Origin: an uncultured Chloroflexota bacterium
Lineage (GTDB): Bacteria > Chloroflexota > Anaerolineae > Anaerolineales > Anaerolineaceae
NCBI GenBank assembly: GCA_902774215.1
Contig: CACYHU010000029.1
Coordinates: 1 to 64,000 of the forward strand
Length of the DNA: 64,000 nt
Direction: 5' to 3'
The notes below the pieces were generated by a model, which was given only the letters and a program-made list of their open reading frames with translations, did no database searches and was not told the origin of the DNA. Shown here piece after piece: positions 1-64,000 of the stretch. The position numbers were made by a program, and so were the translations under genes. The first letter of the stretch is position 1; the number at the start of each line of letters is the position of its first letter.

Positions 1-1881
1 GCTCGCTGTATAAAGATACCAGCGCATTGCGTCCACACCGTTGTCTGCAATGACATCCCACGGGGAAACGATGTTGCCCTTATGCTTGGACATTTTCATA
101 CCGTTCCCGTCAAGGATCAACCCGAGACAGATGACATTTTTGAAGCAGATCGAATTGCGGAGCAGTGTTGAAATAGCATGGAGAGAATAGAACCAGCCGC
201 GGGTCTGGTCGACAGCTTCACAGATATAGTCCGCCGGGAACTGCTCAAGGAAGCGTTCCTCATTCTTAACCGGATATCCCCACTGTGCGTAAGGCATGGA
301 CCCGGAGTCAAACCAGACGTCGATCAGTTCCGGCACACGGTGCATCTCGCCGCCGCAGTGCGGGCATTTATAAGTGATATTGTCGACATACGGACGGTGC
401 AGTTCAAGTCCCGTCAGGTCCTTACCGGTTTTTTCGGAAAGCTCCTTCACAGAACCGATACACTCCTGATGACCGCATTCACACTGCCAGACCGGCAGCG
501 GAGTACCCCAGTACCGGTTGCGGCCGAGAGCCCAGTCAATGTTGTTTTCAAGCCAGTTGCCGAAACGCCCGTTTTTGATATGACCCGGATACCAGTTGAT
601 CTGATCGTTCAATTCAACCATCCGTTCCTTGAACTGGCTGGTGCGGATGTACCAGGTGGGCCGTGCATAATAAAGCAGCGGAGAATCGCAGCGCCAGCAG
701 AACGGATAAGTATGTTTGATACGGCCGTGTTTGTACATGATGCCGCGTTCTACCAGATCCTTGATGATGTGCGGATCAGCCTTTTTGACAAACATTCCGG
801 CCCAGGGAGTGACTTCCGGAACAAAACAGCCATCACCGCCGACAGTCATGAGCGTCGGCAGGTTCTCACGTTTGCCGACTTCCATATCGTCCGCACCGAA
901 AGTCGGGGCAATATGGACCAGACCGGTACCGTCATCAACGGAAACATAATCCGCGGCTACGACACGATGCGCCGGGCTTGTGAGCGGGAGGAAAGTATAA
1001 AGCGGTTCATATTTTTTGCCGACCAGATCGCTGCCCTTGTAATGTTCGACGATCGTCACCGGATCATCGCCGAAAACCGGTTCAACCCGTTTTTCAGCAA
1101 GGATAATATATTCCGCGGTACCATCTTCCAGCTTGTGCTCAACCTTCACATAGTCGATATCCGGATTGACTGCCACAGCCGCATTGGCCGGCAGTGTCCA
1201 CGGCGTGGTAGTCCAAACCAGCAGAGAGGTCTTTTCTTCGTCCAGCAGTCTGAGCCGGAAGGTGATGGAGGGGTCTTCCGCTTCCTTGTAGCCCTGAGCA
1301 ACTTCATGGTCGGCAAGCGGTGTACCGCAGCGCGGGCAGTACGGGACAACTTTGAACCCCTGATAAAGCAGGCCGCGGTCAAAAAAGTTCTTCAGGATCG
1401 CCCATTCTGCTTCGATATATTCATCTTTATAGGTCACATAGGCATCACTCATATCCACCCAGTAACCGATACGTTCTGACATCCGTTCCCATTCCTGGAT
1501 ATTCGTAAAAGCAGATTCTTTACAGAGCTTGTTGAACTTATCAATACCATATTCCTCGATCTGCTGCTTGTGGGTGAAACCGAGCTTTTTTTCCACCTCG
1601 ATCTCGACCGGCAGACCATGAGTATCCCATCCCCCCTTACGGGAAATGTGGCATCCCTGCATGGTGCGGTAGCGCAGGATGACATCTTTGAAAGAGCGGG
1701 CCAGCACGTGGTGAACGCCCGGCTTTCCGTTCGCAGTCGGAGGTCCCTCAAAGAAGATATATTCTTTACCGCCTTTGCGGTTTTCAGTCGATTTTTCAAA
1801 GATCTTTTCATCATTCCAGAACTTCAGAACCGACTCTTCCATTTCGTTGACATTCAACTTTGATGAAACTGGTTTAAACAT
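1..1881 (-). CDS. ileS: Isoleucyl-tRNA synthetase, 3' part cut by window edge
   Basis: Charges tRNA-Ile with isoleucine in the cytoplasm. About 627 residues are present from the start; the C-terminal part lies outside the window. The class I HIGH-like motif is visible as PTANGKPGVHH near residue 45, and the KMSKS loop as MKMSKHKGN close to the left edge. The editing/insertion region and paired CxxC motifs (CPRCG, CPHCG) lie between. The ATG at 1881 follows an AGAGAGG ribosome site. A T-box leader with an Ile specifier lies directly upstream, which agrees with the identification. The signature motifs leave little doubt. Confidence 0.97.
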   Translation of the reverse strand, partial: MFKPVSSKLNVNEMEESVLKFWNDEKIFEKSTENRKGGKEYIFFEGPPTANGKPGVHHVLARSFKDVILRYRTMQGCHISRKGGWDTHGLPVEIEVEKKLGFTHKQQIEEYGIDKFNKLCKESAFTNIQEWERMSERIGYWVDMSDAYVTYKDEYIEAEWAILKNFFDRGLLYQGFKVVPYCPRCGTPLADHEVAQGYKEAEDPSITFRLRLLDEEKTSLLVWTTTPWTLPANAAVAVNPDIDYVKVEHKLEDGTAEYIILAEKRVEPVFGDDPVTIVEHYKGSDLVGKKYEPLYTFLPLTSPAHRVVAADYVSVDDGTGLVHIAPTFGADDMEVGKRENLPTLMTVGGDGCFVPEVTPWAGMFVKKADPHIIKDLVERGIMYKHGRIKHTYPFCWRCDSPLLYYARPTWYIRTSQFKERMVELNDQINWYPGHIKNGRFGNWLENNIDWALGRNRYWGTPLPVWQCECGHQECIGSVKELSEKTGKDLTGLELHRPYVDNITYKCPHCGGEMHRVPELIDVWFDSGSMPYAQWGYPVKNEERFLEQFPADYICEAVDQTRGWFYSLHAISTLLRNSICFKNVICLGLILDGNGMKMSKHKGNIVSPWDVIADNGVDAMRWYLYTAS

Positions 1882-1899
1882 TCAATAACCTCTCTTTTG

Positions 1900-2002
1900 A
1901 GTTGGCAGTTGGTAGTTGTTGGTTGGCAGTTATCCATCCCGGCATCATGACCGGATCTTTATCGGCACATTGCCAACTACCAACTACAAACTAACAACTA
2001 AA
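1900..2002. repeat. Low-complexity inverted repeat between T-box and ileS
   Basis: Short GTTGGCAGTTGGTAGTTG-like runs around 1903-1930 are mirrored by CCAACTACCAACTACAA-like runs around 1972-1995. In the ileS transcript this would fold into a long imperfect hairpin after the T-box terminator and before the ribosome site. Its role is unknown; it may be a degenerate intergenic repeat or an RNA stability element. Confidence 0.6.
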
Positions 2003-2032
2003 ATAAAAAAACCGTCCCCGGACAAGGGACGG
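2003..2032 (-). terminator. T-box-controlled intrinsic terminator
   Basis: On the minus strand, CCGTCCCTTGTCCGGGGACGG is a near-perfect stem-loop followed by seven T. It lies just 3' of the T-box sequence, so it is the terminator that uncharged tRNA-Ile would prevent from forming. Confidence 0.93.
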
Positions 2033-2245
2033 AGTAACCGCGGTACCACCCTGATTCCTGCCGGAAGGCAGGCACTTTCATGATTTTGATATCGGGGAAT
2101 CAACCCGCGCGGCTTACTGGATCGCTCGTTCAGCTTTGTACTCCGGAAGGATATTCATCCGCTGCACGTCCTCCGGCTTCCACCGTCCCGGATTCGCTGT
2201 GACCGCATTTCGGATTACTCGTTTCCATCAACGCATTCTGATTTA
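2003..2245 (-). promoter_or_regulatory. T-box leader for ileS (Ile specifier)
   Basis: The conserved T-box AGGGTGGTACCGCGG is read on the minus strand at 2038-2052, followed by the terminator. Upstream are an AGTA element (about 2217-2220) and a stem I region with the sequence GAATATCC at 2149-2156, in which ATC (2150-2152) fits an isoleucine specifier codon. By family knowledge, uncharged tRNA-Ile binding stabilises the antiterminator and allows ileS transcription. The specifier assignment comes from the downstream gene and loop context, not from a full fold. Confidence 0.94.
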
Positions 2246-2390
2246 TTTTGCCACAAAGTATCATTTTGGTCAAACCCAAATCTGCAAAGTTATTATTATC
2301 AATGTCACATAGTTACAATTTTCAAAGAAAGTATTCAGCATAAACTGCGGATTATGATAAGATAAAGGAGAGAGAAAGGAATAAAACATT

Positions 2391-3314
2391 ATGAAAAAAA
2401 TATTACCCGCCCTTTTGATGCTGGTTCTTGTTTTGACAGGTATTGCTTCTGCTGATGCACCTTTCCGGATCAATCTTGAAATTGCTGATTCAGCAGATTC
2501 CTTCCAGACCTCAGTGGTTGCCAGAACAGGCGACCGGATCGCGATCAAACTGGGAGAAACGGATACCATCCTCGAAGTTCAGGAAAAACAGGAAGACGTA
2601 CTGAATTTCAAATTTGATCCCGCCCTGCAGTTTACTGACGAAAAGAATGGTGCCGTGGAGCTGCAGTATTTTCTCCTTCCGGCCGATACCGAAGACAAAT
2701 TTACAGAAGTCGGAAAAGACAGCCCGGTCCTGACCGTCAGCTGGGAGCAGCTGGTACTCCCCGAACAGTACCGGAATCTGATCAATACCGTTGAAGCTGT
2801 TCTTAATGGTGAGCAGACAGAGAGTGACGATTTCAGCGCGATCTTCAAAATGATGGCCGGCGCCGGTAATACAAAAAATGCAGGTTTTTATGTCACCGAC
2901 CTTGATAATGACGGGACACCGGAATTGCTCCTCGGTGAAAATATTCCGATGCAGGACGGCACTGTTTTCTACGATCTTTATACCATCACAGATGATGAAC
3001 TTGTCCATGTCTTCGACGGCTGGGACCGTTCCCGCTACTACCTCGTGTTTAATGGCGGCATTGCCCATGAAGGTTCTTCTTCCGCATTTGAATCCTTCAC
3101 TTCTCTGAATTACTATGCAAAAGGCGAGCTGCACCTGATGCAATCCATTATTTACAATTCAAATGCTGATCCGGACACCCCGTGGCACTTATCCAAGACT
3201 TCCGAATATGAGATCAGTGATTCCGATCAGATTGTCGATGAAAGCGAAGCCCGTTATATACTGGCAACATATCCTTACCTTCACGTGGATCTGGAACCAT
3301 TTACTGCTGAATAA
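2391..3314 (+). CDS. Secreted protein with Ca-loop-like DxDNDG motif
   Basis: 307 residues starting with a typical signal peptide (MKK, hydrophobic core, cleavage near ASA-DA at residue 22). No lipobox. The C-terminal half carries TDLDNDGTPELLLG (about residues 169-182), a Ca-binding-like loop common in secreted proteins of anaerobes. The N-terminal half looks like beta-rich extracellular sequence. The ATG follows a GGAGAGAG/GGAA purine stretch. The gene stands alone, divergent from ileS, with its own terminator. Function unknown; probably extracellular or wall-associated. Confidence 0.85.
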   Translation: MKKILPALLMLVLVLTGIASADAPFRINLEIADSADSFQTSVVARTGDRIAIKLGETDTILEVQEKQEDVLNFKFDPALQFTDEKNGAVELQYFLLPADTEDKFTEVGKDSPVLTVSWEQLVLPEQYRNLINTVEAVLNGEQTESDDFSAIFKMMAGAGNTKNAGFYVTDLDNDGTPELLLGENIPMQDGTVFYDLYTITDDELVHVFDGWDRSRYYLVFNGGIAHEGSSSAFESFTSLNYYAKGELHLMQSIIYNSNADPDTPWHLSKTSEYEISDSDQIVDESEARYILATYPYLHVDLEPFTAE

Positions 3315-3337
3315 GTCATATCAGGCCTAAGATATGA

Positions 3338-3369
3338 GGCGTGAGAAAGGTTTTTTCTCACGCCTTTTT
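3338..3369 (+). terminator. Intrinsic terminator after the secreted protein gene
   Basis: GGCGTGAGAAA and TTTCTCACGCC form a perfect 11-bp stem with a short loop, followed by TTTTTA. Confidence 0.93.
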
Positions 3370-3675
3370 ATTCATAAATATCTCATTTTCATTGACTTTT
3401 TTCATACTGTTGGCTTAAAAATCACCTGTATTTCTTCGTCACATTTTTCACTGATTCCTTTGCCCATCCACCGGACTTGCATTATAATTCAGCAGTTCGT
3501 TAATGAAATTAGCGGGAAATCACTTGATTGATGCCTCGTGAATACGGTTTTTCGGAGTGTTTTTTGGAAGCAGGCCGAAAGATTGGAAGCGCGGCAGACG
3601 GAACCCAAGCAAGCAGTTTTCCGTGAAAAAACCGGATTGCAGCCGGTCAGGAAACTGAAAGGAAAAGATAGAAAA

Positions 3676-3849
3676 ATGGCTACCAAACGCACTTATCAAC
3701 CGAAAGTCCGACGTCGTGTCCGTGTTCACGGCTTTCGCGAACGCATGTCCACTGCTGATGGACGCAATGTTTTGAAGCGCCGCCGCGCCCGCGGTCGTTA
3801 TAAACTGACCGTTACCGCGAACAACAGCCTGAAACGTCTTCGCTGGTAA
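3676..3849 (+). CDS. rpmH: 50S ribosomal protein L34
   Basis: 57-residue basic protein beginning [14 protein letters not shown], with the L34 core [13 protein letters not shown] and the RRRARGR motif. Typical L34 is about 45 residues; this one has a C-terminal extension of about 10 residues ending in RLRW. The ATG at 3676 follows GGAAAAGATAGAAAA; an in-frame open stretch upstream is unlikely to be coding. It opens the classic rpmH-rnpA-yidD-yidC-jag cluster. Confidence 0.96.
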
Positions 3850-3900
3850 TTCGTTTTTTCGTTGATTTAGCAAGTTCGGTTTAATACAGCGAGTGCCGCA

Positions 3901-4254
3901 GTGGAAAGAAAAAACCGTCTGAATCACACGCTCGATATCCAGCGAGTCAGACGACATGGAAAATCCATTGCGCACCCGTTTTTTGTGTTAATTTACTACC
4001 GGGATAAGTCTGTTGATTATGCTCCTGTAGGTGTGATCGCTTCTAAAGCGGTCGGCGGTGCGGTAGAGCGGAACCGCGCAAAACGTGTACTGCGCTCCGC
4101 GGCTGACGAACTTCACGAAAATATTCAGCCGGACTGCATGGTTCTGCTGCTCGCCCGTCAGGAATTATTAGACCACGACACCCCCGAAATCACCGGACTT
4201 CTTGCTTCTCAGCTGAAAAAAGCTGGAATTTTCCGCGAGATCGCTCAGGAATGA
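3901..4254 (+). CDS. rnpA: Ribonuclease P protein component
   Basis: 117-residue protein subunit of RNase P, which matures the 5' ends of tRNAs together with the catalytic RNA. The signature GAVERNRAKRVLR (RNR motif, about residues 58-70) is present. It starts with GTG at 3901, 51 nt after rpmH. Position between rpmH and yidD is conserved across bacteria. Confidence 0.96.
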   Translation: MERKNRLNHTLDIQRVRRHGKSIAHPFFVLIYYRDKSVDYAPVGVIASKAVGGAVERNRAKRVLRSAADELHENIQPDCMVLLLARQELLDHDTPEITGLLASQLKKAGIFREIAQE

Positions 4255-4270
4255 TCCGTACCATTGCTTC

Positions 4271-4591
4271 GTGGATCCTGTCGAACAGAACGAAAAAAAC
4301 ACTATGCCGGAAGAAGAATATCCGGTATTACCGCCGGAACCGCGTCTCCGGGATTTGACATTTAAACTGCTGAATATCCCACGGTTTATCTGTCTGGGAA
4401 TGATCCGCCTTTATCAAATGACACTGTCAAAGATGCTGCCGGCAAATACCTGCCGTTTTTATCCGAGCTGTTCCCATTATGCCTATCAGGCCATTTATAA
4501 ATACGGAGCCCTCCGCGGTGTTCCCATGGCTGTCTGGCGCGTTCTGCGATGCAACCCCTTTAACCCAGGCGGATTTGATCCGGTTCCGTGA
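4271..4591 (+). CDS. yidD: Membrane protein insertion efficiency factor YidD
   Basis: Small membrane-associated factor linked to YidC. The family core is clear: IRLYQMTLSKMLPANTCRFYPSCSHYA, then W..LRCNPFNPGGFDPVP at the C-terminus. The tracked start is GTG at 4271, giving a 106-residue product; an ATG at 4304 would remove an 11-residue acidic extension and may be the true start. It lies 16 nt after rnpA. Confidence 0.95.
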   Translation: MDPVEQNEKNTMPEEEYPVLPPEPRLRDLTFKLLNIPRFICLGMIRLYQMTLSKMLPANTCRFYPSCSHYAYQAIYKYGALRGVPMAVWRVLRCNPFNPGGFDPVP

Positions 4592-4615
4592 GATCCGCAA
4601 GTGTAAGGAAAAAAT

Positions 4616-5803
4616 ATGAAACAAAATAAAGTATTAGCCCTGGTGCTTGTTTTCCTCTGTGTAATGGCCGTCAGTGCCTGTACACGGAGCAACGCAATGA
4701 CCGGCGGCTCAAGCTGGCCCGGAATGACGGTTAAAGACGACATCGTCTACGCCGCCAACGGTGCCTATGTCGAGGCAGTCCACAACGGTCAAAAACTTTG
4801 GAGATACCCGGAAGATGATAAAAGCCGTTTATCATTCTACGCAGCTCCGACCGTTGATGGTTCCCATGTCATTGTCGGAACCTATGATAATCAGCTCCAT
4901 ATTCTCAACAAAGAAGATGGAACTCTTGCCGCTTCCGCAGCAGTCGGAAATAACAAAAATAAAATCATTGCCTCACCGCTCGTCGTTGACGATAAGGTTT
5001 ATATAGCCTCCAGCGGCGGTATGGTCAGCTCCTATACCATCAATGTCTCCGGCGAGACACTGACCCCGAACTGGCAGACAACCCTTTCTTCAGAAGTCTG
5101 GGTAACGCCGGTTTATTATAATGGAACGCTTTACGTCGCTTCCATGGACAAGAAGATGAACCTGCTGGATGCTGCCGCAGGCGAATTGAAAGAAAGTCTT
5201 CCCATCGGTGCCGTCATGGATAATATGGTCCTGATGGATGGAAAGCTTTATTTCTCCACTCTGTCTAAGGAAGTTCATGAAATGGATCTCGCAGCAAACG
5301 AAATCCGCACAGTTGTGACCGCTGAAGCAGAAATCTGGGCTGCACCGCTGATCATGGGAGATAAAATGATCGTGGCGGACATGAACGGATATGTGTACTG
5401 CATCAACATGGCGGACAGCTCTGTTGTGTGGAAGACGGAGAAGCTCACCGCTGAGCGGACAGGCTTCATCGCATCCCCGGTCGCTTTGGATGAAGAAACC
5501 ATTCTGCTCATTGATGAGAGCGGCAACATCATGACATATGATACGAATGGAAAATCCATCGGACAGCGTGCCATGAATCAATCTGTCTACACCACCCCGG
5601 TTATCCTCTCAGACGGCAGCTTTGTCTCGCTGCCTGTTTCCGAAGACGGTCAGATCAAAGCCTATACTGCCGATCTTAAGGAAAATTATGTTTACAGCCG
5701 CGGTACCAACAGCAATACAGCCGCTGAACCGACTGCGGAAGCAGCAAACGCCGAAGCAACTGCAGAACCGACAACCGAACCAACTGCGGCGGAAGCGAAA
5801 TAA
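4616..5803 (+). CDS. PQQ-type beta-propeller lipoprotein
   Basis: 395 residues with a lipoprotein signal (lipobox VSAC, Cys about residue 22), then repeated blades of the PQQ/WD-like type: VYAANGAYVEAVHNGQKLWRYP, LHILNKEDGT, VYIASSGG, VYCINMADSSVVWK. The C-terminus is a low-complexity Ala/Glu/Pro/Thr tail. It sits between yidD and yidC, 13 nt before yidC, so it is co-transcribed with membrane-protein biogenesis genes. The blade type recalls BamB, but a BamB role cannot be claimed in a lineage without a clear outer membrane. A surface-side scaffold that assists YidC clients is one possibility. Confidence 0.88.
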   Translation: MKQNKVLALVLVFLCVMAVSACTRSNAMTGGSSWPGMTVKDDIVYAANGAYVEAVHNGQKLWRYPEDDKSRLSFYAAPTVDGSHVIVGTYDNQLHILNKEDGTLAASAAVGNNKNKIIASPLVVDDKVYIASSGGMVSSYTINVSGETLTPNWQTTLSSEVWVTPVYYNGTLYVASMDKKMNLLDAAAGELKESLPIGAVMDNMVLMDGKLYFSTLSKEVHEMDLAANEIRTVVTAEAEIWAAPLIMGDKMIVADMNGYVYCINMADSSVVWKTEKLTAERTGFIASPVALDEETILLIDESGNIMTYDTNGKSIGQRAMNQSVYTTPVILSDGSFVSLPVSEDGQIKAYTADLKENYVYSRGTNSNTAAEPTAEAANAEATAEPTTEPTAAEAK

Positions 5804-5816
5804 GGAGGAAAAATAA

Positions 5817-6794
5817 ATGTGGACTTCATTCGTTAACCTCTTTTTGAACTTACTGCTGTTCATCTACAAGCTCGTCGGTAACTTCGGTGTAGCGATCATC
5901 ATCTTCACTATCCTGATCAAACTGCTCACCCACCCGCTGATGCAGGCTCAGATCAAGAGCTCAAAGCTGATGACAGAGCTGAATTCTGATCCGGAATACC
6001 TGGAAATGCAGGAAAAATATAAGAATGACAGGGAACGTCTGGCTCAGGAGCAGATGAAAATCTACAAGAAGAAGGGTATCAACCCGACAGCGTCCTGTCT
6101 TCCGACATTTATCCAGCTGCCGATCATCTTTGCACTCTATCAGGCTGTCATCGCGGCGATCGTCTCCACCCCGATGGGAATGCTGGAACTGACCAAACGC
6201 GTCATTCCCGGCTGGATCAAAGTCTCAGAAGTTTTCCCGATCAACCCGAACTTCCTGTGGATGAATCTTGGTATGCCGGAACGTCTTTACATCGGTAATT
6301 TCGGTGTACCGGTCCTTGCGATCCTGGTCGTTCTGACCACCATTCTGCAGACCAAACTCACCCAGCCCGCGACTCCGCAGGGCGAAGGCGGCGGCAGTGC
6401 TGCCATGATGAGTGGTATGATGAATATCTATATGCCGCTGCTGATGGGTTTCATGGCCTACTCCCTTGCCTCCGGTCTGGCTCTCTACTTCCTGGTCTCC
6501 AACATCTTTACGATCTGCCAGTATGCCGCACTCGGTACACTGCATCCGGAGAACCTGAAGTTCTGGGAAAAGAAAAAACCGGCACCCGCTCCGGCCAAAC
6601 GCCGCACTTCATCAACTGCACCGGCAACATCAGCTAAATCTGAAAGCACTGATGCTCCTGCAAAGAAGATTGAAAGCGCTAAACCGAAAGCTGCGCCCAA
6701 AGCAGATGATGACAGCGCGATCTTCACTCAAAAGATCGATTATCGCGAATTCAAGAATCATAAAAAACCGAAGAAAAATAAAGATTTAGGATAA
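5817..6794 (+). CDS. yidC: Membrane protein insertase YidC/OxaA
   Basis: 325 residues. It begins directly in the conserved insertase core, without the large periplasmic domain of Proteobacteria. Visible are the first transmembrane segment (FGVAIIIFTILIKLLTHPLM), the cytoplasmic coiled hairpin (KYKNDRERLAQEQMKIYKKKGINP), CLPTFIQLPIIFALYQA, and three further membrane segments. The C-terminal 70 residues are Lys/Ala/Pro-rich and basic, typical for ribosome contact. A clear AAGGAGG site precedes the ATG. Confidence 0.96.
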   Translation: MWTSFVNLFLNLLLFIYKLVGNFGVAIIIFTILIKLLTHPLMQAQIKSSKLMTELNSDPEYLEMQEKYKNDRERLAQEQMKIYKKKGINPTASCLPTFIQLPIIFALYQAVIAAIVSTPMGMLELTKRVIPGWIKVSEVFPINPNFLWMNLGMPERLYIGNFGVPVLAILVVLTTILQTKLTQPATPQGEGGGSAAMMSGMMNIYMPLLMGFMAYSLASGLALYFLVSNIFTICQYAALGTLHPENLKFWEKKKPAPAPAKRRTSSTAPATSAKSESTDAPAKKIESAKPKAAPKADDDSAIFTQKIDYREFKNHKKPKKNKDLG

Positions 6795-6796
6795 AA

Positions 6797-7822
6797 ATGA
6801 CATCAACATCTTTAGAATACATTGCCGCAACCGCGGAAGAAGCAATCAATAAAGGATTGACGAACCTGAATGTCACCCGTGATGAGGTCGATATAGAAAT
6901 TCTGGACAACGGGAAAAAGGGCATCTTCGGTCTGGGTGCACGCCAGGCCCGCGTCCGTCTGACTATCAAGGCAGACAGTCTCCGTGCTTCGATTCAGAAA
7001 GAAGAAGCTGAAGCTCACGCTGCACCGGAAGAACCGAAACCGGTTGAAACAACAGCCGCTCCTGTGGAAAAACCCGCTGAACCGGCTCAGCCGAAAGCGG
7101 AAAAACCTGCTCCTGTTGAAAAACCGGTCCGCCCTGATAAACCTGCCCGACCTGAAAAACCCGCACGCCCTGAAAAACCGGCTGCTCCCAGGAAAGAAAA
7201 TAAACCTTCTGATCAGAGACCGGCTAAAAAACAGGAACCAAAACAGGAAACCGATCAGCCGAAAGCTGAGATGCCGGTCAAGGTTGAGGTCAATATCGAA
7301 AGACCCGCCGAGCTGGAAGACGGCGATGGCGACCCCGTTGTCAACGAAGAAACCATGCAGATCGCAGCCAATGTTGTCCGTGACCTGCTGGAGAAAATGC
7401 ATGTCAAGGCTGTCATCCAGTCGAAAATCGGCGAAGCCGCGGATGAAGTGGATTCCCGCGTGATCCTGATCGACATCCAGGGAGATGATCTTTCCTTCCT
7501 GATCGGACGCCATTCTGAAGTGCTCCACTCACTGCAGTACATCACCAGCCTGATCGTTGGCCGTGAAGTCGGTCACTGGGTCCCGCTTGTCATTGATGTA
7601 CAGGGTTACCGGGAACGCCGGGAACGCCAGCTTCGCCAGATGGCTGCACGCATGGCTGACCAGGTTGCCAAGACCGGACGCCGCATTTCGCTGGAACCGA
7701 TGTCTGCAACGGAACGCCGCATCATTCACCTTGCACTTCGTGACAATAATGAGATCACGACGGAAAGCATCGGTGAAGAACCGAACCGCAAGGTCGTTAT
7801 CTATCCGAAGGATAAAAAATAG
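6797..7822 (+). CDS. jag: RNA-binding protein Jag/KhpB (EloR)
   Basis: 341 residues. The N-terminal Jag domain (residues 1-55, with the hallmark GKKGIFGLGARQARV) is followed by a long Pro/Lys/Ala/Glu linker (about 75-170), a KH domain (about 185-260, LIGRHSEVLHSLQYI) and an R3H domain (RRISLEPMSATERRIIHLAL). In Gram-positives this protein works with KhpA on RNA and cell elongation. It begins 2 nt after yidC. A perfect terminator follows, so it ends the operon. Confidence 0.96.
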   Translation: MTSTSLEYIAATAEEAINKGLTNLNVTRDEVDIEILDNGKKGIFGLGARQARVRLTIKADSLRASIQKEEAEAHAAPEEPKPVETTAAPVEKPAEPAQPKAEKPAPVEKPVRPDKPARPEKPARPEKPAAPRKENKPSDQRPAKKQEPKQETDQPKAEMPVKVEVNIERPAELEDGDGDPVVNEETMQIAANVVRDLLEKMHVKAVIQSKIGEAADEVDSRVILIDIQGDDLSFLIGRHSEVLHSLQYITSLIVGREVGHWVPLVIDVQGYRERRERQLRQMAARMADQVAKTGRRISLEPMSATERRIIHLALRDNNEITTESIGEEPNRKVVIYPKDKK

Positions 7823-7880
7823 TTTTTTACTGTAAACAGTCAGTGGTTAGCAATTAACCGCAGACAGGACCAATAATAAA

Positions 7881-7916
7881 AGGCTGCGGATATTAAATAA
7901 TCATCCGCAGCCTTTT
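7881..7916 (+). terminator. Terminator of the rpmH-jag operon
   Basis: AGGCTGCGGAT and ATCCGCAGCCT form a perfect 11-bp stem with an 11-nt loop, followed by TTTTGTCT. Confidence 0.93.
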
Positions 7917-7953
7917 GTCTTATAACAACAAACAATACCGGACAGGAGATAAA

Positions 7954-9120
7954 ATGGGGAAGAAATTATTGCTTGTCAGTTTCGATGCAGTCGGGTCAGG
8001 TGAATTAGCTGCTCTGCAGGAATTGCCAAACTTCAGGAAAATCTTTTCCCGCGGAAGGATTTTTCCGGATATGAGAACCGTCTTTATTTCCAATACCTAT
8101 CCGGTACACGCATCTATCGTCACCGGAGTCACTCCCGGGGAACATGGATTGATCAGCAACGTAATGCTGCAGCCTCAGAACCCGAAACCGTGGTGGAATT
8201 ATGACAGTCGTTTGTTGAAGGAACCGCCGCTGTGGGACCTTGCTGCAAAAAAGGGGCTTAAAACCGCGGCTGTTATGTGGCCGGTGACCGCATATGCAAA
8301 AAACATTCGCTGGAATGTTCCGGAAATCATGGTTCGCGAAGGGGAAAGCCAGGTATGTGCTAATCTGCGCACAGGTTCAAAGTTCATCCAGCTTTATTCA
8401 TATCTGCGACACCGTTCCCTTTTGAGAGGAATTGAACAGCCGGAACGGGACCGCTATGCCGTGGCCAATATGCTGGATATAATTAAAATCGGACATCCCG
8501 ACCTGATGCTCATGCACCTGACCGCTTATGATACACTATGCCACGTGCATGGCCGGGGTTCGTCAGAAACACTGGAAGCTCTCAAAGAGATGGATTCTTT
8601 TCTCGGCGTCCTGGCTGAAGCATGCGGAAAGAATACGACGGTCATTGCTTTTTCCGATCACGCTCAGCTGAATGTTCACAAGGCTGTCGACCCGAATCGT
8701 ATTCTGAATATGCTGGGATATCTGGACTATCATGAAGACGGGACGGTCAGCAATGAACGTGCCGTATTTAAAAATGAGGATGGCAGCGCATTCTGTTTCA
8801 ATCGGGATCTGGATCCGGAGCAAATTTTCCTTGTTCGTGATGCTGTGCTTGCGGATCCGGCTGTGGAACGGCTTCTGTCTGAAAAAGAAATGCGGGAATC
8901 CGGTTTTGAAGGGAAAGCGGCATTTGGGATCTGTGCGAAACCCGGTTTTTATTTCAGAGCTGCCAATATAGAAAAAGCCACGCACGGCTACCCGACAGAT
9001 TACCCGGATTATAAGGTTTTCTTTGCCATATCTGAACCCTGGCCGGATCTGGAAACAGATTCAATTTTGGAAGTAACAAAAGCAGCATGGAAGGTCCTGG
9101 GGATCAGGGATAATTTTTGA
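7954..9120 (+). CDS. Alkaline-phosphatase-superfamily phosphodiesterase
   Basis: 388 residues of the type I phosphodiesterase/nucleotide pyrophosphatase group. Metal-site motifs are visible: VSFDAVGSGEL at the N-terminus, the nucleophile region SNTYPVHASIVTGVTPGEHGL (Thr/Ser), LTAYDTLCHVHG, AFSDHAQLN and KATHGYPTDYPDY. No signal peptide, so probably cytoplasmic. The ATG at 7954 has an ACAGGAGAT site; an upstream TTG extension overlaps the previous terminator and is rejected. Substrate is unknown (phosphodiester, phosphonate or nucleotide). Confidence 0.9.
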   Translation: MGKKLLLVSFDAVGSGELAALQELPNFRKIFSRGRIFPDMRTVFISNTYPVHASIVTGVTPGEHGLISNVMLQPQNPKPWWNYDSRLLKEPPLWDLAAKKGLKTAAVMWPVTAYAKNIRWNVPEIMVREGESQVCANLRTGSKFIQLYSYLRHRSLLRGIEQPERDRYAVANMLDIIKIGHPDLMLMHLTAYDTLCHVHGRGSSETLEALKEMDSFLGVLAEACGKNTTVIAFSDHAQLNVHKAVDPNRILNMLGYLDYHEDGTVSNERAVFKNEDGSAFCFNRDLDPEQIFLVRDAVLADPAVERLLSEKEMRESGFEGKAAFGICAKPGFYFRAANIEKATHGYPTDYPDYKVFFAISEPWPDLETDSILEVTKAAWKVLGIRDNF

Positions 9121-9167
9121 AAAGCCGCAAAATCGGCATAACAGTATATATTCATCAGGAGGATTTT

Positions 9168-9785
9168 ATGAAAGTATTGATGATCAACGGCAGTCCCCGG
9201 AAAAACGGGAATACCGCAATTGCTTTAGCGGAAATGGGAAAAATTTTTCTTGAAGAGGGAATCGAGACAGAAATCGTTCACATCGGGAATCAGGATATCC
9301 GCGGCTGCATGGCCTGCGGCAGCTGTTCCAAAACCGGGAAATGCGTCTTTAATGACGTTGTCAATGAACTCAGTCTCAAATTTGAACAGAGCGATGGGCT
9401 GGTTGTCGGCGCTCCGGTTTATTACGGATCAGCCAACGCCACGCTGGTTGCCGCACTCCAGCGCATGTTTTACAGCAGTAATTTTGACAAGACAATGAAA
9501 GTCGGGGCGGCTGTGGCTTCTGCCCGCAGGGGAGGCCTGACCGCGGCCTTTGATGAATTAAACAAGTTCTTTACCATCTCCGGTATGCCTGTCGCTTCCG
9601 GACAGTACTGGAATGGGATCCACGGTTCAAAACCCGGAGAAGCATCCGGAGATACGGAAGGGCTGCAGATGATGCGGACCCTCGCACGAAACATGAGCTA
9701 CCTCATCAAAGCAATTGCGGATTCCAAAAATAAAAATGGCCTTCCGGAAAAAGAACCGAAGACCTTCACGAATTTTATCCGCTGA
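9168..9785 (+). CDS. Flavodoxin-like NAD(P)H FMN reductase
   Basis: 205 residues with the flavodoxin fold of the NADPH-dependent FMN reductase family: the phosphate loop INGSPRKNGNTA at the N-terminus and the FMN-site segment VGAPVYYGSANATL. A cysteine cluster GCMACGSCSKTGKC (about residues 46-59) resembles iron-sulfur flavoproteins of anaerobes. Strong AGGAGG site before the ATG at 9168. Close behind the phosphodiesterase and likely co-transcribed, but with no obvious shared pathway. Confidence 0.9.
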   Translation: MKVLMINGSPRKNGNTAIALAEMGKIFLEEGIETEIVHIGNQDIRGCMACGSCSKTGKCVFNDVVNELSLKFEQSDGLVVGAPVYYGSANATLVAALQRMFYSSNFDKTMKVGAAVASARRGGLTAAFDELNKFFTISGMPVASGQYWNGIHGSKPGEASGDTEGLQMMRTLARNMSYLIKAIADSKNKNGLPEKEPKTFTNFIR

Positions 9786-9954
9786 TAAACTGAAGATTTA
9801 ATTCTGATTTTAATAATTGCCGGCACAAAATCAGGCGGGAGAATTATCATTTTTTTATTCACGCTGACATGACCTTTTTTCCCAATTAATGGAGGAAAGT
9901 CCCGGCAATGATGTTAAATAATGATATTCTTTTACTATCACAAACGGAGGGATT

Positions 9955-10272
9955 ATGTACAGACAACTCACTGAAGACATTCGCCCATCAGCAGATCTAA
10001 GAAATCACTATAGTGAAATCTCAAAAGAATGCCGCGAAAACAAAACTGCTGTCATAATCACGGTAAACGGGCGGGGTGATACTGTATCTCTTGGCTACCA
10101 GCAATACAAAGAAATGAAAGCGAGATTAGAACTCCTGGAGATGCTGGATGCAGGAGAAAAGGATTATCAGAGTGGAAGAGTATCTTCAAGTGAAGATGTA
10201 TTTACCAGACTTAAATCTGAATTGACCAATGGTGAATACATCTCCTGTATTGATTCACAAAATTTTACATAA
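9955..10272 (+). CDS. Orphan Phd/YefM-type antitoxin
   Basis: 105 residues. The N-terminal DNA-binding fold fits the Phd/YefM family: IRPSADLRNHYSEISKECRENKTAVIITVNGRGDTVSLGYQQYKEM. The second half would wrap a RelE- or Doc-type toxin. A GGAGGG site precedes the ATG. No toxin gene follows; instead, 3 nt after the stop, a dispersed repeat element begins whose first part is a terminator-like hairpin. A functional toxin may have been lost, or the protein may act alone as a repressor. Confidence 0.8.
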   Translation: MYRQLTEDIRPSADLRNHYSEISKECRENKTAVIITVNGRGDTVSLGYQQYKEMKARLELLEMLDAGEKDYQSGRVSSSEDVFTRLKSELTNGEYISCIDSQNFT

Positions 10273-10274
10273 CA

Positions 10275-10496
10275 TCGGGACTGCCGTACATCTTTTTTGG
10301 TGTACGACAGTCTTTTTCAGAAATACCATCAACAGCAAATGCTCCGAAATGGCGGGCGGTGCCGGCGGGAGAACTTCCCGCACCATGGAGATATAGCCGG
10401 GCCCGGTCGAGCTCACGCTTATTCCGCGTCCCTGCGAAGCACTCCCTCCCGATGGCTTTTCATAATTTTAATTTGCGGCAGCTCCTTTTACTGAAA
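10275..10496 (+). repeat. Repeat family A, copy 1 (short form)
   Basis: The left part (10275-10400) matches the left part of copy 2 at 20686-20828: GACTGCCGTACA/TGTACGACAGTC hairpin plus T-run, AAATACCATCAA, AAATGCTCCG, GGCGGGAGAACTTCCCG. The right part (about 10413-10496) matches the right end of copies 2 and 3 (CGCGTCCCTGCGAAGCACTC, CCCGATGGCTTTTC, ATTTGCGGCAGCTCC). The central block with the long hairpin is absent. The ends are inverted relative to each other (GGGACTGCCGTACAT against GGAGCTGCCGCAAAT). Confidence 0.85.
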
Positions 10497-10512
10497 GCTT
10501 CTCCATATTTCT

Positions 10513-11565
10513 CTAATAATGCACCCAATAGAGCGGCAGCCTCAGCCAATCAAGGATATACCAGGTCATCCAGGAACAGATGTTATAGATCCGGCGGTCA
10601 GCTGCCACCGCGACCCCGTTCAGCCCGTAACGGTCCCCTGTCATGAGAATGCGGACATTGTGGAAATCCTGTGAAACATAGATCACTTCATCTTTTCCGA
10701 ATACGTTTTTCGCGTTATACAGACTTTCCGCGGTATGGATACCATAATCATCCCGGATAATGGCAGACGCAGGTACCCCTGCTTCCATCGCCATCCGAAC
10801 CATGTGATCCACCTCGTTGCGGCTTCGGTCAGAATTATCTCCGCTCATGATCATTTCATCGATCAGCCCGCGTTCATACAGTTCAATGGCTGTATTGACC
10901 CGGTCCACCAGTACCGCGGAGGGCTGTCCGTTGTAATAAATTCCCGCGCCAAACACCAGTGCTGTCCGCGGAGCATCGGCAGGGAGCGTATCGATTTTAT
11001 ATTTACGCGCCTGATAATGAACGTTGATCACCACAATTACCACTGCATAAAGCAAAATCAGGCATTGAAGGACTAACCCTGTGATCCTGAGCCATTTATA
11101 CGACCGTGCAAGAGCGATCAGGATATTGAAAAACGTCCATAAAGCCCGCCAGAAAATAAAAAATATCGCATATGAACTGACATACCAGACAGCGGTCCCG
11201 ATGGAAAAACGATAAAAATAACTCTGTGAATGAATGATCCCCCGCCAGTAAAACGAGATCCAAAAGGTCTGAAAAACACAGGTGACCGCCCACACAAAAA
11301 ACGTGCTTCCCGGTTTCTGTAGCTTTATCAGCTTATCGATAAATGGTGAAAGCTCTTTCCAGTGGACGGATCCGATAGATTCAGGCAGCCCTGCATAGAT
11401 TTTGAATATCACTGCCATGACTCCCCAGACGATCAGCGAAGGCACGATCATCCCGAGAATATGCTGGACTGTCCCGGATTCCCAGATGCCGACTCCGGCA
11501 TAAAACCCCATCATTACAATGACGAGAAAATCCCCGATAATCATTAATATAAATTGAAAATTCAT
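10513..11565 (-). CDS. ElyC/SanA/YdcF-family (DUF218) membrane protein
   Basis: 350 residues. The first 200 hold about five membrane segments; the C-terminal part is the DUF218 domain: RTALVFGAGIYYNGQPSAVL, DRVNTAIELYERGLIDEMIMSG, SRNEVDHMVRMAMEAGVP, YGIHTAESL, VSQDFHNVRI. In E. coli members are linked to cell-envelope integrity and lipid-carrier metabolism. No Shine-Dalgarno site precedes the ATG at 11565; instead TATAAT lies 7 nt before it, as at hemW, suggesting a leaderless message. A TTG at 11625 would extend it by 20 residues but overlaps the ade terminator zone. Confidence 0.85.
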   Translation of the reverse strand: MNFQFILMIIGDFLVIVMMGFYAGVGIWESGTVQHILGMIVPSLIVWGVMAVIFKIYAGLPESIGSVHWKELSPFIDKLIKLQKPGSTFFVWAVTCVFQTFWISFYWRGIIHSQSYFYRFSIGTAVWYVSSYAIFFIFWRALWTFFNILIALARSYKWLRITGLVLQCLILLYAVVIVVINVHYQARKYKIDTLPADAPRTALVFGAGIYYNGQPSAVLVDRVNTAIELYERGLIDEMIMSGDNSDRSRNEVDHMVRMAMEAGVPASAIIRDDYGIHTAESLYNAKNVFGKDEVIYVSQDFHNVRILMTGDRYGLNGVAVAADRRIYNICSWMTWYILDWLRLPLYWVHY

Positions 11566-11626
11566 ACGAACAATTATATTTGAATAAACTGAATAATGAA
11601 AAACAGAAATGAAAATAAGGAGCAAA

Positions 11627-11680
11627 TAAAAACCGGTATCAAATTTACCGTCTCAAGACAAAATTTGATACCGGTTTTAT
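11627..11680 (-). terminator. Intrinsic terminator of ade
   Basis: Arms AAAACCGGTATCAAATTT (11629-11646) and AAATTTGATACCGGTTTT (11661-11678) are perfect complements. On the minus strand the second arm runs into TTTTTATTTG, 20 nt after the ade stop. Confidence 0.92.
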
Positions 11681-11699
11681 ATCAAAATTTACTGACCGC

Positions 11700-13529
11700 T
11701 CATTCCACGATCAGCGGGACCAGTTCAGGTGCTTTCCCCTCTTTCAGAAGCACATAACCCCGGTTCGAGATATGAAGTTCCTGCAGCACCGGCAGGGCCG
11801 CGAAACTGAGCGTCATTTCCATCTTGGAATGTGGACAGCCTGTCGCCGCAATTGCCTGCTCAAGCTTGATCACCCGGGCCGCAGCGACCTCCGCAGACTC
11901 AAGACACATCAGTCCCGCAAGCGGCAGTTCCATCACATAAGCCAGCTTTCCATCCACAACGATGGAGATCCCGCCTTCACACTCGATCAGGGCATTGGCA
12001 GCCATCGCCATCGCTTCATCACTCGTCCCGACCACCATCAGGTTGTGACTGTCATGCCCGACCGTGGAAGCATAAGCACAATTCGCACGCATTCCGATCC
12101 CGCGGATAAATCCCACACCATGAGACTTTGTCACACCATAATCCGGAAGATGGCGGTAAATATCAAAAATCTTTGCCAGATCCTGTTCCGGATCTGCTTT
12201 CAGTTCGCCGTCAACAGCCTTCATCTCGATGATCTTTTCCGGTATAATCAGTTCGTTCGGAATACAGTCCATAATACGAACCTTCGGATTCTCGCTGTCA
12301 CCTGCTGAAATCTTAAAGAAATCTGCGGACAATTTATCCAGATGAACAGAATGCAGCGCCCAATCCGGATAATCATAGGGCGGAACGTTAACAGTCATCT
12401 TCCCGTTTTCCGCTACCAGTACACCATCACTATAGACCTCATCGATAACCATACCCGGCAGATCACTGACGATCAGGATATCTGCCGCCTTCGCGGGAGA
12501 AATAGAGCCGATCCAGCGGGCCTTCTCCAACATCTGTGCCACATTGATCGTCACGTACTGTATAGCCTTTACCGGAGGAACACCCTGTTTGATCGCGGTG
12601 CGTACCACGCGCAGCAGCTGTCCGTCATTATAAACCGTTGCCGAATCCACATCATCCGTTACCATGCAGAAGAAACGGTCATCGATGCCCGGATTTTCCG
12701 TATAGGCTTTGATCGCGTTCGGCATATCATAACCGGCAGTACCATAGCGCATCTGTGCATACATTCCCAGCTCAGCCCTGCGGATCGCACCGGCTTTGTC
12801 CGTAAGCTCGTGACAGGCATTCTGGCCGCTTGCGATAAAGGCATTCAGCCTCTGCTCATAATCAAAGGACGGATAATGCCCCGTCGCCACCACACCGGCA
12901 TCCAGTGTTGCTTTGTTGATTTCATGTACAAAAGGATCCCCATTGATCATCCCGACAAAATTCATCTGCTCACCCTGCAGCTGTGCCCAGCCTTTATCAT
13001 AAGCCCTTGACACATCATCCGCGGTGATCATTGCGCCGGCATCTTCCATTCCCGGAAGTGCCGGAACACACACCGGCATGGCAAGGAAACACTTGATCGG
13101 GACACCTTGCATCACATCATGGAAAAGTTTGACTGCCCTCAGACCGAAAACATTAGTGATCTCGTGGTTGTCAGGACAGATCGTCGTCACACCGTTCGGT
13201 AAAACACCGCAGGCAAAATTGCGCGGATCGATCATAGAGCTTTCGATATGCATATGACCATCGATAAAACCCGGGACAATATAACGGCCGGAGGCATCTA
13301 CCACCCTGGTATGTTCATCCGTCAGGATCTTTGCGTTCGAACCAACATAGGCAATAAATCCGTGAGATACGGCAACGTCAACGTTTTCCTGAATATACCC
13401 GACATTGACGTTGACAAGATTTCCGTTTTTTATCAAGAGGTCTGCCGCTTTGGTCCCCATCGCCACTGCCGTCAGGTCTCGTGTGACATCGCTCAACTTT
13501 TCACGATGATGAATATAAAAATCGTTCAT
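11700..13529 (-). CDS. ade: Adenine deaminase
   Basis: 609 residues of the amidohydrolase-superfamily adenine deaminase, which converts adenine to hypoxanthine and ammonia for purine salvage. Metal-binding motif PGFIDGHMHIESSM (about residues 89-102); further conserved blocks CPDNHEITNVFG, GHYPSFD, FCMVTDDVD and VGHDSHNLMVVG in the C-terminal domain. Length matches the family. The ATG has a GGAGG site. Monocistronic with its own terminator; no purine riboswitch pattern seen in the 150 nt upstream. Confidence 0.95.
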   Translation of the reverse strand: MNDFYIHHREKLSDVTRDLTAVAMGTKAADLLIKNGNLVNVNVGYIQENVDVAVSHGFIAYVGSNAKILTDEHTRVVDASGRYIVPGFIDGHMHIESSMIDPRNFACGVLPNGVTTICPDNHEITNVFGLRAVKLFHDVMQGVPIKCFLAMPVCVPALPGMEDAGAMITADDVSRAYDKGWAQLQGEQMNFVGMINGDPFVHEINKATLDAGVVATGHYPSFDYEQRLNAFIASGQNACHELTDKAGAIRRAELGMYAQMRYGTAGYDMPNAIKAYTENPGIDDRFFCMVTDDVDSATVYNDGQLLRVVRTAIKQGVPPVKAIQYVTINVAQMLEKARWIGSISPAKAADILIVSDLPGMVIDEVYSDGVLVAENGKMTVNVPPYDYPDWALHSVHLDKLSADFFKISAGDSENPKVRIMDCIPNELIIPEKIIEMKAVDGELKADPEQDLAKIFDIYRHLPDYGVTKSHGVGFIRGIGMRANCAYASTVGHDSHNLMVVGTSDEAMAMAANALIECEGGISIVVDGKLAYVMELPLAGLMCLESAEVAAARVIKLEQAIAATGCPHSKMEMTLSFAALPVLQELHISNRGYVLLKEGKAPELVPLIVE

Positions 13530-13680
13530 TCAACAGCCTCCGTTTCATGATAGAGACACAGAACCTGTACCCGCGTCCCATTCTGATATCTCCCATTTAA
13601 ATCATTTTATCCGAACTCTGCAAATGGTACACCGTCAATCTATCACGAAATTGTCTGACAAATGTCACTTGCAGAGCACG

Positions 13681-14439
13681 CTATGAATGGATACTCTCCG
13701 GAATAAAGGGCTGCCGGACAACAAGGTTCATGTTTATGTCAACACCGACATACCCGGGAATCTTACCATCCTTTGTTTCATCAAGCGGCTGCAATGTCGT
13801 ACCCAGCCAGCCAAAATCAGAATGATAAATCGTCGGCGGAAAATATTCATTATTGTCACAATCAGCAAAAGCATCGATCGGTGATTCAATCGTACCGATG
13901 TAGAAAAGGTCTTCATCCGGATCAGCCAAATTGTATGTGACACCGTCTTTATCAAATTGTATGTAAGCATCTGTAATGAAGAACAATCTTTGACATTCCT
14001 GCAGCGCATGGATCAGTATTAAATAATCATGATATAGATTCATATTCTCATTTGCAAAATCTAAATCAATGACATCCTCGTATGAATCCATATCAACCGA
14101 AAAGTCAAGATTTCCCAAAATACTCATTCTGGAAGGTCTGGAAATCATCCAGTCCCGGATCAGTGTTTCATCTCTTTCAGCTAAAGCTGCGTCATGGACC
14201 TTTATATAATCATCCGTATTGATCTCTTTCCAAAAATTTTCCACCATATCCGGCAGGATTTCTTCTTTTGCTGACTGCGCGGCAGATTCGATTTGTGAAA
14301 GATAATATTCGGAAATTCTTTTGCTGTATATCCGATACGAGATCAACACCAACCCCACGGTTACCAGAAGAATAACCGAAATGATAAGAAGATTCAGCTA
14401 TAAAGAAAGAGAAACGCGTTTTTTTGAACTCTTTGTCAT
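13681..14439 (-). pseudogene. Broken extracellular sensor-domain protein (amber codon, no output domain)
   Basis: An ATG at 14439 with a GGAGAG site starts a frame with a basic N-terminus. It hits an in-frame TAG at 14398-14400 after 13 codons, then continues directly into a membrane segment (LLIISVILLVTVGLVLISY) and a Cache-like extracellular sensor domain of about 220 residues (FFITDAYIQFD, LFYIGTIESP, PGYVGVDINM). The domain stops at 13681 where such proteins usually return to the membrane and enter GGDEF, kinase or phosphatase domains. Both an early stop and a missing C-terminal half are seen, so this is probably a pseudogene. Re-initiation at a downstream GTG/ATG would give a membrane-anchored sensor without output. 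Confidence 0.75.
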
Positions 14440-14896
14440 AGGAAGATCTCTCCTTCCTGTCTTGAATTTTCCTGTTTTATTCTGATCCATTACCATTGTT
14501 CACACTTCATTCATGTCACAGGATCCTTTATGATAGATCTTCTGATTCGGTTTGATCAAAAATAAACTGATATCGGAAAACCCGTTTCAGGAAATACAAG
14601 ACACATTGATAACTTTTATTTACATCGGCTTACATCGGTTGTATCTATTCAGAACGGAGCACACGGGAAATGGAACTTTGATGCGGCGAAGCCCGCACGA
14701 AGGGCTTGTCACCTGTGTTGCGTCACCTGATCCTGAACATATACCATCGGATTTTTTAATGATACTACAATCTGCGGCTTTTGTAATAGCATTTCTCTGC
14801 AGAATTTAACGATTGTCATGATCTTACCCAAATCCAACCGGCATGGTAAAATAGATTTTATCAAAAGCCATTATTATAAAAAAACCGGAGTGTATT
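14440..14896. other. Gene-poor stretch upstream of the zinc-ribbon gene
   Basis: No convincing coding frame. It contains a GTCACA motif near 14515 and a 15-base word GTATCTATTCAGAAC at about 14640 that recurs at about 49700, also in a gene-poor stretch. Otherwise nothing recognised. Confidence 0.5.
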
Positions 14897-15160
14897 ATGA
14901 TCACCTGTCCAAATTGCAATCGGGATATCCCTGACGGAACAAAAATCTGTCCGGATTGCGGTCATGAAATCCCCGTCCCGGTGCAGCAGGATCCGCAGCC
15001 GGAACGTCAGGCCAGAGCAATTCCGAATATTCCCAGACGGGATCAGGATCCTTTGCCGGAACGTCCTGAACGGGAAAATAACGGCAGCAATAAGATCTTC
15101 ATGATCCTGCTGGCAGCGGCAGTGCTTCTGTTTCTGATATATATTTTCCGGACAAAATAG
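14897..15160 (+). CDS. Small zinc-ribbon membrane protein
   Basis: 87 residues: an N-terminal zinc ribbon with two CPxCG-type knuckles (CPNCNRDIPDGTKICPDCGHEI, Cys at 4, 7, 18 and 21), a polar Pro/Arg/Glu linker, and one C-terminal membrane helix (IFMILLAAAVLLFLIYIF). ATG preceded by CCGGAG. Similar stand-alone proteins are common in anaerobes; function unknown. Located 141 nt before dinG. Confidence 0.85.
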   Translation: MITCPNCNRDIPDGTKICPDCGHEIPVPVQQDPQPERQARAIPNIPRRDQDPLPERPERENNGSNKIFMILLAAAVLLFLIYIFRTK

Positions 15161-15301
15161 CCAGAGTTTATCTTATCTGATCACTTATCAGATGCATTTA
15201 TGAAAGAATCCATGCAGTTTCAGGAAAACGGGATTTTCCACTTATAATTATTTAAAATAAAAAGGCAGACTGAGCAGAATACAGGAGAGGGCACAGCATT
15301 T

Positions 15302-18082
15302 ATGAGCATGGTAGCATTGGATCTTGAAACGACAGGATTAGACGTCAGGCAGGACAAGATCATCGAAATCGGCATGATCCGTTTCGATGGGAATCCCGAC
15401 CGGCCGATCCCGCCTGCTGTGACACAACTGACACATATCACCAACCCCATGGTCACAAAAGCCCCTCATATTCTTGATGTTTTGGACGAGGTATCTGATT
15501 TCGCGGGGAACGACGCCATCGTAGGACACAATATCGGCTTTGATCTTGGTTTTTTACATCGTTACAAGATCCTGATGAAAAACCGTTCCACAGATACATA
15601 CGAACTGGCAAGCGTGCTGCTTCCCCGTGCCGGACGCTATAAACTGTCTGCTTTAGCCGAACAATTCAACATCGACGCGGAAGGCAAGCATCGGGCTCTT
15701 GCGGACTGCACAATGACGATGAAGCTTTATAACAGGCTTATCCAAAAAGCATACGAACTGCCCTTTGAACTGCTCACCGCTCTCATCAACATCGCCGGTT
15801 CCTCTCAATGGAACGGGCTCGGCCCGCTGCGGGAGGTTTATGCTTCACGCGTCAAAGCCGGAGAACGTTTCAACAACAATAAAAGCTTCAGGCTGCCTGC
15901 CTTTCCGCCGAAATGGGATGGGGAACAATATGAACTTAAACCAGCGGAGTATCCCAAACCGCTGGACAGCGAAAAACTCAGCGCGATCCTTTCCGACGGA
16001 GGCGCCTTCAGTCAGCATCTGGAACGTTTCGAACCGCGCAGACAGCAGATCGAGATGCTGCAGACCGTCTGTAATGCCTTCTCTGAAGGACATCATACGC
16101 TTATCGAAGCTGGTACAGGTACGGGGAAATCCTTCGCCTACCTGATCCCCGCCTTCCAGTGGGCAATGCAGAACGGGGAACGCGTGGTCATCTCCACAAA
16201 CACCATCAACCTGCAGGACCAGCTCATCAACAAGGATATCCCGGAACTGGAAGAGATCCTGGAAACAGAACTGCGTGCCACAGTGCAGAAAGGGCGGGGA
16301 AATTATCTCTGTCCACGCAGGCTCGCTGCCATGCAGCAGCGTCAGGCATCCACCCCGGAAGAGATGCGCGTCCTCGGAAAGGTTCTGGTCTGGCTCAGTG
16401 AAAACGGTACCGGCGACCGCGGAGATCTGAATGTCAACGGGCCCGTAGAAGGTGAAGTCTGGGGAAGGCTTTCAGCGGAAAACGAAGGCTGCCGTCCAAA
16501 CCTCTGCCCTTTCCGCAAGAAGAATCAGTGTCCCTTCTACTCCATCCGCGCACAGGCGCAGCATTCCCACGTCATCATCGTCAATCATGCCCTGCTGCTT
16601 GCAGATGCAGTCTACGCGAAAGGTGTGATCCCGGATTATAAATACCTCATCATCGACGAAGGCCATCACCTCGAATCTGCTGCCACCGGAGCGCTGAGCT
16701 TCCGCACCTCTTTGTTTGAGATCAACCGCGTACTTCAGGATATCGGCACACTCAACAGCGGATATACCGGCCGGCTGCTGACTGCTCTTCAGCCTAAACT
16801 CACCGATGACAGCTATGAGGAGCTTAGGACGATCACGGAAAAAATCACAATAAAAGAAGAAGACCTTGCCCCGGAACTTAAGAACCTCTTCGACTGTCTG
16901 CGCCGCTTTATGGATGATGCCCGTGAAGGTAAACCGCTTACCATCTACGGTCAGCAGTACCGTCTGGCTGATGAGACCCGTTCACAGGATGGCTGGGATG
17001 AAATCGAGATCGTCTGGTCCAATTGCGAAAGCCTGATGCTTTCCATCATGAAAAAGGTCCATAAAATGTCAAAGAAGATCGAAGAATCCCTGGCAGATGA
17101 CCCTGACGAGGATATCGATGAACTGAACGCCCTCTTCAAAGGCGTCTTTGACCAGCTTAAAGAGATACACGACACACTGGAAGATCTCTTCATGTCCCCG
17201 GATGACAACATGATCTACTGGATCGACCTCTCCGGGACAAATTCACGGCTTTCACTGTGCACCGCACCGCTTTCTGTAGGACCGATGATCCAGGAAAACC
17301 TGTGGCACGAAAAGGATTGCGTGATCCTGACATCCGCCACACTGACAACCTCAAAGCAGTTCGATTACATGCGCGAACGGCTCTGCGCGGAAGATGCGGA
17401 TGAACTCAGAGTCGGTTCACCCTTTGATTACGAAAAATCCGTACTGCTTTGCACACCGCGGGACGTTCCCGAGCCCAACCAGCCCTCCGCGCAATATGTG
17501 CTCGAGCAGACTATCATCAACCTGTGTAAAGCGGTCGGCGGACGGACACTGGTGCTTTTCACCTCTTATGCACAGCTCAAAAAGACCTCCAACAACATCA
17601 GCCCGGAGATGACAAAAGCCGGAATCACGGTTTTTGAACAGGGCGAAGGCGTTTCTCCATCCGCACTGCTTAAAACCTTCCGCAATACGGACAAGGCGAT
17701 CCTTTTAGGCACACGAAGCTTCTGGGAAGGTGTGGATATCCAGGGAGATGCACTTTCCGTTGTCATCATCGCCAAGCTGCCCTTTGACGTACCCTCTGAC
17801 CCTGTCATTGCCGCACGGGCTGCCACATTTGAAAACTCGTTCGGTGAATACAGCCTGCCGGAAGCGATCCTCAAATTCAGACAGGGCTTTGGACGCTTGA
17901 TCCGCTCCAAATCCGACCGGGGTCTTGTGGTCATTATGGACAACCGCATCAATACCAAACGCTATGGGCAGGATTTCATCAACTCGATCCCGAGCTGCAC
18001 CCGGGATAGCGGCAGTGTGAGGAATCTCCCCTATACAGCGGAAAAATGGCTGAAAAAGCAAATGCCGGCAGACGGTAATTAA
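15302..18082 (+). CDS. dinG: DinG-type helicase with N-terminal DnaQ exonuclease domain
   Basis: 926 residues. Residues 1-165 are a DEDDh 3'-5' exonuclease (ALDLETTGL, GHNIGFDLGFL, HRALADC). The rest is an XPD/DinG-like superfamily 2 helicase: Walker A EAGTGTGKS (about 269-277), Walker B DEGH (about 450) and C-terminal motifs TSATLTT, GTRSFWEGVDIQGD, QGFGRLIRSKSDRG. Four cysteines in a CP..L..CPFRKKNQCPF segment fit an iron-sulfur site. This exonuclease-helicase fusion is the standard Gram-positive/Chloroflexi arrangement. It acts on DNA repair and replication intermediates. GGAGAGGG site before the ATG. Confidence 0.95.
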   Translation: MSMVALDLETTGLDVRQDKIIEIGMIRFDGNPDRPIPPAVTQLTHITNPMVTKAPHILDVLDEVSDFAGNDAIVGHNIGFDLGFLHRYKILMKNRSTDTYELASVLLPRAGRYKLSALAEQFNIDAEGKHRALADCTMTMKLYNRLIQKAYELPFELLTALINIAGSSQWNGLGPLREVYASRVKAGERFNNNKSFRLPAFPPKWDGEQYELKPAEYPKPLDSEKLSAILSDGGAFSQHLERFEPRRQQIEMLQTVCNAFSEGHHTLIEAGTGTGKSFAYLIPAFQWAMQNGERVVISTNTINLQDQLINKDIPELEEILETELRATVQKGRGNYLCPRRLAAMQQRQASTPEEMRVLGKVLVWLSENGTGDRGDLNVNGPVEGEVWGRLSAENEGCRPNLCPFRKKNQCPFYSIRAQAQHSHVIIVNHALLLADAVYAKGVIPDYKYLIIDEGHHLESAATGALSFRTSLFEINRVLQDIGTLNSGYTGRLLTALQPKLTDDSYEELRTITEKITIKEEDLAPELKNLFDCLRRFMDDAREGKPLTIYGQQYRLADETRSQDGWDEIEIVWSNCESLMLSIMKKVHKMSKKIEESLADDPDEDIDELNALFKGVFDQLKEIHDTLEDLFMSPDDNMIYWIDLSGTNSRLSLCTAPLSVGPMIQENLWHEKDCVILTSATLTTSKQFDYMRERLCAEDADELRVGSPFDYEKSVLLCTPRDVPEPNQPSAQYVLEQTIINLCKAVGGRTLVLFTSYAQLKKTSNNISPEMTKAGITVFEQGEGVSPSALLKTFRNTDKAILLGTRSFWEGVDIQGDALSVVIIAKLPFDVPSDPVIAARAATFENSFGEYSLPEAILKFRQGFGRLIRSKSDRGLVVIMDNRINTKRYGQDFINSIPSCTRDSGSVRNLPYTAEKWLKKQMPADGN

Positions 18083-18103
18083 AAAAAGCTCCCCGCAAGG
18101 GGA
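18081..18103 (-). terminator. Terminator of the CBS/ACT gene
   Basis: On the minus strand, TTCCCC-TTGC-GGGGAG is followed by CTTTTTTTA. It overlaps the last bases of dinG on the other strand. Confidence 0.8.
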
Positions 18104-18156
18104 ACCCGGAACAATTAACAAAAACCCTCCGGAACCGGCGGCGGGAAACATCATAA

Positions 18157-18780
18157 TCAGCGGATATCAACCACCTCTACGTTCAGGTTTCTCAAAGCCT
18201 GTTTGAGAGAATACTTATCGACATCCTCTACGCGCATTGTGGCGATAATATACTCATTTTCCTGTCCGCAGTAGGTACACAAACCTTCAATTGAACCGCC
18301 CTGGTTACTGATCATCTGAAGCAGCTCCAGCAGCTTTCCGTTTTTGTTCTCGATCTTCACCATCAGGCGAAGTCCCTGACGGCGGGCGCCGGTAATTTCC
18401 ATAAGGACACGGAGCATGGTCTTGTCTGTGATTATCCCGCAGAAATAACCATCCTTCACCACAGGAAGCTCCGGAATATCATAATCGATCATGATCCGCA
18501 CAGCTTCCTCGATCGGAGTCTTTTCGGTCACAAACAGGAATTTTGTTGTCATGAAATCCTGAACCATCATTTCAGACTCAGGTTCCTGTTTTCCGGAAGC
18601 CAAAACACTCTGCGCTTTTCTGACATCAGACCACGTAAGCAATCCGACCAGCGAACCTCCCTGATCAACTACAGGAAGCCAGGAACTGCTGACTTTTTCG
18701 AATTCCCCTATGGCGGAAGTAATCGGAAGGTTAGCAGAAAGCCGCTTTCCGGGCGAAATCATTCTTTCACGAACAAGCAT
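18157..18780 (-). CDS. CBS-domain pair with C-terminal ACT-like domain
   Basis: 207 residues. Two CBS motifs (MLVRERMISPGKRLSANLPIT...; MVQDFMTTKFLFVTEKTPIEEAV) form a Bateman module, usually an adenine-nucleotide sensor. Residues about 130-207 look like an ACT domain (LRLMVKIENKNGKLLELLQMISNQGGSIEGLCTY). This is the AcuB-like architecture. The ATG at 18780 has a GGAG site 8 nt upstream; a 13-residue extension has none. A perfect ATGTGAC/GTCACAT palindrome lies 120 nt upstream. Ligand and target are unknown. Confidence 0.88.
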   Translation of the reverse strand: MLVRERMISPGKRLSANLPITSAIGEFEKVSSSWLPVVDQGGSLVGLLTWSDVRKAQSVLASGKQEPESEMMVQDFMTTKFLFVTEKTPIEEAVRIMIDYDIPELPVVKDGYFCGIITDKTMLRVLMEITGARRQGLRLMVKIENKNGKLLELLQMISNQGGSIEGLCTYCGQENEYIIATMRVEDVDKYSLKQALRNLNVEVVDIR

Positions 18781-18898
18781 AAACGATCTCCACAATATGA
18801 CAAATGATCTGAATGTCATAACCAGCGCATGACCTATGTCAGATTTATCGTATATATTTTATCCAAGTTTCCCGGATGTGAGGAATACCGTCAGAAAA

Positions 18899-18917
18899 AT
18901 GTGACAGAAAGTCACAT
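18899..18917. promoter_or_regulatory. Perfect ATGTGAC-N5-GTCACAT palindrome
   Basis: A 7-bp arm palindrome with an AGAAA centre lies in the upstream region of the CBS/ACT gene. It looks like a CRP/FNR-family half-site pair but with 7 rather than 6 bases between TGTGA and TCACA. The candidate binding protein is unknown. Confidence 0.45.
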
Positions 18918-18949
18918 CTTTTATGTTTATGCACATATTCCAATATAAA

Positions 18950-19156
18950 AAGGCTGTGTTCGGCAGCCTCTTCTGCTATATGAGCTCACTTTGCATTCCG
19001 GAGTGCACGCTTCGCAAGGCGCGGGATCGAAAGTTCGTGTGTTTGCGAAAGCCGCAGCCCGCGCCTGATTTCCGGGGACCTGCGGCCCCCATACCCCCGC
19101 TGTATTTCAGGGCTCATTTTTGACTCACACGCAAAATGCGGTGGTTATCTTTTAAC
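18950..19156 (+). repeat. Repeat family B, copy 1
   Basis: About 200 bp closely matching, in the opposite orientation, 63310-63540. Shared stretches include GAGCTCA, TTCGCAAGGCGCGGGATCGA, AAGTTCGTGTGT, GCGAAAGCCGCAGCCCGCGC, TTTCAGGGCTC and GCGGTGGTTA. The open frame through it is kept in both copies but looks like an artefact of composition. A short AGGCTG/CAGCCT hairpin opens the element. Confidence 0.85.
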
Positions 19157-19183
19157 AAAAAACTGCCGCTTGAACGGCAGTTT
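19155..19183 (-). terminator. Terminator of rpmB
   Basis: On the minus strand, AACTGCCG-TTCAAG-CGGCAGTT followed by TTTTG, 22 nt after the rpmB stop. Confidence 0.92.
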
Positions 19184-19204
19184 ACATTTAATACTAACAC
19201 TGAC

Positions 19205-19390
19205 TTATTTTGCAGTTTTCGCCAGAGTACGGATGCACTTGGCGCACAATGTCTTTTTCACCGGCCTGCCGTCTACATAAACGGTCACACGCTGAAGATT
19301 CGGATGGAATGCCCGGTTCGTCGCGCGCTGTGAAAAACTTCGGGCGTGACCGAAAGTTGTCGCTTTACCGCATACTTCACATTTTGCCAT
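19205..19390 (-). CDS. rpmB: 50S ribosomal protein L28
   Basis: 61 residues starting MAKCEVCGKATTFGHARSFS, with R..RAFHPNLQRVTVYVDG and CAKCIRTL. The four cysteines (C4, C7 and the C-terminal CxxC) make the zinc-binding form of L28. The ATG at 19390 has an AAAGGA site; a TTG three codons upstream is less well placed. Monocistronic with its own terminator. Confidence 0.95.
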   Translation of the reverse strand: MAKCEVCGKATTFGHARSFSQRATNRAFHPNLQRVTVYVDGRPVKKTLCAKCIRTLAKTAK

Positions 19391-19638
19391 TTTGCTCAAT
19401 TCCTTTCGTATCTTTGGTCAGCATTGTTTCAGCTGCAAATATATTTCTCTCAAGTTTGTCGGTTTCCCAACCAACAGAAAAATATTCTACCACAATTTTT
19501 TAATCTTTCGAGGTTTTCCCGAATTTTCATGAAAATTTGTGATAAGAATTTCCGGGTAAAACTCACCAACCCGGAGAGCAAAAACCATTATAAACGAAAT
19601 TTGCATTATACTTAAGCCGATTATGATTGGAGATTAAC

Positions 19639-20664
19639 ATGGCACACGATTGGGATGATAAAATCAAGACAGCTTTAACAATTACCGCGGCAGGATTCGG
19701 CTTTATGGCCGCCGCCGGGAACATTCTTTACGACTATGTTATAAACCGTAAACCACGATATGTATTTGGGCCTGTCAAAAAACAAATTGACGCTGTAACC
19801 GCGGGGGAATTCTTCCGCATGGATCTTTCCGAAGAAACCATCGCCTGGGCGGAAAAAACAACAATTTCCCAGCGGCAGACACATGCCTATGACGGGACAG
19901 CATTGAATGCCTACTGCTTCGAACAGCCCAAACCTTCAAACCGCTGGATGATCGCGGTACACGGGTACAAACAATCCGCATCCTCCATGTTTCCTTTCGC
20001 AAAACCTTTTTACGAAGCAGGATTCAATGTGATGATCCCCGAATGCCGCGGCTGCGGACGTTCCGGCGGTGATTATTATGGAATGGGCTGGGCCGACCGC
20101 ATGGATATCGTCAAATGGAGCCGTCTGATCTGCGCGGATCAGCCAAAAGCGGATATCGTTCTTTTCGGGGTTTCCACCGGTGCGGATGCCGTCCTGATGG
20201 CATCCGGTGAAGACAATCTTCCCTCAAATGTCCGCTGCGTCATCGCGGACAGCGCTTATTCCCGGCTTACTGACCTCAGTAATTACCTGCTCGGGAAACG
20301 CAGTCTGCCCTCCGGGCTGCTGACTTTTGCCGCAAGTCTGGTGACCTACCTGCGAGCTGGATACTCCTTTATGGAGGCTTCCGCTGTGAATCAGATCTGC
20401 AGCAGTCACACGCCGACGCTTTTCATTCACGGAGAAAAGGATGAACTGTTCCCTGTGGAAATGTGCTATGAACTCTATGAGGCTGCCGACTGCGTCAAGG
20501 ATATCCTCATCGTTCCGGACGCATCCCACGGTTACTCCATGTTCGCCGATTATGAGACCTATTGGAATACCGTCCGTAAGTTTACAAACGCCAATCTTCC
20601 GCCCAATCCGGCCGATACCTCTGCCGTCGCAAAAATCAAAAAAAGGGTCAGAAAGCTGTTTTAG
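19639..20664 (+). CDS. Alpha/beta hydrolase, membrane-anchored
   Basis: 341 residues. A hydrophobic segment (about 10-30) is probably an N-terminal anchor. The catalytic fold shows AVHGYKQSA (oxyanion loop), PECRGCGRSGG, the nucleophile elbow GVSTGA (Ser), an acid in HGEKDELFPVEM, and the His in DASHGYS. Cysteines around the oxyanion region are unusual. Resembles the BAAT/YfhR-like group of esterases. Strong TTGGAG site before the ATG at 19639. A terminator-bearing repeat starts 22 nt after the stop. Confidence 0.88.
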   Translation: MAHDWDDKIKTALTITAAGFGFMAAAGNILYDYVINRKPRYVFGPVKKQIDAVTAGEFFRMDLSEETIAWAEKTTISQRQTHAYDGTALNAYCFEQPKPSNRWMIAVHGYKQSASSMFPFAKPFYEAGFNVMIPECRGCGRSGGDYYGMGWADRMDIVKWSRLICADQPKADIVLFGVSTGADAVLMASGEDNLPSNVRCVIADSAYSRLTDLSNYLLGKRSLPSGLLTFAASLVTYLRAGYSFMEASAVNQICSSHTPTLFIHGEKDELFPVEMCYELYEAADCVKDILIVPDASHGYSMFADYETYWNTVRKFTNANLPPNPADTSAVAKIKKRVRKLF

Positions 20665-20685
20665 TATTCACGATTCAGAAACATT

Positions 20686-20728
20686 GAAAAAGGCTGTCGC
20701 ATCTTTTATGGTGTACGACAGCCTTTTT
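20686..20728 (+). terminator. Terminator hairpin at the left end of repeat A copy 2
   Basis: AAAAAGGCTGTCG pairs with CGACAGCCTTTTT across a 17-nt loop and is followed by T-rich sequence, 22 nt after the hydrolase stop. The hairpin belongs to the repeat but can serve the upstream gene. Confidence 0.8.
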
Positions 20729-21118
20729 CGGAAATACCATCAAAAGCAAATGCTCCGCAATGGCAGGCTGGCAGCAGGTCTTGACGGCGGGAGAACTTCC
20801 CGTACAATGGAGATATTGCCGGGGCCGGTCGGGCTGACCTTCAGTCACCCGCCGGCTTTAGCGCTTTTAAATATCGCGAAACGGCTCATCTTCTGTTTTG
20901 GGAAATCATTTGAATGATCGTGTCATCAACGGAGTGATTCAGCAGTTTATACAGGGGTGTCGGGGGACACGCGTGAGCTTGCTCAGCGCGTGTCCCCCGA
21001 CTGAATTAACCGGGACGCGGGAATCACTTTCGCGGGCAGTTGACGCTTATTCCGCGTCCCTGCGAAGCACTCCCTCCCGATGGCTTTTCAAAATTATAAT
21101 TTGCGGCAGCTCCATTTA
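20686..21118 (+). repeat. Repeat family A, copy 2 (full length)
   Basis: This copy contains every block found in copies 1 and 3. It has a terminator hairpin (AAAAAGGCTGTCG/CGACAGCCTTTTT, 20686-20728), a GGCGGGAGAACTTCCCG block, a central 15-bp perfect hairpin GTCGGGGGACACGCG/CGCGTGTCCCCCGAC (about 20958-21001), and the right end CGCGTCCCTGCGAAGCACTC through ATTTGCGGCAGCTCC. Left GGCTGTCGCA and right TGCGGCAGCT are roughly inverted, as in a MITE. No transposase frame is seen. Confidence 0.88.
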
Positions 21119-21176
21119 AGCGGATGCATTGCGGCATCCTTCATTGAACATTGAGCAACTGGGCTATGAGATTTGA

Positions 21177-24100
21177 TCAGAAAAACTCGCAGTTTCTTCT
21201 GCCCGCGTTTTTGGCTCTGTACAAAGCCGTATCCGCATCCTTCAATATATCACCCTGCGGATTCTGCCGATCCGAGAAGGCCGCCCCCATGCAGAGGGAT
21301 ATACCGGGAATGTCATCCTGAACCGTCTGCAGATCCCTGTTGATCAGCATAAATTTATTTCTCACCAGCTGATGCATTGAACTGTTCATACGGGTCATGA
21401 TAACTGCAAACTCATCCCCGCCGATGCGGCAGACAATATCCACAGAGCGGAAATGTCCCTTCAAAGCATCGGCGGCCCGTGTCAGGATCCTGTCCCCCAT
21501 GTCATGCCCGTAAATATCATTAAACTTCCTAAACTGGTCAATATCAAATAGCAGCAGCGCTATATGGCTGGTATCAATACTCTGAATCAAAAGATCATAA
21601 GCCCTGCGGTTGAACAGCCCTGTCAAATCGTCATGCATGGCCTCATAAGTCAGTTCGGTCTGCTGCTTCTGACTGTCTGCCAGAAAATCATTATACGCCC
21701 GGGAAACATAACGCAGTTCTTCAGCACCCGCCGGCTTATCCGGATGCTGCGTACGGATATTTTCCACCAGTCTGGTCAATGGATCCCGGACCTGCGTACG
21801 GATAAAGAGTATCAGGCCTAAAACAATGACAAGCAGTACGACCGTCAAAACGGTCTGCAGACGGAGCAGACGCATAAAACGTTCCGAGACCTGCTGATAC
21901 GATGTTCTTGCATGCTGCAAAAGGTTTTCCGTACAGAGCGAAACATTTTCCTTAATTTTGTTTTTGTAATCCCTGTAAATATCATCAAACACAAGGGACA
22001 CAGCCAGATCGATCTGTTCCTCACGTGTCAGGGCAAGTTCTTCTTCGCTGAGCTTAACCGCGCGCAGAGCCGCCGGAATATCAGCCTCCGCAGCGCCATC
22101 CGCATTCAGACGGAGCCGCATCGATTTATTCTCCCGGTCTATCAGTTCATTAGAAAGCTGAAGGGCGGTTGACAGGTTTTCATAAGCGGAATTATCGCTG
22201 CCATCCATAAGGATTTCCAGATCAGCAAGTGCCTGATCTCTGCGGCGGGTGACCTCCACCTCCTCAAAGAAATCATGCAAATAGCTCATATCACCGTTCA
22301 CCGCGAAACTGCGGACACGGTCTGTCAGGTAATCCGACCCTGCTTCCATGTTGAAAGCAGCGATCTCCGCACTGTTCAGACGGTCGCCTGCATCAACAGC
22401 TGTCTTATAAACCCGATTGACAGTCGTATCCACATAAAGCAGCGCCGCAGCTGCCAGAACAGCGAGAATTGCAAAAACAGTCTCCATGATCCGCATGGGG
22501 ATCCCGCTTGATTTCTGTTTCTCACGCTGCGTGTACTCTCTGCTTTCTGTTTCCTGTGCCTTTTGTTCTTTTGTCTGCCGCATTGAAACAATACCGGCTG
22601 CCAGTTTCGCCTCAGCGGCTTCTTTTTCAGCTTTCTGAAAGGCATCCAGCTCGGCACGGGCGATTTTTCCTTCTGTCAGGAAATGCTCAAATTCCTCAGC
22701 CGGAACAGGTTTGGAAAAATAATACCCCTGCACGAGGTCACAGCCCATCATTCGCAGGGCTTTCAGCTGTTCTTCTGTCTCAACACCTTCCGCTATGGAA
22801 GGAACACCCAAAAAATCCGCAAGATCAATGATGATCTCCATCATACGGGTATTGCCGTTTTCAGTGAAAGCATTACGGACAAACTGCATATCCAGTTTCA
22901 GCGCATCGATCGGCAGTGTCGAAATCATGTTCAGGGATGAGTATCCCGTCCCAAAATCATCCATTTCAATATGGAACCCGCTGTCCCGCAGTTTTTTCAC
23001 CACTTCAATGATTTGGACAGAGTTTTGCGTGTAAGCGGATTCGGTAATCTCCAGATACAGATCCCCTGTCGTCAGACCGTTGGTGTCAATGATCGACTGC
23101 ATCTCATTCACGATATTCGGGTCATTCAGGTCGACACGGGAAACATTCACCGAAACCGGGACCGAAAAACCAAGGCGGTCCTTCCATTCCCGGATCTGCC
23201 TTGCGGACTCCCGCCAGACAAACCGGTCAACCTTCTGGATCAAACCGTTTTCTTCAAAAAGCGGGATAAAAACGCCCGGATTGATCAATCCGAGTTCAGG
23301 ATGCCTCCAGCGGATCAAAGCCTCCGCACCGGCTAAAACCGGTTTATGGGGACGGATATCGAACTTCGGCTGGAAATAAACCTGAAATTGACCTGTTTCC
23401 AGCGCAGCATCAAATTCTTCGATCAGCTGTTCCTCAAAAAGCTCCTGCTGGTTCAGTTTATCATCATAAATGCCGATCGTTTTCGTAAAACTGCCATGAA
23501 CCATATCAGCGGCGATCTTCGCACGGTCAAACCGCTGTTCAATATCAAGCGACTTGTCGGTTTTTGAATAAACACCCATCCGCAGATGGATCCGGGATCT
23601 TCCGTTTTCCTCATCATTGAATCCGGAAGAAATACGTTCCAGTATTTCCTCGTAATCTTCACGGTGGGGGCAGTAAACCAGAAAAGTATCAGCCTCCTTG
23701 CGGCTGACGATTCCCCCGTCCTGCCAGACGATTGAACGGATTTTTTCCCCGATCTGCCGCAGAACAACGTCACCGTAAACCTTCCCGAAACGTTCATTGA
23801 TAATATGAAAATGGTTTACATCGATCACGATCGCATCCGTATCGGTGTTTTTATGGAACTGGTCAAACTGTTGGGCATAACGGAAAAAATACTCTTTGGT
23901 ATATAATCCGGTCAGTGAATCACGTTCCGTTTCCTGAATGATACGCCGGTCTTCTGAAAGCTCGATCGTCCGGTGAACACGTGCCAGGATCACATCGACC
24001 TGAGGATAGGGCTTCGGTATAAAATCGATCGCGCCGAGGCTCAGACACTCAACCTCCGACTCCTGGTCAGAAGTCAGGACAATCACCGGAATATGAGACA

Positions 24101-24356
24101 GGTCGGCATCTGTCGTGACGCGGTTCAGAACATCTTTCCCGTCCATCACCGGCATCATCAGATCCAGCAGGATCAGGGAAAGCGCTTCCCGATTTTTCCG
24201 GATCAGCTCCATCGCCTCGGCACCGTTTTCAGCAAACAGTACATCATATTCCTGCTTCAGGATCTCGCCGAGGATTTCCCGGTTGACAAATTCATCATCC
24301 ACGACTAAAAGAAGCCGTCTTTTGTTTTCATTAAAGAGATTTTTTTTGTCAGTCAT
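21177..24356 (-). CDS. Hybrid c-di-GMP protein: REC-GGDEF*-EAL + TM sensor-HAMP-GGDEF
   Basis: 1059 residues. In order: a receiver domain with phosphoacceptor D65 (LLDLMMPVMDG) and Lys115; a degenerate GGDEF (about 145-300; the active loop reads SRKEADTF); an EAL phosphodiesterase domain with intact motifs (GAEALIRW, EITES, DDFGTGYSSL, EGVET; about 310-560); a Lys/Glu/Gln-rich linker; a membrane helix (about 650); an extracytoplasmic helical sensor region; a second helix (about 840); a HAMP-like segment; and a C-terminal diguanylate cyclase with an intact RIGGDEF. It combines a soluble response regulator with a transmembrane receptor in one chain. No partner histidine kinase is nearby. Confidence 0.92.
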   Translation of the reverse strand: MTDKKNLFNENKRRLLLVVDDEFVNREILGEILKQEYDVLFAENGAEAMELIRKNREALSLILLDLMMPVMDGKDVLNRVTTDADLSHIPVIVLTSDQESEVECLSLGAIDFIPKPYPQVDVILARVHRTIELSEDRRIIQETERDSLTGLYTKEYFFRYAQQFDQFHKNTDTDAIVIDVNHFHIINERFGKVYGDVVLRQIGEKIRSIVWQDGGIVSRKEADTFLVYCPHREDYEEILERISSGFNDEENGRSRIHLRMGVYSKTDKSLDIEQRFDRAKIAADMVHGSFTKTIGIYDDKLNQQELFEEQLIEEFDAALETGQFQVYFQPKFDIRPHKPVLAGAEALIRWRHPELGLINPGVFIPLFEENGLIQKVDRFVWRESARQIREWKDRLGFSVPVSVNVSRVDLNDPNIVNEMQSIIDTNGLTTGDLYLEITESAYTQNSVQIIEVVKKLRDSGFHIEMDDFGTGYSSLNMISTLPIDALKLDMQFVRNAFTENGNTRMMEIIIDLADFLGVPSIAEGVETEEQLKALRMMGCDLVQGYYFSKPVPAEEFEHFLTEGKIARAELDAFQKAEKEAAEAKLAAGIVSMRQTKEQKAQETESREYTQREKQKSSGIPMRIMETVFAILAVLAAAALLYVDTTVNRVYKTAVDAGDRLNSAEIAAFNMEAGSDYLTDRVRSFAVNGDMSYLHDFFEEVEVTRRRDQALADLEILMDGSDNSAYENLSTALQLSNELIDRENKSMRLRLNADGAAEADIPAALRAVKLSEEELALTREEQIDLAVSLVFDDIYRDYKNKIKENVSLCTENLLQHARTSYQQVSERFMRLLRLQTVLTVVLLVIVLGLILFIRTQVRDPLTRLVENIRTQHPDKPAGAEELRYVSRAYNDFLADSQKQQTELTYEAMHDDLTGLFNRRAYDLLIQSIDTSHIALLLFDIDQFRKFNDIYGHDMGDRILTRAADALKGHFRSVDIVCRIGGDEFAVIMTRMNSSMHQLVRNKFMLINRDLQTVQDDIPGISLCMGAAFSDRQNPQGDILKDADTALYRAKNAGRRNCEFF

Positions 24357-24465
24357 GTTCGTCGCCCAAAGATAATATACATTCTAAACTGAATGGAATT
24401 TTGAAAAACATTCTCCCGATATCTATTCTATCATAGAATAACTCTCCGGAAAACAATAAAAATAA

Positions 24466-24492
24466 AAAAAGAAGGCCGCAAAAACAGCCTTC
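24466..24492 (-). terminator. Terminator of the GH13 gene
   Basis: On the minus strand GAAGGC-TGTTTTTGCG-GCCTTC is followed by TTTTTTTATTTTT, about 40 nt after the GH13 stop. Confidence 0.8.
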
Positions 24493-24532
24493 ATAACATA
24501 ACAATGAACGCGTTTCTTCAAACGCTGTCTGT

Positions 24533-26074
24533 CTATCTCACCACAAGGAAAGACTGCGGTCCCATGATCAGCCTGCCGTGATGGAATTCACCCTTACCGA
24601 TCCGGAAAATATTCATCCGCTTTCCGGATGGCAGATCAAGAGCCAATTCCTGACCGGTCGGGTTGACTGCCAGCAGCAAATGACCGCGCCGGTAAACAAA
24701 TGGCTTTCCGGGTTCAGAACAGACCACGCTGAATTCAGCATCCGCCTGCAGATCTTCGTGCTGCTGACGCAGGGTAAGGACTGCCTTCACTGTATTCAGC
24801 AGGGAATCAGGATCCGCCATCTGATCAGCGACTGTCGGGGCGTCTTCTGCCGGATCTACCGGCAGATAAAGATCTTCTGCTGCAGCTGATGAAAATCCCA
24901 GGTTCTTCTCCCGGTTCCACTGCATCGGCGTCCGGGATCCGGTCCGGGTATATCCGCCTTCTTTTGTCGGCACATCCAGAAAACGCATACCGATCTCATC
25001 CCCGTAATAGAGGAAAGGAACGCCCGGCATCGTGAAAAGGAAGGCATAAGCCAGCTTCAGCTCTTCCGGTTCAAGCCCGGCCCGGGCGCGGGTCGTATCA
25101 TGGTTGCAGGTCTGCAGAGAAATATAACCGATATCCTTTGTATCCTGATACCAGTCCAGATACTGTCCGAGAAAACGGTTGATATTGCCGCCGGAATCCT
25201 TTTTGAAATAACTGGCGTCATTTTCATTATCATAATAATCCCGCATCAGGGTGCAGTATCCGTTGATTCCGCCGTAATTCAGATAAAAATCCATATCAAA
25301 ACCGGCTCTGAGCGCCAGTTTCGGATTGCTCCATTCGGAAACCATCGCGGCTTCCGGGAATTCCAGATCCAGCATTCTGCGCACATCGCGCCAGATCATA
25401 CTGGTTCCTGATTTCTTCTCGTCATCACCTTTCACCAGTGAATTCGCCATATCCACACGGAATCCATCACAGCCGTGAGAGAGCCAGAACCGCATAACAT
25501 CTTTCATCGCTTCCCGTGTTTCAAGAGCAACAGGATGGTTCATGGAAAACTGCCAGGATTCAGTCGGATGCAGAAAACCGTAATTCAAAGCCGGCTGGCA
25601 CTTGAAAAAGTTCAGTACATAACAGCCGTTCCGTTCAGCTTCTCCGCCGATATAGGGAAGTCCGGCAGCTCCGTGGAGCCACAGGTCTGTCCAGATATAA
25701 CGGTTGCTGTATTCATTGCGCTCATTCTTCTTACTGGCAAGAAACCAGGGATGCTCCTCTGAGGTATGACCGGGAACCAGGTCCAGAAGCACATGGATCC
25801 CTTTTGCGTGAGCTTCTTCAAACAGATGGTAAAGATCTTCATTCGTACCATAGCGGGGCGCCACTTTTTTATAATCCCGAACGTCATATCCCGCATCCTT
25901 GAAAGGAGAGTCAAAACAGGGATTGATCCACAGCGCATTACAGCCAAGATCCCTGACATAATCCAGTTTAGAGATGATCCCGTTGATATCACCGATACCG
26001 TCGCCGTTCGAATCACAGAACGACTGCGGATAAATCTCATAAAAAACAGCGTTTTTCAGCCATTTGGCCGCCAT
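24533..26074 (-). CDS. GH13 alpha-glucosidase / alpha-amylase-family enzyme
   Basis: 513 residues with no signal peptide, so cytoplasmic. Conserved regions: ALWINPCFDSPF, DLVPGHTSEEHPWF, DGFRVDMANS (nucleophile Asp), MVSEWSNPK (acid/base Glu), CNHDTTRA and FLYYGDEIGM. The YEIYPQSFCDSNGDGIGDINGI start is typical of oligo-1,6-glucosidase, trehalose synthase and amylosucrase-like subfamilies. It probably hydrolyses or rearranges short alpha-glucosides; exact specificity cannot be read. The ATG at 26074 has an AAGGAGG site; the longer frame lacks one. Confidence 0.92.
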   Translation of the reverse strand: MAAKWLKNAVFYEIYPQSFCDSNGDGIGDINGIISKLDYVRDLGCNALWINPCFDSPFKDAGYDVRDYKKVAPRYGTNEDLYHLFEEAHAKGIHVLLDLVPGHTSEEHPWFLASKKNERNEYSNRYIWTDLWLHGAAGLPYIGGEAERNGCYVLNFFKCQPALNYGFLHPTESWQFSMNHPVALETREAMKDVMRFWLSHGCDGFRVDMANSLVKGDDEKKSGTSMIWRDVRRMLDLEFPEAAMVSEWSNPKLALRAGFDMDFYLNYGGINGYCTLMRDYYDNENDASYFKKDSGGNINRFLGQYLDWYQDTKDIGYISLQTCNHDTTRARAGLEPEELKLAYAFLFTMPGVPFLYYGDEIGMRFLDVPTKEGGYTRTGSRTPMQWNREKNLGFSSAAAEDLYLPVDPAEDAPTVADQMADPDSLLNTVKAVLTLRQQHEDLQADAEFSVVCSEPGKPFVYRRGHLLLAVNPTGQELALDLPSGKRMNIFRIGKGEFHHGRLIMGPQSFLVVR

Positions 26075-26107
26075 GCATTCCTCCTTGAATGTCATTGAAA
26101 AACAATA

Positions 26108-26142
26108 AAGGTGACAAAAGAACCTTCTCCATGTCACCTCTT
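26108..26142 (-). terminator. Terminator of typA
   Basis: On the minus strand AGGTGAC...GTCACCT enclose a 17-nt loop, followed by TTTATTGTTTTT, just before the GH13 ribosome site. Confidence 0.7.
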
Positions 26143-26151
26143 ATAAACAAA

Positions 26152-28008
26152 TTAAGCCGCCATCTCCATCTTCGTCTTATGCTGGGCTTTGCCGCGTTCC
26201 TCAGTATCGAGGATCCGCTTGCGGATCCGGAAATTCTGAGGCGTGATCTCAAGCAGTTCATCCTCTGCCAGATATTCGATAGCCTCATCCAGGCTCATCT
26301 GACGGATCCCGTTCAGGCGCACTTCAATATCCTTATTGGACTGCCGCATATTGGTCAGGTGCTTTTTCTTGCAGACGTTGACGGTCAGATCACTGTCGCG
26401 CAGCGACTCACCGACAACCATGCCCTCATAAACCTCCACGCCCGGACCGATGAAAAGCATACCGCGTTCTTCAGCGTTCTTCAGGCCGTAAGTCGAGGTA
26501 GTTCCGTTTTCCCATGCCACAATGGAGTTTGTCGCGCGGCCCTGGATCGGACCGGCATACGGGGCATATTCGAGGAAGTTTTCGTTCAAAACACCCATCC
26601 CGTGGGTGGCGGTCAGGAACTGATAGCGAAAACCCAACAGGCCGCGGGTCGGCACCACATAACTCAAATGCGTCGATCCATCGTTGTTGTCGACCATGTT
26701 CTGCATACGGCCTTTGCGGCCGCCCAGCATTTCAACCACAGTACCGACAGTATCCGGGCTTGTATCGATATCCACTTCCTCATAAGGCTCCAGGACTTCC
26801 CCGTTCACGCCTTTCATGAAAATCACTTCCGGGCGGGAGACCTGGAATTCGAATCCCTCGCGCCGCATGGTTTCGATCAGGATCGCCAGGTGCAGCTCAC
26901 CGCGTCCGGATACAACAAACTGATCAGCGCTTTCTGTATCTTCTACACGCAGCGCAACGTTATTGCGCAGTTCATCATAAAGACGTTTGCGCAGATTACG
27001 AGACGTTCCGTATTTACCTTCATTCCCGGCAAAGGGGGATGTGTTGACCCCGAAGGTCATTTTTACCGTCGGCTCTTCCACATAAATCGCGGGCAGGGCA
27101 TCCTGATGCTCGGGATCCGTGAGCGTATCCCCGATGGAAATCCCTTCCAGACCGGCCATCACAATAATATCTCCGGCAGCAACTTCTTTTGTTTCAACTT
27201 TGTTCAGACCATTGTAAGTGTAAAGATAACGTGCAGTCTGACGCTCGACAGTGCCGTCCGGTATCAGGCGTGTGATCGGATCACCCACATGGATCACACC
27301 GCGGTTGATCCTTCCGATAGCGGAAAGTCCGCGGTAATCATCATAAGCGATATTAGTCACCAGCATCTGGAAAGGAGCATCCGGATCAACTTCAGGCCCT
27401 TTGATATTTTCAAGGATCACGTCAAAAAGCGGCTGCAGGTTCGGCCCCAGATCCGTAGTAAGCCCGGCCCGGCCTTCGATACCGTTCGCGTAAACGATCG
27501 GGAAGTCGCATTGTTCATCACTGGCGCCCAGTTCAACGAAAAGGTCAAAGGTCTTGTTCAGCGTCGCATCCGGGTCGGCATCACGGCGGTCCATCTTGTT
27601 GATCACAACGATGACCTTATGCCCCATCGCCAGTGCCTTTTTCAGAACAAAACGGGTCTGCGCCATCGGACCTTCGGCTGCATCCACAAGCAGCAGCGCA
27701 CCGTCGACCATGTTCATCACACGCTCGACCTCACCGCCAAAATCCGCATGCCCCGGGGTGTCCACAATATTGATCTTTACCAGTTCACCGGTTTTCGGGT
27801 CCGGGATGGTAATGGCGGTATTTTTTGAAAGGATCGTGATCCCGCGCTCCCTTTCCAGGTCATTGGAATCCATCACCCGGTCCGTAAGCTGCTGGTTGTC
27901 ACGGAAGACTTTCGCCTGCCGCAAAAGCTGATCCACCAAAGTAGTTTTGCCATGATCAACATGCGCGATAATGGCAACATTCCGAATATCTTTTCTCTCT
28001 TTTAGCAT
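26152..28008 (-). CDS. typA: Ribosome-associated GTPase TypA/BipA
   Basis: 618 residues, the standard length. EF-G-like GTPase motifs: G1 [10 protein letters not shown]2 region RERGITI, G3 DTPGHADF, G4 NKMDR. Downstream are the translational GTPase domains and the BipA-specific C-terminal domain ([36 protein letters not shown]). It works on the 50S subunit during assembly and stress. Located 78 nt upstream of the GH13 gene but with a terminator between. Confidence 0.97.
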
Positions 28009-28258
28009 CGTTATCCAATCTCTGCAGGTTCAGACCGTTCCTAAGGTCTTCCCTTTTTTCTCTATTCATAGTAAACATAAAAATTATATCGAATTTCCGC
28101 CAAAATCACTGAAATATGTCATGTTTTTATGATACTTTTGTCACATAAAAACAAACATGGATCATCATTATATATTCCGGATAAATCTTCAATGAATAAT
28201 TTGAGCATTCGCGCAGCCAAATGATATGCAGAACAGGTTCTTTTATCGTTTTTTATAA

Positions 28259-28287
28259 TTCTCCTGTATAATTGATTACAGGAGAAA
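28259..28287 (+). promoter_or_regulatory. Inverted repeat covering -10 and ribosome site of the DUF3990 cassette
   Basis: TTCTCCTGTA (28259-28268) and TACAGGAGAA (28278-28287) are perfect complements with a 9-nt spacer. The right arm contains the AGGAGA ribosome site for the first cassette gene (ATG at 28291). TATAAT-like bases lie at 28254-28259 and 28266-28271. It could be a protein operator or an RNA hairpin hiding the ribosome site. Confidence 0.6.
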
Positions 28288-28290
28288 AAA

Positions 28291-28773
28291 ATGATTTTGT
28301 ATCACGGCAGTAATGTAGCAGTGAAAGAACCAAAAATTATCATATCAGACCGTAAACTTGATTTTGGAACAGGTTTTTATTTAACATCGGATTTTGACCA
28401 GGCAAAGAGATGGGCTGTGCTTACAACCGACAGAAGAAAATCAGGAGTTCCTGTTATATCCGTTTATACCTTCAATAATTCTGCGATGGATATTCTGAAA
28501 GTAAAATTATTCCAAAAACCTGATTCCGAATGGCTTAAATATGCAGCATGGAACAGAAACGACCCCAATGCGGCAGATGATTATGATCTCGTAGCCGGAC
28601 CCGTTGCAAATGATAAAACATCACCGGTCTTAGCCGCATATTTTGCAGGAATCTATGATGAAGATGAAACAATAAAGAGACTTATGCCGGAAAAATTAAA
28701 GGATCAATACGCCCTGAAAACACAGGCAGCTCTTGATAATCTTGAGTTCAGCAAGGTGATTTATGTCAGATAA
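28291..28773 (+). CDS. DUF3990 protein (ADP-ribosyltransferase-like)
   Basis: 160 residues, starting ILYHGSNVAVKEPKI and continuing LDFGTGFYLTSDFDQAKRWA, the hallmark of DUF3990, a family I associate with the ADP-ribosyltransferase fold (YHGS and GxGFYLT segments as NAD-binding motifs). C-terminal ...NLEFSKVIYVR. No signal peptide. First gene of a tightly overlapping trio in an AT-rich segment unlike its neighbours. It is likely to be the effector of a toxin-antitoxin-like module; enzymatic activity is not proven by sequence. Confidence 0.85.
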   Translation: MILYHGSNVAVKEPKIIISDRKLDFGTGFYLTSDFDQAKRWAVLTTDRRKSGVPVISVYTFNNSAMDILKVKLFQKPDSEWLKYAAWNRNDPNAADDYDLVAGPVANDKTSPVLAAYFAGIYDEDETIKRLMPEKLKDQYALKTQAALDNLEFSKVIYVR

Positions 28774-29023
28774 ATTATTCCCTTTTATTTTGAGCTACTA
28801 TAACCGGGAATTAGTAAAAAAAATATGTACAAAATACGGCGAATCCCCAATGAATGCTCTCCGAATGTTCATTTCATCACAAACCTATCAAATGCTTGCG
28901 GATAAAAGCCTTGAAATGTGGGATTTTTCTCCGGCAGGTATTTTTGATATGTGGGAAAATGAGCGCATTACAGGAAGCCCGGAAAATTCTCTGTATTTAC
29001 GGAGAGATGAATATGTCGGATGA
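28763..29023 (+). CDS. Small protein, second gene of the DUF3990 cassette
   Basis: 86 residues, mostly helical by composition: SDKLFPFILSYYNRELVKKICTKYG, then ALRMFISSQTYQMLADKSLEMWDFSP and FDMWENERITG. Its ATG lies inside the 3' end of the DUF3990 gene (11-nt overlap), so translation is coupled. I do not recognise a named family with confidence. Proteins of this pattern sit beside DUF3990 and DUF3791 genes in anaerobes. Candidate antitoxin or adaptor. Confidence 0.75.
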   Translation: MSDKLFPFILSYYNRELVKKICTKYGESPMNALRMFISSQTYQMLADKSLEMWDFSPAGIFDMWENERITGSPENSLYLRRDEYVG

Positions 29024-29222
29024 AATGGAATTTTTCATATTTCTTTTAGAGCAATATTCATATTTCAAGCATCGTTCCGCAAAAGATGTTTTACAGGATT
29101 GGGATGATCACAGCATCACGGAAAAAATTTACAGCAACTATTGGTATTATCACACGGAAGCTCTTGAAAACGCTTTCAAAGATATTGACAGTCTGATGGC
29201 TACAGGTGAACATGCCTGGTGA
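29013..29222 (+). CDS. DUF3791-like small protein, third gene of the DUF3990 cassette
   Basis: 69 acidic residues: SDEMEFFIFLLEQYSYFKHRSAKDVLQDWDDHSITEKIY, ending ALENAFKDIDSLMATGEHAW. The pattern fits DUF3791 proteins, a family known to neighbour DUF3990. The ATG at 29013 is chosen because GGAG lies 8 nt upstream; ATG at 29007 is too close. It overlaps the previous gene by 11 nt. Acidic character and coupling suit an antitoxin. Confidence 0.75.
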   Translation: MSDEMEFFIFLLEQYSYFKHRSAKDVLQDWDDHSITEKIYSNYWYYHTEALENAFKDIDSLMATGEHAW

Positions 29223-29329
29223 AAATTTTGTTTTGAGATTAAAAAATTATGGAATAAGGATCAAGGAGGAATCTGGGATCCGGCAGTTTTTTCAAAAGTT
29301 ATTGCTGGATCCGGATTCGAATATAGAAA

Positions 29330-30637
29330 ATGAAAAAAGCACTGATTTTGACTGCAGACGCAGGCTTTGGACATCGTGCAGCAGCCAATGCGATCGCCGA
29401 AGCGCTCAAACAATATCCTGAGCCCGGCATCCAGCCGACCATCGTTAATCTGCTGGATGACCCGCAAACCCCGATCTGGCTCCGGAACACACAGTCAGAT
29501 TTTGATAAAATCGTCCGGGATATTCCAAAGGTTTATGAAGTCGCATACGACCAGAGTGATAAAACCGGGCCTACCACGATTGCCCATCTGGGACTGGCCG
29601 CACTTTTGTACAACCCGCTGAACAAGGCCATCAAAGATACTCAGGCAGATGTGATCATCAGCACTTATCCACTCTACAGCGGAGCTGTTTATGCATGGTA
29701 CCTGCGTAATGAAAACCTGATGCGGACCAAAGACGGTGAACAATTTTTAGGCAGCGGACCAAGAAAAAAACATCTGCCGTTTATCAATGTCATTACAGAT
29801 CTTTATACCGTGCATACGATCTGGTTCAGCTATTCCCCGGACCGCACCTGTGTCGCCACGGATAAAGTACGGATGGATGCCATCCAGTTCGGATGCCCGC
29901 CTGCACACGTCATCTGCACCGGGATTCCGGTTCGTCCGGATCTGACAGAGATCCACACAGACAAGACAAAACTGCGCTCCTTATACGGACTTGATCCTAA
30001 ACTGCCGCTGCTGCTGGCAGTCGGGAGCAAACGCGTCACCAGTATGATCGACTACCTCAACGTCGTCAACCATTGCGGCTTCCCGATCCAGATCGTTATG
30101 GCTGCAGGCGGAGACGATGATCTCTACCGGCAGATGAAAGAGATCGAATGGCATATACCGGTCAAGATATTTAATTACTGCAATACGCTTTCCGAGCTGA
30201 TGCTCGCTTCCGATATGATCCTGACCAAAGCCGGCGGATTGATCACCAGTGAAAGTCTCGCCGCAGGCCTGCCGATGCTGCTCTGCGACGTTCTCCCCGG
30301 CCAGGAAGAGGGCAACGCCAGAGTTGTGGAAGAGGGTGGTGCCGGAAAACTGCTGCGGACACAGCTGGATCTGATTGAAACCCTGTGCCACATGCTGATG
30401 GATGACGGAAGAAAAATGAAAATCATGCAGCAGAAAGCCGCTCTGAAAAGTATAGAGAATAGGGTGTTGGAACAGAACGGAGCGGTCAGAATTCTCAGTA
30501 TGATCTCACCGCTTCGCATTATAATAACATTATTGAGAAAAAAGCCCTGTTCAGCATCCTGCGGCACAGTAAAGAGGAGAATATTGCCCTCACTGCTTCA
30601 CAGCACCTCCGGAGACATTCCCCGTGCTCTGCTCTGA
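29330..30637 (+). CDS. MGDG-synthase-like lipid glycosyltransferase
   Basis: 435 residues of the GT28/processive diacylglycerol glycosyltransferase type. The N-terminus LILTADAGFGHRAAANAIAEAL is the acceptor-domain signature; the UDP-sugar domain has AVGSKRVTSMIDYLNV, ASDMILTKAGGLITSESLAAGLPML and PGQEEGNARVV. It probably adds sugar to diacylglycerol to make membrane glycolipids. The last 50 residues (after NGAVRILSMI) are Arg/Ser-rich and unlike the family; they may be a tail or reflect a late frameshift. No clear ribosome site; TATAGA lies just before the ATG. Confidence 0.88.
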   Translation: MKKALILTADAGFGHRAAANAIAEALKQYPEPGIQPTIVNLLDDPQTPIWLRNTQSDFDKIVRDIPKVYEVAYDQSDKTGPTTIAHLGLAALLYNPLNKAIKDTQADVIISTYPLYSGAVYAWYLRNENLMRTKDGEQFLGSGPRKKHLPFINVITDLYTVHTIWFSYSPDRTCVATDKVRMDAIQFGCPPAHVICTGIPVRPDLTEIHTDKTKLRSLYGLDPKLPLLLAVGSKRVTSMIDYLNVVNHCGFPIQIVMAAGGDDDLYRQMKEIEWHIPVKIFNYCNTLSELMLASDMILTKAGGLITSESLAAGLPMLLCDVLPGQEEGNARVVEEGGAGKLLRTQLDLIETLCHMLMDDGRKMKIMQQKAALKSIENRVLEQNGAVRILSMISPLRIIITLLRKKPCSASCGTVKRRILPSLLHSTSGDIPRALL

Positions 30638-30724
30638 ACAGCAGCAAATATTTTTAGGAAAGGAAATATCATAGTGCAGCGGTCAGCAGCATCACGCTGA
30701 CTACTGTACACTGTATACAAAATT

Positions 30725-30961
30725 ATGCCAATTTACGAATATATCTGCAATAACTGTAACCACAAATTTGAAGCGGTCCGTTCCTTTTCACAGGCGGACG
30801 CGCCCATTAAATGCGATTTCTGCGGCGGTGAAGACACACACCGCACTGTCTCAAAATGCTGGGCTATCGGGAACGGCGGAAACATGCATCTGGAAACTAC
30901 AGTTTCCGGCGGCGGCTGCGCCGGCTGCTCCGGCGGCAACTGCTCACATTGTCATTCATAA
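30725..30961 (+). CDS. FmdB-family zinc-ribbon protein
   Basis: 78 residues beginning MPIYEYICNNCNHKFEAVRSF, with a second knuckle CDFCGG, the standard FmdB/putative regulatory zinc ribbon. The C-terminus is Gly/Cys-rich (GGGCAGCSGGNCSHCHS), which could add a metal site. It lies between the glycosyltransferase and argF; role unknown. Confidence 0.9.
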   Translation: MPIYEYICNNCNHKFEAVRSFSQADAPIKCDFCGGEDTHRTVSKCWAIGNGGNMHLETTVSGGGCAGCSGGNCSHCHS

Positions 30962-31055
30962 TCAGTGATCAGTATTATGTGGTCAACGGTCAGCATTGCC
31001 CGTACCGCCAACGCTCCTCACCAAATTTTCAAACATTGACTTAAGGACTATACGC

Positions 31056-31931
31056 ATGAAAATGAATCATTTTTTATCCATCGCTGATTACAGCGAACCG
31101 GAATTGATGCACATTCTGGATGTCTCAAAACAATTAAAAGCAGAACTCAAAGCAGGCGGCAACCAGCCGATCCTCGCCGGGAAAACACTGGCGCTCGTAT
31201 TCCAGAAATCCAGTCTGCGCACCCGCGTCTCCTTCGAGATCGGTATGCACCAGCTGGGCGGATATGCTTTCTACCTTTCCCCCGATGAAATCGGACTCGG
31301 AAAACGGGAAGCGGTCAAGGATGTAGCCCAGGTGCTCGGCGGTTATGTGGACGCCATCATGGCCCGTGTTTTTGCTCATCAGCATCTCATCGAACTGGCG
31401 CAGTATGCCGGCATCCCCATCATCAACGGGCTCTCCGACTACAACCATCCCTGCCAGGGTATGGCTGACGCGCTGACCATTATCGAAGAATTCGGTCAGC
31501 TGAAGGGCATCAACGTTTCCTTCATCGGCGACGGCAACAACGTTGCCGTCTCTCTGATGCACATCTGCGCAAAAATGGGTGCCAATTTCACCATCGCCAA
31601 TCCTGAAGGATATGACATGCCCGCTGAAGCGATCAAAATGGCGGAAGATTTTGCCGCTGAATCCGGCAGCAAACTGACCTTCCTCCGCGACCCGAAAGAA
31701 GCCGCTCATGGTGCGCAGGTCCTTTATACCGATACCTGGGTAAGCATGGGTCAGGAAGCTGAAAAAGCCGAACGCGAAAAGATCTTCCAACCGTATCAGG
31801 TCAACCAGGCTCTGGTCGATCTCGCCACCGATGAAGTCCAGGACGGACCGCACTCCCGCGTTTTCCCGGAAGCTCATAACCGTCTCCACGCGCAGAAAGG
31901 CGTCCTCGCCTGCCTCCTCGGCGGGATGTAA
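31056..31931 (+). CDS. argF: Ornithine carbamoyltransferase lacking the HCLP motif
   Basis: 291 residues; the family is usually about 305-315. The carbamoyl-phosphate loop KSSLRTRVSFE, HQHLIELA, DYNHPCQGMAD (HPCQ) and FIGDGNNVAVSLMH are all present. The end NRLHAQKGVLACLLGG is normal. However, between NQALVDLA and TDEVQDGPHS (junction near 31826) about 17-18 residues usually reading ...MHCLPAHRGEEV are missing in frame. That segment holds the ornithine-site Cys. The enzyme would therefore be inactive or altered, unless the assembly is wrong. ATG at 31056 with AAGGA upstream; a longer frame to 30996 lacks support. Confidence 0.9.
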   Translation: MKMNHFLSIADYSEPELMHILDVSKQLKAELKAGGNQPILAGKTLALVFQKSSLRTRVSFEIGMHQLGGYAFYLSPDEIGLGKREAVKDVAQVLGGYVDAIMARVFAHQHLIELAQYAGIPIINGLSDYNHPCQGMADALTIIEEFGQLKGINVSFIGDGNNVAVSLMHICAKMGANFTIANPEGYDMPAEAIKMAEDFAAESGSKLTFLRDPKEAAHGAQVLYTDTWVSMGQEAEKAEREKIFQPYQVNQALVDLATDEVQDGPHSRVFPEAHNRLHAQKGVLACLLGGM

Positions 31932-31964
31932 TTTTACATCAGGAAACAATGATTTATTCAGTTT

Positions 31965-32080
31965 GAGCCGGCCGCGGCCTGTTCCCGTCGGCTCGGAATT
32001 GACACAAAGCAGCCGGCACTGCATAAATCGGACGAAATCCGATCCCTGCAGTGCCGGTCCGGAACAGCCGCGTCCGGCTC
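31965..32080. repeat. Long nested palindrome downstream of argF
   Basis: Outer arms GAGCCGGCCGCGGCCTGTTCC (31965-31985) and GGAACAGCCGCGTCCGGCTC (32061-32080); inner arms GCCGGCACTGCA (32012-32023) and TGCAGTGCCGGT (32047-32058); innermost ATCGGA/TCCGAT around a CGAA loop (32027-32043). An asymmetric 26-nt insert lies on the left side. It could be an unusual terminator, a structured RNA or a mobile-element end. Confidence 0.75.
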
Positions 32081-32233
32081 ATCCTCATTGAAACACGCAT
32101 TACCCGGTATTTCCTCAGGTCCAACTCCCTTAATCTTTTCACAAATACGTCAATAAACTGTCAGGTCTAAGTTTATAATATAAATATCCAACGTCATCAT
32201 ACAGACAGGTTTCATTGAAGGAAGGATGTACTT

Positions 32234-33358
32234 ATGGAAACTTATCTCGGAGAAAATACAAAAAAGCTCGGTTTCGGCTTAATGCGGCTGCCCAAAAAGG
32301 ATGGAGAGATCGACGTCGAACAGATGAAGGAAATGGTCGACCTTTTCATGGCTGCAGGCTTCACCTATTTTGACACTGCTTTTGTTTATTCCGGCAGCGA
32401 AGAAGCCATGAAAAAGGCACTGATAGACCGGTATCCCCGTGAAAGCTTTACCGTCGCTTCGAAATTGGCTGCCTGGTCCGGCTGTAAGACACGGGAAGAT
32501 GCCATCAGCCAGTTTGTAACCTCGCTGGAACGTTCCGGTGCCGGATATTTCGATTACTACCTGCTCCATAATCTCGGAGTAAGCCGGACAAAATTCTTCG
32601 ATGACTTTGATGTCTGGAATTTTGTGAAACAGCAGAAAGCAGAAGGGAAAATCAAACATATCGGCTTTTCATTCCACTCCAACGCGGAAGAGCTGGAAGA
32701 GATCCTCATTGCCCATCCGGAAGCCGAATTTGTTCAGCTTCAGATCAATTACGCTGACTGGTTCAGCGGAGATATCCAGTCCAAACGGGTCTATGAGATG
32801 GCCAGAAAATATAACAAACCGGTGGTGATCATGGAGCCGGTCAAGGGCGGACTGCTCGCGGATCCGCCGGAAGCGGTCGCAAAAATTCTCAAAAATGCAG
32901 CCCCCGATGTCTCCTATGCTTCCTGGGCGATCCGCTTCGCCGCAAGCCATGAAGGTGTCCTCACAGTTCTTTCCGGTATGAGCAGCGTGGAACAGATGAA
33001 GGACAACATCTCCTATATGAAAGACTTCCGGAAACTGTCCCCGTCTGAACAGGATGTTATCTCACAGGCTCAGGCGGAGATTGCCAAATATCCGCTGATT
33101 CCCTGCACGGACTGCAAATACTGCACAAAGGTCTGCCCGATGAATATCGGCATCCCCGCCACCTTTTCAGCGATGAACATGCTGATACTATATAATGATC
33201 TGACCCGCGCACAGGGACGGGAAAAGTTCCACGTCACCGGCATGGGTAAGGAACTTGCCGAAAACTGCATCAAATGCGGTCAATGCGAGGAAGTCTGTCC
33301 GCAGCACATCGAGATCCGCAAATATCTGGAAGAAGCCGTCACCGCCCTTCATCCATAA
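32234..33358 (+). CDS. Aldo/keto reductase with C-terminal ferredoxin domain
   Basis: 374 residues. AKR fold: LGFGLMRLP, FTYFDTAFVYSGSEEAMKKAL (Asp/Tyr), SKLAAW, DYYLLHNL (His) and IMEPVKGG. C-terminal 4Fe-4S motifs: CTDCKYCTKVCPMNIGIP and CIKCGQCEEVCPQHI. This AKR-ferredoxin fusion is common in strict anaerobes; the substrate is unknown and electrons probably come through the clusters. GAAGGAAGG site before the ATG. Confidence 0.93.
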   Translation: METYLGENTKKLGFGLMRLPKKDGEIDVEQMKEMVDLFMAAGFTYFDTAFVYSGSEEAMKKALIDRYPRESFTVASKLAAWSGCKTREDAISQFVTSLERSGAGYFDYYLLHNLGVSRTKFFDDFDVWNFVKQQKAEGKIKHIGFSFHSNAEELEEILIAHPEAEFVQLQINYADWFSGDIQSKRVYEMARKYNKPVVIMEPVKGGLLADPPEAVAKILKNAAPDVSYASWAIRFAASHEGVLTVLSGMSSVEQMKDNISYMKDFRKLSPSEQDVISQAQAEIAKYPLIPCTDCKYCTKVCPMNIGIPATFSAMNMLILYNDLTRAQGREKFHVTGMGKELAENCIKCGQCEEVCPQHIEIRKYLEEAVTALHP

Positions 33359-33402
33359 AAATACGCGGTTTTAACATTCTCTTTCTGAGATTCAGTAACA
33401 GA

Positions 33403-33440
33403 AAAAAGCCGGATCGCTCAGCGCAGTCCGGCTTCTTCAA
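33403..33440 (-). terminator. Convergent terminator hairpin between AKR and MFS genes
   Basis: AAGCCGGA and TCCGGCTT pair across a 13-nt loop. On the minus strand the stem ends in TTTTTTCTG, so it serves the MFS gene, whose stop codon lies inside the loop. It also sits 50 nt after the AKR stop. Confidence 0.78.
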
Positions 33441-34638
33441 ATCGCTTTACGGACAGGATCATCAGCACGGAGCCGATAAACGAAACGCCTACGCCCATCC
33501 ACAGCAATGTACGGATATCAGCATGATCCAGCACGATTCCGCCGACCAGGCTGCCGATGGTGAAACCGGTTTCAAGGGCACCGACCAGCAGCCCCTGCGC
33601 CATCACCCGATTGCGGGGACGGACTGCCTGGTTTGCAAAATAAATCGAAGCTATGGCAAAAACAGCATACGCGGCAATCTGCATAACCTGGGACAGGATA
33701 AGCACGGCGGGATTTTGCGCAAGTGCCGCTGTAAGGATCTTGAGCGAAAAGAAAACTGCGGAAATATAAAGCAGCTTCATCGGTGAGATCCGTTTGCTGA
33801 GCTGGGCAAAAAACACCATCGGCAGCAGCTCCAGAAAAGCGGCAAGACTGTTCAATAAACCGGTAAAATCAGCCCCCATTCCGAACTGCCCTGCTACATT
33901 CGGCATATATGTACTCACAATAGAATGCGCAAAAAATATACAGACACAGGAAAAAACGAAAAGCGCAAACACCGGATTGTTCCGCAAAAAGTCGATCAGG
34001 TTGTCCGAATGGCCTTCGTTTTTCTCCGCTTCCGACACTTCCTTTGTGCGGACCGTCTCCGGATCCGGCAGTGTCATGAGAGTAAAGATCAAAAGAAGCG
34101 ACAGACCGATATTCAGCACATGCGAAACCGGAGAACCAAATTTCATGATCAGGAAACCCAGCAGCAGATTTGCCGCCGCATAACCCACGGAGCCTGCCCC
34201 ACGGCCGAATCCCGCGTTGATCGGGAGACCGGCATTGACATATTCCATCCCGATAGAAACCATCAGCGACTGCATACCGATCTCGCAAATACCGAAAACG
34301 ATATATATCAGAATAAAGAGAACCGGTTTTGCCGGCAGCGCAAAGGTTAACAAAGAGCACAGGATCGAGGGAATACAGCACAGCGAAACAAAACGGCGCA
34401 GTCCAAGCTTTGGAAACCGGTCAAGAATATCAGAATAATACGGCTGTACTAAAGCGGTAACCATCATATGGATCCCGGTGATGACCCCGACCTGTGTATA
34501 AGAGAACCCGCAATCAAGCAGATAAAGGGAAATGAAACTGCGGATCATACAGAATGCGGCAAAATAGACGAAAAATGCCGCCGCATAATGCAGTGAAACA
34601 CGCCTGACGATCTGAACCTGATTATTTTTTTCTGTCAT
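33418..34638 (-). CDS. MFS transporter (LacY/nucleoside-permease-like)
   Basis: 406 residues with about 12 membrane segments. The N-terminal half shows the MFS_1-like pattern (YFAAFCMIRSFISLYL, LLDCGFSYTQVGVITG) and the central loop is charged (PDPETVRTKEVSEAEKNEGHSDN). A sugar or nucleoside proton symporter is possible, but substrate cannot be assigned. The ATG at 34638 is preferred to a TTG one codon upstream; AAGG lies 10 nt before it. Confidence 0.88.
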   Translation of the reverse strand: MTEKNNQVQIVRRVSLHYAAAFFVYFAAFCMIRSFISLYLLDCGFSYTQVGVITGIHMMVTALVQPYYSDILDRFPKLGLRRFVSLCCIPSILCSLLTFALPAKPVLFILIYIVFGICEIGMQSLMVSIGMEYVNAGLPINAGFGRGAGSVGYAAANLLLGFLIMKFGSPVSHVLNIGLSLLLIFTLMTLPDPETVRTKEVSEAEKNEGHSDNLIDFLRNNPVFALFVFSCVCIFFAHSIVSTYMPNVAGQFGMGADFTGLLNSLAAFLELLPMVFFAQLSKRISPMKLLYISAVFFSLKILTAALAQNPAVLILSQVMQIAAYAVFAIASIYFANQAVRPRNRVMAQGLLVGALETGFTIGSLVGGIVLDHADIRTLLWMGVGVSFIGSVLMILSVKRFEEAGLR

Positions 34639-34781
34639 CAAAAATAACCTTGTCTACAGTTACCTGTTCAGAGAGTGTCTGAATTCCGGAGACGCATCAC
34701 AAAATATCCCCCTGTGCCGTCTGCGCGGCAGCAGCGTTTCAGTCTTCGTGTACTCCCTGCTCAAAAAATAAGTTTATAGAT

Positions 34782-34812
34782 AATAAGAAGGCGCCAAAGC
34801 GCCCTCATTATT
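34782..34812 (-). terminator. Terminator of the LysM protein gene
   Basis: GGGCGC-TTTG-GCGCC with extended AT pairing (ATAATGAG/CTTATTAT) on the minus strand, 40 nt after the LysM gene stop. Symmetric, so it may work in both directions. Confidence 0.75.
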
Positions 34813-34848
34813 AGACTCTGAACTCTGATCTCTAAAACCCTGACTCTC

Positions 34849-36012
34849 TCAGGAAACCGGCACACCTGTCCAGATAAAGGTTCTGGAATCAGACCGGGCA
34901 CCGGCGGGTTCATAGGATGAAGGACCGCCTTCAGATGAAAGCGACTGCCGGACCGGCGTCACGTACCAGCGGATAACGTGCGGAGACGTATCGGAACTGG
35001 GGCGGAAGTCCATCGGGACGATGAATTTTGTATCGGTAACATAATTGATCAGCTTGCGCCCTTCTCCTTCAGTGACATCTTCAACAACGACTTCATAGGC
35101 TTCATTAGGGAGCAGAGAACCGACACCCGCCCATTGCAGCGTGATCGTTTCACCGCTCACATTGTAGGAAGTACCGTCCGCAGGAAGCAGCAGATTCGGT
35201 GCCGGATAAGGCGGCGGTGTAGTCGGTGTGGAAGTCGGACCGGGTGTGACACGCTCGCAGAGCGGGATCTTGATCTTGGTTCCTGCAATGACAATATCAC
35301 CGGTCAGGCCGTTATACTGCCGGATTATATCGGTTGTGACGCCGTAATTCAGCGCAATGCCGAAAAGCGTATCAGTGTTGGTGACCAGATGATCATAAGA
35401 CCCGCAGGCTTCCAATGTAGCCTGTGCACTTGTCAGTGTTCCGGTCGGCTGCGGGGTCGGGGTAATGGTCGGCTGCGGGATCAAAAGGGTCTGTCCCGGG
35501 GAAAGGTAACAGCTCGCGGAAAGATTATTCTGCATAATGATGCTCTGTACAGAAACGTCGAACACTGCCGCAATGGATGCGCAGAGATCACCGTCTTTGA
35601 CGATATATTCGATCGGCTGCAGCGGTGTCGGTGACATCACCATGGTCGGCGTCGGTGTTTCTGTCGGCGGATTGGTCGGCGTCGGACTGAGCGTTGCGGT
35701 GGGAAGCGGTGTCGGTTCCACCACCCGGCCGGTTTGCTGGAGCAGTATAAATGCGACTGCCGCGCCGATACCGATCAGCAGCAGAAACAACCCGATGGCA
35801 ACCGGAATGCTGATGGAGATATTCTTCAGACGCGGTTTTTCGATCCGTTCAGCTTCATTGGCAGTTTGTTGGCTGTTCCGGCCCATCTGCTGCTGCGGAT
35901 CATTCGTAAAAGTCCGCCCGCAAACCAGACAGCGGGTAGCGGATTCATTCATCCGGGTCCCGCAGGTCGGGCAGATCTTGGTTCTTGTTTGAGGATTCAT
36001 TTCGTTAGCCAT
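34849..36012 (-). CDS. Zinc-ribbon membrane protein with two LysM domains
   Basis: 387 residues. N-terminal zinc ribbon (CPTCGTRMNESATRCLVCG), one membrane helix (about 75-95), a Pro/Thr-rich linker, LysM 1 (YIVKDGDLCASIAAVFDVSV..LLIP), a second PT linker, LysM 2 (HLVTNTDTLFGIALNYGV..IKIP), then a C-terminal Fn3-like beta domain (about 290-387). LysM domains bind glycan chains of the cell wall, so the protein likely links membrane to wall. The PT-linker style is typical of Anaerolineae. ATG at 36012 with AGGGG upstream. Confidence 0.88.
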   Translation of the reverse strand: MANEMNPQTRTKICPTCGTRMNESATRCLVCGRTFTNDPQQQMGRNSQQTANEAERIEKPRLKNISISIPVAIGLFLLLIGIGAAVAFILLQQTGRVVEPTPLPTATLSPTPTNPPTETPTPTMVMSPTPLQPIEYIVKDGDLCASIAAVFDVSVQSIIMQNNLSASCYLSPGQTLLIPQPTITPTPQPTGTLTSAQATLEACGSYDHLVTNTDTLFGIALNYGVTTDIIRQYNGLTGDIVIAGTKIKIPLCERVTPGPTSTPTTPPPYPAPNLLLPADGTSYNVSGETITLQWAGVGSLLPNEAYEVVVEDVTEGEGRKLINYVTDTKFIVPMDFRPSSDTSPHVIRWYVTPVRQSLSSEGGPSSYEPAGARSDSRTFIWTGVPVS

Positions 36013-36096
36013 GCAATTACCCCTTTTCCTAATGATGACGATTATAACATTTTTTGCGGTTTGCATAGAATTTCTCTTCAGATGTATGCAATCCGC

Positions 36097-36109
36097 TATA
36101 ATTTCTTAC
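36097..36109 (+). promoter_or_regulatory. -10 box 7 nt before hemW (leaderless promoter)
   Basis: A perfect TATAAT at 36097-36102 lies 7 nt before the ATG at 36110, and there is no Shine-Dalgarno sequence. Transcription would start at or near the A of the start codon. The same TATAAT-N7-ATG layout occurs before the ElyC-like gene. No good -35 box is visible. Confidence 0.6.
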
Positions 36110-37270
36110 ATGGAACCGAAAGTTTCTCTTTATATTCATATCCCTTTCTGTAAAACACGCTGTTTTTACTGCGATTTTAATTCCTTTGCCGGTAAGGATC
36201 ATCTGATATCGGATTATGTTTCTGCTTTGTGCAATGAGATCACCCGGCAGGAACCTTACGAAAATGATGCTGTACACAGCGTCTATTTCGGCGGAGGTAC
36301 ACCTTCCCGGCTGGCGCCTTCAGAAACAGGCAGGGTGATGGCCGCTGTGCAGAATTGTTTTCGTCTGATGCCTGATGCGGAAATCACTTTCGAGATGAAT
36401 CCATGTGATGTGACCGCGGATTATGCGGCAGCACTGGCTGCTTCGGGCATCAACCGGGTAAGTCTGGGGATGCAGTCGGCTATTCCCGAAGAATTGAAAC
36501 GCATGAACAGACGTCATACACCGGAACAGACCGTTTTGGCTGTGGAAACGCTGCAGAATGCGGGGATTCAGAACATCAGCCTGGATTTGATCTATGGCTA
36601 TCCGGGACAGACTCTGGAAAACTGGCTGCTTTCTTTGCAGGCAGCTGCCGGTCTGGACGCAAAACATATTTCGCTTTATGCGCTGAGCGTGGAGGATGGC
36701 AGTGCCCTGCGGCGGCAGCTGGAGACGGGAAAGCTAACCCTGCCGGATGAAGAGCTGACTGTGGCCATGTATGATCTGGCTGCTGAATTTCTGGCTGAAA
36801 AGGGATTTCAGCATTATGAGATATCCAATTGGGCTTCAGAGGAAATATATGAAAGCCAGCATAACAAGCAATATTGGTTCGTAAATCCTTATTACGGTTT
36901 CGGTGCCGGTGCCCATGGTTGGATCGATCACAGGCGTATCCGGAATACCGGCGGAATAGAGGATTATATCCGGGAAGTGAATACATCTGATTTTGACAAA
37001 CGTTTTCCCGCCGCTGCGGAGATCACACCGCAAAGCCGCCGCGTGGAAATGCAGGACGTAATGATGCTGGGACTGCGTATGTTGCTTGAGGGGATCACAG
37101 AAGACCGCTTCCGCAGCCGCTTCGGGATCGGGATAGAGGACGTTTTCCGCCGCGAAATAAAGCATCTCGAACGTAAAGAACTGATACATCGCGGACAGGA
37201 CGGACGCTTTCTTCTCAACCCGGACAAAGTAATGGTGGCAAATCAGGCATTTATAGAGTTCGTGGATTAA
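36110..37270 (+). CDS. hemW: Radical SAM protein HemW (coproporphyrinogen oxidase-like)
   Basis: 386 residues. Radical SAM cluster motif CKTRCFYC (about residues 15-22) within YIHIPFCKTRCFYCDFNSFAG; SAM-site FGGGTPSRL; EMNPCDVT; NRVSLGMQSA; DLIYGYPGQT; HISLYALSVEDG; and a C-terminal HemN-like domain (MMLGLRMLLEGI). The HNKQYWFVNPYYGFGAGAHG block and lack of the HemN-specific N-terminus indicate HemW, a heme chaperone, rather than a true oxidase. Divergent from the LysM gene. Confidence 0.93.
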   Translation: MEPKVSLYIHIPFCKTRCFYCDFNSFAGKDHLISDYVSALCNEITRQEPYENDAVHSVYFGGGTPSRLAPSETGRVMAAVQNCFRLMPDAEITFEMNPCDVTADYAAALAASGINRVSLGMQSAIPEELKRMNRRHTPEQTVLAVETLQNAGIQNISLDLIYGYPGQTLENWLLSLQAAAGLDAKHISLYALSVEDGSALRRQLETGKLTLPDEELTVAMYDLAAEFLAEKGFQHYEISNWASEEIYESQHNKQYWFVNPYYGFGAGAHGWIDHRRIRNTGGIEDYIREVNTSDFDKRFPAAAEITPQSRRVEMQDVMMLGLRMLLEGITEDRFRSRFGIGIEDVFRREIKHLERKELIHRGQDGRFLLNPDKVMVANQAFIEFVD

Positions 37271-37477
37271 ATATATCAGCCATAAAATCCATATTTCATT
37301 TTTTCATAACCGGTTTCATGATATTATTAACTAAACCTGACACACAAAACCGGCTTTATCGAGAAATATAAGAACCTTACTCGTAAATAGATTAAAAATA
37401 ATTAGTCATTGAAGATTTACAGCAGCACAATACAGGGCTGGCACAAAAAGGAATAAGCCCTGAGAGGAGCGGAATTT

Positions 37478-38143
37478 ATGGAAATTGAAGTCATTACGAA
37501 AGAAAAACTTGCGGACTACAAGCATTTGATGCTGTCCTATATTTACGAAGAACTGGATACATACGATGATGATCTGGACTGCGAATATATCTGTCTGGCA
37601 GCCACAGTCCCCAACGAAGACGGCATCATTATTCCGGTTTCCGCTTTGATCTGTCTGATGGAACCCTTCGGCGATATAGCGGTGCTGAGTATATATACCA
37701 TGCCAGCCTACCGCCGGCAGGGTTATGCCTCGGAACTGCTGGATAAAGCCGTATTCATCGCACGCCGGCTGTTTGTTTTTCAGGAAGGAGAAGACGAAGA
37801 AGATATAAACCTGAAAGCCATCTATCGGCTCAGGCCCGAATTTCAGGAGGTCTTTGAAGCGTTTCTGAAGAAAAACCATTTCGTGGACTTCATTCTCCTC
37901 GACGAAAATGATGATCCGCAGGTCTGGGCAGCCATGGCTGAATATAATTTCTACCGGCTTCCGGAAGAAAAAGAGGATCCCGATAATCCTGGGATTCAGG
38001 ATGATAAAGCAATTCCTGATGATGAAGAAACTTCCGGTGATAAAGAGAATCCCGATAGTGCTGAGGTTCAGGATGATAAAGCAATTTCTGATGATGAAGA
38101 AGCTTCCGATGATAAAGAAAATCCCGGTGATAAAGAATCATAA
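37478..38143 (+). CDS. GNAT acetyltransferase with acidic tandem-repeat tail
   Basis: 221 residues. Residues 1-165 have a GNAT fold: IAVLSIYTMPAYRRQGYASELLDKAVF contains the acetyl-CoA loop (RRQGYA). From about residue 167 the tail is made of a 24-residue acidic unit repeated about 2.3 times (IQDDKAIPDDEETSGDKENP, then VQDDKAISDDEEASDDKENP). GAGAGGAG site before the ATG. Target unknown. The tail may be a recent repeat expansion. Confidence 0.85.
   Translation: MEIEVITKEKLADYKHLMLSYIYEELDTYDDDLDCEYICLAATVPNEDGIIIPVSALICLMEPFGDIAVLSIYTMPAYRRQGYASELLDKAVFIARRLFVFQEGEDEEDINLKAIYRLRPEFQEVFEAFLKKNHFVDFILLDENDDPQVWAAMAEYNFYRLPEEKEDPDNPGIQDDKAIPDDEETSGDKENPDSAEVQDDKAISDDEEASDDKENPGDKES
37977..38141 (+). 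repeat. 72-nt tandem repeat encoding the acidic tail
   Basis: Two nearly identical 72-nt units (marked by CAGGATGATAAAGCAATT at about 37998 and 38070, then GATGATGAAGAAG/A) plus a partial third. In frame, so copy-number change would alter tail length without frameshift. Confidence 0.85.
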
Positions 38144-38223
38144 AGATTTGTTTTTCGGGAATCTCTGATGAATGACAAATACAGTCAAAAAAAGAGACGA
38201 AGAAAAATCTGAAGAAAAAGAAT

Positions 38224-38258
38224 GTGCCGGGGGCGGCAGACGGCCGAGCCCCGGCAAA
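38224..38258. terminator. GC-rich hairpin between convergent genes
   Basis: GCCGGGG and CCCCGGC enclose GCGGCAGACGGCCGAG. It lies between the convergent GNAT gene and aro operon. There is no strong T-run, so termination is only possible, not certain. Confidence 0.45.
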
Positions 38259-38291
38259 AATTTAATTCCGGATAATAATGCCGGTTTGCGG

Positions 38292-38720
38292 CTATGCCCT
38301 TGACACCAGTAACTCCAGCGCCTCAATATAAGATCCGAAGCCTTTGCCCATAAATGTCGCGATGCACGCCTGACGGATATAGGAAACCTGACGGAATTCA
38401 TCGCGTGATTTCACGTCGGACATGTGTACTTCAACGGTCGGAATGCCGACCGCCTTCACCGCATCCAGGATCGCGACGGAAGTATGTGTATATGCAGCAG
38501 GGTTAATGATAATTCCGTCCGTATCGGGATAAGCCTGCTGGATAGCATCCACCAAATCGCCTTCGTGATTGGATTGCATGAAAGAGATCTCCACGCCCAG
38601 TTCATCAGCCTTTTTCTTTAAGGTTTCCACCAGGTCTTCATAAGTCTGTCTCCCGTAAATATCCGGCTCACGCAGCCCGAGCAGGTTCATATTCGGTCCA
38701 TTAATCACAAGTATTTTCAT
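38292..38720 (-). CDS. aroQ: 3-dehydroquinate dehydratase, type II
   Basis: 142 residues. Converts 3-dehydroquinate to 3-dehydroshikimate. Motifs: LVINGPNMNLLGLREPDIYG (with active-site Tyr), FMQSNHEGDLVDAI, INPAAYTHTSVAILDA, and VEVHMSDVKSRDEFRQVSYI. Its start overlaps the end of aroE-aroK by 20 nt. Last gene of the six-gene aro operon. Confidence 0.96.
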   Translation of the reverse strand: MKILVINGPNMNLLGLREPDIYGRQTYEDLVETLKKKADELGVEISFMQSNHEGDLVDAIQQAYPDTDGIIINPAAYTHTSVAILDAVKAVGIPTVEVHMSDVKSRDEFRQVSYIRQACIATFMGKGFGSYIEALELLVSRA

Positions 38721-39945
38721 TGAAATCCCTCCAAATCATTTCGACCGTGTCCTGAACAGATCCGTTGTTGTTGACCGGAACATCCCGGAAAGCTTCATAC
38801 AGCGGAGCCCGCTGCCGGTGAAGTTCAATCGCCGGTATCTTTTGGGAGATCGGACGTCCGTCGATTGGCAGCAGTGAAAGATCCCGCTCAAGCTGATAAA
38901 TACGCCCATTCTGATGAAGCGGAGCGTAATTCTCCTCTCTGGTGACAACACCTCCTCCGGTCACGATGATCTTTCCCGTCTCTTTTCCGGCTTTCCGCAC
39001 CATCTCCGTCTCAATTTTCCGAAATCCGGTTTCGCCGTCACTTTTAAATATCTCCGGAATGGAACAGCCGGCGCTTTTTACGATCTCTGCATCGATATCG
39101 ATCATTTCCCGCCCGATTTTTTCGGCCAGTGCTCTCCCGACTGTCGTCTTTCCGCTTCCCGGCATACCGATCAGGACAATGTTTGTCATTTTCCGGCGGA
39201 GCATAGCGGTAATGCGCTCGATTTCTCCCTCATCGATCCTGCGGTCAAAAAATTTTTCCTCAGCTGCCACTGCCTGTGCCACCAGCATCGGCAAACCGCC
39301 GCTGTGAGGGATCCCCGACCGCTCCGCCTGCATCAGCAGCGCGGTACGCGCGGGATTATAGACCACATCCAAAACCCCTTTCAGCCCGGCAAAGATGCCC
39401 AAATCTGTCAGACACTCACCGTTATGGGGATACATCCCGACCGGAGTCGTATTGATCAGCACATCCGCATTCCGGTGATTGGAAAGATTATCATAGTTAT
39501 CCTTCCCGGAACGGGAAATGACCACAATCTCACGGGCGCCTTCCGCTTTAGCAACCGCCCGCGCAGTGAGAGATGTTCCTCCGGAACCGAGAATGACGAC
39601 CTTCGCGTCCCGGAAGCTGATCCCGGAACGTTTAGCGATATAAGACAAACCTGCAGCGTCGGTATTATATCCTCTCAGATTACCTTCTGCGTCAGGTACC
39701 AGAGTGTTGACACTGCCGATCGCTTCAGCGTAAGGATCGATCGAAGCACACAGGGAAATTACTGCCTTTTTATAGGGGATGGTCACATTCAACCCGCCGA
39801 TGGGATTATTTGTCAAAAATGATTCCAGTTCATCCGGTCTCAGCTCATATAACCGGTACGCTTCACATCCCAGCGCATGATGAATAGGGACCGACCAGCT
39901 GTGCTTAAGCGTTTCCCCGATCAGGCCATATATTTTCTCACTCAT
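38701..39945 (-). CDS. aroE-aroK: Fused shikimate dehydrogenase-shikimate kinase
   Basis: 414 residues. Residues 1-250 are AroE (HSWSVPIHHA, GLNVTIPYKKAV with catalytic Lys, GYNTDAAGL, VILGSGGTSLTARA, INTTPVGMYP). Residues 253-414 are AroK (VLIGMPGSGKTTVGRALA Walker A, DIDAEIVKSAG, GETGFRKIETEM, VTGGGVV, DGRPIS). The linker is minimal and an internal Met253 marks the old kinase start. The fusion carries out two successive steps to shikimate-3-phosphate. The ATG at 39945 overlaps the aroC stop (ATGA), so the two are coupled. Confidence 0.94.
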   Translation of the reverse strand: MSEKIYGLIGETLKHSWSVPIHHALGCEAYRLYELRPDELESFLTNNPIGGLNVTIPYKKAVISLCASIDPYAEAIGSVNTLVPDAEGNLRGYNTDAAGLSYIAKRSGISFRDAKVVILGSGGTSLTARAVAKAEGAREIVVISRSGKDNYDNLSNHRNADVLINTTPVGMYPHNGECLTDLGIFAGLKGVLDVVYNPARTALLMQAERSGIPHSGGLPMLVAQAVAAEEKFFDRRIDEGEIERITAMLRRKMTNIVLIGMPGSGKTTVGRALAEKIGREMIDIDAEIVKSAGCSIPEIFKSDGETGFRKIETEMVRKAGKETGKIIVTGGGVVTREENYAPLHQNGRIYQLERDLSLLPIDGRPISQKIPAIELHRQRAPLYEAFRDVPVNNNGSVQDTVEMIWRDFNENTCD

Positions 39946-41024
39946 GCCTGACCTCCGATCAAAAGATCCAGCAATACCAGTGCCGTAACAGCCTCGATGA
40001 CCGGGACTGCCCGGATAGCGATGCATGGATCATGACGGCCGTGGATCTCTATTTCAGTTTCTTTCATTTGAGAAAGCGAGATGGTTTTTTGAGCTTTCGC
40101 GATAGAGGCTGTAGGCTTCATCGCCACCTGTACGATCAGCGGCATTCCGTTCGTGATTCCGCCCTGTATGCCTCCGGAATTATTGGTTTCCGTTCGGACC
40201 ACACCGTCTTCAATAATGAATGGGTCATTATGGGCTGAACCGCTCATGGAAACACAGTCAAAACCGGAACCGAACGAGACGCCTTTAACGCCCGGAATTC
40301 CGAATAAAGTAGCGGAAAGCATGCTTTCTACACCTTCAAACATCGGGGCCCCCAGCCCGGCAGGCAGACCGACTGCCGTACATTCCACAGCGCCGCCGAC
40401 AGAATCTCCCTCACCGGCTGCCTGCTGAATTATCTGCTGCATCATGATCCCCTTTTCCCCGTCAATAACGGGGAACATCATCGCATTCAGCATATCCAGC
40501 AGTTCTTCATCAGGCTGAACGGGAAACCGCACATCCTCTACACCGCCGATATTGGATAAATGAGCCCCGATCCGGATACCCTTTCGCGCCAGTATCTGGA
40601 TCGCGATATTGCCGGCAGCACAGAGAGGAGCAGTGAGCCGTCCCGAAAAATGTCCGCCGCCGCGCATATCCGCTGCGCCATGCCATTTCACTGCGGCAGT
40701 ATAATCCGCGTGAGAAGGGCGGGGTGTGTCATCAAACCCCCTGTAATCTCCGGACCGCTGATTGGTGTTGCGGATGACAGCCGCAAAAGGCGAGCCTGTC
40801 AGTACATTATCACGGATCCCGCTGATAAATTCCGGCAAATCAGCTTCTTTCCGGGAAGTGGTCAGTCTGCTGTTTCCGGGAGCTCTTCGTGACATAAAAA
40901 AAAGAAGTCTGTCCATATCAACAGTCTCACCCGCCGGGAAACCGTTTACCACGACGCCGATTCCCGGACCGTGAGATTCACCAAACACACTGACCCGCAG
41001 ATTTTTCCCGAATTCAGAGGACAT
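39942..41024 (-). CDS. aroC: Chorismate synthase
   Basis: 360 residues. Turns 5-enolpyruvylshikimate-3-phosphate into chorismate using reduced FMN. Motifs: VFGESHGPGIGVVVNGFPAG, SRRAPGNSRLTTSRKEAD, RPSHADYTAAVKW, DMRGGGHFSGRLTA, SGSAHNDPF and TNNSGGIQGGITNGMPL. Overlaps aroA by 11 nt. Confidence 0.97.
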   Translation of the reverse strand: MSSEFGKNLRVSVFGESHGPGIGVVVNGFPAGETVDMDRLLFFMSRRAPGNSRLTTSRKEADLPEFISGIRDNVLTGSPFAAVIRNTNQRSGDYRGFDDTPRPSHADYTAAVKWHGAADMRGGGHFSGRLTAPLCAAGNIAIQILARKGIRIGAHLSNIGGVEDVRFPVQPDEELLDMLNAMMFPVIDGEKGIMMQQIIQQAAGEGDSVGGAVECTAVGLPAGLGAPMFEGVESMLSATLFGIPGVKGVSFGSGFDCVSMSGSAHNDPFIIEDGVVRTETNNSGGIQGGITNGMPLIVQVAMKPTASIAKAQKTISLSQMKETEIEIHGRHDPCIAIRAVPVIEAVTALVLLDLLIGGQA

Positions 41025-42306
41025 GGCAGTCTCCTTTCACAGAAGCAAAATCCTCAAAGAAAGTGGGATAGGATTTATTCACCGCCTCCGCGCCGTGAAT
41101 AATGACCGGTTCCTCACAGATAGAAGAAGCAACAGCCCCTGCCATCACGATACGGTGATCATTCATGGCATCCACCGTACCGCCGCGCAGGGCTCCCACG
41201 CCATGAACGATGAGCTTGTCTTCCTCTGTCTCGACACTGCCGCCAAGTGCGCGGATCATTGCCGCGGTGGATGTGATACGGTCGCTTTCCTTGAGACGAA
41301 GCCGTGCAGCATTGGTAAATACCGTCTCCCCTACCGCTATACAGCCGACGATTGCTAAATAGGGCAGCAGATCCGGCGTCTCATCAATATCGATGACCGT
41401 ACCCTGCAGGATCCCGGCCGCGGTCCGCAGTCCTTCCTTTGATGCGGAAATGCCTGCACCGAATTGTTCCAGAAAACGCAGGATATTGCGGTCCCCCTGG
41501 CAGGAATCCGGAAGCAGGGCTTTGCAGCGGATGTCATTGCCTTCCCGCAGCATTGAAGCAGTCAGGAAAGCAGCTGTATTGGACCAGTCACCGCCTGCGG
41601 GGATATGTTCGGGACTCTTATATGACGTATGTTCCGCAAGCTGCCATACACCATCCTTCTGCAGCACATCGACGCCAAAAGAAGACATCACCTGTGTGGT
41701 GATATCAATATAACCTGAAGAAACCAGCGGTGTTGTCAGCCGGATGGAGGTCTTTTCTTCCAACAGCGGCAGCATCAGCAGCAGACCGGTCAGGTATTGT
41801 GAACTGATGTTCCCGGGAATTTCATAAACACCGCCATTGGGACGCCCGGAAATGGAAAATGGAAGCGTCTCCCCGGAAAATTCAACGCCATGGGCTTTCA
41901 GCGCATCCGAAAGTCCCGCTATCGGCCGCTCCGGCAGCCTTCCGCCGCCTGAAAAAGAAGCCTTTCCGCAGACAGCTGCTGCGATCGGCAGCATAAAACG
42001 GAAAGTTGATCCGCTTTCCATGCAATCCAGCACAGGCTCAGCGGCGGCAGATCCCTTCAAAACGGGAATGACCCGGATCATACCGGACTTCATCTCACAT
42101 TTTGCTCCGATAGCATCAAGACAGGCAATCGTTGCCTGTATATCCTTCGGAAGCAAATGTTTTCCGTCATAAGCAGAACCGGATACCTGTATGTCTGTCG
42201 GACGGTCCGCAAACGCAGCACAGATCAGCATACGGTGCAATTCAGATTTGGATGAGATCGCTTCAAGCGTTCCGGTCAGGGGTCTCGGATTGATTTGTAT
42301 GTCCAT
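41014..42306 (-). CDS. aroA: EPSP synthase (3-phosphoshikimate 1-carboxyvinyltransferase)
   Basis: 430 residues. Joins shikimate-3-phosphate and PEP. Recognised by ISSKSELHRMLICAA (Lys/Ser/Arg), CMESGSTFRFMLPIAA, the GGGRLPERPIAGL block, SSQYLTGLLLMLPLL, GGDWSNTAAFL, RLRLKESDRITSTAAMI, and MNDHRIVMAGAVAS. Short class II-like divergence from the E. coli form. ATG at 42306 with GGAG 8 nt upstream and 4 nt after aroB. Confidence 0.95.
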   Translation of the reverse strand: MDIQINPRPLTGTLEAISSKSELHRMLICAAFADRPTDIQVSGSAYDGKHLLPKDIQATIACLDAIGAKCEMKSGMIRVIPVLKGSAAAEPVLDCMESGSTFRFMLPIAAAVCGKASFSGGGRLPERPIAGLSDALKAHGVEFSGETLPFSISGRPNGGVYEIPGNISSQYLTGLLLMLPLLEEKTSIRLTTPLVSSGYIDITTQVMSSFGVDVLQKDGVWQLAEHTSYKSPEHIPAGGDWSNTAAFLTASMLREGNDIRCKALLPDSCQGDRNILRFLEQFGAGISASKEGLRTAAGILQGTVIDIDETPDLLPYLAIVGCIAVGETVFTNAARLRLKESDRITSTAAMIRALGGSVETEEDKLIVHGVGALRGGTVDAMNDHRIVMAGAVASSICEEPVIIHGAEAVNKSYPTFFEDFASVKGDCHVL

Positions 42307-42310
42307 AAAT

Positions 42311-43375
42311 TTATCTCCAGCCTGCGGTGAAAACTTCAAGTAACTGTTCCCGGGTCACTTCACGCATAACACAATGGCCAATTGCCTCAGGCATGATGAT
42401 AGTGATCAGTTTTCCGGAGCGTTTTTTATCCGTAAGCGCGGCTTCAAGCAATTCCTCCGGTTCAAAATCCGTAGTAACAGGAAGCCGGTAATCCTTGAGC
42501 AGTGATTCTATATCCTCACTCAGCGGTTCGGTGCTCCAGGAAAGCGCGTCTGCCGCCCGCGCCATCATAGCTGTTCCAATGGCGACCGCACTGCCATGTG
42601 AAATGGAATAATTACTGCATTTTTCAATGGCATGTCCGGCAGTATGGCCGAGATTCAGAAGCTTGCGTTCACCCTGTTCTTTTTCATCCCGCTCCACAAC
42701 ACCGCCCTTGTAAGCGATGCAGCGGGCGATGATCTGGGAAAGGCGCCCGTCCTCAGGGCCTTCCTGTAAAAGCTCGTATAATTCCTTGCCATCCAGAATA
42801 CCGGTCTTGATCGCTTCAGCACAGCCATCCGCGAACACTTCGGGCGTAAGCGTCTCAAGTGTATCGGTGTCACAAAGCACCAGCGAAGGCTGGTGGAAAA
42901 CACCGGCAAGGTTTTTTCCCTGAGGCAGATCGACCGCACATTTGCCACCGACAGAAGAATCAACCATGGAAAGAACTGTTGTCGGGATCTGGACAAAGGG
43001 GATCCCCCGCATGTAGCATCCCGCCGCGAATCCCGAGATGTCACCACAGACACCCCCGCCGAGGGCGATGACAAAATCCTTTCGTGTGAGATGAGCATCG
43101 GCAAGCGCGTTCATTATCCTGCCAAAGGTTTCCAGTGTTTTTCGTTCCTCTCCGGCCGGGAAAATAAAACTGCTGACCGTCAGTCCTGCCGCCTCACAGG
43201 ATGATATGACCTTATCCAGATAAAGCGGAGCGACATTCGTCTCAGAAATGATCATGCAGCTCCGCTGCGGAAAAAACTCACTGATGAACCGTCCGCTGTT
43301 TTCCAGCAAACCGCTGCCGATATATACATCATAACCATCACCGGCGCTGATGCGTAAGTGCTGTCCGATCTTCAT
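42311..43375 (-). CDS. aroB: 3-dehydroquinate synthase
   Basis: 354 residues. Cyclises DAHP with NAD and a divalent metal. Motifs: ALGGGVCGDISGFAAGCYMRGIPFVQIPTTVLSMVDSSVGGK, GKNLAGVFHQPSLVLCDT, EAIKTGIL, LLNLGHTAGHAIE and SHGSAVAIG, which include the metal-binding Glu and two His. 110 nt after aroF, the widest gap in the operon. Confidence 0.97.
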   Translation of the reverse strand: MKIGQHLRISAGDGYDVYIGSGLLENSGRFISEFFPQRSCMIISETNVAPLYLDKVISSCEAAGLTVSSFIFPAGEERKTLETFGRIMNALADAHLTRKDFVIALGGGVCGDISGFAAGCYMRGIPFVQIPTTVLSMVDSSVGGKCAVDLPQGKNLAGVFHQPSLVLCDTDTLETLTPEVFADGCAEAIKTGILDGKELYELLQEGPEDGRLSQIIARCIAYKGGVVERDEKEQGERKLLNLGHTAGHAIEKCSNYSISHGSAVAIGTAMMARAADALSWSTEPLSEDIESLLKDYRLPVTTDFEPEELLEAALTDKKRSGKLITIIMPEAIGHCVMREVTREQLLEVFTAGWR

Positions 43376-43485
43376 AATCTTTTACTCTCAAATTATTAGC
43401 TGTCAGTGATCGGCGGCCCGGTTTCACCGGACTGTTCCGCCGATACTTCATTTTACCTTCTGCTTTATGCCTTTTTTCCGATTTA

Positions 43486-44511
43486 TTATTCCCATTCGCG
43501 GATCGGTTGTGTTTGTACGAATTGATGCATCGTCATCAGCATACCGGCCAGTTTATCAAATTTATCCGGGCGCAGTGACTGTCCGCCGTCACTCCAGGCA
43601 TGCTGGGGATCCTGATGTACTTCAATTTCCAATCCGTCAGCACCTGAAGCCACCGCCGCCAGAGCCATGGGCGGAACAAGGAAGTACCTGCCTGTAGCAT
43701 GAGACGGATCAATGATGATCGGCAGATGGGTCAGCTTGCGCAGCACAGGGACACAGGTCAGGTCCAGTGTATTGCGGGTATAGGTTTCAAAAGTGCGGAT
43801 GCCGCGTTCGCAGAGAATAACATTGTGATTTCCCTGGGACATGATATATTCCGCGCTCATCAGCAGCTCTTCATAGGTGGCAGACATCCCGCGTTTGAGG
43901 AGGATCGGCTTGTCCAGCCTTCCGACCGCTTTGAGCAGGTCAAAATTCTGCATATTGCGCGCACCGATCTGGATAACATCAACGTCCTTGAAAAGCGGGA
44001 TCTGGCTGATTTCCATCAGTTCCGTGACGATGGGCAGACCGGTCTCCTGTTTTGCTGTCACCAGATATTGGATCCCGACTTCACCGAGTCCCTGGAAGGA
44101 ATAAGGGGAAGTCCGGGGTTTGAATGCGCCGCCGCGAAGCATGGTGGCACCGCTGGCTTTGACGGCTTTCGCGATACCCACAAGCTGTTCTTCTGATTCA
44201 ACCGAGCAGGGACCGGCCATGATCGTCAGCGTCCCGCCGCCGATCTGTGTGTTTCCGACCGGAATAACGGTATCCTCCGGATGGAATTTACGGTTTGCGT
44301 CTTTATATGGTTCAACAATTCGCTTTACATCCTCAACAATATCCAGCGCGGCAATAAGTCCGATGTCCAGCGAGGCGGTATCACCGACAAGTCCGAAGAC
44401 CGTTTCATTGACACCGATGGATTTATGTACAGATATTCCTTTGCCTTCCAGCCAGGAAATAAACCCCTGAACCTGCTCGGGATTGGGATTCTTTTTCAAT
44501 ATAACGATCAT
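43486..44511 (-). CDS. aroF: DAHP synthase with N-terminal ferredoxin-like regulatory domain
   Basis: 341 residues. First committed step of aromatic biosynthesis: PEP + erythrose-4-phosphate. Residues 1-70 form a ferredoxin-like domain ([25 protein letters not shown]), which in Thermotoga-type enzymes mediates Tyr/Phe feedback inhibition. The barrel shows [50 protein letters not shown] and the metal-site [20 protein letters not shown] site before the ATG. Expression is probably controlled by the upstream attenuator. Confidence 0.96.
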
Positions 44512-44526
44512 AAGGCCTGTCTCCTA

Positions 44527-44557
44527 TAAAAAAGGCCTGCAGTTCCGGCTGCAGGTC
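44527..44557 (-). terminator. Attenuator terminator before aroF
   Basis: On the minus strand CCTGCAG-CCGGAA-CTGCAGG (44545-44555 region with partner 44535-44541) is followed by CCTTTTTTATA. It lies only 16 nt before the aroF ATG and therefore cannot be the end of another gene; it is a leader terminator. Confidence 0.9.
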
Positions 44558-44609
44558 TTTCTCCTTTGTGAATTGATCTCTTCCGAGGCATCCTTTACAG
44601 CCAAACCTT

Positions 44610-44678
44610 TCAATGCTCTGTATAAAAATATCCAAAGCTGAAATAATAAGACCGGGCGGTAAAGGTATTTCGATACAT
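44610..44678 (-). CDS. aroL-leader: Phe/Tyr-rich leader peptide of the aro operon
   Basis: A 22-codon frame with an AGAGGA site 9 nt before its ATG. Five Tyr and four Phe fall among 22 residues, concentrated in SYYFSFGYFY (codons 10-19); there is no Trp. The stop is 98 nt before aroF. Ribosome stalling for lack of charged tRNA-Tyr or tRNA-Phe would disturb the segment 1:2 pairing and favour the antiterminator. Too short for standard gene finders. The symbol is descriptive only. Confidence 0.88.
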   Translation of the reverse strand: MYRNTFTARSYYFSFGYFYTEH

Positions 44679-44868
44679 TCTTTCGAGTCCTCTTGTTCAG
44701 ATGTCTATAGCTTACCACTTTTTGCTGAAAAATCAAAGAAATCAGAAGTTTTTCCCACGATTTTATGACAAGAAGCTGTCCTGCGCCGCCGGTTACTGAA
44801 CATCTGCAGAATTTCGTACAAATATGATACAATAACCGTACTAAATTTTGGGGAATATGTCTATAACC

Positions 44869-44945
44869 GCTGCGTAAGCCGGCTATATCCCGTCTGCGGA
44901 CTCTGCATCCGCAGAGCCGGGTGACCCCGTTGTGAGCTTAAGCCG
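44869..44945 (+). ncRNA. Structured leader of unknown type
   Basis: CCGGCT (44879-44884) pairs with AGCCGG (about 44916-44921), enclosing a perfect CTGCGGA-CTCTGCA-TCCGCAG hairpin. Outer CTGCGTAAGCC and GCTTAAGCC words flank it. It lies just before a two-gene membrane operon. It does not match a riboswitch class I know. Confidence 0.4.
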
Positions 44946-44968
44946 TGGAAGGACATCAAAGTGTAAAA

Positions 44969-45640
44969 ATGCCGGAAGAAAACAATACAAAAATAAAAAA
45001 GCTCGAATCGATATTTCTGAATGAACATTTCATGGCGGCGGTATGTGTTTTTATCGCCGCGGCAGGTCTGATTTCTCTGATATTCTTCCGCACACAAATG
45101 GACGCGTTCGAGAAATTCGGATTACTGATTAAACTCGTCTCAGCTGTGAATATTTATTTCGCATTCAGACACTATAAATGGGATGTGGTAAAGGGATTGC
45201 TTGGCGGAGTCCTGTTCTGCCTGATGTATCATGAGGCTTATCATGTCCTTGGAGAATTATGGAGCGAAGATTTTGACATATATCTTGTCGCAGGTGTTCA
45301 TGGAAGTATTTATCTGGCCGCGGCCGGCATGTCCCTGTGGATGACGATCATCATCACCCTCAACCATTTTATCGTGAACTACAATATCAGGAGCAATCCG
45401 AAAAACGTGATCCTGAACCGCATCGCCATCATCTTTAAGTTTGCCGCGTACATCTTACTTCTTGCGTCAAACAGAAGGCTTGGTTTATCCTCATCTGTGA
45501 TGCGGGAAAATTTATTGGGGCAGCTGACTGACATCGCTATATTATTGCTGGTCATCCTGATAGAATCACAGTTTGAGTCCTTCAAAATACTTCGGCAGGG
45601 GCTTCTTTCGGCACGACGGAAAGAGGAAAAATTCATATGA
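44969..45640 (+). CDS. Multi-pass membrane protein, unknown function
   Basis: 223 residues with about six membrane helices (FMAAVCVFIAAAGLISLIFF; KWDVVKGLLGGVLFCLMYHEAYHVL; SIYLAAAGMSLWMTIIITL; IIFKFAAYILLLA; LTDIAILLLVILI). A charged Lys/Glu N-terminus and a His-containing motif YHEAYHVLGELW stand out. The start could also be GTG at 44945, which adds eight residues. The stop overlaps the next gene's ATG (ATGA), so the two products probably act together. Confidence 0.75.
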   Translation: MPEENNTKIKKLESIFLNEHFMAAVCVFIAAAGLISLIFFRTQMDAFEKFGLLIKLVSAVNIYFAFRHYKWDVVKGLLGGVLFCLMYHEAYHVLGELWSEDFDIYLVAGVHGSIYLAAAGMSLWMTIIITLNHFIVNYNIRSNPKNVILNRIAIIFKFAAYILLLASNRRLGLSSSVMRENLLGQLTDIAILLLVILIESQFESFKILRQGLLSARRKEEKFI

Positions 45641-46611
45641 GTCTGAAAGAGCGCCTTTCCGGGATCTGGCTGATCTCCATGAACCTTCTGTCGCTGTTTG
45701 CCTATACGGTTTTTTTCGTAGCCCAGATGTGGCTGAACATATTGCATGCGTGGTACCAGACGCTGGTCGTTGTGATGGGCATAACCCTGTTCCTCTATAT
45801 GTGGGGCCCCGAAAAACTGAAATCCCAAAAAATAAAGATACTGTACCGTCTCCTTTTCGCGTCTTCGTTTCTGGTGATACCTTCCTTTATATTCATTTTT
45901 ATGGGTCTTGTCTCACAATATCACGCGCAGATGCCGGAAAGCATTGACGCGTCATCCATGCTCCCGCAGGAGATCCTGCCGACGGATCAGACCACGGTTT
46001 ACAACACGGGCCCGCTTTATGTAATTTTCCCTGAGTATTCCGAAATAGACCTTGTGGTTGAAAATCGCCCATCAAAATCAGATGATTCCATCACCTGGTG
46101 CAGCGGAGCCGCTTTCCAGCACACCGTAAGCCTCAGCTTCTCCGAGGAGGATGTGGAAGGGGATCACGCCAGGAATGGCACGCTTTATAAAAGTCCTTAC
46201 AACAGAGATAACTTTGTTGCTTTCACTTTTGCCGACGGAAAATATGCTTTCAATTTTGACAATGCCACTGAAGCCATGAAAGAAGCGGCAGCGGCGGGAG
46301 GCAGCGGTTTTATGCAGTTCGGACTCATCAGGGACGGAGAATCCGTGATGAGTTTTGACCGTCCGAGAGCCCGCTCCTACCGGACACTGGCGGAACTGAA
46401 TGGGAATCTCTGCATCATCGATTCCGTAAAGATGATGCATTTTACCGAGTTCATGGAAGAACTTCAAAAACTCGGCGTTACCAATGCTATATACATGGAT
46501 ATGGGCGCGGGCTGGAACTATTCATGGTACCGTCAGGCCTCCGGTAAAGTCCTGATGCTTTTCGGCTTTCCTGTTCCCTGGTCCCATAACTGGGTCGTAT
46601 TCCGCAAATAA
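45637..46611 (+). CDS. Membrane-anchored phosphodiester-glycosidase-like protein
   Basis: 324 residues. Three N-terminal membrane helices (about 8-32, 38-56, 70-95) are followed by an extracellular domain. FTFADGKYAFNFDNATEAMKEA, the Arg-rich RPRARSYRTLAELNGNLCIID and VTNAIYMDMGAGWNYSWYR recall the NAGPA/DUF2233 family, where the usual end motif is ..LDGGGSS; here it is degenerate (MDMGAGWN). It may bind rather than cleave sugar phosphodiesters. Coupled to the preceding membrane gene. Confidence 0.65.
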   Translation: MSLKERLSGIWLISMNLLSLFAYTVFFVAQMWLNILHAWYQTLVVVMGITLFLYMWGPEKLKSQKIKILYRLLFASSFLVIPSFIFIFMGLVSQYHAQMPESIDASSMLPQEILPTDQTTVYNTGPLYVIFPEYSEIDLVVENRPSKSDDSITWCSGAAFQHTVSLSFSEEDVEGDHARNGTLYKSPYNRDNFVAFTFADGKYAFNFDNATEAMKEAAAAGGSGFMQFGLIRDGESVMSFDRPRARSYRTLAELNGNLCIIDSVKMMHFTEFMEELQKLGVTNAIYMDMGAGWNYSWYRQASGKVLMLFGFPVPWSHNWVVFRK

Positions 46612-46858
46612 TCGCTAATATCCATGATTCTGTAGAAGGTTTAACCATTTCCTGCGTCGTGGATTTCTTTTTTCTAATAAGAGACTTTATCAGAAAGCTG
46701 GCTCCAGCTGATGGTTTTCTCAGTATCTCTTGATTTTATTCAATTGTCAAGGTTCACTTTTTTCTCGACTATTTTGTCGAACTTTTATTTATATGTCAAG
46801 TTTATGTATGTATGTTATAATCATATAAGCAGGATAAAATTATTTCAGGAGAAAGATC

Positions 46859-48479
46859 ATGCGAAAAATGTTATCATTTCCAAAAGTGTTGTTTGCAGTC
46901 CTTGCTGTGCTTTTTTTCTGTCTTCCAGTATTGAAGATACCCTCTGTCCAGGCTGCGGATATGTTATTGGTTAAAACCAAACTCGACATATTCAGCATCT
47001 CCGAAGATGAATATCTCAGAAATAATTCAGATACAAAATTTCCTCTGGACAGTCTGAAAAATAATGAATATGTTTCATTTTCATTTGAACTGAAGAACAA
47101 TGCTTCCACGCCTTATACTATCAACTCAATGTATGTTACGGTAAACAGAGTAGAAAAGATACGCTGGGACCCGGTCGTTGTCCCCGCAAAAACAACTTTA
47201 AACTACCATTTAAATTTTAAATCCATGCAAGAATTCGGAAAGGGAACCTTTACTGTCTCTCTATTTATAAATGAGAAAAAAGCGGGAATGTTATTGGTTA
47301 AAACCAAACTCGACACATTCAGCATCTCCGAAGATGAATATCTCAAAAATAATTCAGGTACAAAATTTTCTCTGGACAGTCTGAAAAATAATGAATATGT
47401 TTCATTTTCATTTGAACTGAAGAACAATGCTTCCACTCCTTATACTATCAGCTCAATGTATGTTACGGTAAACAGAGTAGTAAAGATGCGCTGGGACCCG
47501 GTCGTTGTTCCCGCAAAAACAACTTTAAACTACCATTTAAATTTTAAATCCATGCAAGAATTCGGAAAGGGAACCTTTACTGTCTCTCTATTTATAAATG
47601 AGAAAAAAAGGTACAACATTTGCTCTGGACAGTCTGAATGATAATGAATATGTTGCATTTGCCTTTGACCTGAAGAATGATGGATCCACGCCTTATAGAA
47701 TCAACTCAATATATGTTACGGTAAACAGAGAAGAAAAAATACGCTGGGTCCCAACTGTTATACCCGCAAAAACAACTTCATACTATCATTTTGATTATAA
47801 TTATATGAAAGAATATGGAAAGGGAACATATCTTGTCTCTCTTTATATAAATGATAAGAGAGTAGACTCAAAGACCTATTTGTTTACCGGGAGCAAAAAT
47901 ATTACCAATAACACCGGAAATACCGTCCCTTCATCGTTCTCAGGTTTTATCGAGGGATTGAAAAGAGATGGTGTTATCAAAGGGAACGGAACAGTCACAA
48001 ATCATGACGATTTCACGAACGAGTGGGCTCAATTGGGCTGGTACCAATGGTATCATATGGATAACTCGAACCGTTTTGTTTTGGGAGCACATGTGTCCTG
48101 GGATTCTGCTTCCCTGACCCCGAATACTTTTGATTCAGGCTGCGGAGTGATTTTCAATGCAGGTCAGAACAGCGTAGATAATCATCTTCTCGCATCTGTC
48201 CGCATGGATGGTTTGATCTACATTAACGGATTCCGCAACAGGAATTGGTTATCTTACGGTAATTATCGCTATGGATCGCCTTCCACGAAGGGTGAAGCCG
48301 ATTTTGCGCTAGTCGTCGATAATGACAAGGCATCCATCTATATTAATGGAAACCGTATCGTTCGGAAAGCAGAACTTCCGGTCATGGGAGACGAGATCGC
48401 CTTATGTACACTTTCGGGCACCAATCTGGATTATGGGACCCGCTGCACATGGAAAGATTTCTTCGTTTATAAGTGGTAA
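46859..48479 (+). pseudogene. Secreted tandem-repeat protein interrupted by A6-to-A7 frameshift
   Basis: The first frame (46859-47641) has a signal peptide (cleavage near VQA-AD) and two 109-residue repeats (LLVKTKLD.FSISEDEYL.NNS.TKF.LDSLKNNEYVSFSFELKNNASTPYTI...). The second frame (47598-48479) carries a third, partial repeat (GTTFALDSLNDNEYVAFAFDLKNDGSTPY) and a C-terminal lectin-like beta domain of about 190 residues (GSGCGVIFNAG-like, DKASIYINGNRIVRKAELPV). They are separated by a one-base shift in an A7 tract at 47593-47599. The equivalent site of repeat 1 has A6, and removing one A here gives one continuous frame. TATAAT at 46816 and an AGGAGA site precede it. Either a pseudogene, a phase-variable gene or a sequencing error. 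Confidence 0.8.
46961..47614 (+). repeat. 327-bp tandem duplication within the secreted-protein gene
   Basis: ATGTTATTGGTTAAAACCAA starts at 46961 and again at 47288, exactly 327 nt (109 codons) apart. The two units differ at only a handful of positions by eye, so the duplication is recent. A third, more diverged partial unit starts at 47600. Confidence 0.92.
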
Positions 48480-48503
48480 CGAGAGCTTTTGATCTGATGA
48501 CTG

Positions 48504-48539
48504 CGTAAGCCGCAGCTCACAAAGAGCTGCGGCTTACCC
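48504..48539 (+). terminator. Strong hairpin after the tandem-repeat protein
   Basis: GTAAGCCGCAGCTC and GAGCTGCGGCTTAC form a perfect 14-bp stem with an ACAAA loop, 25 nt after the stop. The tail is CCCC rather than T, so it may protect or stall rather than terminate. Confidence 0.6.
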
Positions 48540-48610
48540 CATCCAACGCCGCTGCAGATTCTCCATGGTTCTGTGAATCCCGTCATTTCAAGCAGCCTCA
48601 GGAAAGTAAT

Positions 48611-48667
48611 ATGCAACAGAATGATCAACAGACCAAATCCAAAGGCTCATTTTACAGGATGAACTAA
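48611..48667 (+). CDS. Possible 18-residue peptide
   Basis: ATG with a GGAAAG site, encoding a polar, Gln/Lys-rich peptide ending FYRMN, followed 13 nt later by a textbook terminator. A small transcript unit is plausible, but the frame has no known relatives and may be a remnant. Confidence 0.25.
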   Translation: MQQNDQQTKSKGSFYRMN

Positions 48668-48679
48668 CGGCTGATCAGG

Positions 48680-48706
48680 ACCACCGGCTGCGCCGGTGGT
48701 TTTTTA
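48680..48706 (+). terminator. Intrinsic terminator
   Basis: ACCACCGGC-TGC-GCCGGTGGT plus TTTTTT: a perfect stem and T-run. Confidence 0.93.
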
Positions 48707-49428
48707 CTGACAGAATGACGGGGAAACACACGGCAGCGGCGCCCCTGTCCTTGTCGTCCGGTGTATATATTTTCTTTCCATCGGGATCCTGGCATATAGG
48801 CACTTTGTAAAGAATAGCTGAAAAGACAGCCGCAGGGCGGAAAGCAGTTTTTGGAATTTTCGCCGGAATCCCGGCTGCTGTAGTTTATCAGTGAAAACTG
48901 TGATATAAATACTTATGGATCCCGGTGATCAGCCGGGGGTGCCGGCTTCCAAATAAGACGGATCGGTTTACGCGGATTTTACGCGATGATTTTTGATAAG
49001 GAGTAAACGAATGGCAGCGAAAAACGCATTACGCAGTGTCTCAATTTACTCTCATTGTGGCGAGTAAAAGACAAAGAGAAAATAAATTTGTTATGATAAA
49101 AGTATGTACATGACGCGTGTATGTGAAATTCGAAACGATCGATTCATGGCGATCACACAAGTATTTCAAAACGGAAACAGTCAAACGAGCACTTATGGTT
49201 GTGCCTGCCATTGCGGCGAAAGATCCTTCAAAACTGATTGAAGTTCCGATGAAAGTGAAAGATACCGTTTTCAAAAAGTGATTATTGAACAGATATGACG
49301 TCATGCGGTATGCTATGATCATTCCTGAATTATCGTGCGATATAATTTGATATTAATCGTTATTTCGTGCGAAATACATGGCAATTAACAAACGAATCGG
49401 ATAAAATAGGGAAAGGGGGAGATATATC
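48707..49428. other. Gene-poor stretch with gene remnants
   Basis: No full gene. An AAGGAG site at 48998-49003 leads into an ATG at 49011 with a frame that stops after 18 codons, as if a gene had lost its body. A 54-codon GTG frame at 49117-49281 (ending ...IEVPMKVKDTVFKK) is unrecognised. Overlapping it in another frame, an ATG near 49146 reads MAITQVFQNGNSQ, which resembles the start of AbrB/VagC-type antitoxins before it loses the pattern. Confidence 0.5.
49331..49372 (+). promoter_or_regulatory. Promoter and operator-like repeats before the second Phd gene
   Basis: TATCGTGCGATA (49331-49342) is palindromic around TG and abuts a TATAAT (49341-49346). The word TCGTGCGA recurs at 49365-49372. 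Phd-type antitoxins normally repress their own promoter by binding such sites. Confidence 0.5.
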
Positions 49429-49665
49429 ATGCTGGAAATTACTGCTACCGAATTCAAAACAAAATTTGGATATTATCTGGATCTTGTCCCTACCCAGGAT
49501 ATCTGGATCACAAAGAACGGGAAACATGTAGCCCGGCTTGTTGATCCCAACGTCTCCGCTGTGGACGCCCTTTCAGGGATCCTGAAAGGGAAGGTTGACG
49601 AATCGGCCGACCGTCATTCATTGACTGCCCAAAGGATATCGCGTTATGAGATTGCTGATTACTGA
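49429..49665 (+). CDS. Phd-type antitoxin without an intact toxin
   Basis: 78 residues: LEITATEFKTKFGYYLDLVPTQDIWITKNGKHVARLVDP is the Phd/YefM DNA-binding fold; the C-terminal region (VDALSGILKG...RISRYEIADY) is the toxin-binding part, of the type paired with PIN-domain toxins. AAAGGGGGAG site. A toxin start codon overlaps the end of the gene but its frame ends after eight codons. Confidence 0.85.
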   Translation: MLEITATEFKTKFGYYLDLVPTQDIWITKNGKHVARLVDPNVSAVDALSGILKGKVDESADRHSLTAQRISRYEIADY

Positions 49666-49672
49666 TAAATAA
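49646..49672 (+). pseudogene. Eight-codon remnant of a VapC/PIN-type toxin start
   Basis: An ATG at 49646, overlapping the antitoxin in the usual Phd-PIN arrangement, reads MRLLITD then Lys and stop. PIN toxins commonly begin MRLLLDTH or similar, with the Asp as the first catalytic acid. Only this stub remains; downstream sequence does not continue the family in any frame. Confidence 0.5.
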
Positions 49673-49837
49673 CTATCCATGCCCAAAATTTCATTTTTTA
49701 GTATCTATTCAGAACTTGCCGGAGAACTTACCGGGGACGGTTCCTGACGGAGGAGGGAACTGTCCTCTCGCTTTCGCAGGAATGGTGCTTTTTGGCAGTG
49801 GGGTCTGAACAGTTGCAAATAAAGAGAAAATGCTGAA

Positions 49838-50062
49838 TTTGATGGGGCTGCCGCACATCTGAATAATCGTATCATCAACGGAGTGATTCAGCAGCCTATA
49901 CAGGGGAGTCGGGGGACACGCGTGAGCTTGCTCTGCGCGTGTCCCCCGACTGAATTATCCGGGACGAGGGGATCACTTTCGCTCCCGGCTGACATTTATT
50001 CCGCGTCCCTGCGAAGCACTCCCTCCCGATGGCTTTTCAAAATTATAATTTGCGGCGGCTCC
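49838..50062 (+). repeat. Repeat family A, copy 3 (right-hand form)
   Basis: Matches the right half of copy 2 (20905-21118): ATCATCAACGGAGTGATTCA, the perfect AGTCGGGGGACACGCG / CGCGTGTCCCCCGACT hairpin (49907-49953), CGCGTCCCTGCGAAGCACTC, and ATTTGCGGCGGCTCC. The left terminator block is missing. GGGGCTGCCGCACAT and ATTTGCGGCGGCTCC at its two ends are inverted repeats. Confidence 0.88.
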
Positions 50063-50098
50063 TTATAATTAGATTTTTACTCAAACTGCTGATTATTC

Positions 50099-51418
50099 TC
50101 AATCAAGGATCTGCTGCGCTTCGATGTAGAAGCGTTTTTCGTGGGCTTCACCCATGGAGAAGGTCTTGCGCGGCAGGGCACCGTCGTGGATGATCCCCTG
50201 GAAAAAGCCGTTCTTGGAAACCGGCGGCAGATAAAAAGCAGCCACATTCTGCCCGGCAGAGATGTCGATCAGATCCTGCGCGCCGTGGATGTAGTCCACC
50301 TTCTCATATTTCCCCTCAGCGAGGAATTTATCCAGCAGCTGCTGTATGGAGCCTACGCAGATCACAGACGGTGCTTCCACAAATGTGGCGACATAAGCTT
50401 TCCCGTTTTCCATGATGCCGAATTTCTGTGTGCCGTCCGGAGTGGCATTCACGGCATCGATCATCGTCTGGGCATCTGCCGCAGCTTCGATTTTGATTTT
50501 GCCGCCCAGTTCCGTTTCAAACATTTTGACTGCGGATTCTTTTGCGCCGAAAATAGCCCGGTGGATCGGCTCGAACTGCTGAGCCGGATCATGCAGGTTT
50601 TCCAGCTCCACCAGCGCATAGCGGGCGGGATGATCCATTCCCCATTCAGCCTTATGTGCTTCCCAGATGGTTTTGGCGGTTGCAAGCGAATGATTGCCGT
50701 CACCGATGGCAAAGACGATACGGTTTTTATCAGAAGCCGGACCATATTTCCTTGTGATCGTCTCATCCGACTGCAGCTCTGCGATCGCGTTATAAATATG
50801 CTCTTCATATTCCGGTTCCGCGAGGGAATAACCGGTGATATGGCCGCTGCCCATCATCAGGTCGAAGTCATAGACTTTCTTCATCTTATCCTTCTGCGCG
50901 ATCAGCGGTTCGATCAGTTTCTTTTCGCTGTCATCCACAAGGACCAGAATGTGCGGCACCTCCAGCGGGGCGCCTTCCCGGATCTTTACCCGCGGCGGGA
51001 TGCGTTCGGCAACGGTTCCTTCAGTAGCGCGGATCCAGCTTGTGGAAGTTCTGGTGTAATCATAGTCTTCCAGATCGATGGTAAGCATCAGCCCCCAGCG
51101 GATGCCGTTGTCAATATGCCGTTCAACGAGGATCATGCCGGGATGAACATCAAAGAGGTTTTCAGCCAGATATTTGCGTTCTTCAGCCTGAATATCGGCG
51201 ATCTTCTTTTCTTCATCGATCTTCCCGAGATAGTACTCCGGGAAGGTGATTTTCAGCGTGGACGGAGCATCTCCGACCAGTGCTTCAACCTTGTCCCAGT
51301 AAGCTTTGTTTGATGTATACTGATCACAGGCGATCACTGCCCATTTAGACATATCCACTGATGCGTTCGGCAGCAGCATTTTCGGCGTTTTTATAATGGT
51401 GACATTGCTCTTCGGCAT
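50099..51418 (-). CDS. DUF1015-family protein
   Basis: 439 residues of the DUF1015 family, proposed by others to be kinase- or deaminase-related; function not established. Conserved blocks: WAVIACDQYTSNKAYW, ITFPEYYLGK, VAERIPPRVKIREGAPLEVPHILVLVDD, MGSGHITGYSL, FAIGDGNHSLATAKTIWE, and VDYIHGAQDL. No signal peptide. ATG at 51418 with a GGAGG site. Monocistronic. Confidence 0.88.
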   Translation of the reverse strand: MPKSNVTIIKTPKMLLPNASVDMSKWAVIACDQYTSNKAYWDKVEALVGDAPSTLKITFPEYYLGKIDEEKKIADIQAEERKYLAENLFDVHPGMILVERHIDNGIRWGLMLTIDLEDYDYTRTSTSWIRATEGTVAERIPPRVKIREGAPLEVPHILVLVDDSEKKLIEPLIAQKDKMKKVYDFDLMMGSGHITGYSLAEPEYEEHIYNAIAELQSDETITRKYGPASDKNRIVFAIGDGNHSLATAKTIWEAHKAEWGMDHPARYALVELENLHDPAQQFEPIHRAIFGAKESAVKMFETELGGKIKIEAAADAQTMIDAVNATPDGTQKFGIMENGKAYVATFVEAPSVICVGSIQQLLDKFLAEGKYEKVDYIHGAQDLIDISAGQNVAAFYLPPVSKNGFFQGIIHDGALPRKTFSMGEAHEKRFYIEAQQILD

Positions 51419-51535
51419 TTTAATCCTCCGTTGATTCAATTTCTCTATGATAATAATTGTACATAAATGAATTCCAAACGCAATGGCTGAAAATCAGGTT
51501 TTCATCATATAAAAATCACATATTTGTCAGACAAC

Positions 51536-52348
51536 TCATACATTGCCTTCAAACACATATTTCAGCGTATACCGGGCAACCTCCGCCAGGTGATAAACGA
51601 TGTGGACCGGTGTAGGCGGTGTGTTCCGCATCTCACCGGCAGGGAAGAACCGGGTAATGTGCAGGGGGATCTCCGGGTCAATTTTGGCCACCGTCTCGGA
51701 AAGCTCACGCATTTCTGCCTCACTGTCATTGAACCCGGGAACGATCAGCGTCGTGAGTTCCACATGGGCGCTTTGTGAAGCGACCCGGATATTCTCCAGT
51801 ACCGTATTCAAATCTCCGCCGATACGCCTGTAAGACTCCGGACGGATGGTTTTGAGGTCGACATTCAGCGCATCAATTGCAGGGAGAAGTTCTTCCAGCG
51901 TTTCCCGTGACGCCATTCCGTTGGTGACCAGGACATTTTTCAGCCCCGCATCATGCGCGGGAAAGGCAGTATCCCAGATAAACTCCGGCATGATAAGCGG
52001 TTCATTATAGGTATAGGCAATACCTATGTTCCCTTCATCCCGCAGTTCCAGTGCCCGCCGGATGATCATATCCGGAGTTACAGAAGTTGAATGCACTCTG
52101 CCTCTGGAGATCGAATCATTTTGGCACCACGGGCAGCGCATGTTGCAGCCCCAGCTGCCGAGAGAGAGAATTTTACTCCCCGGGAAAAAACGGGCAAGCG
52201 GTTTTTTCTCAATGGGATCGAGTGCCAACCCGGTGATCTCACCATAGTTCAGGCTGACGATTTTTCCGTCCCGGAAAGCTCTTGTTCCGCAGAATCCCTT
52301 ATTATTCTCGCTCAGCTCGCAATGATGAAAACAGACATTACAATTCAT
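51536..52348 (-). CDS. amrS: Radical SAM enzyme of the AmmeMemoRadiSam set
   Basis: 270 residues. The radical SAM cluster motif is CNMRCPWC (in SLGSWGCNMRCPWCQN), preceded by an N-terminal CNVCFHHC..CGTRAF cysteine set. GIAYTYNEPLIMPEF, NVDLKTIRPESY and TTLIVPGFNDS match the AmrS/PflA-like family. The start overlaps the end of the Memo-AMMECR1 gene (ATGA), so the proteins are made together. The product of the system is not evident from sequence. Confidence 0.92.
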   Translation of the reverse strand: MNCNVCFHHCELSENNKGFCGTRAFRDGKIVSLNYGEITGLALDPIEKKPLARFFPGSKILSLGSWGCNMRCPWCQNDSISRGRVHSTSVTPDMIIRRALELRDEGNIGIAYTYNEPLIMPEFIWDTAFPAHDAGLKNVLVTNGMASRETLEELLPAIDALNVDLKTIRPESYRRIGGDLNTVLENIRVASQSAHVELTTLIVPGFNDSEAEMRELSETVAKIDPEIPLHITRFFPAGEMRNTPPTPVHIVYHLAEVARYTLKYVFEGNV

Positions 52349-53640
52349 TTGTGCCTCTCCACTGTAAATTTTTCCAGATCAAATGGCTCATCCGCACGGA
52401 TGCCTGCCTTTTGCAGTGCGATCGCAATTTGCTGTCCCGGTGTATCGACACCCTCAAGATCCGGAAGCAGCAAACCCCTCCGCCGACCGTTGGTAACAAT
52501 GACCCCGTAACGCCTGGCATCCAGTTCATCCAATTCAGCCGGGACCGGTTCGGACAGCACATCGACATTATATTCGAGCTCCAAAAGTTCATCGCCTTTC
52601 ACCGGATAAAACCGGGGATCCCGGGTTCCGGCCTCGACAGCCAGCGATATGATTTCATCAGCAATACAATCCGACCATGGTAATATCGTCCCGATGCAGC
52701 CGCGCAGCTCATCATGTTTATGAAGTGAAACAAAAACTCCCGCGCGCTTCCTGACCATCCAATCCGGCAGATCGTCCGGCCGGGGAAGCTGTTTCCCGGT
52801 CCGGATATACTTTTCAAGGGAATCCTTGGCCAGCCGGACACAGGCATCTTCACATTCGAACACACAAACCGCATACCCGACACCGAAAGTACCCTCGTAA
52901 GAGAGAAATTCCGGTTTGATATGATAGTTTTCCAGTGCGCCTGAGAGCATAATGAAACCGGGCAGGCCGCACTCCGCGCAGCGGTCGCGAAAATCCGGAG
53001 AAAATTCGCGGAAGGCCGCAAGATCCCCGCTGCGCATCATTTCCGTGACACGCCGGTCAAACTCCGGTCCTTCCCTGACATAACCGTAAGGACCTTCCTC
53101 AGAAAGTTTATGGGAAAGATCTCCGCTTGCGATCAGTGTGATTTTCCTCCCGACATGAGCCGCGGCTCTTTCAATGATCCTGCCAACTTCCATCAGCATT
53201 TCATCGGAAAGCATGGAGGGAGCGATCCGGACAACACGATAATTGCTGTAAACTTCATTCACAAAAAGCAGCGGGATCAGCGATCCATGATCCGGTTCAT
53301 TTGCGTAACGCGGGTTCCGGACTGCCGGAATACCCTTTTCGTCCATCAAGCGGATGATTTCCGTCCGTAATTCATCATCATAGGGTATCGAAACCTTATC
53401 ATCCGGTGCGCCGAAACGAGACAGGCTGTCGGTATAGATTTCTCCCGGTGAAACATAAAATGCATCGCGGAAGAAGATATTATGCGGAGAGATAATTACA
53501 ATGGTTTCCGGGGCGTATTCTTTGATCTTTTCAGAAGCCTTTTTATATGCGTCAAGTGTTTTCTGTATCTTTTTTTCTTCCCCGCGTCCCACCGTTTTTC
53601 TCGCAATCGGCGGATGCGGCATGATCACTGCTGATATCAT
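52345..53640 (-). CDS. amrBA: Memo-AMMECR1 fusion (AmrB-AmrA)
   Basis: 431 residues. Residues 1-255 are a Memo-like domain (SAVIMPHPPIA, VIISPHNIFFRDAFYV, EPDHGSLIPLLF, IASGDLSHKL), related to extradiol dioxygenases. Residues about 275-431 are AMMECR1 (GVFVSLHKHDELRGCIGTILP, AVEAGTRDPRFYPV, LLLPDLEGVDTPGQQI). Family knowledge places both with a radical SAM partner, present just downstream. ATG at 53640 with GGAGGG upstream; the earlier start lacks a site. Confidence 0.93.
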   Translation of the reverse strand: MISAVIMPHPPIARKTVGRGEEKKIQKTLDAYKKASEKIKEYAPETIVIISPHNIFFRDAFYVSPGEIYTDSLSRFGAPDDKVSIPYDDELRTEIIRLMDEKGIPAVRNPRYANEPDHGSLIPLLFVNEVYSNYRVVRIAPSMLSDEMLMEVGRIIERAAAHVGRKITLIASGDLSHKLSEEGPYGYVREGPEFDRRVTEMMRSGDLAAFREFSPDFRDRCAECGLPGFIMLSGALENYHIKPEFLSYEGTFGVGYAVCVFECEDACVRLAKDSLEKYIRTGKQLPRPDDLPDWMVRKRAGVFVSLHKHDELRGCIGTILPWSDCIADEIISLAVEAGTRDPRFYPVKGDELLELEYNVDVLSEPVPAELDELDARRYGVIVTNGRRRGLLLPDLEGVDTPGQQIAIALQKAGIRADEPFDLEKFTVERHK

Positions 53641-53839
53641 TTGTCCCTCCGTTTTTTGAATTTCATGCAAATGGATCATTTATGAGGTATCAGTATTTCA
53701 TTATTTTTAATATTTTCATCCATACAAACCCGATATACAGCTTTTGTATTCATGATTGATCTCCGTGCATTACGATTGTAGTGCAATTTAAATGAGCTGT
53801 CAAGCAGCGAAAAATCTATAACCGTGTTAAAATATAGTT

Positions 53840-54286
53840 ATGAGTGAAAAAGTTGTTGCTACCAACCGCAAAGCGCGGTTTGAATATTTTATTTTGGAAA
53901 CCTACGAAGCGGGAATTTCGCTGATGGGCAGCGAGATCAAATCCGTCCGTGCAGGTCAGATGAGCCTTGGTGAAGCCTATGTCAAAATCGAGGACGGAAA
54001 GCAGGCCTGGCTGGTTGGGGCACATATTGCGCCTTATGACCCGGCAAGCCGCTTTGGTCATAATCCGACCCGGAACCGTCGTTTGCTCCTGAACAAGCGG
54101 GAGATCCGCAAGATCTGGAATGAAGTCCGCATGAAAGGCGTGACTGTAATCCCGCTGCGGGTCTACCTGACCCACGGTCTGGCAAAAGTTGAGATCGGGC
54201 TTGCCAAGGGGAAAAAGCTTTACGACAAACGGGAAGCGATCGCCAAACGGGATTCTCAGCGTGAACAGCAGAGACGGGGTGAATAA
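53840..54286 (+). CDS. smpB: SsrA-binding protein SmpB
   Basis: 148 residues. Brings tmRNA to stalled ribosomes. Motifs: NRKARFEYFILETYEAGISLMGSEIKSVR, SLGEAYV, HIAPYDPASRFGHNPTRNRRLLLNKREI, and the basic C-terminus GKKLYDKREAIAKRDSQRE. No Shine-Dalgarno; TAAAAT and TATAGT lie within 10 nt of the ATG, suggesting a leaderless message. No tmRNA gene is seen in the window. Confidence 0.96.
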   Translation: MSEKVVATNRKARFEYFILETYEAGISLMGSEIKSVRAGQMSLGEAYVKIEDGKQAWLVGAHIAPYDPASRFGHNPTRNRRLLLNKREIRKIWNEVRMKGVTVIPLRVYLTHGLAKVEIGLAKGKKLYDKREAIAKRDSQREQQRRGE

Positions 54287-54288
54287 AT

Positions 54289-55410
54289 ATGTGCGCATAT
54301 AAAATGTCCCGCAGGGATTTTCTGAAAGCCACTGCCGCTGCCGCGGGAATGCTGCTGCTGCCGAAGGACGCGGAAGCAAAAATCGCACAAACGCATCTTG
54401 CCGGTGCGGCCGCCCTTGATAATTTTCCCGACGCGGAATTCCTGGGCCGCAACTGTTCCGGCGGTATTCTGAATTTCCGGGCACGTCCGTCTGCGGATTC
54501 GCAGATCGTCAAGATCGTTTATGAGGACGCCCTTTTTCCCATCTATCGTGAAGTCATCGGAGAACCGCCTGCCGGCACACCGATCGCCACCTGGTACGAA
54601 ACGCCGTATGGCTATGCCTTTTCTCCGAATGTACAGGAAGTGAAAAACGAACCGAATGAACTGGAAAACGAGCTTCCCCAGACCAGTATGGGAAAAGGCT
54701 TTTGGGCGGAGATCACCGTTCCATATGTCGGGCTGAGCTTTGACACGGATCCGATCTCACCCTGGTATCAGTCTATCTACGGACATAATCCCCGGGCCTA
54801 TTACGGGCAGGTCTTTTGGGTCGATGACATCCGCACCACCTATGACGGGACTGTGCTTTACCGTGCCAACGAACTCTACGGGACTTATCATGATCTTGTC
54901 TATGCGGACGGCAGAGGATTCCGGCGCATCCGGGAAGAGGATGTTTCACAGATCCATCCGGACGCTGAAGAAAAACGGATCCTTGCCAATCTCACCTATC
55001 AGACGCTGAGCTGCTTTGAAGGCAAAGATGAAGTCTTTTTCTGCCGCATGTCCTCCGGACGGGTTTATGGAGATGACGGACAGCTTACCGATAACTATGC
55101 CACCCCCGCGGGAAACCACTCTCCGCACCGGAAACTGATTTCGCTGCACATGTCAGGATCGGTAAGCGGCGGCTGGGACACACCGGGAGTTCCATGGAAT
55201 CTCATGTTTGCGCCCGGCGGCGCTGCGATCCATGGTGTTTTCTGGCACGCGAGTTTTGGCATTGCCCGCTCTCACGGCTGTATCAATTGCCGCAACGAAG
55301 ACGCGAAATGGATCTATCGCTGGTCGGATCCGTATGTTCCGCTTGATCCGGGAGATATGGATATCGTCGCAGCCGGTCTGCAGGGGACAAAAGTTGAAGT
55401 CGTGAATTGA
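54289..55410 (+). CDS. Tat-exported L,D-transpeptidase
   Basis: 373 residues. Twin-arginine signal MSRRDFLKATAAAAGMLLL (residues 6-24). An SH3-like region (RNCSGGILNFRARPSADSQIV) precedes the YkuD catalytic domain with IHGVFWHASFGIARSHGCINCRNEDA: catalytic Cys in SHGCIN and its His. It cross-links or modifies peptidoglycan outside the membrane. Starts 2 nt after smpB and overlaps the next gene. Tat-dependent L,D-transpeptidases are a habit of Anaerolineae. Confidence 0.93.
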   Translation: MCAYKMSRRDFLKATAAAAGMLLLPKDAEAKIAQTHLAGAAALDNFPDAEFLGRNCSGGILNFRARPSADSQIVKIVYEDALFPIYREVIGEPPAGTPIATWYETPYGYAFSPNVQEVKNEPNELENELPQTSMGKGFWAEITVPYVGLSFDTDPISPWYQSIYGHNPRAYYGQVFWVDDIRTTYDGTVLYRANELYGTYHDLVYADGRGFRRIREEDVSQIHPDAEEKRILANLTYQTLSCFEGKDEVFFCRMSSGRVYGDDGQLTDNYATPAGNHSPHRKLISLHMSGSVSGGWDTPGVPWNLMFAPGGAAIHGVFWHASFGIARSHGCINCRNEDAKWIYRWSDPYVPLDPGDMDIVAAGLQGTKVEVVN

Positions 55411-56054
55411 TGTCAGGTCCGGCAGAATGTTTGAAAAAGATGATACGGCGCGGATATGCTTTGCTATTCGCGTTTGTTTTTATCTTCTACATTGGCGCTT
55501 CCGCTTTACCGGCCGTGCTGATGTCAAACGGAAATTCCGCATCCGCAAAATTGATTTACAATGGATTCCATTATTTTTGTCATCAATATCCGTGGCGTTC
55601 CTGGTTTTTGAAAGGACAGCAGGCTTACTACCCGCTGATTTCTGCGGACAGCCCTGATATGCTTTCCTTTGAGGAAGCTTCAGGATCACCCATCGCTGAG
55701 ATCGATCCGAGATCCTTTTACGGCACCCCTGAGATGGGATTCAAAATGGCAATTTGTCAGCGGGATGTGGCAATTTATGGCGCAATGACAGTTTTTGCAG
55801 TACTATTCTTTTTGAGCGGGAATCAAATACGGAGTATCAACTGGAAATTATGGCTGTTTTTTGGCATCCTTCCGATCGGACTGGATGGCGGAACTCAGCT
55901 GCTGAGCCAGATCATACCGGTGATCCCTTTCCGGGAGAGCACCCCGCTGCTGCGTTCACTGACCGGCGCACTTTTTGGCTTTTTAACCTGTTGGTACCTT
56001 CTGCCGATCCTGGAAAACTCGCTGAGAGAAGGAGATAAAAATGATCGTCAATGA
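55410..56054 (+). CDS. DUF2085 membrane protein
   Basis: 214 residues with four or five membrane helices. The DUF2085 signature is FCHQYPWRSWF...MAICQRDVAIYGAM, with conserved CHQ and CQRD motifs that may bind a metal. GLDGGTQLL in the third membrane stretch is also typical. ATG overlaps the ldt stop by one base. Function unknown. Confidence 0.88.
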   Translation: MSGPAECLKKMIRRGYALLFAFVFIFYIGASALPAVLMSNGNSASAKLIYNGFHYFCHQYPWRSWFLKGQQAYYPLISADSPDMLSFEEASGSPIAEIDPRSFYGTPEMGFKMAICQRDVAIYGAMTVFAVLFFLSGNQIRSINWKLWLFFGILPIGLDGGTQLLSQIIPVIPFRESTPLLRSLTGALFGFLTCWYLLPILENSLREGDKNDRQ

Positions 56055-56844
56055 AAAAAACGGACTGAGATATTATCAATTTGAATCCTTTTGCGAGGCG
56101 GGGATCACCCATGGATTTTTCACCCGGCTAGGAGGTGTCAGCCCAAAGCCCTTTGATTCGCTGAACATGGCTACAACAGTCGGTGATACAGCGGAAAACG
56201 TGCTGGAGAACCTGAAACGCATGTTTGATGTGTTCGGGCTGGACCTGAGCTCCCGTTATGACGGATGGCAGTATCATTGCAAAACAGTCATCGCGGCAGA
56301 TGTACCGCGCAGCGCTTCCGTACGCTATCCGCTGCGTGCGGACGGTCTGATGACAGACCGTCCGGAGGTCACACTGGTTCAGCGTTTTGCGGATTGCTGC
56401 CCGATCATATTTTATGATCCGGTCGGCAAGGCAGTTGCTGTCTGCCATGCGGGATGGCCGGGGACTGTAGATAACATCGGCGCGATCACGCTCAAAAATA
56501 TGCGCAAGCTGTACGGAACAGATCCGAAAGATGTCCTCGCAGGCATCGGCCCGTCCATCGGTCCCGATCATTTTGAAGTCAAAGAGGATGTGGCAGGGAA
56601 GTTCCGTCAGGCATTCGGTTCGCGTTATGATGAGATCTGCGACCTGAGTGAAAACCGCATACGGCTGAACCTTTGGAAGGCAAATGAGATACTGCTCCGG
56701 GAACAGGGTGTACAGAAAATCGAAATTGCTGAAATTTGTACAGTATGTCACAAAGACGAATGGTTTTCCCACCGCGGAGACCATGGGAAATCAGGCCGTT
56801 ATGGCATGCTGATAACCTTACAGAAAGTGAAAGGTATAGAGTGA
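56041..56844 (+). CDS. pgeF: Peptidoglycan editing factor / YfiH-like (laccase-domain) protein
   Basis: 267 residues. Family motifs: THGFFTRLGGVS, QRFADCCPIIFYD, AVCHAGWPGTVDNI (His/Cys metal site), GIGPSIGPDHFEV, and CTVCHKDEWFSHRGDHGKSGRYGMLI. Earlier annotated as polyphenol oxidase; in E. coli it removes wrongly placed L-Ser from peptidoglycan precursors. Overlaps DUF2085 by 14 nt in an envelope gene cluster. Confidence 0.93.
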   Translation: MIVNEKNGLRYYQFESFCEAGITHGFFTRLGGVSPKPFDSLNMATTVGDTAENVLENLKRMFDVFGLDLSSRYDGWQYHCKTVIAADVPRSASVRYPLRADGLMTDRPEVTLVQRFADCCPIIFYDPVGKAVAVCHAGWPGTVDNIGAITLKNMRKLYGTDPKDVLAGIGPSIGPDHFEVKEDVAGKFRQAFGSRYDEICDLSENRIRLNLWKANEILLREQGVQKIEIAEICTVCHKDEWFSHRGDHGKSGRYGMLITLQKVKGIE

Positions 56845-56881
56845 AAGAAGCTGCGGTTTGTTCAAACAGCCTTTTACTGAA

Positions 56882-57628
56882 ATGATGATTATGATAGAAC
56901 TGTCAACGATACAAAAAAATATTGACATTATTCAGAAAAATATTGCTGATGCGGCAGCCCGTTCCGGACGGGACAGCTCGGATATAACGCTGATGGCGGT
57001 AACAAAAACAAAACCGGCTGAAACTGTAAGTTTTTTGCTCCGGGCAGGGATCCGCTGCTTTGGTGAAAATTATCCGGACGAGACAGCGGGAAAAATCAGC
57101 GCTTTCCGTGCCGAACCTTCAGCATGGCTGGCAATGATCGGTCATCTTCAGAGCCGCAAGGCAAAAATCGTGGCGGATCTGTTTGATGAATTCCATTCGC
57201 TTGACCGGCTGGAGATCGCTGAAAAAATGGAAACTCTCTGCACGGAACGGAAACGCGTGATGCCTGTCATGATCGAATGCAACGTCGGCAGCGAGGATTC
57301 AAAAAGCGGCTGGCTGTTTGCGGATGATTCGATCCCTGACAGTTTTCTGCAGGACTTTGAAAAAATATCCGGGATGTCTCATCTGGATGTAAAAGGTCTG
57401 ATGATCCTGCCTCCTTATGCGGAAGAGGCGGAAACCAACCGCAGATACTTTATCCGCACCAGAAAAATCGCTGAGTACCTGAATCAATACTGCGGAGCTC
57501 ATATAACAGAGCTTTCCATGGGAACAAGCTCCGACTATACCGCTGCGGTCGAAGAAGGTGCCACGATCATCCGCATTGGGACCGCACTGGTCGGACCGAG
57601 AGATTATTCTGCAAAAGCGAGTCTTTAG
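56882..57628 (+). CDS. yggS: PLP homeostasis protein YggS/PROSC
   Basis: 248 residues. Single-domain alanine-racemase-like fold that handles pyridoxal phosphate. PLP Lys in LMAVTKTKPAETV; CFGENYPDE; MIGHLQSRKAK; SMGTSSDYTAAVEEGATIIRIGTALVG. The start is uncertain among ATGs at 56882, 56885 and 56891, with no strong ribosome site. It is paired downstream with yggT, as in many bacteria. Confidence 0.92.
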   Translation: MMIMIELSTIQKNIDIIQKNIADAAARSGRDSSDITLMAVTKTKPAETVSFLLRAGIRCFGENYPDETAGKISAFRAEPSAWLAMIGHLQSRKAKIVADLFDEFHSLDRLEIAEKMETLCTERKRVMPVMIECNVGSEDSKSGWLFADDSIPDSFLQDFEKISGMSHLDVKGLMILPPYAEEAETNRRYFIRTRKIAEYLNQYCGAHITELSMGTSSDYTAAVEEGATIIRIGTALVGPRDYSAKASL

Positions 57629-57649
57629 GGAATTCTGATTTATTCATTC

Positions 57650-57713
57650 TGAGTCGAAGTAACCTGTTTTCGTTGAATCATTTTGAGTCAACAAAACAGG
57701 CTGCACCGACTCA
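57650..57713. repeat. Two-tier stem-loop between yggS and yggT
   Basis: TGAGTCG (57650-57656) pairs with CGACTCA (57707-57713), CCTGTTTT (57663-57670) with AAAACAGG (57693-57700), and TTGA with TCAA inside. No T-run follows, so it is more likely a processing or regulatory structure than a terminator. Confidence 0.65.
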
Positions 57714-57728
57714 AAGACAGGAGGAAAA

Positions 57729-57974
57729 ATGGGATTTTTAAAAATTTTTCTTTCACTTGTGATCAACGCAATTTCATCATTGCTGCTGCTTTACTGTATC
57801 ATGTCCTGGTTTGTGCCGCCGGATTTTCCCCTGCGCAGATGGCTGGACGGATTTATGAACCAGTTTCTTGACCCGATCCGCAGGATCATTCCCGGCATCG
57901 GTATGCTTGACATCAGTCCGATCATCCTGATGCTGCTCCTTCAGCTCCTCCAGCGATTTGTGAACAGACTGTAA
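57729..57974 (+). CDS. yggT: YggT-family membrane protein
   Basis: 81 residues, two membrane helices flanking the conserved segment SWFVPPDFPLRRWLDGFMNQFLDPIRRIIPGIGMLDISPIILML. Members are linked to cell division and chloroplast-nucleoid analogues. AGGAGG site before the ATG. Confidence 0.93.
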   Translation: MGFLKIFLSLVINAISSLLLLYCIMSWFVPPDFPLRRWLDGFMNQFLDPIRRIIPGIGMLDISPIILMLLLQLLQRFVNRL

Positions 57975-58054
57975 AATTCCGCTTCCACATTGTCATATCA
58001 ATACAAAAATGTTGTAAAAACAACATAATTATTTTCAGCACCGGAGTATAATAA

Positions 58055-58140
58055 GCAGGCACTGACACAAAGCGGCTCCTATACGAAAGCAAAGGATCCC
58101 GTCCGTGCCGGTCTATCATCCCGCCCGGGATAACTCAAGG
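58055..58140 (+). promoter_or_regulatory. Structured leader upstream of the ABC importer
   Basis: After a TATAAT at 58049-58054, GGCACTGAC pairs with GTCCGTGCC (one mismatch), enclosing a GGCTCCT...AGGATCC hairpin. A separate ATCCCG-CCC-GGGAT hairpin ends just before the AAGGAG ribosome site. It resembles a small riboswitch in layout but I cannot place it in a known class. Confidence 0.45.
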
Positions 58141-58151
58141 AGAAAATTTTT

Positions 58152-59072
58152 ATGAGAAAATTACTTGTTCTGTTCATGGCTTTTGCAATAATGCTTTGCG
58201 CGCTGGCGCCGGTATCAGCTGATGATACATATGAAGTCAGACTCTCCGCTCCAAACGGGGCGCCGGCTCTGTCTGTCGCTGTTCTGGCTGCAGAAAAACC
58301 GGAAGACTACACCTTTGTCGCGGCAGAAACGATCGCGGCTGAATTTGCCAATAAAACAGCAGATTTTATCATCGCCCCTGTCAATGCCGGCGCAAAACTC
58401 TTCAAAGCCGGAAAATCCGACTATAAACTGGCTGCTGTTGTCACCTGGGGCAACCTTTACATTGCTTCACAAAAAGCGGATTTCACCCTTGAAGATATCA
58501 ACGGTGCCGTGATCACGCTTTTCGGTGAAAATACCATCAACGCGTCGGTCGTACTTTACGCTCTTGCGGAAAATGGTCTCGAACCGGCCTCTGTGGAATA
58601 TCTGGCCGGAGCAGCCAATACCCAGAGCCTGCTGCTCACCGATGAGAACGCCATCGTTGTCACCGCCGAACCGGCTCTGACAGCAGCAAAGATGAAGAAT
58701 GAAAACATCACTTCATACGCTGTCAACGATTTGCTGAAAGCCGCCAGCGGCATGGATGGCTACACGCAAGCCGGTCTTTTCATCGGTTCCGATATAATCG
58801 CAAACCATGCTGAAGCAGCCGCGGAATATCTGGTAAAAGCCGAAGAATCAGCCAATATGGCACAGACTGATACCGCCGCTGTTGTTGATGCTGCTGTCGC
58901 ACTGGAGATCATGCCGAATGCTAAAGTTGCAGCTGCCGCCATTCCAAACTGCGCGATCCGCTTTATGAATGCCGCTGATGCAAGGGAACAGGTTGAGGCC
59001 ACAGCCAATATTGACCTGAGCCAGTTCGGCGGTTCCCTCCCTGCTGATGATTTTTATTATGAGGCGAAATAA
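58152..59072 (+). CDS. ABC transporter substrate-binding protein (NMT1/TauA-like)
   Basis: 306 residues with a signal peptide (cleavage near VSA-DD, residue 24) and no lipobox Cys. The body is Ala-rich and follows the NMT1/SsuA pattern: SAPNGAPALSVAVLA, ADFIIAPVNAGAKLFKAG, AVVTWGNLYIAS, GAANTQSLLL. Because no lipid anchor is seen, tethering to the membrane is unclear. AAGGAG site. Followed at once by a permease gene whose start overlaps the stop. Confidence 0.88.
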   Translation: MRKLLVLFMAFAIMLCALAPVSADDTYEVRLSAPNGAPALSVAVLAAEKPEDYTFVAAETIAAEFANKTADFIIAPVNAGAKLFKAGKSDYKLAAVVTWGNLYIASQKADFTLEDINGAVITLFGENTINASVVLYALAENGLEPASVEYLAGAANTQSLLLTDENAIVVTAEPALTAAKMKNENITSYAVNDLLKAASGMDGYTQAGLFIGSDIIANHAEAAAEYLVKAEESANMAQTDTAAVVDAAVALEIMPNAKVAAAAIPNCAIRFMNAADAREQVEATANIDLSQFGGSLPADDFYYEAK

Positions 59073-59826
59073 CCACGCTTCCGATTCACTTGCTTTTGTT
59101 CTTGGAATTATTCTGATCGGCTGCCTGATCCAGGCAGCCGGTTGGATAAAAAATGACAGGCTGGTCTTTCCGGATGTCATCGAAATTCTGAGAGCATTTT
59201 TCCGCTTGCTTGGAACGCTCAAAACCTGGCTGCTGATCCGGACCACACTGCTCCACCTTCTTACCGCCATGGCAGTTTCCACCGTTATCGGTCTGCTCAC
59301 CGGGCTGGCTGAGGGATACAGCGATTTTATCCGCATGCTGCTCCGCCCGCTGATGGTTCTGCTGCGGTCCATTCCCATGGTCGTCCTGGTTGTCATCATA
59401 ATGGTTCTGACGACCTATGATAAAGTTCCGCTGATCGGCACATCACTGATCCTGATCCCCATGATCAGCGAAGCTGTCAGCGAAGGCTGCCGCAGGATCG
59501 ACAGGGACCTGATCGATGTATACAGACTGAACAGCAATTTCAATTTTCAGGTGTTGTGGAATGTTCATCTGCCGCTGATGGCAGGTTATCTGAAACAGGC
59601 TTACATCAACGCCGCGGGGATGGGGATGAAGCTCATCGTCTCCACCGAATATTTGGTCCAGACAAAAAACTCTCTCGGCAAGGCCATCAACACCAGCATT
59701 TATTTCAACGAATATCAGGACATCTATGCCTATGCCCTGATCATGATACTTCTTGTTGTTCTTATCAGCGAACTTCCGCTTTGGCTGATAAGATTATATG
59801 GAAACAGTCAGCCGCAAAGGGATTGA
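59047..59826 (+). CDS. ABC transporter permease
   Basis: 259 residues, six membrane helices, of the SsuC/TauC/ThiX type. The EAA-like cytoplasmic loop is DVYRLNSNFNFQVLWNVHLPLMAGYLKQAYINAAGMGMKLIV. It overlaps the binding-protein gene (start 59047 or ATG 59059). A bidirectional terminator follows; no ATPase gene is adjacent, so the ATPase must be elsewhere or shared. Confidence 0.9.
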   Translation: MIFIMRRNNHASDSLAFVLGIILIGCLIQAAGWIKNDRLVFPDVIEILRAFFRLLGTLKTWLLIRTTLLHLLTAMAVSTVIGLLTGLAEGYSDFIRMLLRPLMVLLRSIPMVVLVVIIMVLTTYDKVPLIGTSLILIPMISEAVSEGCRRIDRDLIDVYRLNSNFNFQVLWNVHLPLMAGYLKQAYINAAGMGMKLIVSTEYLVQTKNSLGKAINTSIYFNEYQDIYAYALIMILLVVLISELPLWLIRLYGNSQPQRD

Positions 59827-59832
59827 ACAGTC

Positions 59833-59873
59833 TTAATAATAAAAAACGGCCGATAAACGACCGTTTTTATTAT
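59833..59873. terminator. Bidirectional terminator
   Basis: AATAATAAAAAACGGCCG-ATAAA-CGACCGTTTTTATTAT has A/T tracts on both sides of the stem. It serves the importer on the plus strand and the Gly/Pro-rich gene on the minus strand. Confidence 0.9.
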
Positions 59874-59891
59874 AAAGACTAAAACAATCTG

Positions 59892-60443
59892 TTACCAGCG
59901 ACCACCAGGGCCACCGGGACCGGGATGTCCGCCAGGGCCGCCGGGACCGGGATGTCCGCCGGGGCCACCGGGACCGGGATGTCCGCCGGGACCACCAGGA
60001 CCGGGACGTCCGCCATGACCGCCGGGACCACCGGGAATGAGAGGTGCGCCGGGTTCACCGCCCCACGGACGCGGTGCAGGCCCCCACGGATGCGGATACG
60101 GATGATAGTGCGGTGCAGGTGCCGGAGCTGAATACGGAGAAATGCAGATCGCTTTCATTTCAACATTCTTGGAAGGCATGCTGAAAGTATTGTATGCATA
60201 GCCGAAGTCAGCAACGCCGTCATTATTCCAGTCCCAGCCATAGAAAATCAGACCGTTCATGTAGGTAACAGGATCAAACAATACGGTAACAGTATCACCG
60301 GCTTTATATGAAGCCTCATCTGTCGGGACAGATGCCAGGCAGTTGTTGCCGAGATAAGTCACTGTATAAGCCTCCTGTGCCGAAGCAACAGAGGCAGCTG
60401 CCAGAAGGCAGATACACAGGATTGCAAAAATTAAACGTTTCAT
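59892..60443 (-). CDS. Secreted protein with collagen-like Gly/Pro tail
   Basis: 183 residues. Signal peptide (MKRLIFAILCICLLAAASVASA), then a small beta domain of the bacterial-repeat type (YTVTYLGNNCLASVPTDEASYKAGDTVTVLF...GLIFYGWDWNNDGVADFGYAYNTFSMP), a His/Pro-rich stretch, and a tail of GGPGGHPGP units (9 residues, about four copies). ATG at 60443 with AAGGAG. Probably extracellular; the tail may form extended or metal-binding structures. Confidence 0.82.
   Translation of the reverse strand: MKRLIFAILCICLLAAASVASAQEAYTVTYLGNNCLASVPTDEASYKAGDTVTVLFDPVTYMNGLIFYGWDWNNDGVADFGYAYNTFSMPSKNVEMKAICISPYSAPAPAPHYHPYPHPWGPAPRPWGGEPGAPLIPGGPGGHGGRPGPGGPGGHPGPGGPGGHPGPGGPGGHPGPGGPGGRW
59910..60017 (-). 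repeat. 27-nt tandem repeat encoding GGPGGHPGP
   Basis: About four 27-nt units (plus-strand form GCCACCGGGACCGGGATGTC + CGCCGGG) with few changes. In frame; the copy number is likely to vary between strains. Confidence 0.9.
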
Positions 60444-60633
60444 GTTCCACTCCTTTTCCCGTATTATACAATGAAAAACAAAAGATTCAAAGGATTTATT
60501 AGTGATTTTTTTATTGACAAAAAAAGTACAAAAAGCACAAAAATAAATATACGAAAGGCATGATCCTTGCACTATACAGGAATCTCATCCCCGTTCCGCG
60601 ATAAAATTACCGACGGGACCGGACTCCGCCTCT

Positions 60634-61821
60634 TCAAAAGCGAAAAGTATTCTTATGGTTGATCACATCCGGGTAAGGAGAAAGTGCCATGATCACGATA
60701 TCCGGCCGGGTCTGCTCAACATATGTTTTGACCGGCATCTCCGGATAGTAATCGGCATAAGATCGGGTATCGATTGCGTCTACCTCACGGAAAACCGTCG
60801 AAAGAAAAGCGATGACCGGGAGACTGTAGCTGTCATGGAGCAGAAGGACCTTTTGTTCGGAGAGAGGCATATAATTTTCTGTCCGGGTAAAAGGATAATT
60901 GTCACCGATATAAACAAAATAATTATCCGTATGCAGCTTATCCATTCCCGGCTCCAGATATTCCTTCCGGATCATGGTATGCTCAAAGTCACCTTTCAGA
61001 AATATATCTTCCAGCGGATAACTGAAGGAAATCTCCGTTTCAAAATCCGGTGTCAGCCACTGCAGATCATCCGATCCCCGGAAACAGACCCCGACACGTC
61101 TGCCGAAACTGCCTAAAAACTGATCCGGGATCTCATGAACAGTCCAGCTCCCGGTATACAAAGCCTCCCCGCTGTAACTCTCATCAGGGAATAATTGCTG
61201 CAGATGCTCCATGATTGCCTGAAAGGCTTTGAACGCGGCAGTTGGTTTCCAGTGATGATCGGTAATATAATAATTTTCCTCAATATCCGCATCACTGTCC
61301 GCAAGCAGAGAATGCAGATCAAGCACATCAACGCCTGCTTTACCGATCAGGTCAGTCAGTCCGTTGATCTCCTTGCGTATCTGCGGACTGATTCCATCCG
61401 GCATCAGAGCGTTTTCCCTGTCATATTTTCCGGGAAATTGGACATAAACAAACTTCCCGCCCTGCTTTTCGACAAAATCACTGAAATCAGCAAGAATCTG
61501 CGGGATCTCGTAGGTTTTGGCGTTCAATTTCATTTCGCTGTAATTCAGCATGCCGTTATTCATCAGAACAACTTCGTTATATAAACGTCTGCCTGTCAGC
61601 CGGGCATACAATCCGTTCATATTGATCAGATCATCCTTATGAAACAATTTATCCGACTTCATAGCCGCCGACATCTCCTCACCAAAAGCGGAGATATTAT
61701 CCGGATGCGCTGTGAAACCGGAGAACGCCTGTCTGATAACGGGGAAATTAAATACCGCAAAGAATCCGGTCAAAGCCAGAAAGCTTGCGATAATAATCCC
61801 CGTTACACATTTGTTTTTCAT
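60634..61821 (-). CDS. DHHW-family protein (AlgJ/AlgX-like SGNH)
   Basis: 395 residues. N-terminal membrane helix (about 8-28), then an extracellular domain with FVYVQFPGKYDRENAL, DLHSLLADSDADIEENYYITDHHWKPTAAF (the DHHW motif) and LLLHDSYSLPVIAFLSTVF (catalytic Ser region). Such proteins acetylate surface polysaccharides with an MBOAT acyltransferase partner. No MBOAT gene lies in the window. AGGGTG site before the ATG. Confidence 0.88.
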   Translation of the reverse strand: MKNKCVTGIIIASFLALTGFFAVFNFPVIRQAFSGFTAHPDNISAFGEEMSAAMKSDKLFHKDDLINMNGLYARLTGRRLYNEVVLMNNGMLNYSEMKLNAKTYEIPQILADFSDFVEKQGGKFVYVQFPGKYDRENALMPDGISPQIRKEINGLTDLIGKAGVDVLDLHSLLADSDADIEENYYITDHHWKPTAAFKAFQAIMEHLQQLFPDESYSGEALYTGSWTVHEIPDQFLGSFGRRVGVCFRGSDDLQWLTPDFETEISFSYPLEDIFLKGDFEHTMIRKEYLEPGMDKLHTDNYFVYIGDNYPFTRTENYMPLSEQKVLLLHDSYSLPVIAFLSTVFREVDAIDTRSYADYYPEMPVKTYVEQTRPDIVIMALSPYPDVINHKNTFRF

Positions 61822-61951
61822 TTATCACCCTGATGCGGTCAGGCCTTCAACAGACAACAGAAACGCTCCTGAGACTGACATTACCTGACTAAATGCAGCA
61901 TTGCTGCTTATGAACCCACACGGGAACCGGCTCTTTTCTCCATCACCCGGT

Positions 61952-62437
61952 TCAGGATAACCTCAGAACAGCAATGACCTCATCCCCATCCATTTCTCCT
62001 GACTCTTTAAACCCGTATGAAGCGTATAATCGGCGGGCATTATCATTTTCCGGCTCATAGGAAAGCCAGACAAATTCCGCTTTACCGCAGGGAAAGGTTT
62101 TTATAAAATCCAAAGCAAGTCTGACCGCTTCTTTGCCGTATTCCCTGCCCTGATACTTTTTGTCGATCATCAGCCGCCAGAAATTATAATTGCCGGCAGC
62201 GATTACCGGAGCATCCTCCCAGTAATCATCTTTATCGAACCCGACCATGAGAAACCCGACTGGTATGTCGCCGTCATAAATTCCGAAAGGGAAGGCATGT
62301 CCGTTGGCGGTTATTGTTGTGTAAGCCTCAATGATGCTGGTCTCATTCCGGGCAACAAAATTCTCCTGGTCTTCGGATACGCTCAATTTGAGAATATCCC
62401 ATACATTTTTCCCGTTTATTTTTTCCAATCGCAGCAT
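61952..62437 (-). CDS. GNAT N-acetyltransferase (polyamine-type)
   Basis: 161 residues. LEKINGKNVWDILKLSVSEDQENFVARNETSIIEAY is like diamine/spermidine acetyltransferases; the acetyl-CoA loop is KKYQGREYGKEAVRLAL, and ENDNARRLYASYGF is the end motif. Acceptor unknown. GAGAGAC site before the ATG. Confidence 0.9.
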   Translation of the reverse strand: MLRLEKINGKNVWDILKLSVSEDQENFVARNETSIIEAYTTITANGHAFPFGIYDGDIPVGFLMVGFDKDDYWEDAPVIAAGNYNFWRLMIDKKYQGREYGKEAVRLALDFIKTFPCGKAEFVWLSYEPENDNARRLYASYGFKESGEMDGDEVIAVLRLS

Positions 62438-62525
62438 ACCGGTCTCTCTGATAAAATAATACCTTATCTTTTATTTTTGACAGCAATTTCTACGTTTTTT
62501 GTCTTTGAAAATTTTTTATAATATC

Positions 62526-63281
62526 TCACTGTCTTACCTCCGACACCGTTTCGATCCAGGCAGGGAGAAAGCCGCAGGAAAGCGCAGTCCGCCGGGAACG
62601 GATATTGGAAAGACTCGTCCCGTAATAAGGGATGGCTCCGCGCCGGAAGATCTCGTCTCTGAGCAGCGAAACCAGCGTCTTCCCGACACCCATACCCTGA
62701 TACGCCGGGCAGACATCAATACCGATCTGCCACATCTCCGGAGAATCCGCAGAGCAGCCGGCCATTCCCATGATCTTCTCCCCATCCAGTGCAGTCACGG
62801 CAATCACATCCGGCCGCTCCGGATAAAAACGGTCGCACAAGGCATTGGGGAATTCTTCCCTGCCGTAATATGCCATGATGTCACCCTGCTCAAGCCACCT
62901 GACCTTCAGGCCGGTCGTGATCCCCATGAGCTCCGGTTTCGGGACAAACATATGGTGGGTCGGAGCCATCTTCACCCCGTACCTTCGGAGTTCCTCTTCC
63001 AGCTCAAAAAAGTATTCATGCTGAAACAGCCAGAAACCCTGTTTGCCTTTCACCCATTCCCGCAGCCACGGATGGATCCTCTCATCAGCTGAAATGACAG
63101 CATTTGTCCCGAATGTCGCCATCTGGAGAAAGGGGAATTTTTCGGAAAATATCCTGCGCTTTTTATGCGGAACTGCGGAGGTAATGAGCGTTTCCTCCCC
63201 GGAAAAATCCTCCGGCTCACAGTTGAATTCATATGCAAGCTGTGTTTTTATCCTGTGATCAATTTCCTCTTGCGTCAGCAT
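62526..63281 (-). CDS. GNAT family N-acetyltransferase
   Basis: 251 residues. The N-terminal half is an unassigned domain with His/Trp-rich WLFQHEYFFELEEELRRYG; the C-terminal half is a GNAT fold with IGIDVCPAYQGMGVGKTLVSLLRDEIFRRG and SNIRSRRTALSCGF. GGGGAG site upstream. Found often in Clostridia-like anaerobes; substrate unknown. Confidence 0.9.
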   Translation of the reverse strand: MLTQEEIDHRIKTQLAYEFNCEPEDFSGEETLITSAVPHKKRRIFSEKFPFLQMATFGTNAVISADERIHPWLREWVKGKQGFWLFQHEYFFELEEELRRYGVKMAPTHHMFVPKPELMGITTGLKVRWLEQGDIMAYYGREEFPNALCDRFYPERPDVIAVTALDGEKIMGMAGCSADSPEMWQIGIDVCPAYQGMGVGKTLVSLLRDEIFRRGAIPYYGTSLSNIRSRRTALSCGFLPAWIETVSEVRQ

Positions 63282-63309
63282 TGATCAAAACTCCCCTCAG
63301 ACTGAAACG

Positions 63310-63540
63310 GATCAATTCAATATTGAAAAGGTAACCACCGCTTTTTACGGGTGAGTCAGAAAAAGAGCCCTGAAACACACCGGAGGTATGGGAGCCGCAG
63401 GCCCCCGGTAATCAGGCGCGGGCTGCGGCTTTCGCAGACACACGAACTTTCGATCCCGCGCCTTGCGAAGCATGCCCTCCGGATTGCAAAATGAGCTCTT
63501 ATAGCAGCAAACGGCTTTGCATGATTTTACCACACACAAA
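63310..63540 (-). repeat. Repeat family B, copy 2
   Basis: Minus-strand match to 18950-19156 over about 200 bp, with most bases conserved. At its right end AAACGGCTTTG pairs with CAAAGCCGTT, forming a hairpin with TTTTTT on the plus strand. Its CCCGCGCCTTGCGAAGCATG word also resembles the right-end block of repeat A. Confidence 0.85.
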
Positions 63541-63566
63541 GCCGTTCTTTTTTCACCGGGCGTTCG

Positions 63567-64000
63567 TCAGAAATAATTGACCTTCACCTGTTTTCCCATC
63601 TTCTTCAGGCATTCAGCCAGACTGTCAGCAATGCTCATCTTGACGCTGAAATTCATCGGGTTGTCCGCGCTCTGATGAGCCGGATTCTTTGCACGGCCGA
63701 CAAAAAAGTTGATATCCGTCCCCTCTTCAAAAAGCATCTGGCAGATGCGGGAAGCGCCGTCATGTCCAAGGTTCCACCGGTCAAAATTCTCATTTTTATC
63801 CAGATAATCCTCAGCATTTTCCAGCACACGGTTCATGGTGATCACACCCTCAGTCACAAGGTCGACCCCTTCAAGCTCTGCGATTGGGGGAATATCACTG
63901 CCCTGTTCATTTTGATTCACAATATTCAGCGGTTTTTGCAGCCAGTCCGCCGCGATCGCGGCAGTCGTCCCGCCGCTGATGATATGCTTGCCCTCCTTCG
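63567..64000 (-). CDS. SpoIIE-like serine phosphatase, C-terminal end (partial)
   Basis: Only the last 145 or so residues are in the window; the gene continues past 64000. KHIISGGTTAAIAADWL at the edge, then IPPIAELEGVDLVTEGVITMNRVLE and SIADSLAECLKKMGKQVKVNYF match the C-terminal region found in SpoIIE-domain phosphatases linked to [FeFe]-hydrogenase clusters. Catalytic residues lie outside. Confidence 0.75.
   Translation of the reverse strand, partial: KEGKHIISGGTTAAIAADWLQKPLNIVNQNEQGSDIPPIAELEGVDLVTEGVITMNRVLENAEDYLDKNENFDRWNLGHDGASRICQMLFEEGTDINFFVGRAKNPAHQSADNPMNFSVKMSIADSLAECLKKMGKQVKVNYF

Follow-up and report, generated by a model that had tools for sequence, protein, structure and literature searches.

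We propose with high confidence that the aro operon aroF-B-A-C-EK-Q of the window (the whole 64,000-nucleotide stretch of DNA from an uncultured Chloroflexota bacterium that was analysed) is controlled by a ribosome-mediated transcription attenuator of the classic type, which senses charged tRNA-Phe and tRNA-Tyr. According to this model, the operon would very likely be switched on only at a shortage of Phe or Tyr. The leader device is located on the minus strand at 44740-44527, 5′ of the operon. Its elements and the genes behind it are as follows:

44709..44736, minus strand: tentative promoter TTGATT - 16 nt - TAAGCT with an upstream TGG (extended −10), recognized by eye
44688..44694, minus strand: Shine-Dalgarno sequence AAGAGGA of the leader ORF, 9 nt 5′ of the ATG (sequence)
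44610..44678, minus strand: leader peptide ORF MYRNTFTARSYYFSFGYFYTEH, 22 codons and TGA (sequence, shuffles, relatives)
44655..44665, minus strand: segment 1 CCTTTACCGCC, codons 5-8 of the leader ORF (10/11 with segment 2, folds)
44592..44608, minus strand: segment 2 AGGTTTGGCTGTAAAGG, starting 1 nt past the leader stop codon (pairs with segment 1 or 3)
44541..44553, minus strand: segment 3 TGCAGCCGGAACT, forming the terminator's 5′ arm and loop (pairs with segment 2 at 12/13; 2:3 complementarity conserved)
44528..44560, minus strand: intrinsic terminator (3:4) AAAGACCTGCAG-CCGGAA-CTGCAGGCCTTTTTT (sequence, folding, comparison with shuffles)
44521..44525, minus strand: Shine-Dalgarno sequence AGGAG of aroF, 3′ of the terminator (sequence)
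43486..44511, minus strand: aroF, DAHP synthase (NCBIfam PRK08673 / TIGR01361)
42311..43375, minus strand: aroB, 3-dehydroquinate synthase (TIGR01357)
41014..42339, minus strand: aroA, EPSP synthase (TIGR01356)
39942..41024, minus strand: aroC, chorismate synthase (NF003793 / TIGR00033)
38701..40026, minus strand: aroE-aroK fusion, shikimate dehydrogenase and shikimate kinase (best-match families on separate halves)
38292..38720, minus strand: aroQ, type II dehydroquinase (TIGR01088)

The leader ORF is a 22-codon frame with a good ribosome site, as the preliminary description had stated, and CAAGAGG at this Shine-Dalgarno sequence is kept in 4/5 of the closest leaders. The earlier codon totals (5 Tyr, 4 Phe and 0 Trp) were also correct, whereas the Tyr/Phe cluster comprises codons 11-19 with 4 Tyr and 3 Phe instead of codons 10-19, Tyr2 and Phe6 lying outside it. 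The three pairings recognized earlier were found again and are mutually exclusive. Pairing 1:2 joins segment 1 (44665-44655) with GGCTGTAAAGG (44602-44592) at 10 of 11 positions, pairing 2:3 joins AGGTTTGGCTGTA (44608-44596) with segment 3 (44553-44541) at 12 of 13 positions counting G-U, and pairing 3:4 is the intrinsic terminator, which lies downstream of the leader ORF and ahead of aroF, the first structural gene. The terminator core CCTGCAG-CCGGAA-CTGCAGG at 44555-44536 forms seven perfect pairs extended by AAAG/CTTT, and the T6 run at 44533-44528 ends, as had been noted, 16 nt before the aroF ATG (44511). A promoter scan of the leader yielded no consensus promoter above significance; the GTGGTAAGCT block at the tentative promoter is kept in the closest leaders.

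Dinucleotide shuffles of the 300 nt upstream of aroF (200 per locus) served as the chance model. The best short ORF of the window contains 9 Tyr/Phe codons, against a shuffle mean of 3.4, and none of the 200 shuffles reached 9. The pairings of the window leader taken by itself were modest in this comparison (2:3 was matched in 16/200 shuffles and 1:2 in 7/200), the fold of the whole leader giving a z of −2.0. The case therefore rests on comparative conservation.

Among the 14 genomes of the genus, 10 contain an alignable full-length AroF (window included), and the Tyr/Phe leader with a terminator was found in 9 of these 10. Four genomes form a close group with AroF 91-97% identical to that of the window and leaders such as MQNNIFTAYAYYFSFVYYFTKH and MNKYSFIAFSYYFSFGYYFQSSD. 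The second group (B) comprises four leader-bearing genomes with an AroF identity of about 65% and a different leader, e.g. MDTLKFFGFYFFFFGFAYYYARKAHLNFTVCRYPEP. No Tyr/Phe leader was detected by the criteria used at the group B aroF of the genus-mate L012 (G004), which has likely lost the attenuator and might serve as a natural control. When named genomes were scanned with the window AroF, 80 neighbours were picked by AroF alone, 79 of them with enough upstream DNA. The Tyr/Phe leader with a hairpin, which at some loci was picked by energy, a choice favouring the discovery of pairings, was found in 63 of the 79 (58 Bacillota, 3 Kiritimatiellota, 1 Lentisphaerota and 1 without a phylum label), and no such leader was found by these criteria in the other 16. 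The Bacillota carriers are mainly Oscillospiraceae and other Clostridia; one cultured carrier is Anaerococcus hydrogenalis DSM 7454 (L103). These two counts of the frame together with terminator/antiterminator pairing support the Phe/Tyr leader-peptide attenuator proposed in the preliminary description. The same leader was found at 0/19 AroF genes from other genera of the window's order.

A Tyr/Phe ORF upstream of aroF that was reached in at most 10 of 200 shuffles occurred at 61 of the 89 tested loci, where about 4 were expected, and at none of the 19 loci from order-mates. The 72 leaders with a hairpin contain 299 Tyr, 314 Phe and 9 Trp codons in total, and at least two Tyr and at least two Phe codons are present in 69 of them. 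All leaders of the window group have Tyr or Phe at codons 11, 12, 13, 15 and 17, and most other positions drift. Codons 18 and 19 specify Tyr in some of these leaders and Phe in others, which is to be expected if both amino acids matter.

The antiterminator 2:3 is conserved and covaries across the leaders. Segments 2 and 3 read GGTTTGGCTG:CAGCCAAACC in the window and Oscillibacter, GGATAATTTGTG:CACAGGTTATCC in other Clostridia and GAATTTTGCTG:CAGTGAAATTC in the second genus group, and they stay complementary despite these differences between clades. In a partner-swap test with 32 divergent leaders, the own 2:3 pairings summed to −508.6 kcal/mol as compared with −385.0 kcal/mol (sd 16.6) for swapped partners, and 0/20000 permutations reached the own pairing (z −7.5). 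The effect disappeared once segment 2 was shuffled (mean z −0.66), so that base composition does not explain it. The gapless alignment of 28 Clostridial leaders on the core motif showed 88.9% paired cells for 2:3 and 20 two-sided changes against 6.8 in shuffles, a count inflated by kinship among the sequences, whereas the cross-clade swap test is independent of near copies. The covariation score of this set was matched by 0/500 shuffles and all slid registers were worse (33-57% paired). Both the Tyr/Phe frame and covarying stems, which were to be looked for in relatives according to the preliminary description, are thus kept. Pairing 1:2, the putative protector hairpin, was found at 10/11 in the window and at the level of at most 10/200 shuffles in 22 of 61 leaders, but where segment 3 ends it does not give the free minimum.

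For the window leader we infer the promoter, ribosome stalling, termination and the response to Phe and Tyr in the following way. Transcription would start 5′ of the leader ORF, with a ribosome trailing the RNA polymerase. When Phe and Tyr are ample, the ribosome would arrive at the stop codon just before segment 2 and cover this segment, and the 3:4 hairpin with the T-run would then stop the polymerase short of aroF. If Phe or Tyr is scarce, the ribosome would stall at codons 11-19, segment 1 being blocked and segment 2 left free; the 2:3 pairing would form, the terminator would be excluded and the whole aro operon transcribed. In an untranslated leader, 1:2 would form first and 3:4 would subsequently terminate.

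In folding calculations with the ribosome masked at codons 11-19 and the RNA extending to segment 3, pairing 2:3 formed, and with the ribosome masked at the stop codon only 3:4 was obtained. Untranslated RNA formed 1:2 during growth and 1:2 together with 3:4 at the T-run. Segment 2 starts a median of 19 nt past the Tyr/Phe cluster over all leaders. Since the energy model favours 2:3 over 1:2 by about 1.3 kcal/mol in the free fold at the end of segment 3, termination as the default without translation would depend on 1:2 forming first. After the synthesis of segment 4 the free minimum in this model is always 3:4, and antitermination would consequently require 2:3 to be in place before the polymerase reaches segment 4. 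The 2:3 pairing likewise forms before segment 4 is transcribed in the classic attenuation model. The stop codon lies directly before segment 2 in the window's group, while the leader frame of the Oscillibacter group continues through segment 2, so that a non-stalling ribosome would sweep this segment open. Both arrangements are compatible with the classic scheme.

The operon had been described as complete, and all six genes were verified by protein families, although the scores of the aroE-aroK fusion for both families were below the curated cut-offs. The genes of the Phe/Tyr branch, however, are both inside the operon in Oscillibacter L037 (aroF-tyrA-aroB-aroA-aroC-pheA-aroEK), whereas tyrA-pheA in the window's genome is a separate operon without a leader. 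No second leader was found before tyrA-pheA in the window's group. A group-II-intron match from Rfam inside aroB had a score exactly at the cut-off and was treated as a chance match.

AroF of the window's group (group A) is 75-76% identical to that of Oscillibacter as against 49-59% to the full-length copies of family- and order-mates. In the AroF tree, this group falls into a clade with Oscillospiraceae (96-97 starred) and the order-mates form a clade of their own (100 starred). RpoB, in contrast, places the window within its own order (100/100), its identity being 55-58% to the tested Clostridia and Synergistaceae genomes and 49% to Kiritimatiellae. Since AroF but not RpoB groups with Oscillospiraceae, the operon and the attenuator were probably gained laterally. 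On the simplest reading they probably came together from an Oscillospiraceae-like donor, although both the donor and the direction of transfer are only suggested by the comparison of sequences. An attenuator native to, or independently evolved in, the lineage of the window is unlikely. The two leader types (groups A and B) inside one genus would fit such an origin, and short ORFs can arise repeatedly, as argued by Naville and Gautheret (2010; PMC2965389). However, the closeness of group A AroF to Oscillibacter and its nesting with Oscillospiraceae, the segment 2 motif GGTTTGGCTG common to the window and Oscillibacter, and the order-mates that do not carry the leader all speak for lateral acquisition. 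A comparison of the leader DNA with plasmids gave no match.

Besides the main rpoB copy, the window's genome contains two extra divergent, near full-length rpoB homologues, one of them with an in-frame TAA (G000:C27:18862-22647, G000:C38:26851-30690 and G000:C2:8742-12584). One extra homologue was found in one genus-mate (G006:C3:97601-101440), and two other genus members searched have a single rpoB.

Gram-positive bacteria usually sense amino acids by means of T-boxes. These likewise respond to tRNA charging and have a terminator/antiterminator at their end, but unlike the mechanism proposed for the window leader they read uncharged tRNA directly without translation. Six T-boxes are present in the same genome, one of them inside the window, and aroF might also be under a T-box or another tRNA- or metabolite-binding riboswitch, with the leader ORF being incidental. 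We consider this very improbable, since neither a T-box nor any other Rfam family was detected at the gathering score at the leader in the window or its relatives, and the conserved features are the Tyr/Phe codon content and 2:3 complementarity, not a receptor structure. The search for a T-box (RF00230; T-box motif, stem I with specifier) at aroF also gave no match. The T-box leader inside the window is at 2022-2240 on the minus strand and scores above the Rfam cut-off.

The trpDCFBA operon of the window's genome is preceded by a T-box, the specifier of which was read from the alignment as UGG (Trp). The missing Trp codons in the aroF leader fit this Trp T-box in the same genome. The T-box together with the presence of tyrA and pheA in the Oscillibacter operon suggests that the Trp branch is sensed separately, control of the common pathway being geared to Phe and Tyr. 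The T-box with UGG at the specifier position before trpDCFBA is at G000:C41:3165-3407 (L003) and L170. No match to TIGR00564 (trpE) was found in any of the 14 genus genomes; the idea that the genus is unable to make Trp was dropped, trpB and the trpDCFBA operon being present.

It is hardly credible that the leader ORF encodes a Tyr/Phe-rich peptide with its own function and that the hairpin is just a weak terminator or processing site: leader peptides can work in trans, as reported for peTrpL of Sinorhizobium (PMC7298713), but only Tyr/Phe content and position and not the peptide are kept between clades, NCBIfam gave 0 matches for eight leaders and Pfam 0 for the window peptide, and the antiterminator covaries.

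The type of mechanism proposed here, leader-peptide attenuation, is old, and Phe+Tyr leaders of aro operons, as present in many gut Clostridia, seem hardly to have been described before. Such attenuation is the textbook case of Proteobacteria, and T-boxes are the customary explanation for the control of aromatic amino acid genes in Gram-positive bacteria. The enterobacterial pheA (pheL) leader, which precedes pheA, senses Phe only. This leader (RF01859) shares with that of the window a leader peptide, exclusive pairings 1:2 (putative in the window), 2:3 and 3:4 and, on the proposed mechanism, aromatic amino acid sensing; the Rfam Phe_leader model scored 17.8 bits on the window leader as against a cut-off of 55, which by that test does not make it a homologue. 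The trp, his, ilv and thr leader attenuators use the mechanism proposed here, but for other amino acids and operons and in other lineages; the ilv and thr leaders, too, respond to more than one amino acid. Another case of leader-peptide attenuation in Firmicutes is that of the Bacillus genes hisZ and hisS*, whose His leader peptides take the place of T-boxes (Naville and Gautheret 2010; PMC2965389); these leaders differ by sensing His, by their genes and by their occurrence in bacilli.

The closest prior report is that of uORFC-13-1 (Brewer et al. 2021; PMC8632094), with 24 sequences upstream of aroF from Acholeplasma and environmental samples only. The motif consists of a uORF containing one or more Phe codons, followed by a terminator, and attenuation via the Phe codons was proposed (PMC8632094). 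The window leader matches this description in position and content, i.e., a uORF and an intrinsic terminator immediately 5′ of aroF. Judged by the description, in which Tyr codons are unmentioned, it differs in its dense Phe+Tyr run and explicit covarying antiterminator, as well as in its occurrence in Clostridia and Kiritimatiellota besides the window's lineage. The literature covered, mainly openly accessible papers in which Lopatovskaya et al. (2010), where an earlier prediction would most likely be found, is cited, contained this one report on an aroF uORF; a Phe/Tyr leader of aro genes in Clostridia was not described in it. The preliminary description had suggested that such a leader may be undescribed in what looks like a Chloroflexota lineage; the leader is widespread in Clostridia and not lineage-specific.

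We consider it fairly likely that in much of the gut Clostridia, i.e., Oscillospiraceae and their relatives, the dual Phe+Tyr attenuator is one of the main regulators of the common aromatic pathway and forms a self-contained regulatory unit that moves between phyla along with the aro operon, the Trp branch being left to T-boxes. A probable joint leader-peptide switch for Phe and Tyr stands before the shikimate entry gene in dozens of gut and rumen anaerobes, and a distant lineage, that of the window, probably obtained the operon and the switch together. This predicts how the carrier bacteria would respond to dietary Phe and Tyr. Moreover, the leaders could serve directly as the covariation set of a new RNA family.

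Elsewhere in the window, two adjacent plus-strand ORFs at 46859-48479 contain near-identical repeated blocks LLVKTKLD.FSISEDEYL...NNEYVSFSFELKNNASTPYTI. They apparently represent a single repeat protein whose frame is broken near 47600-47640.
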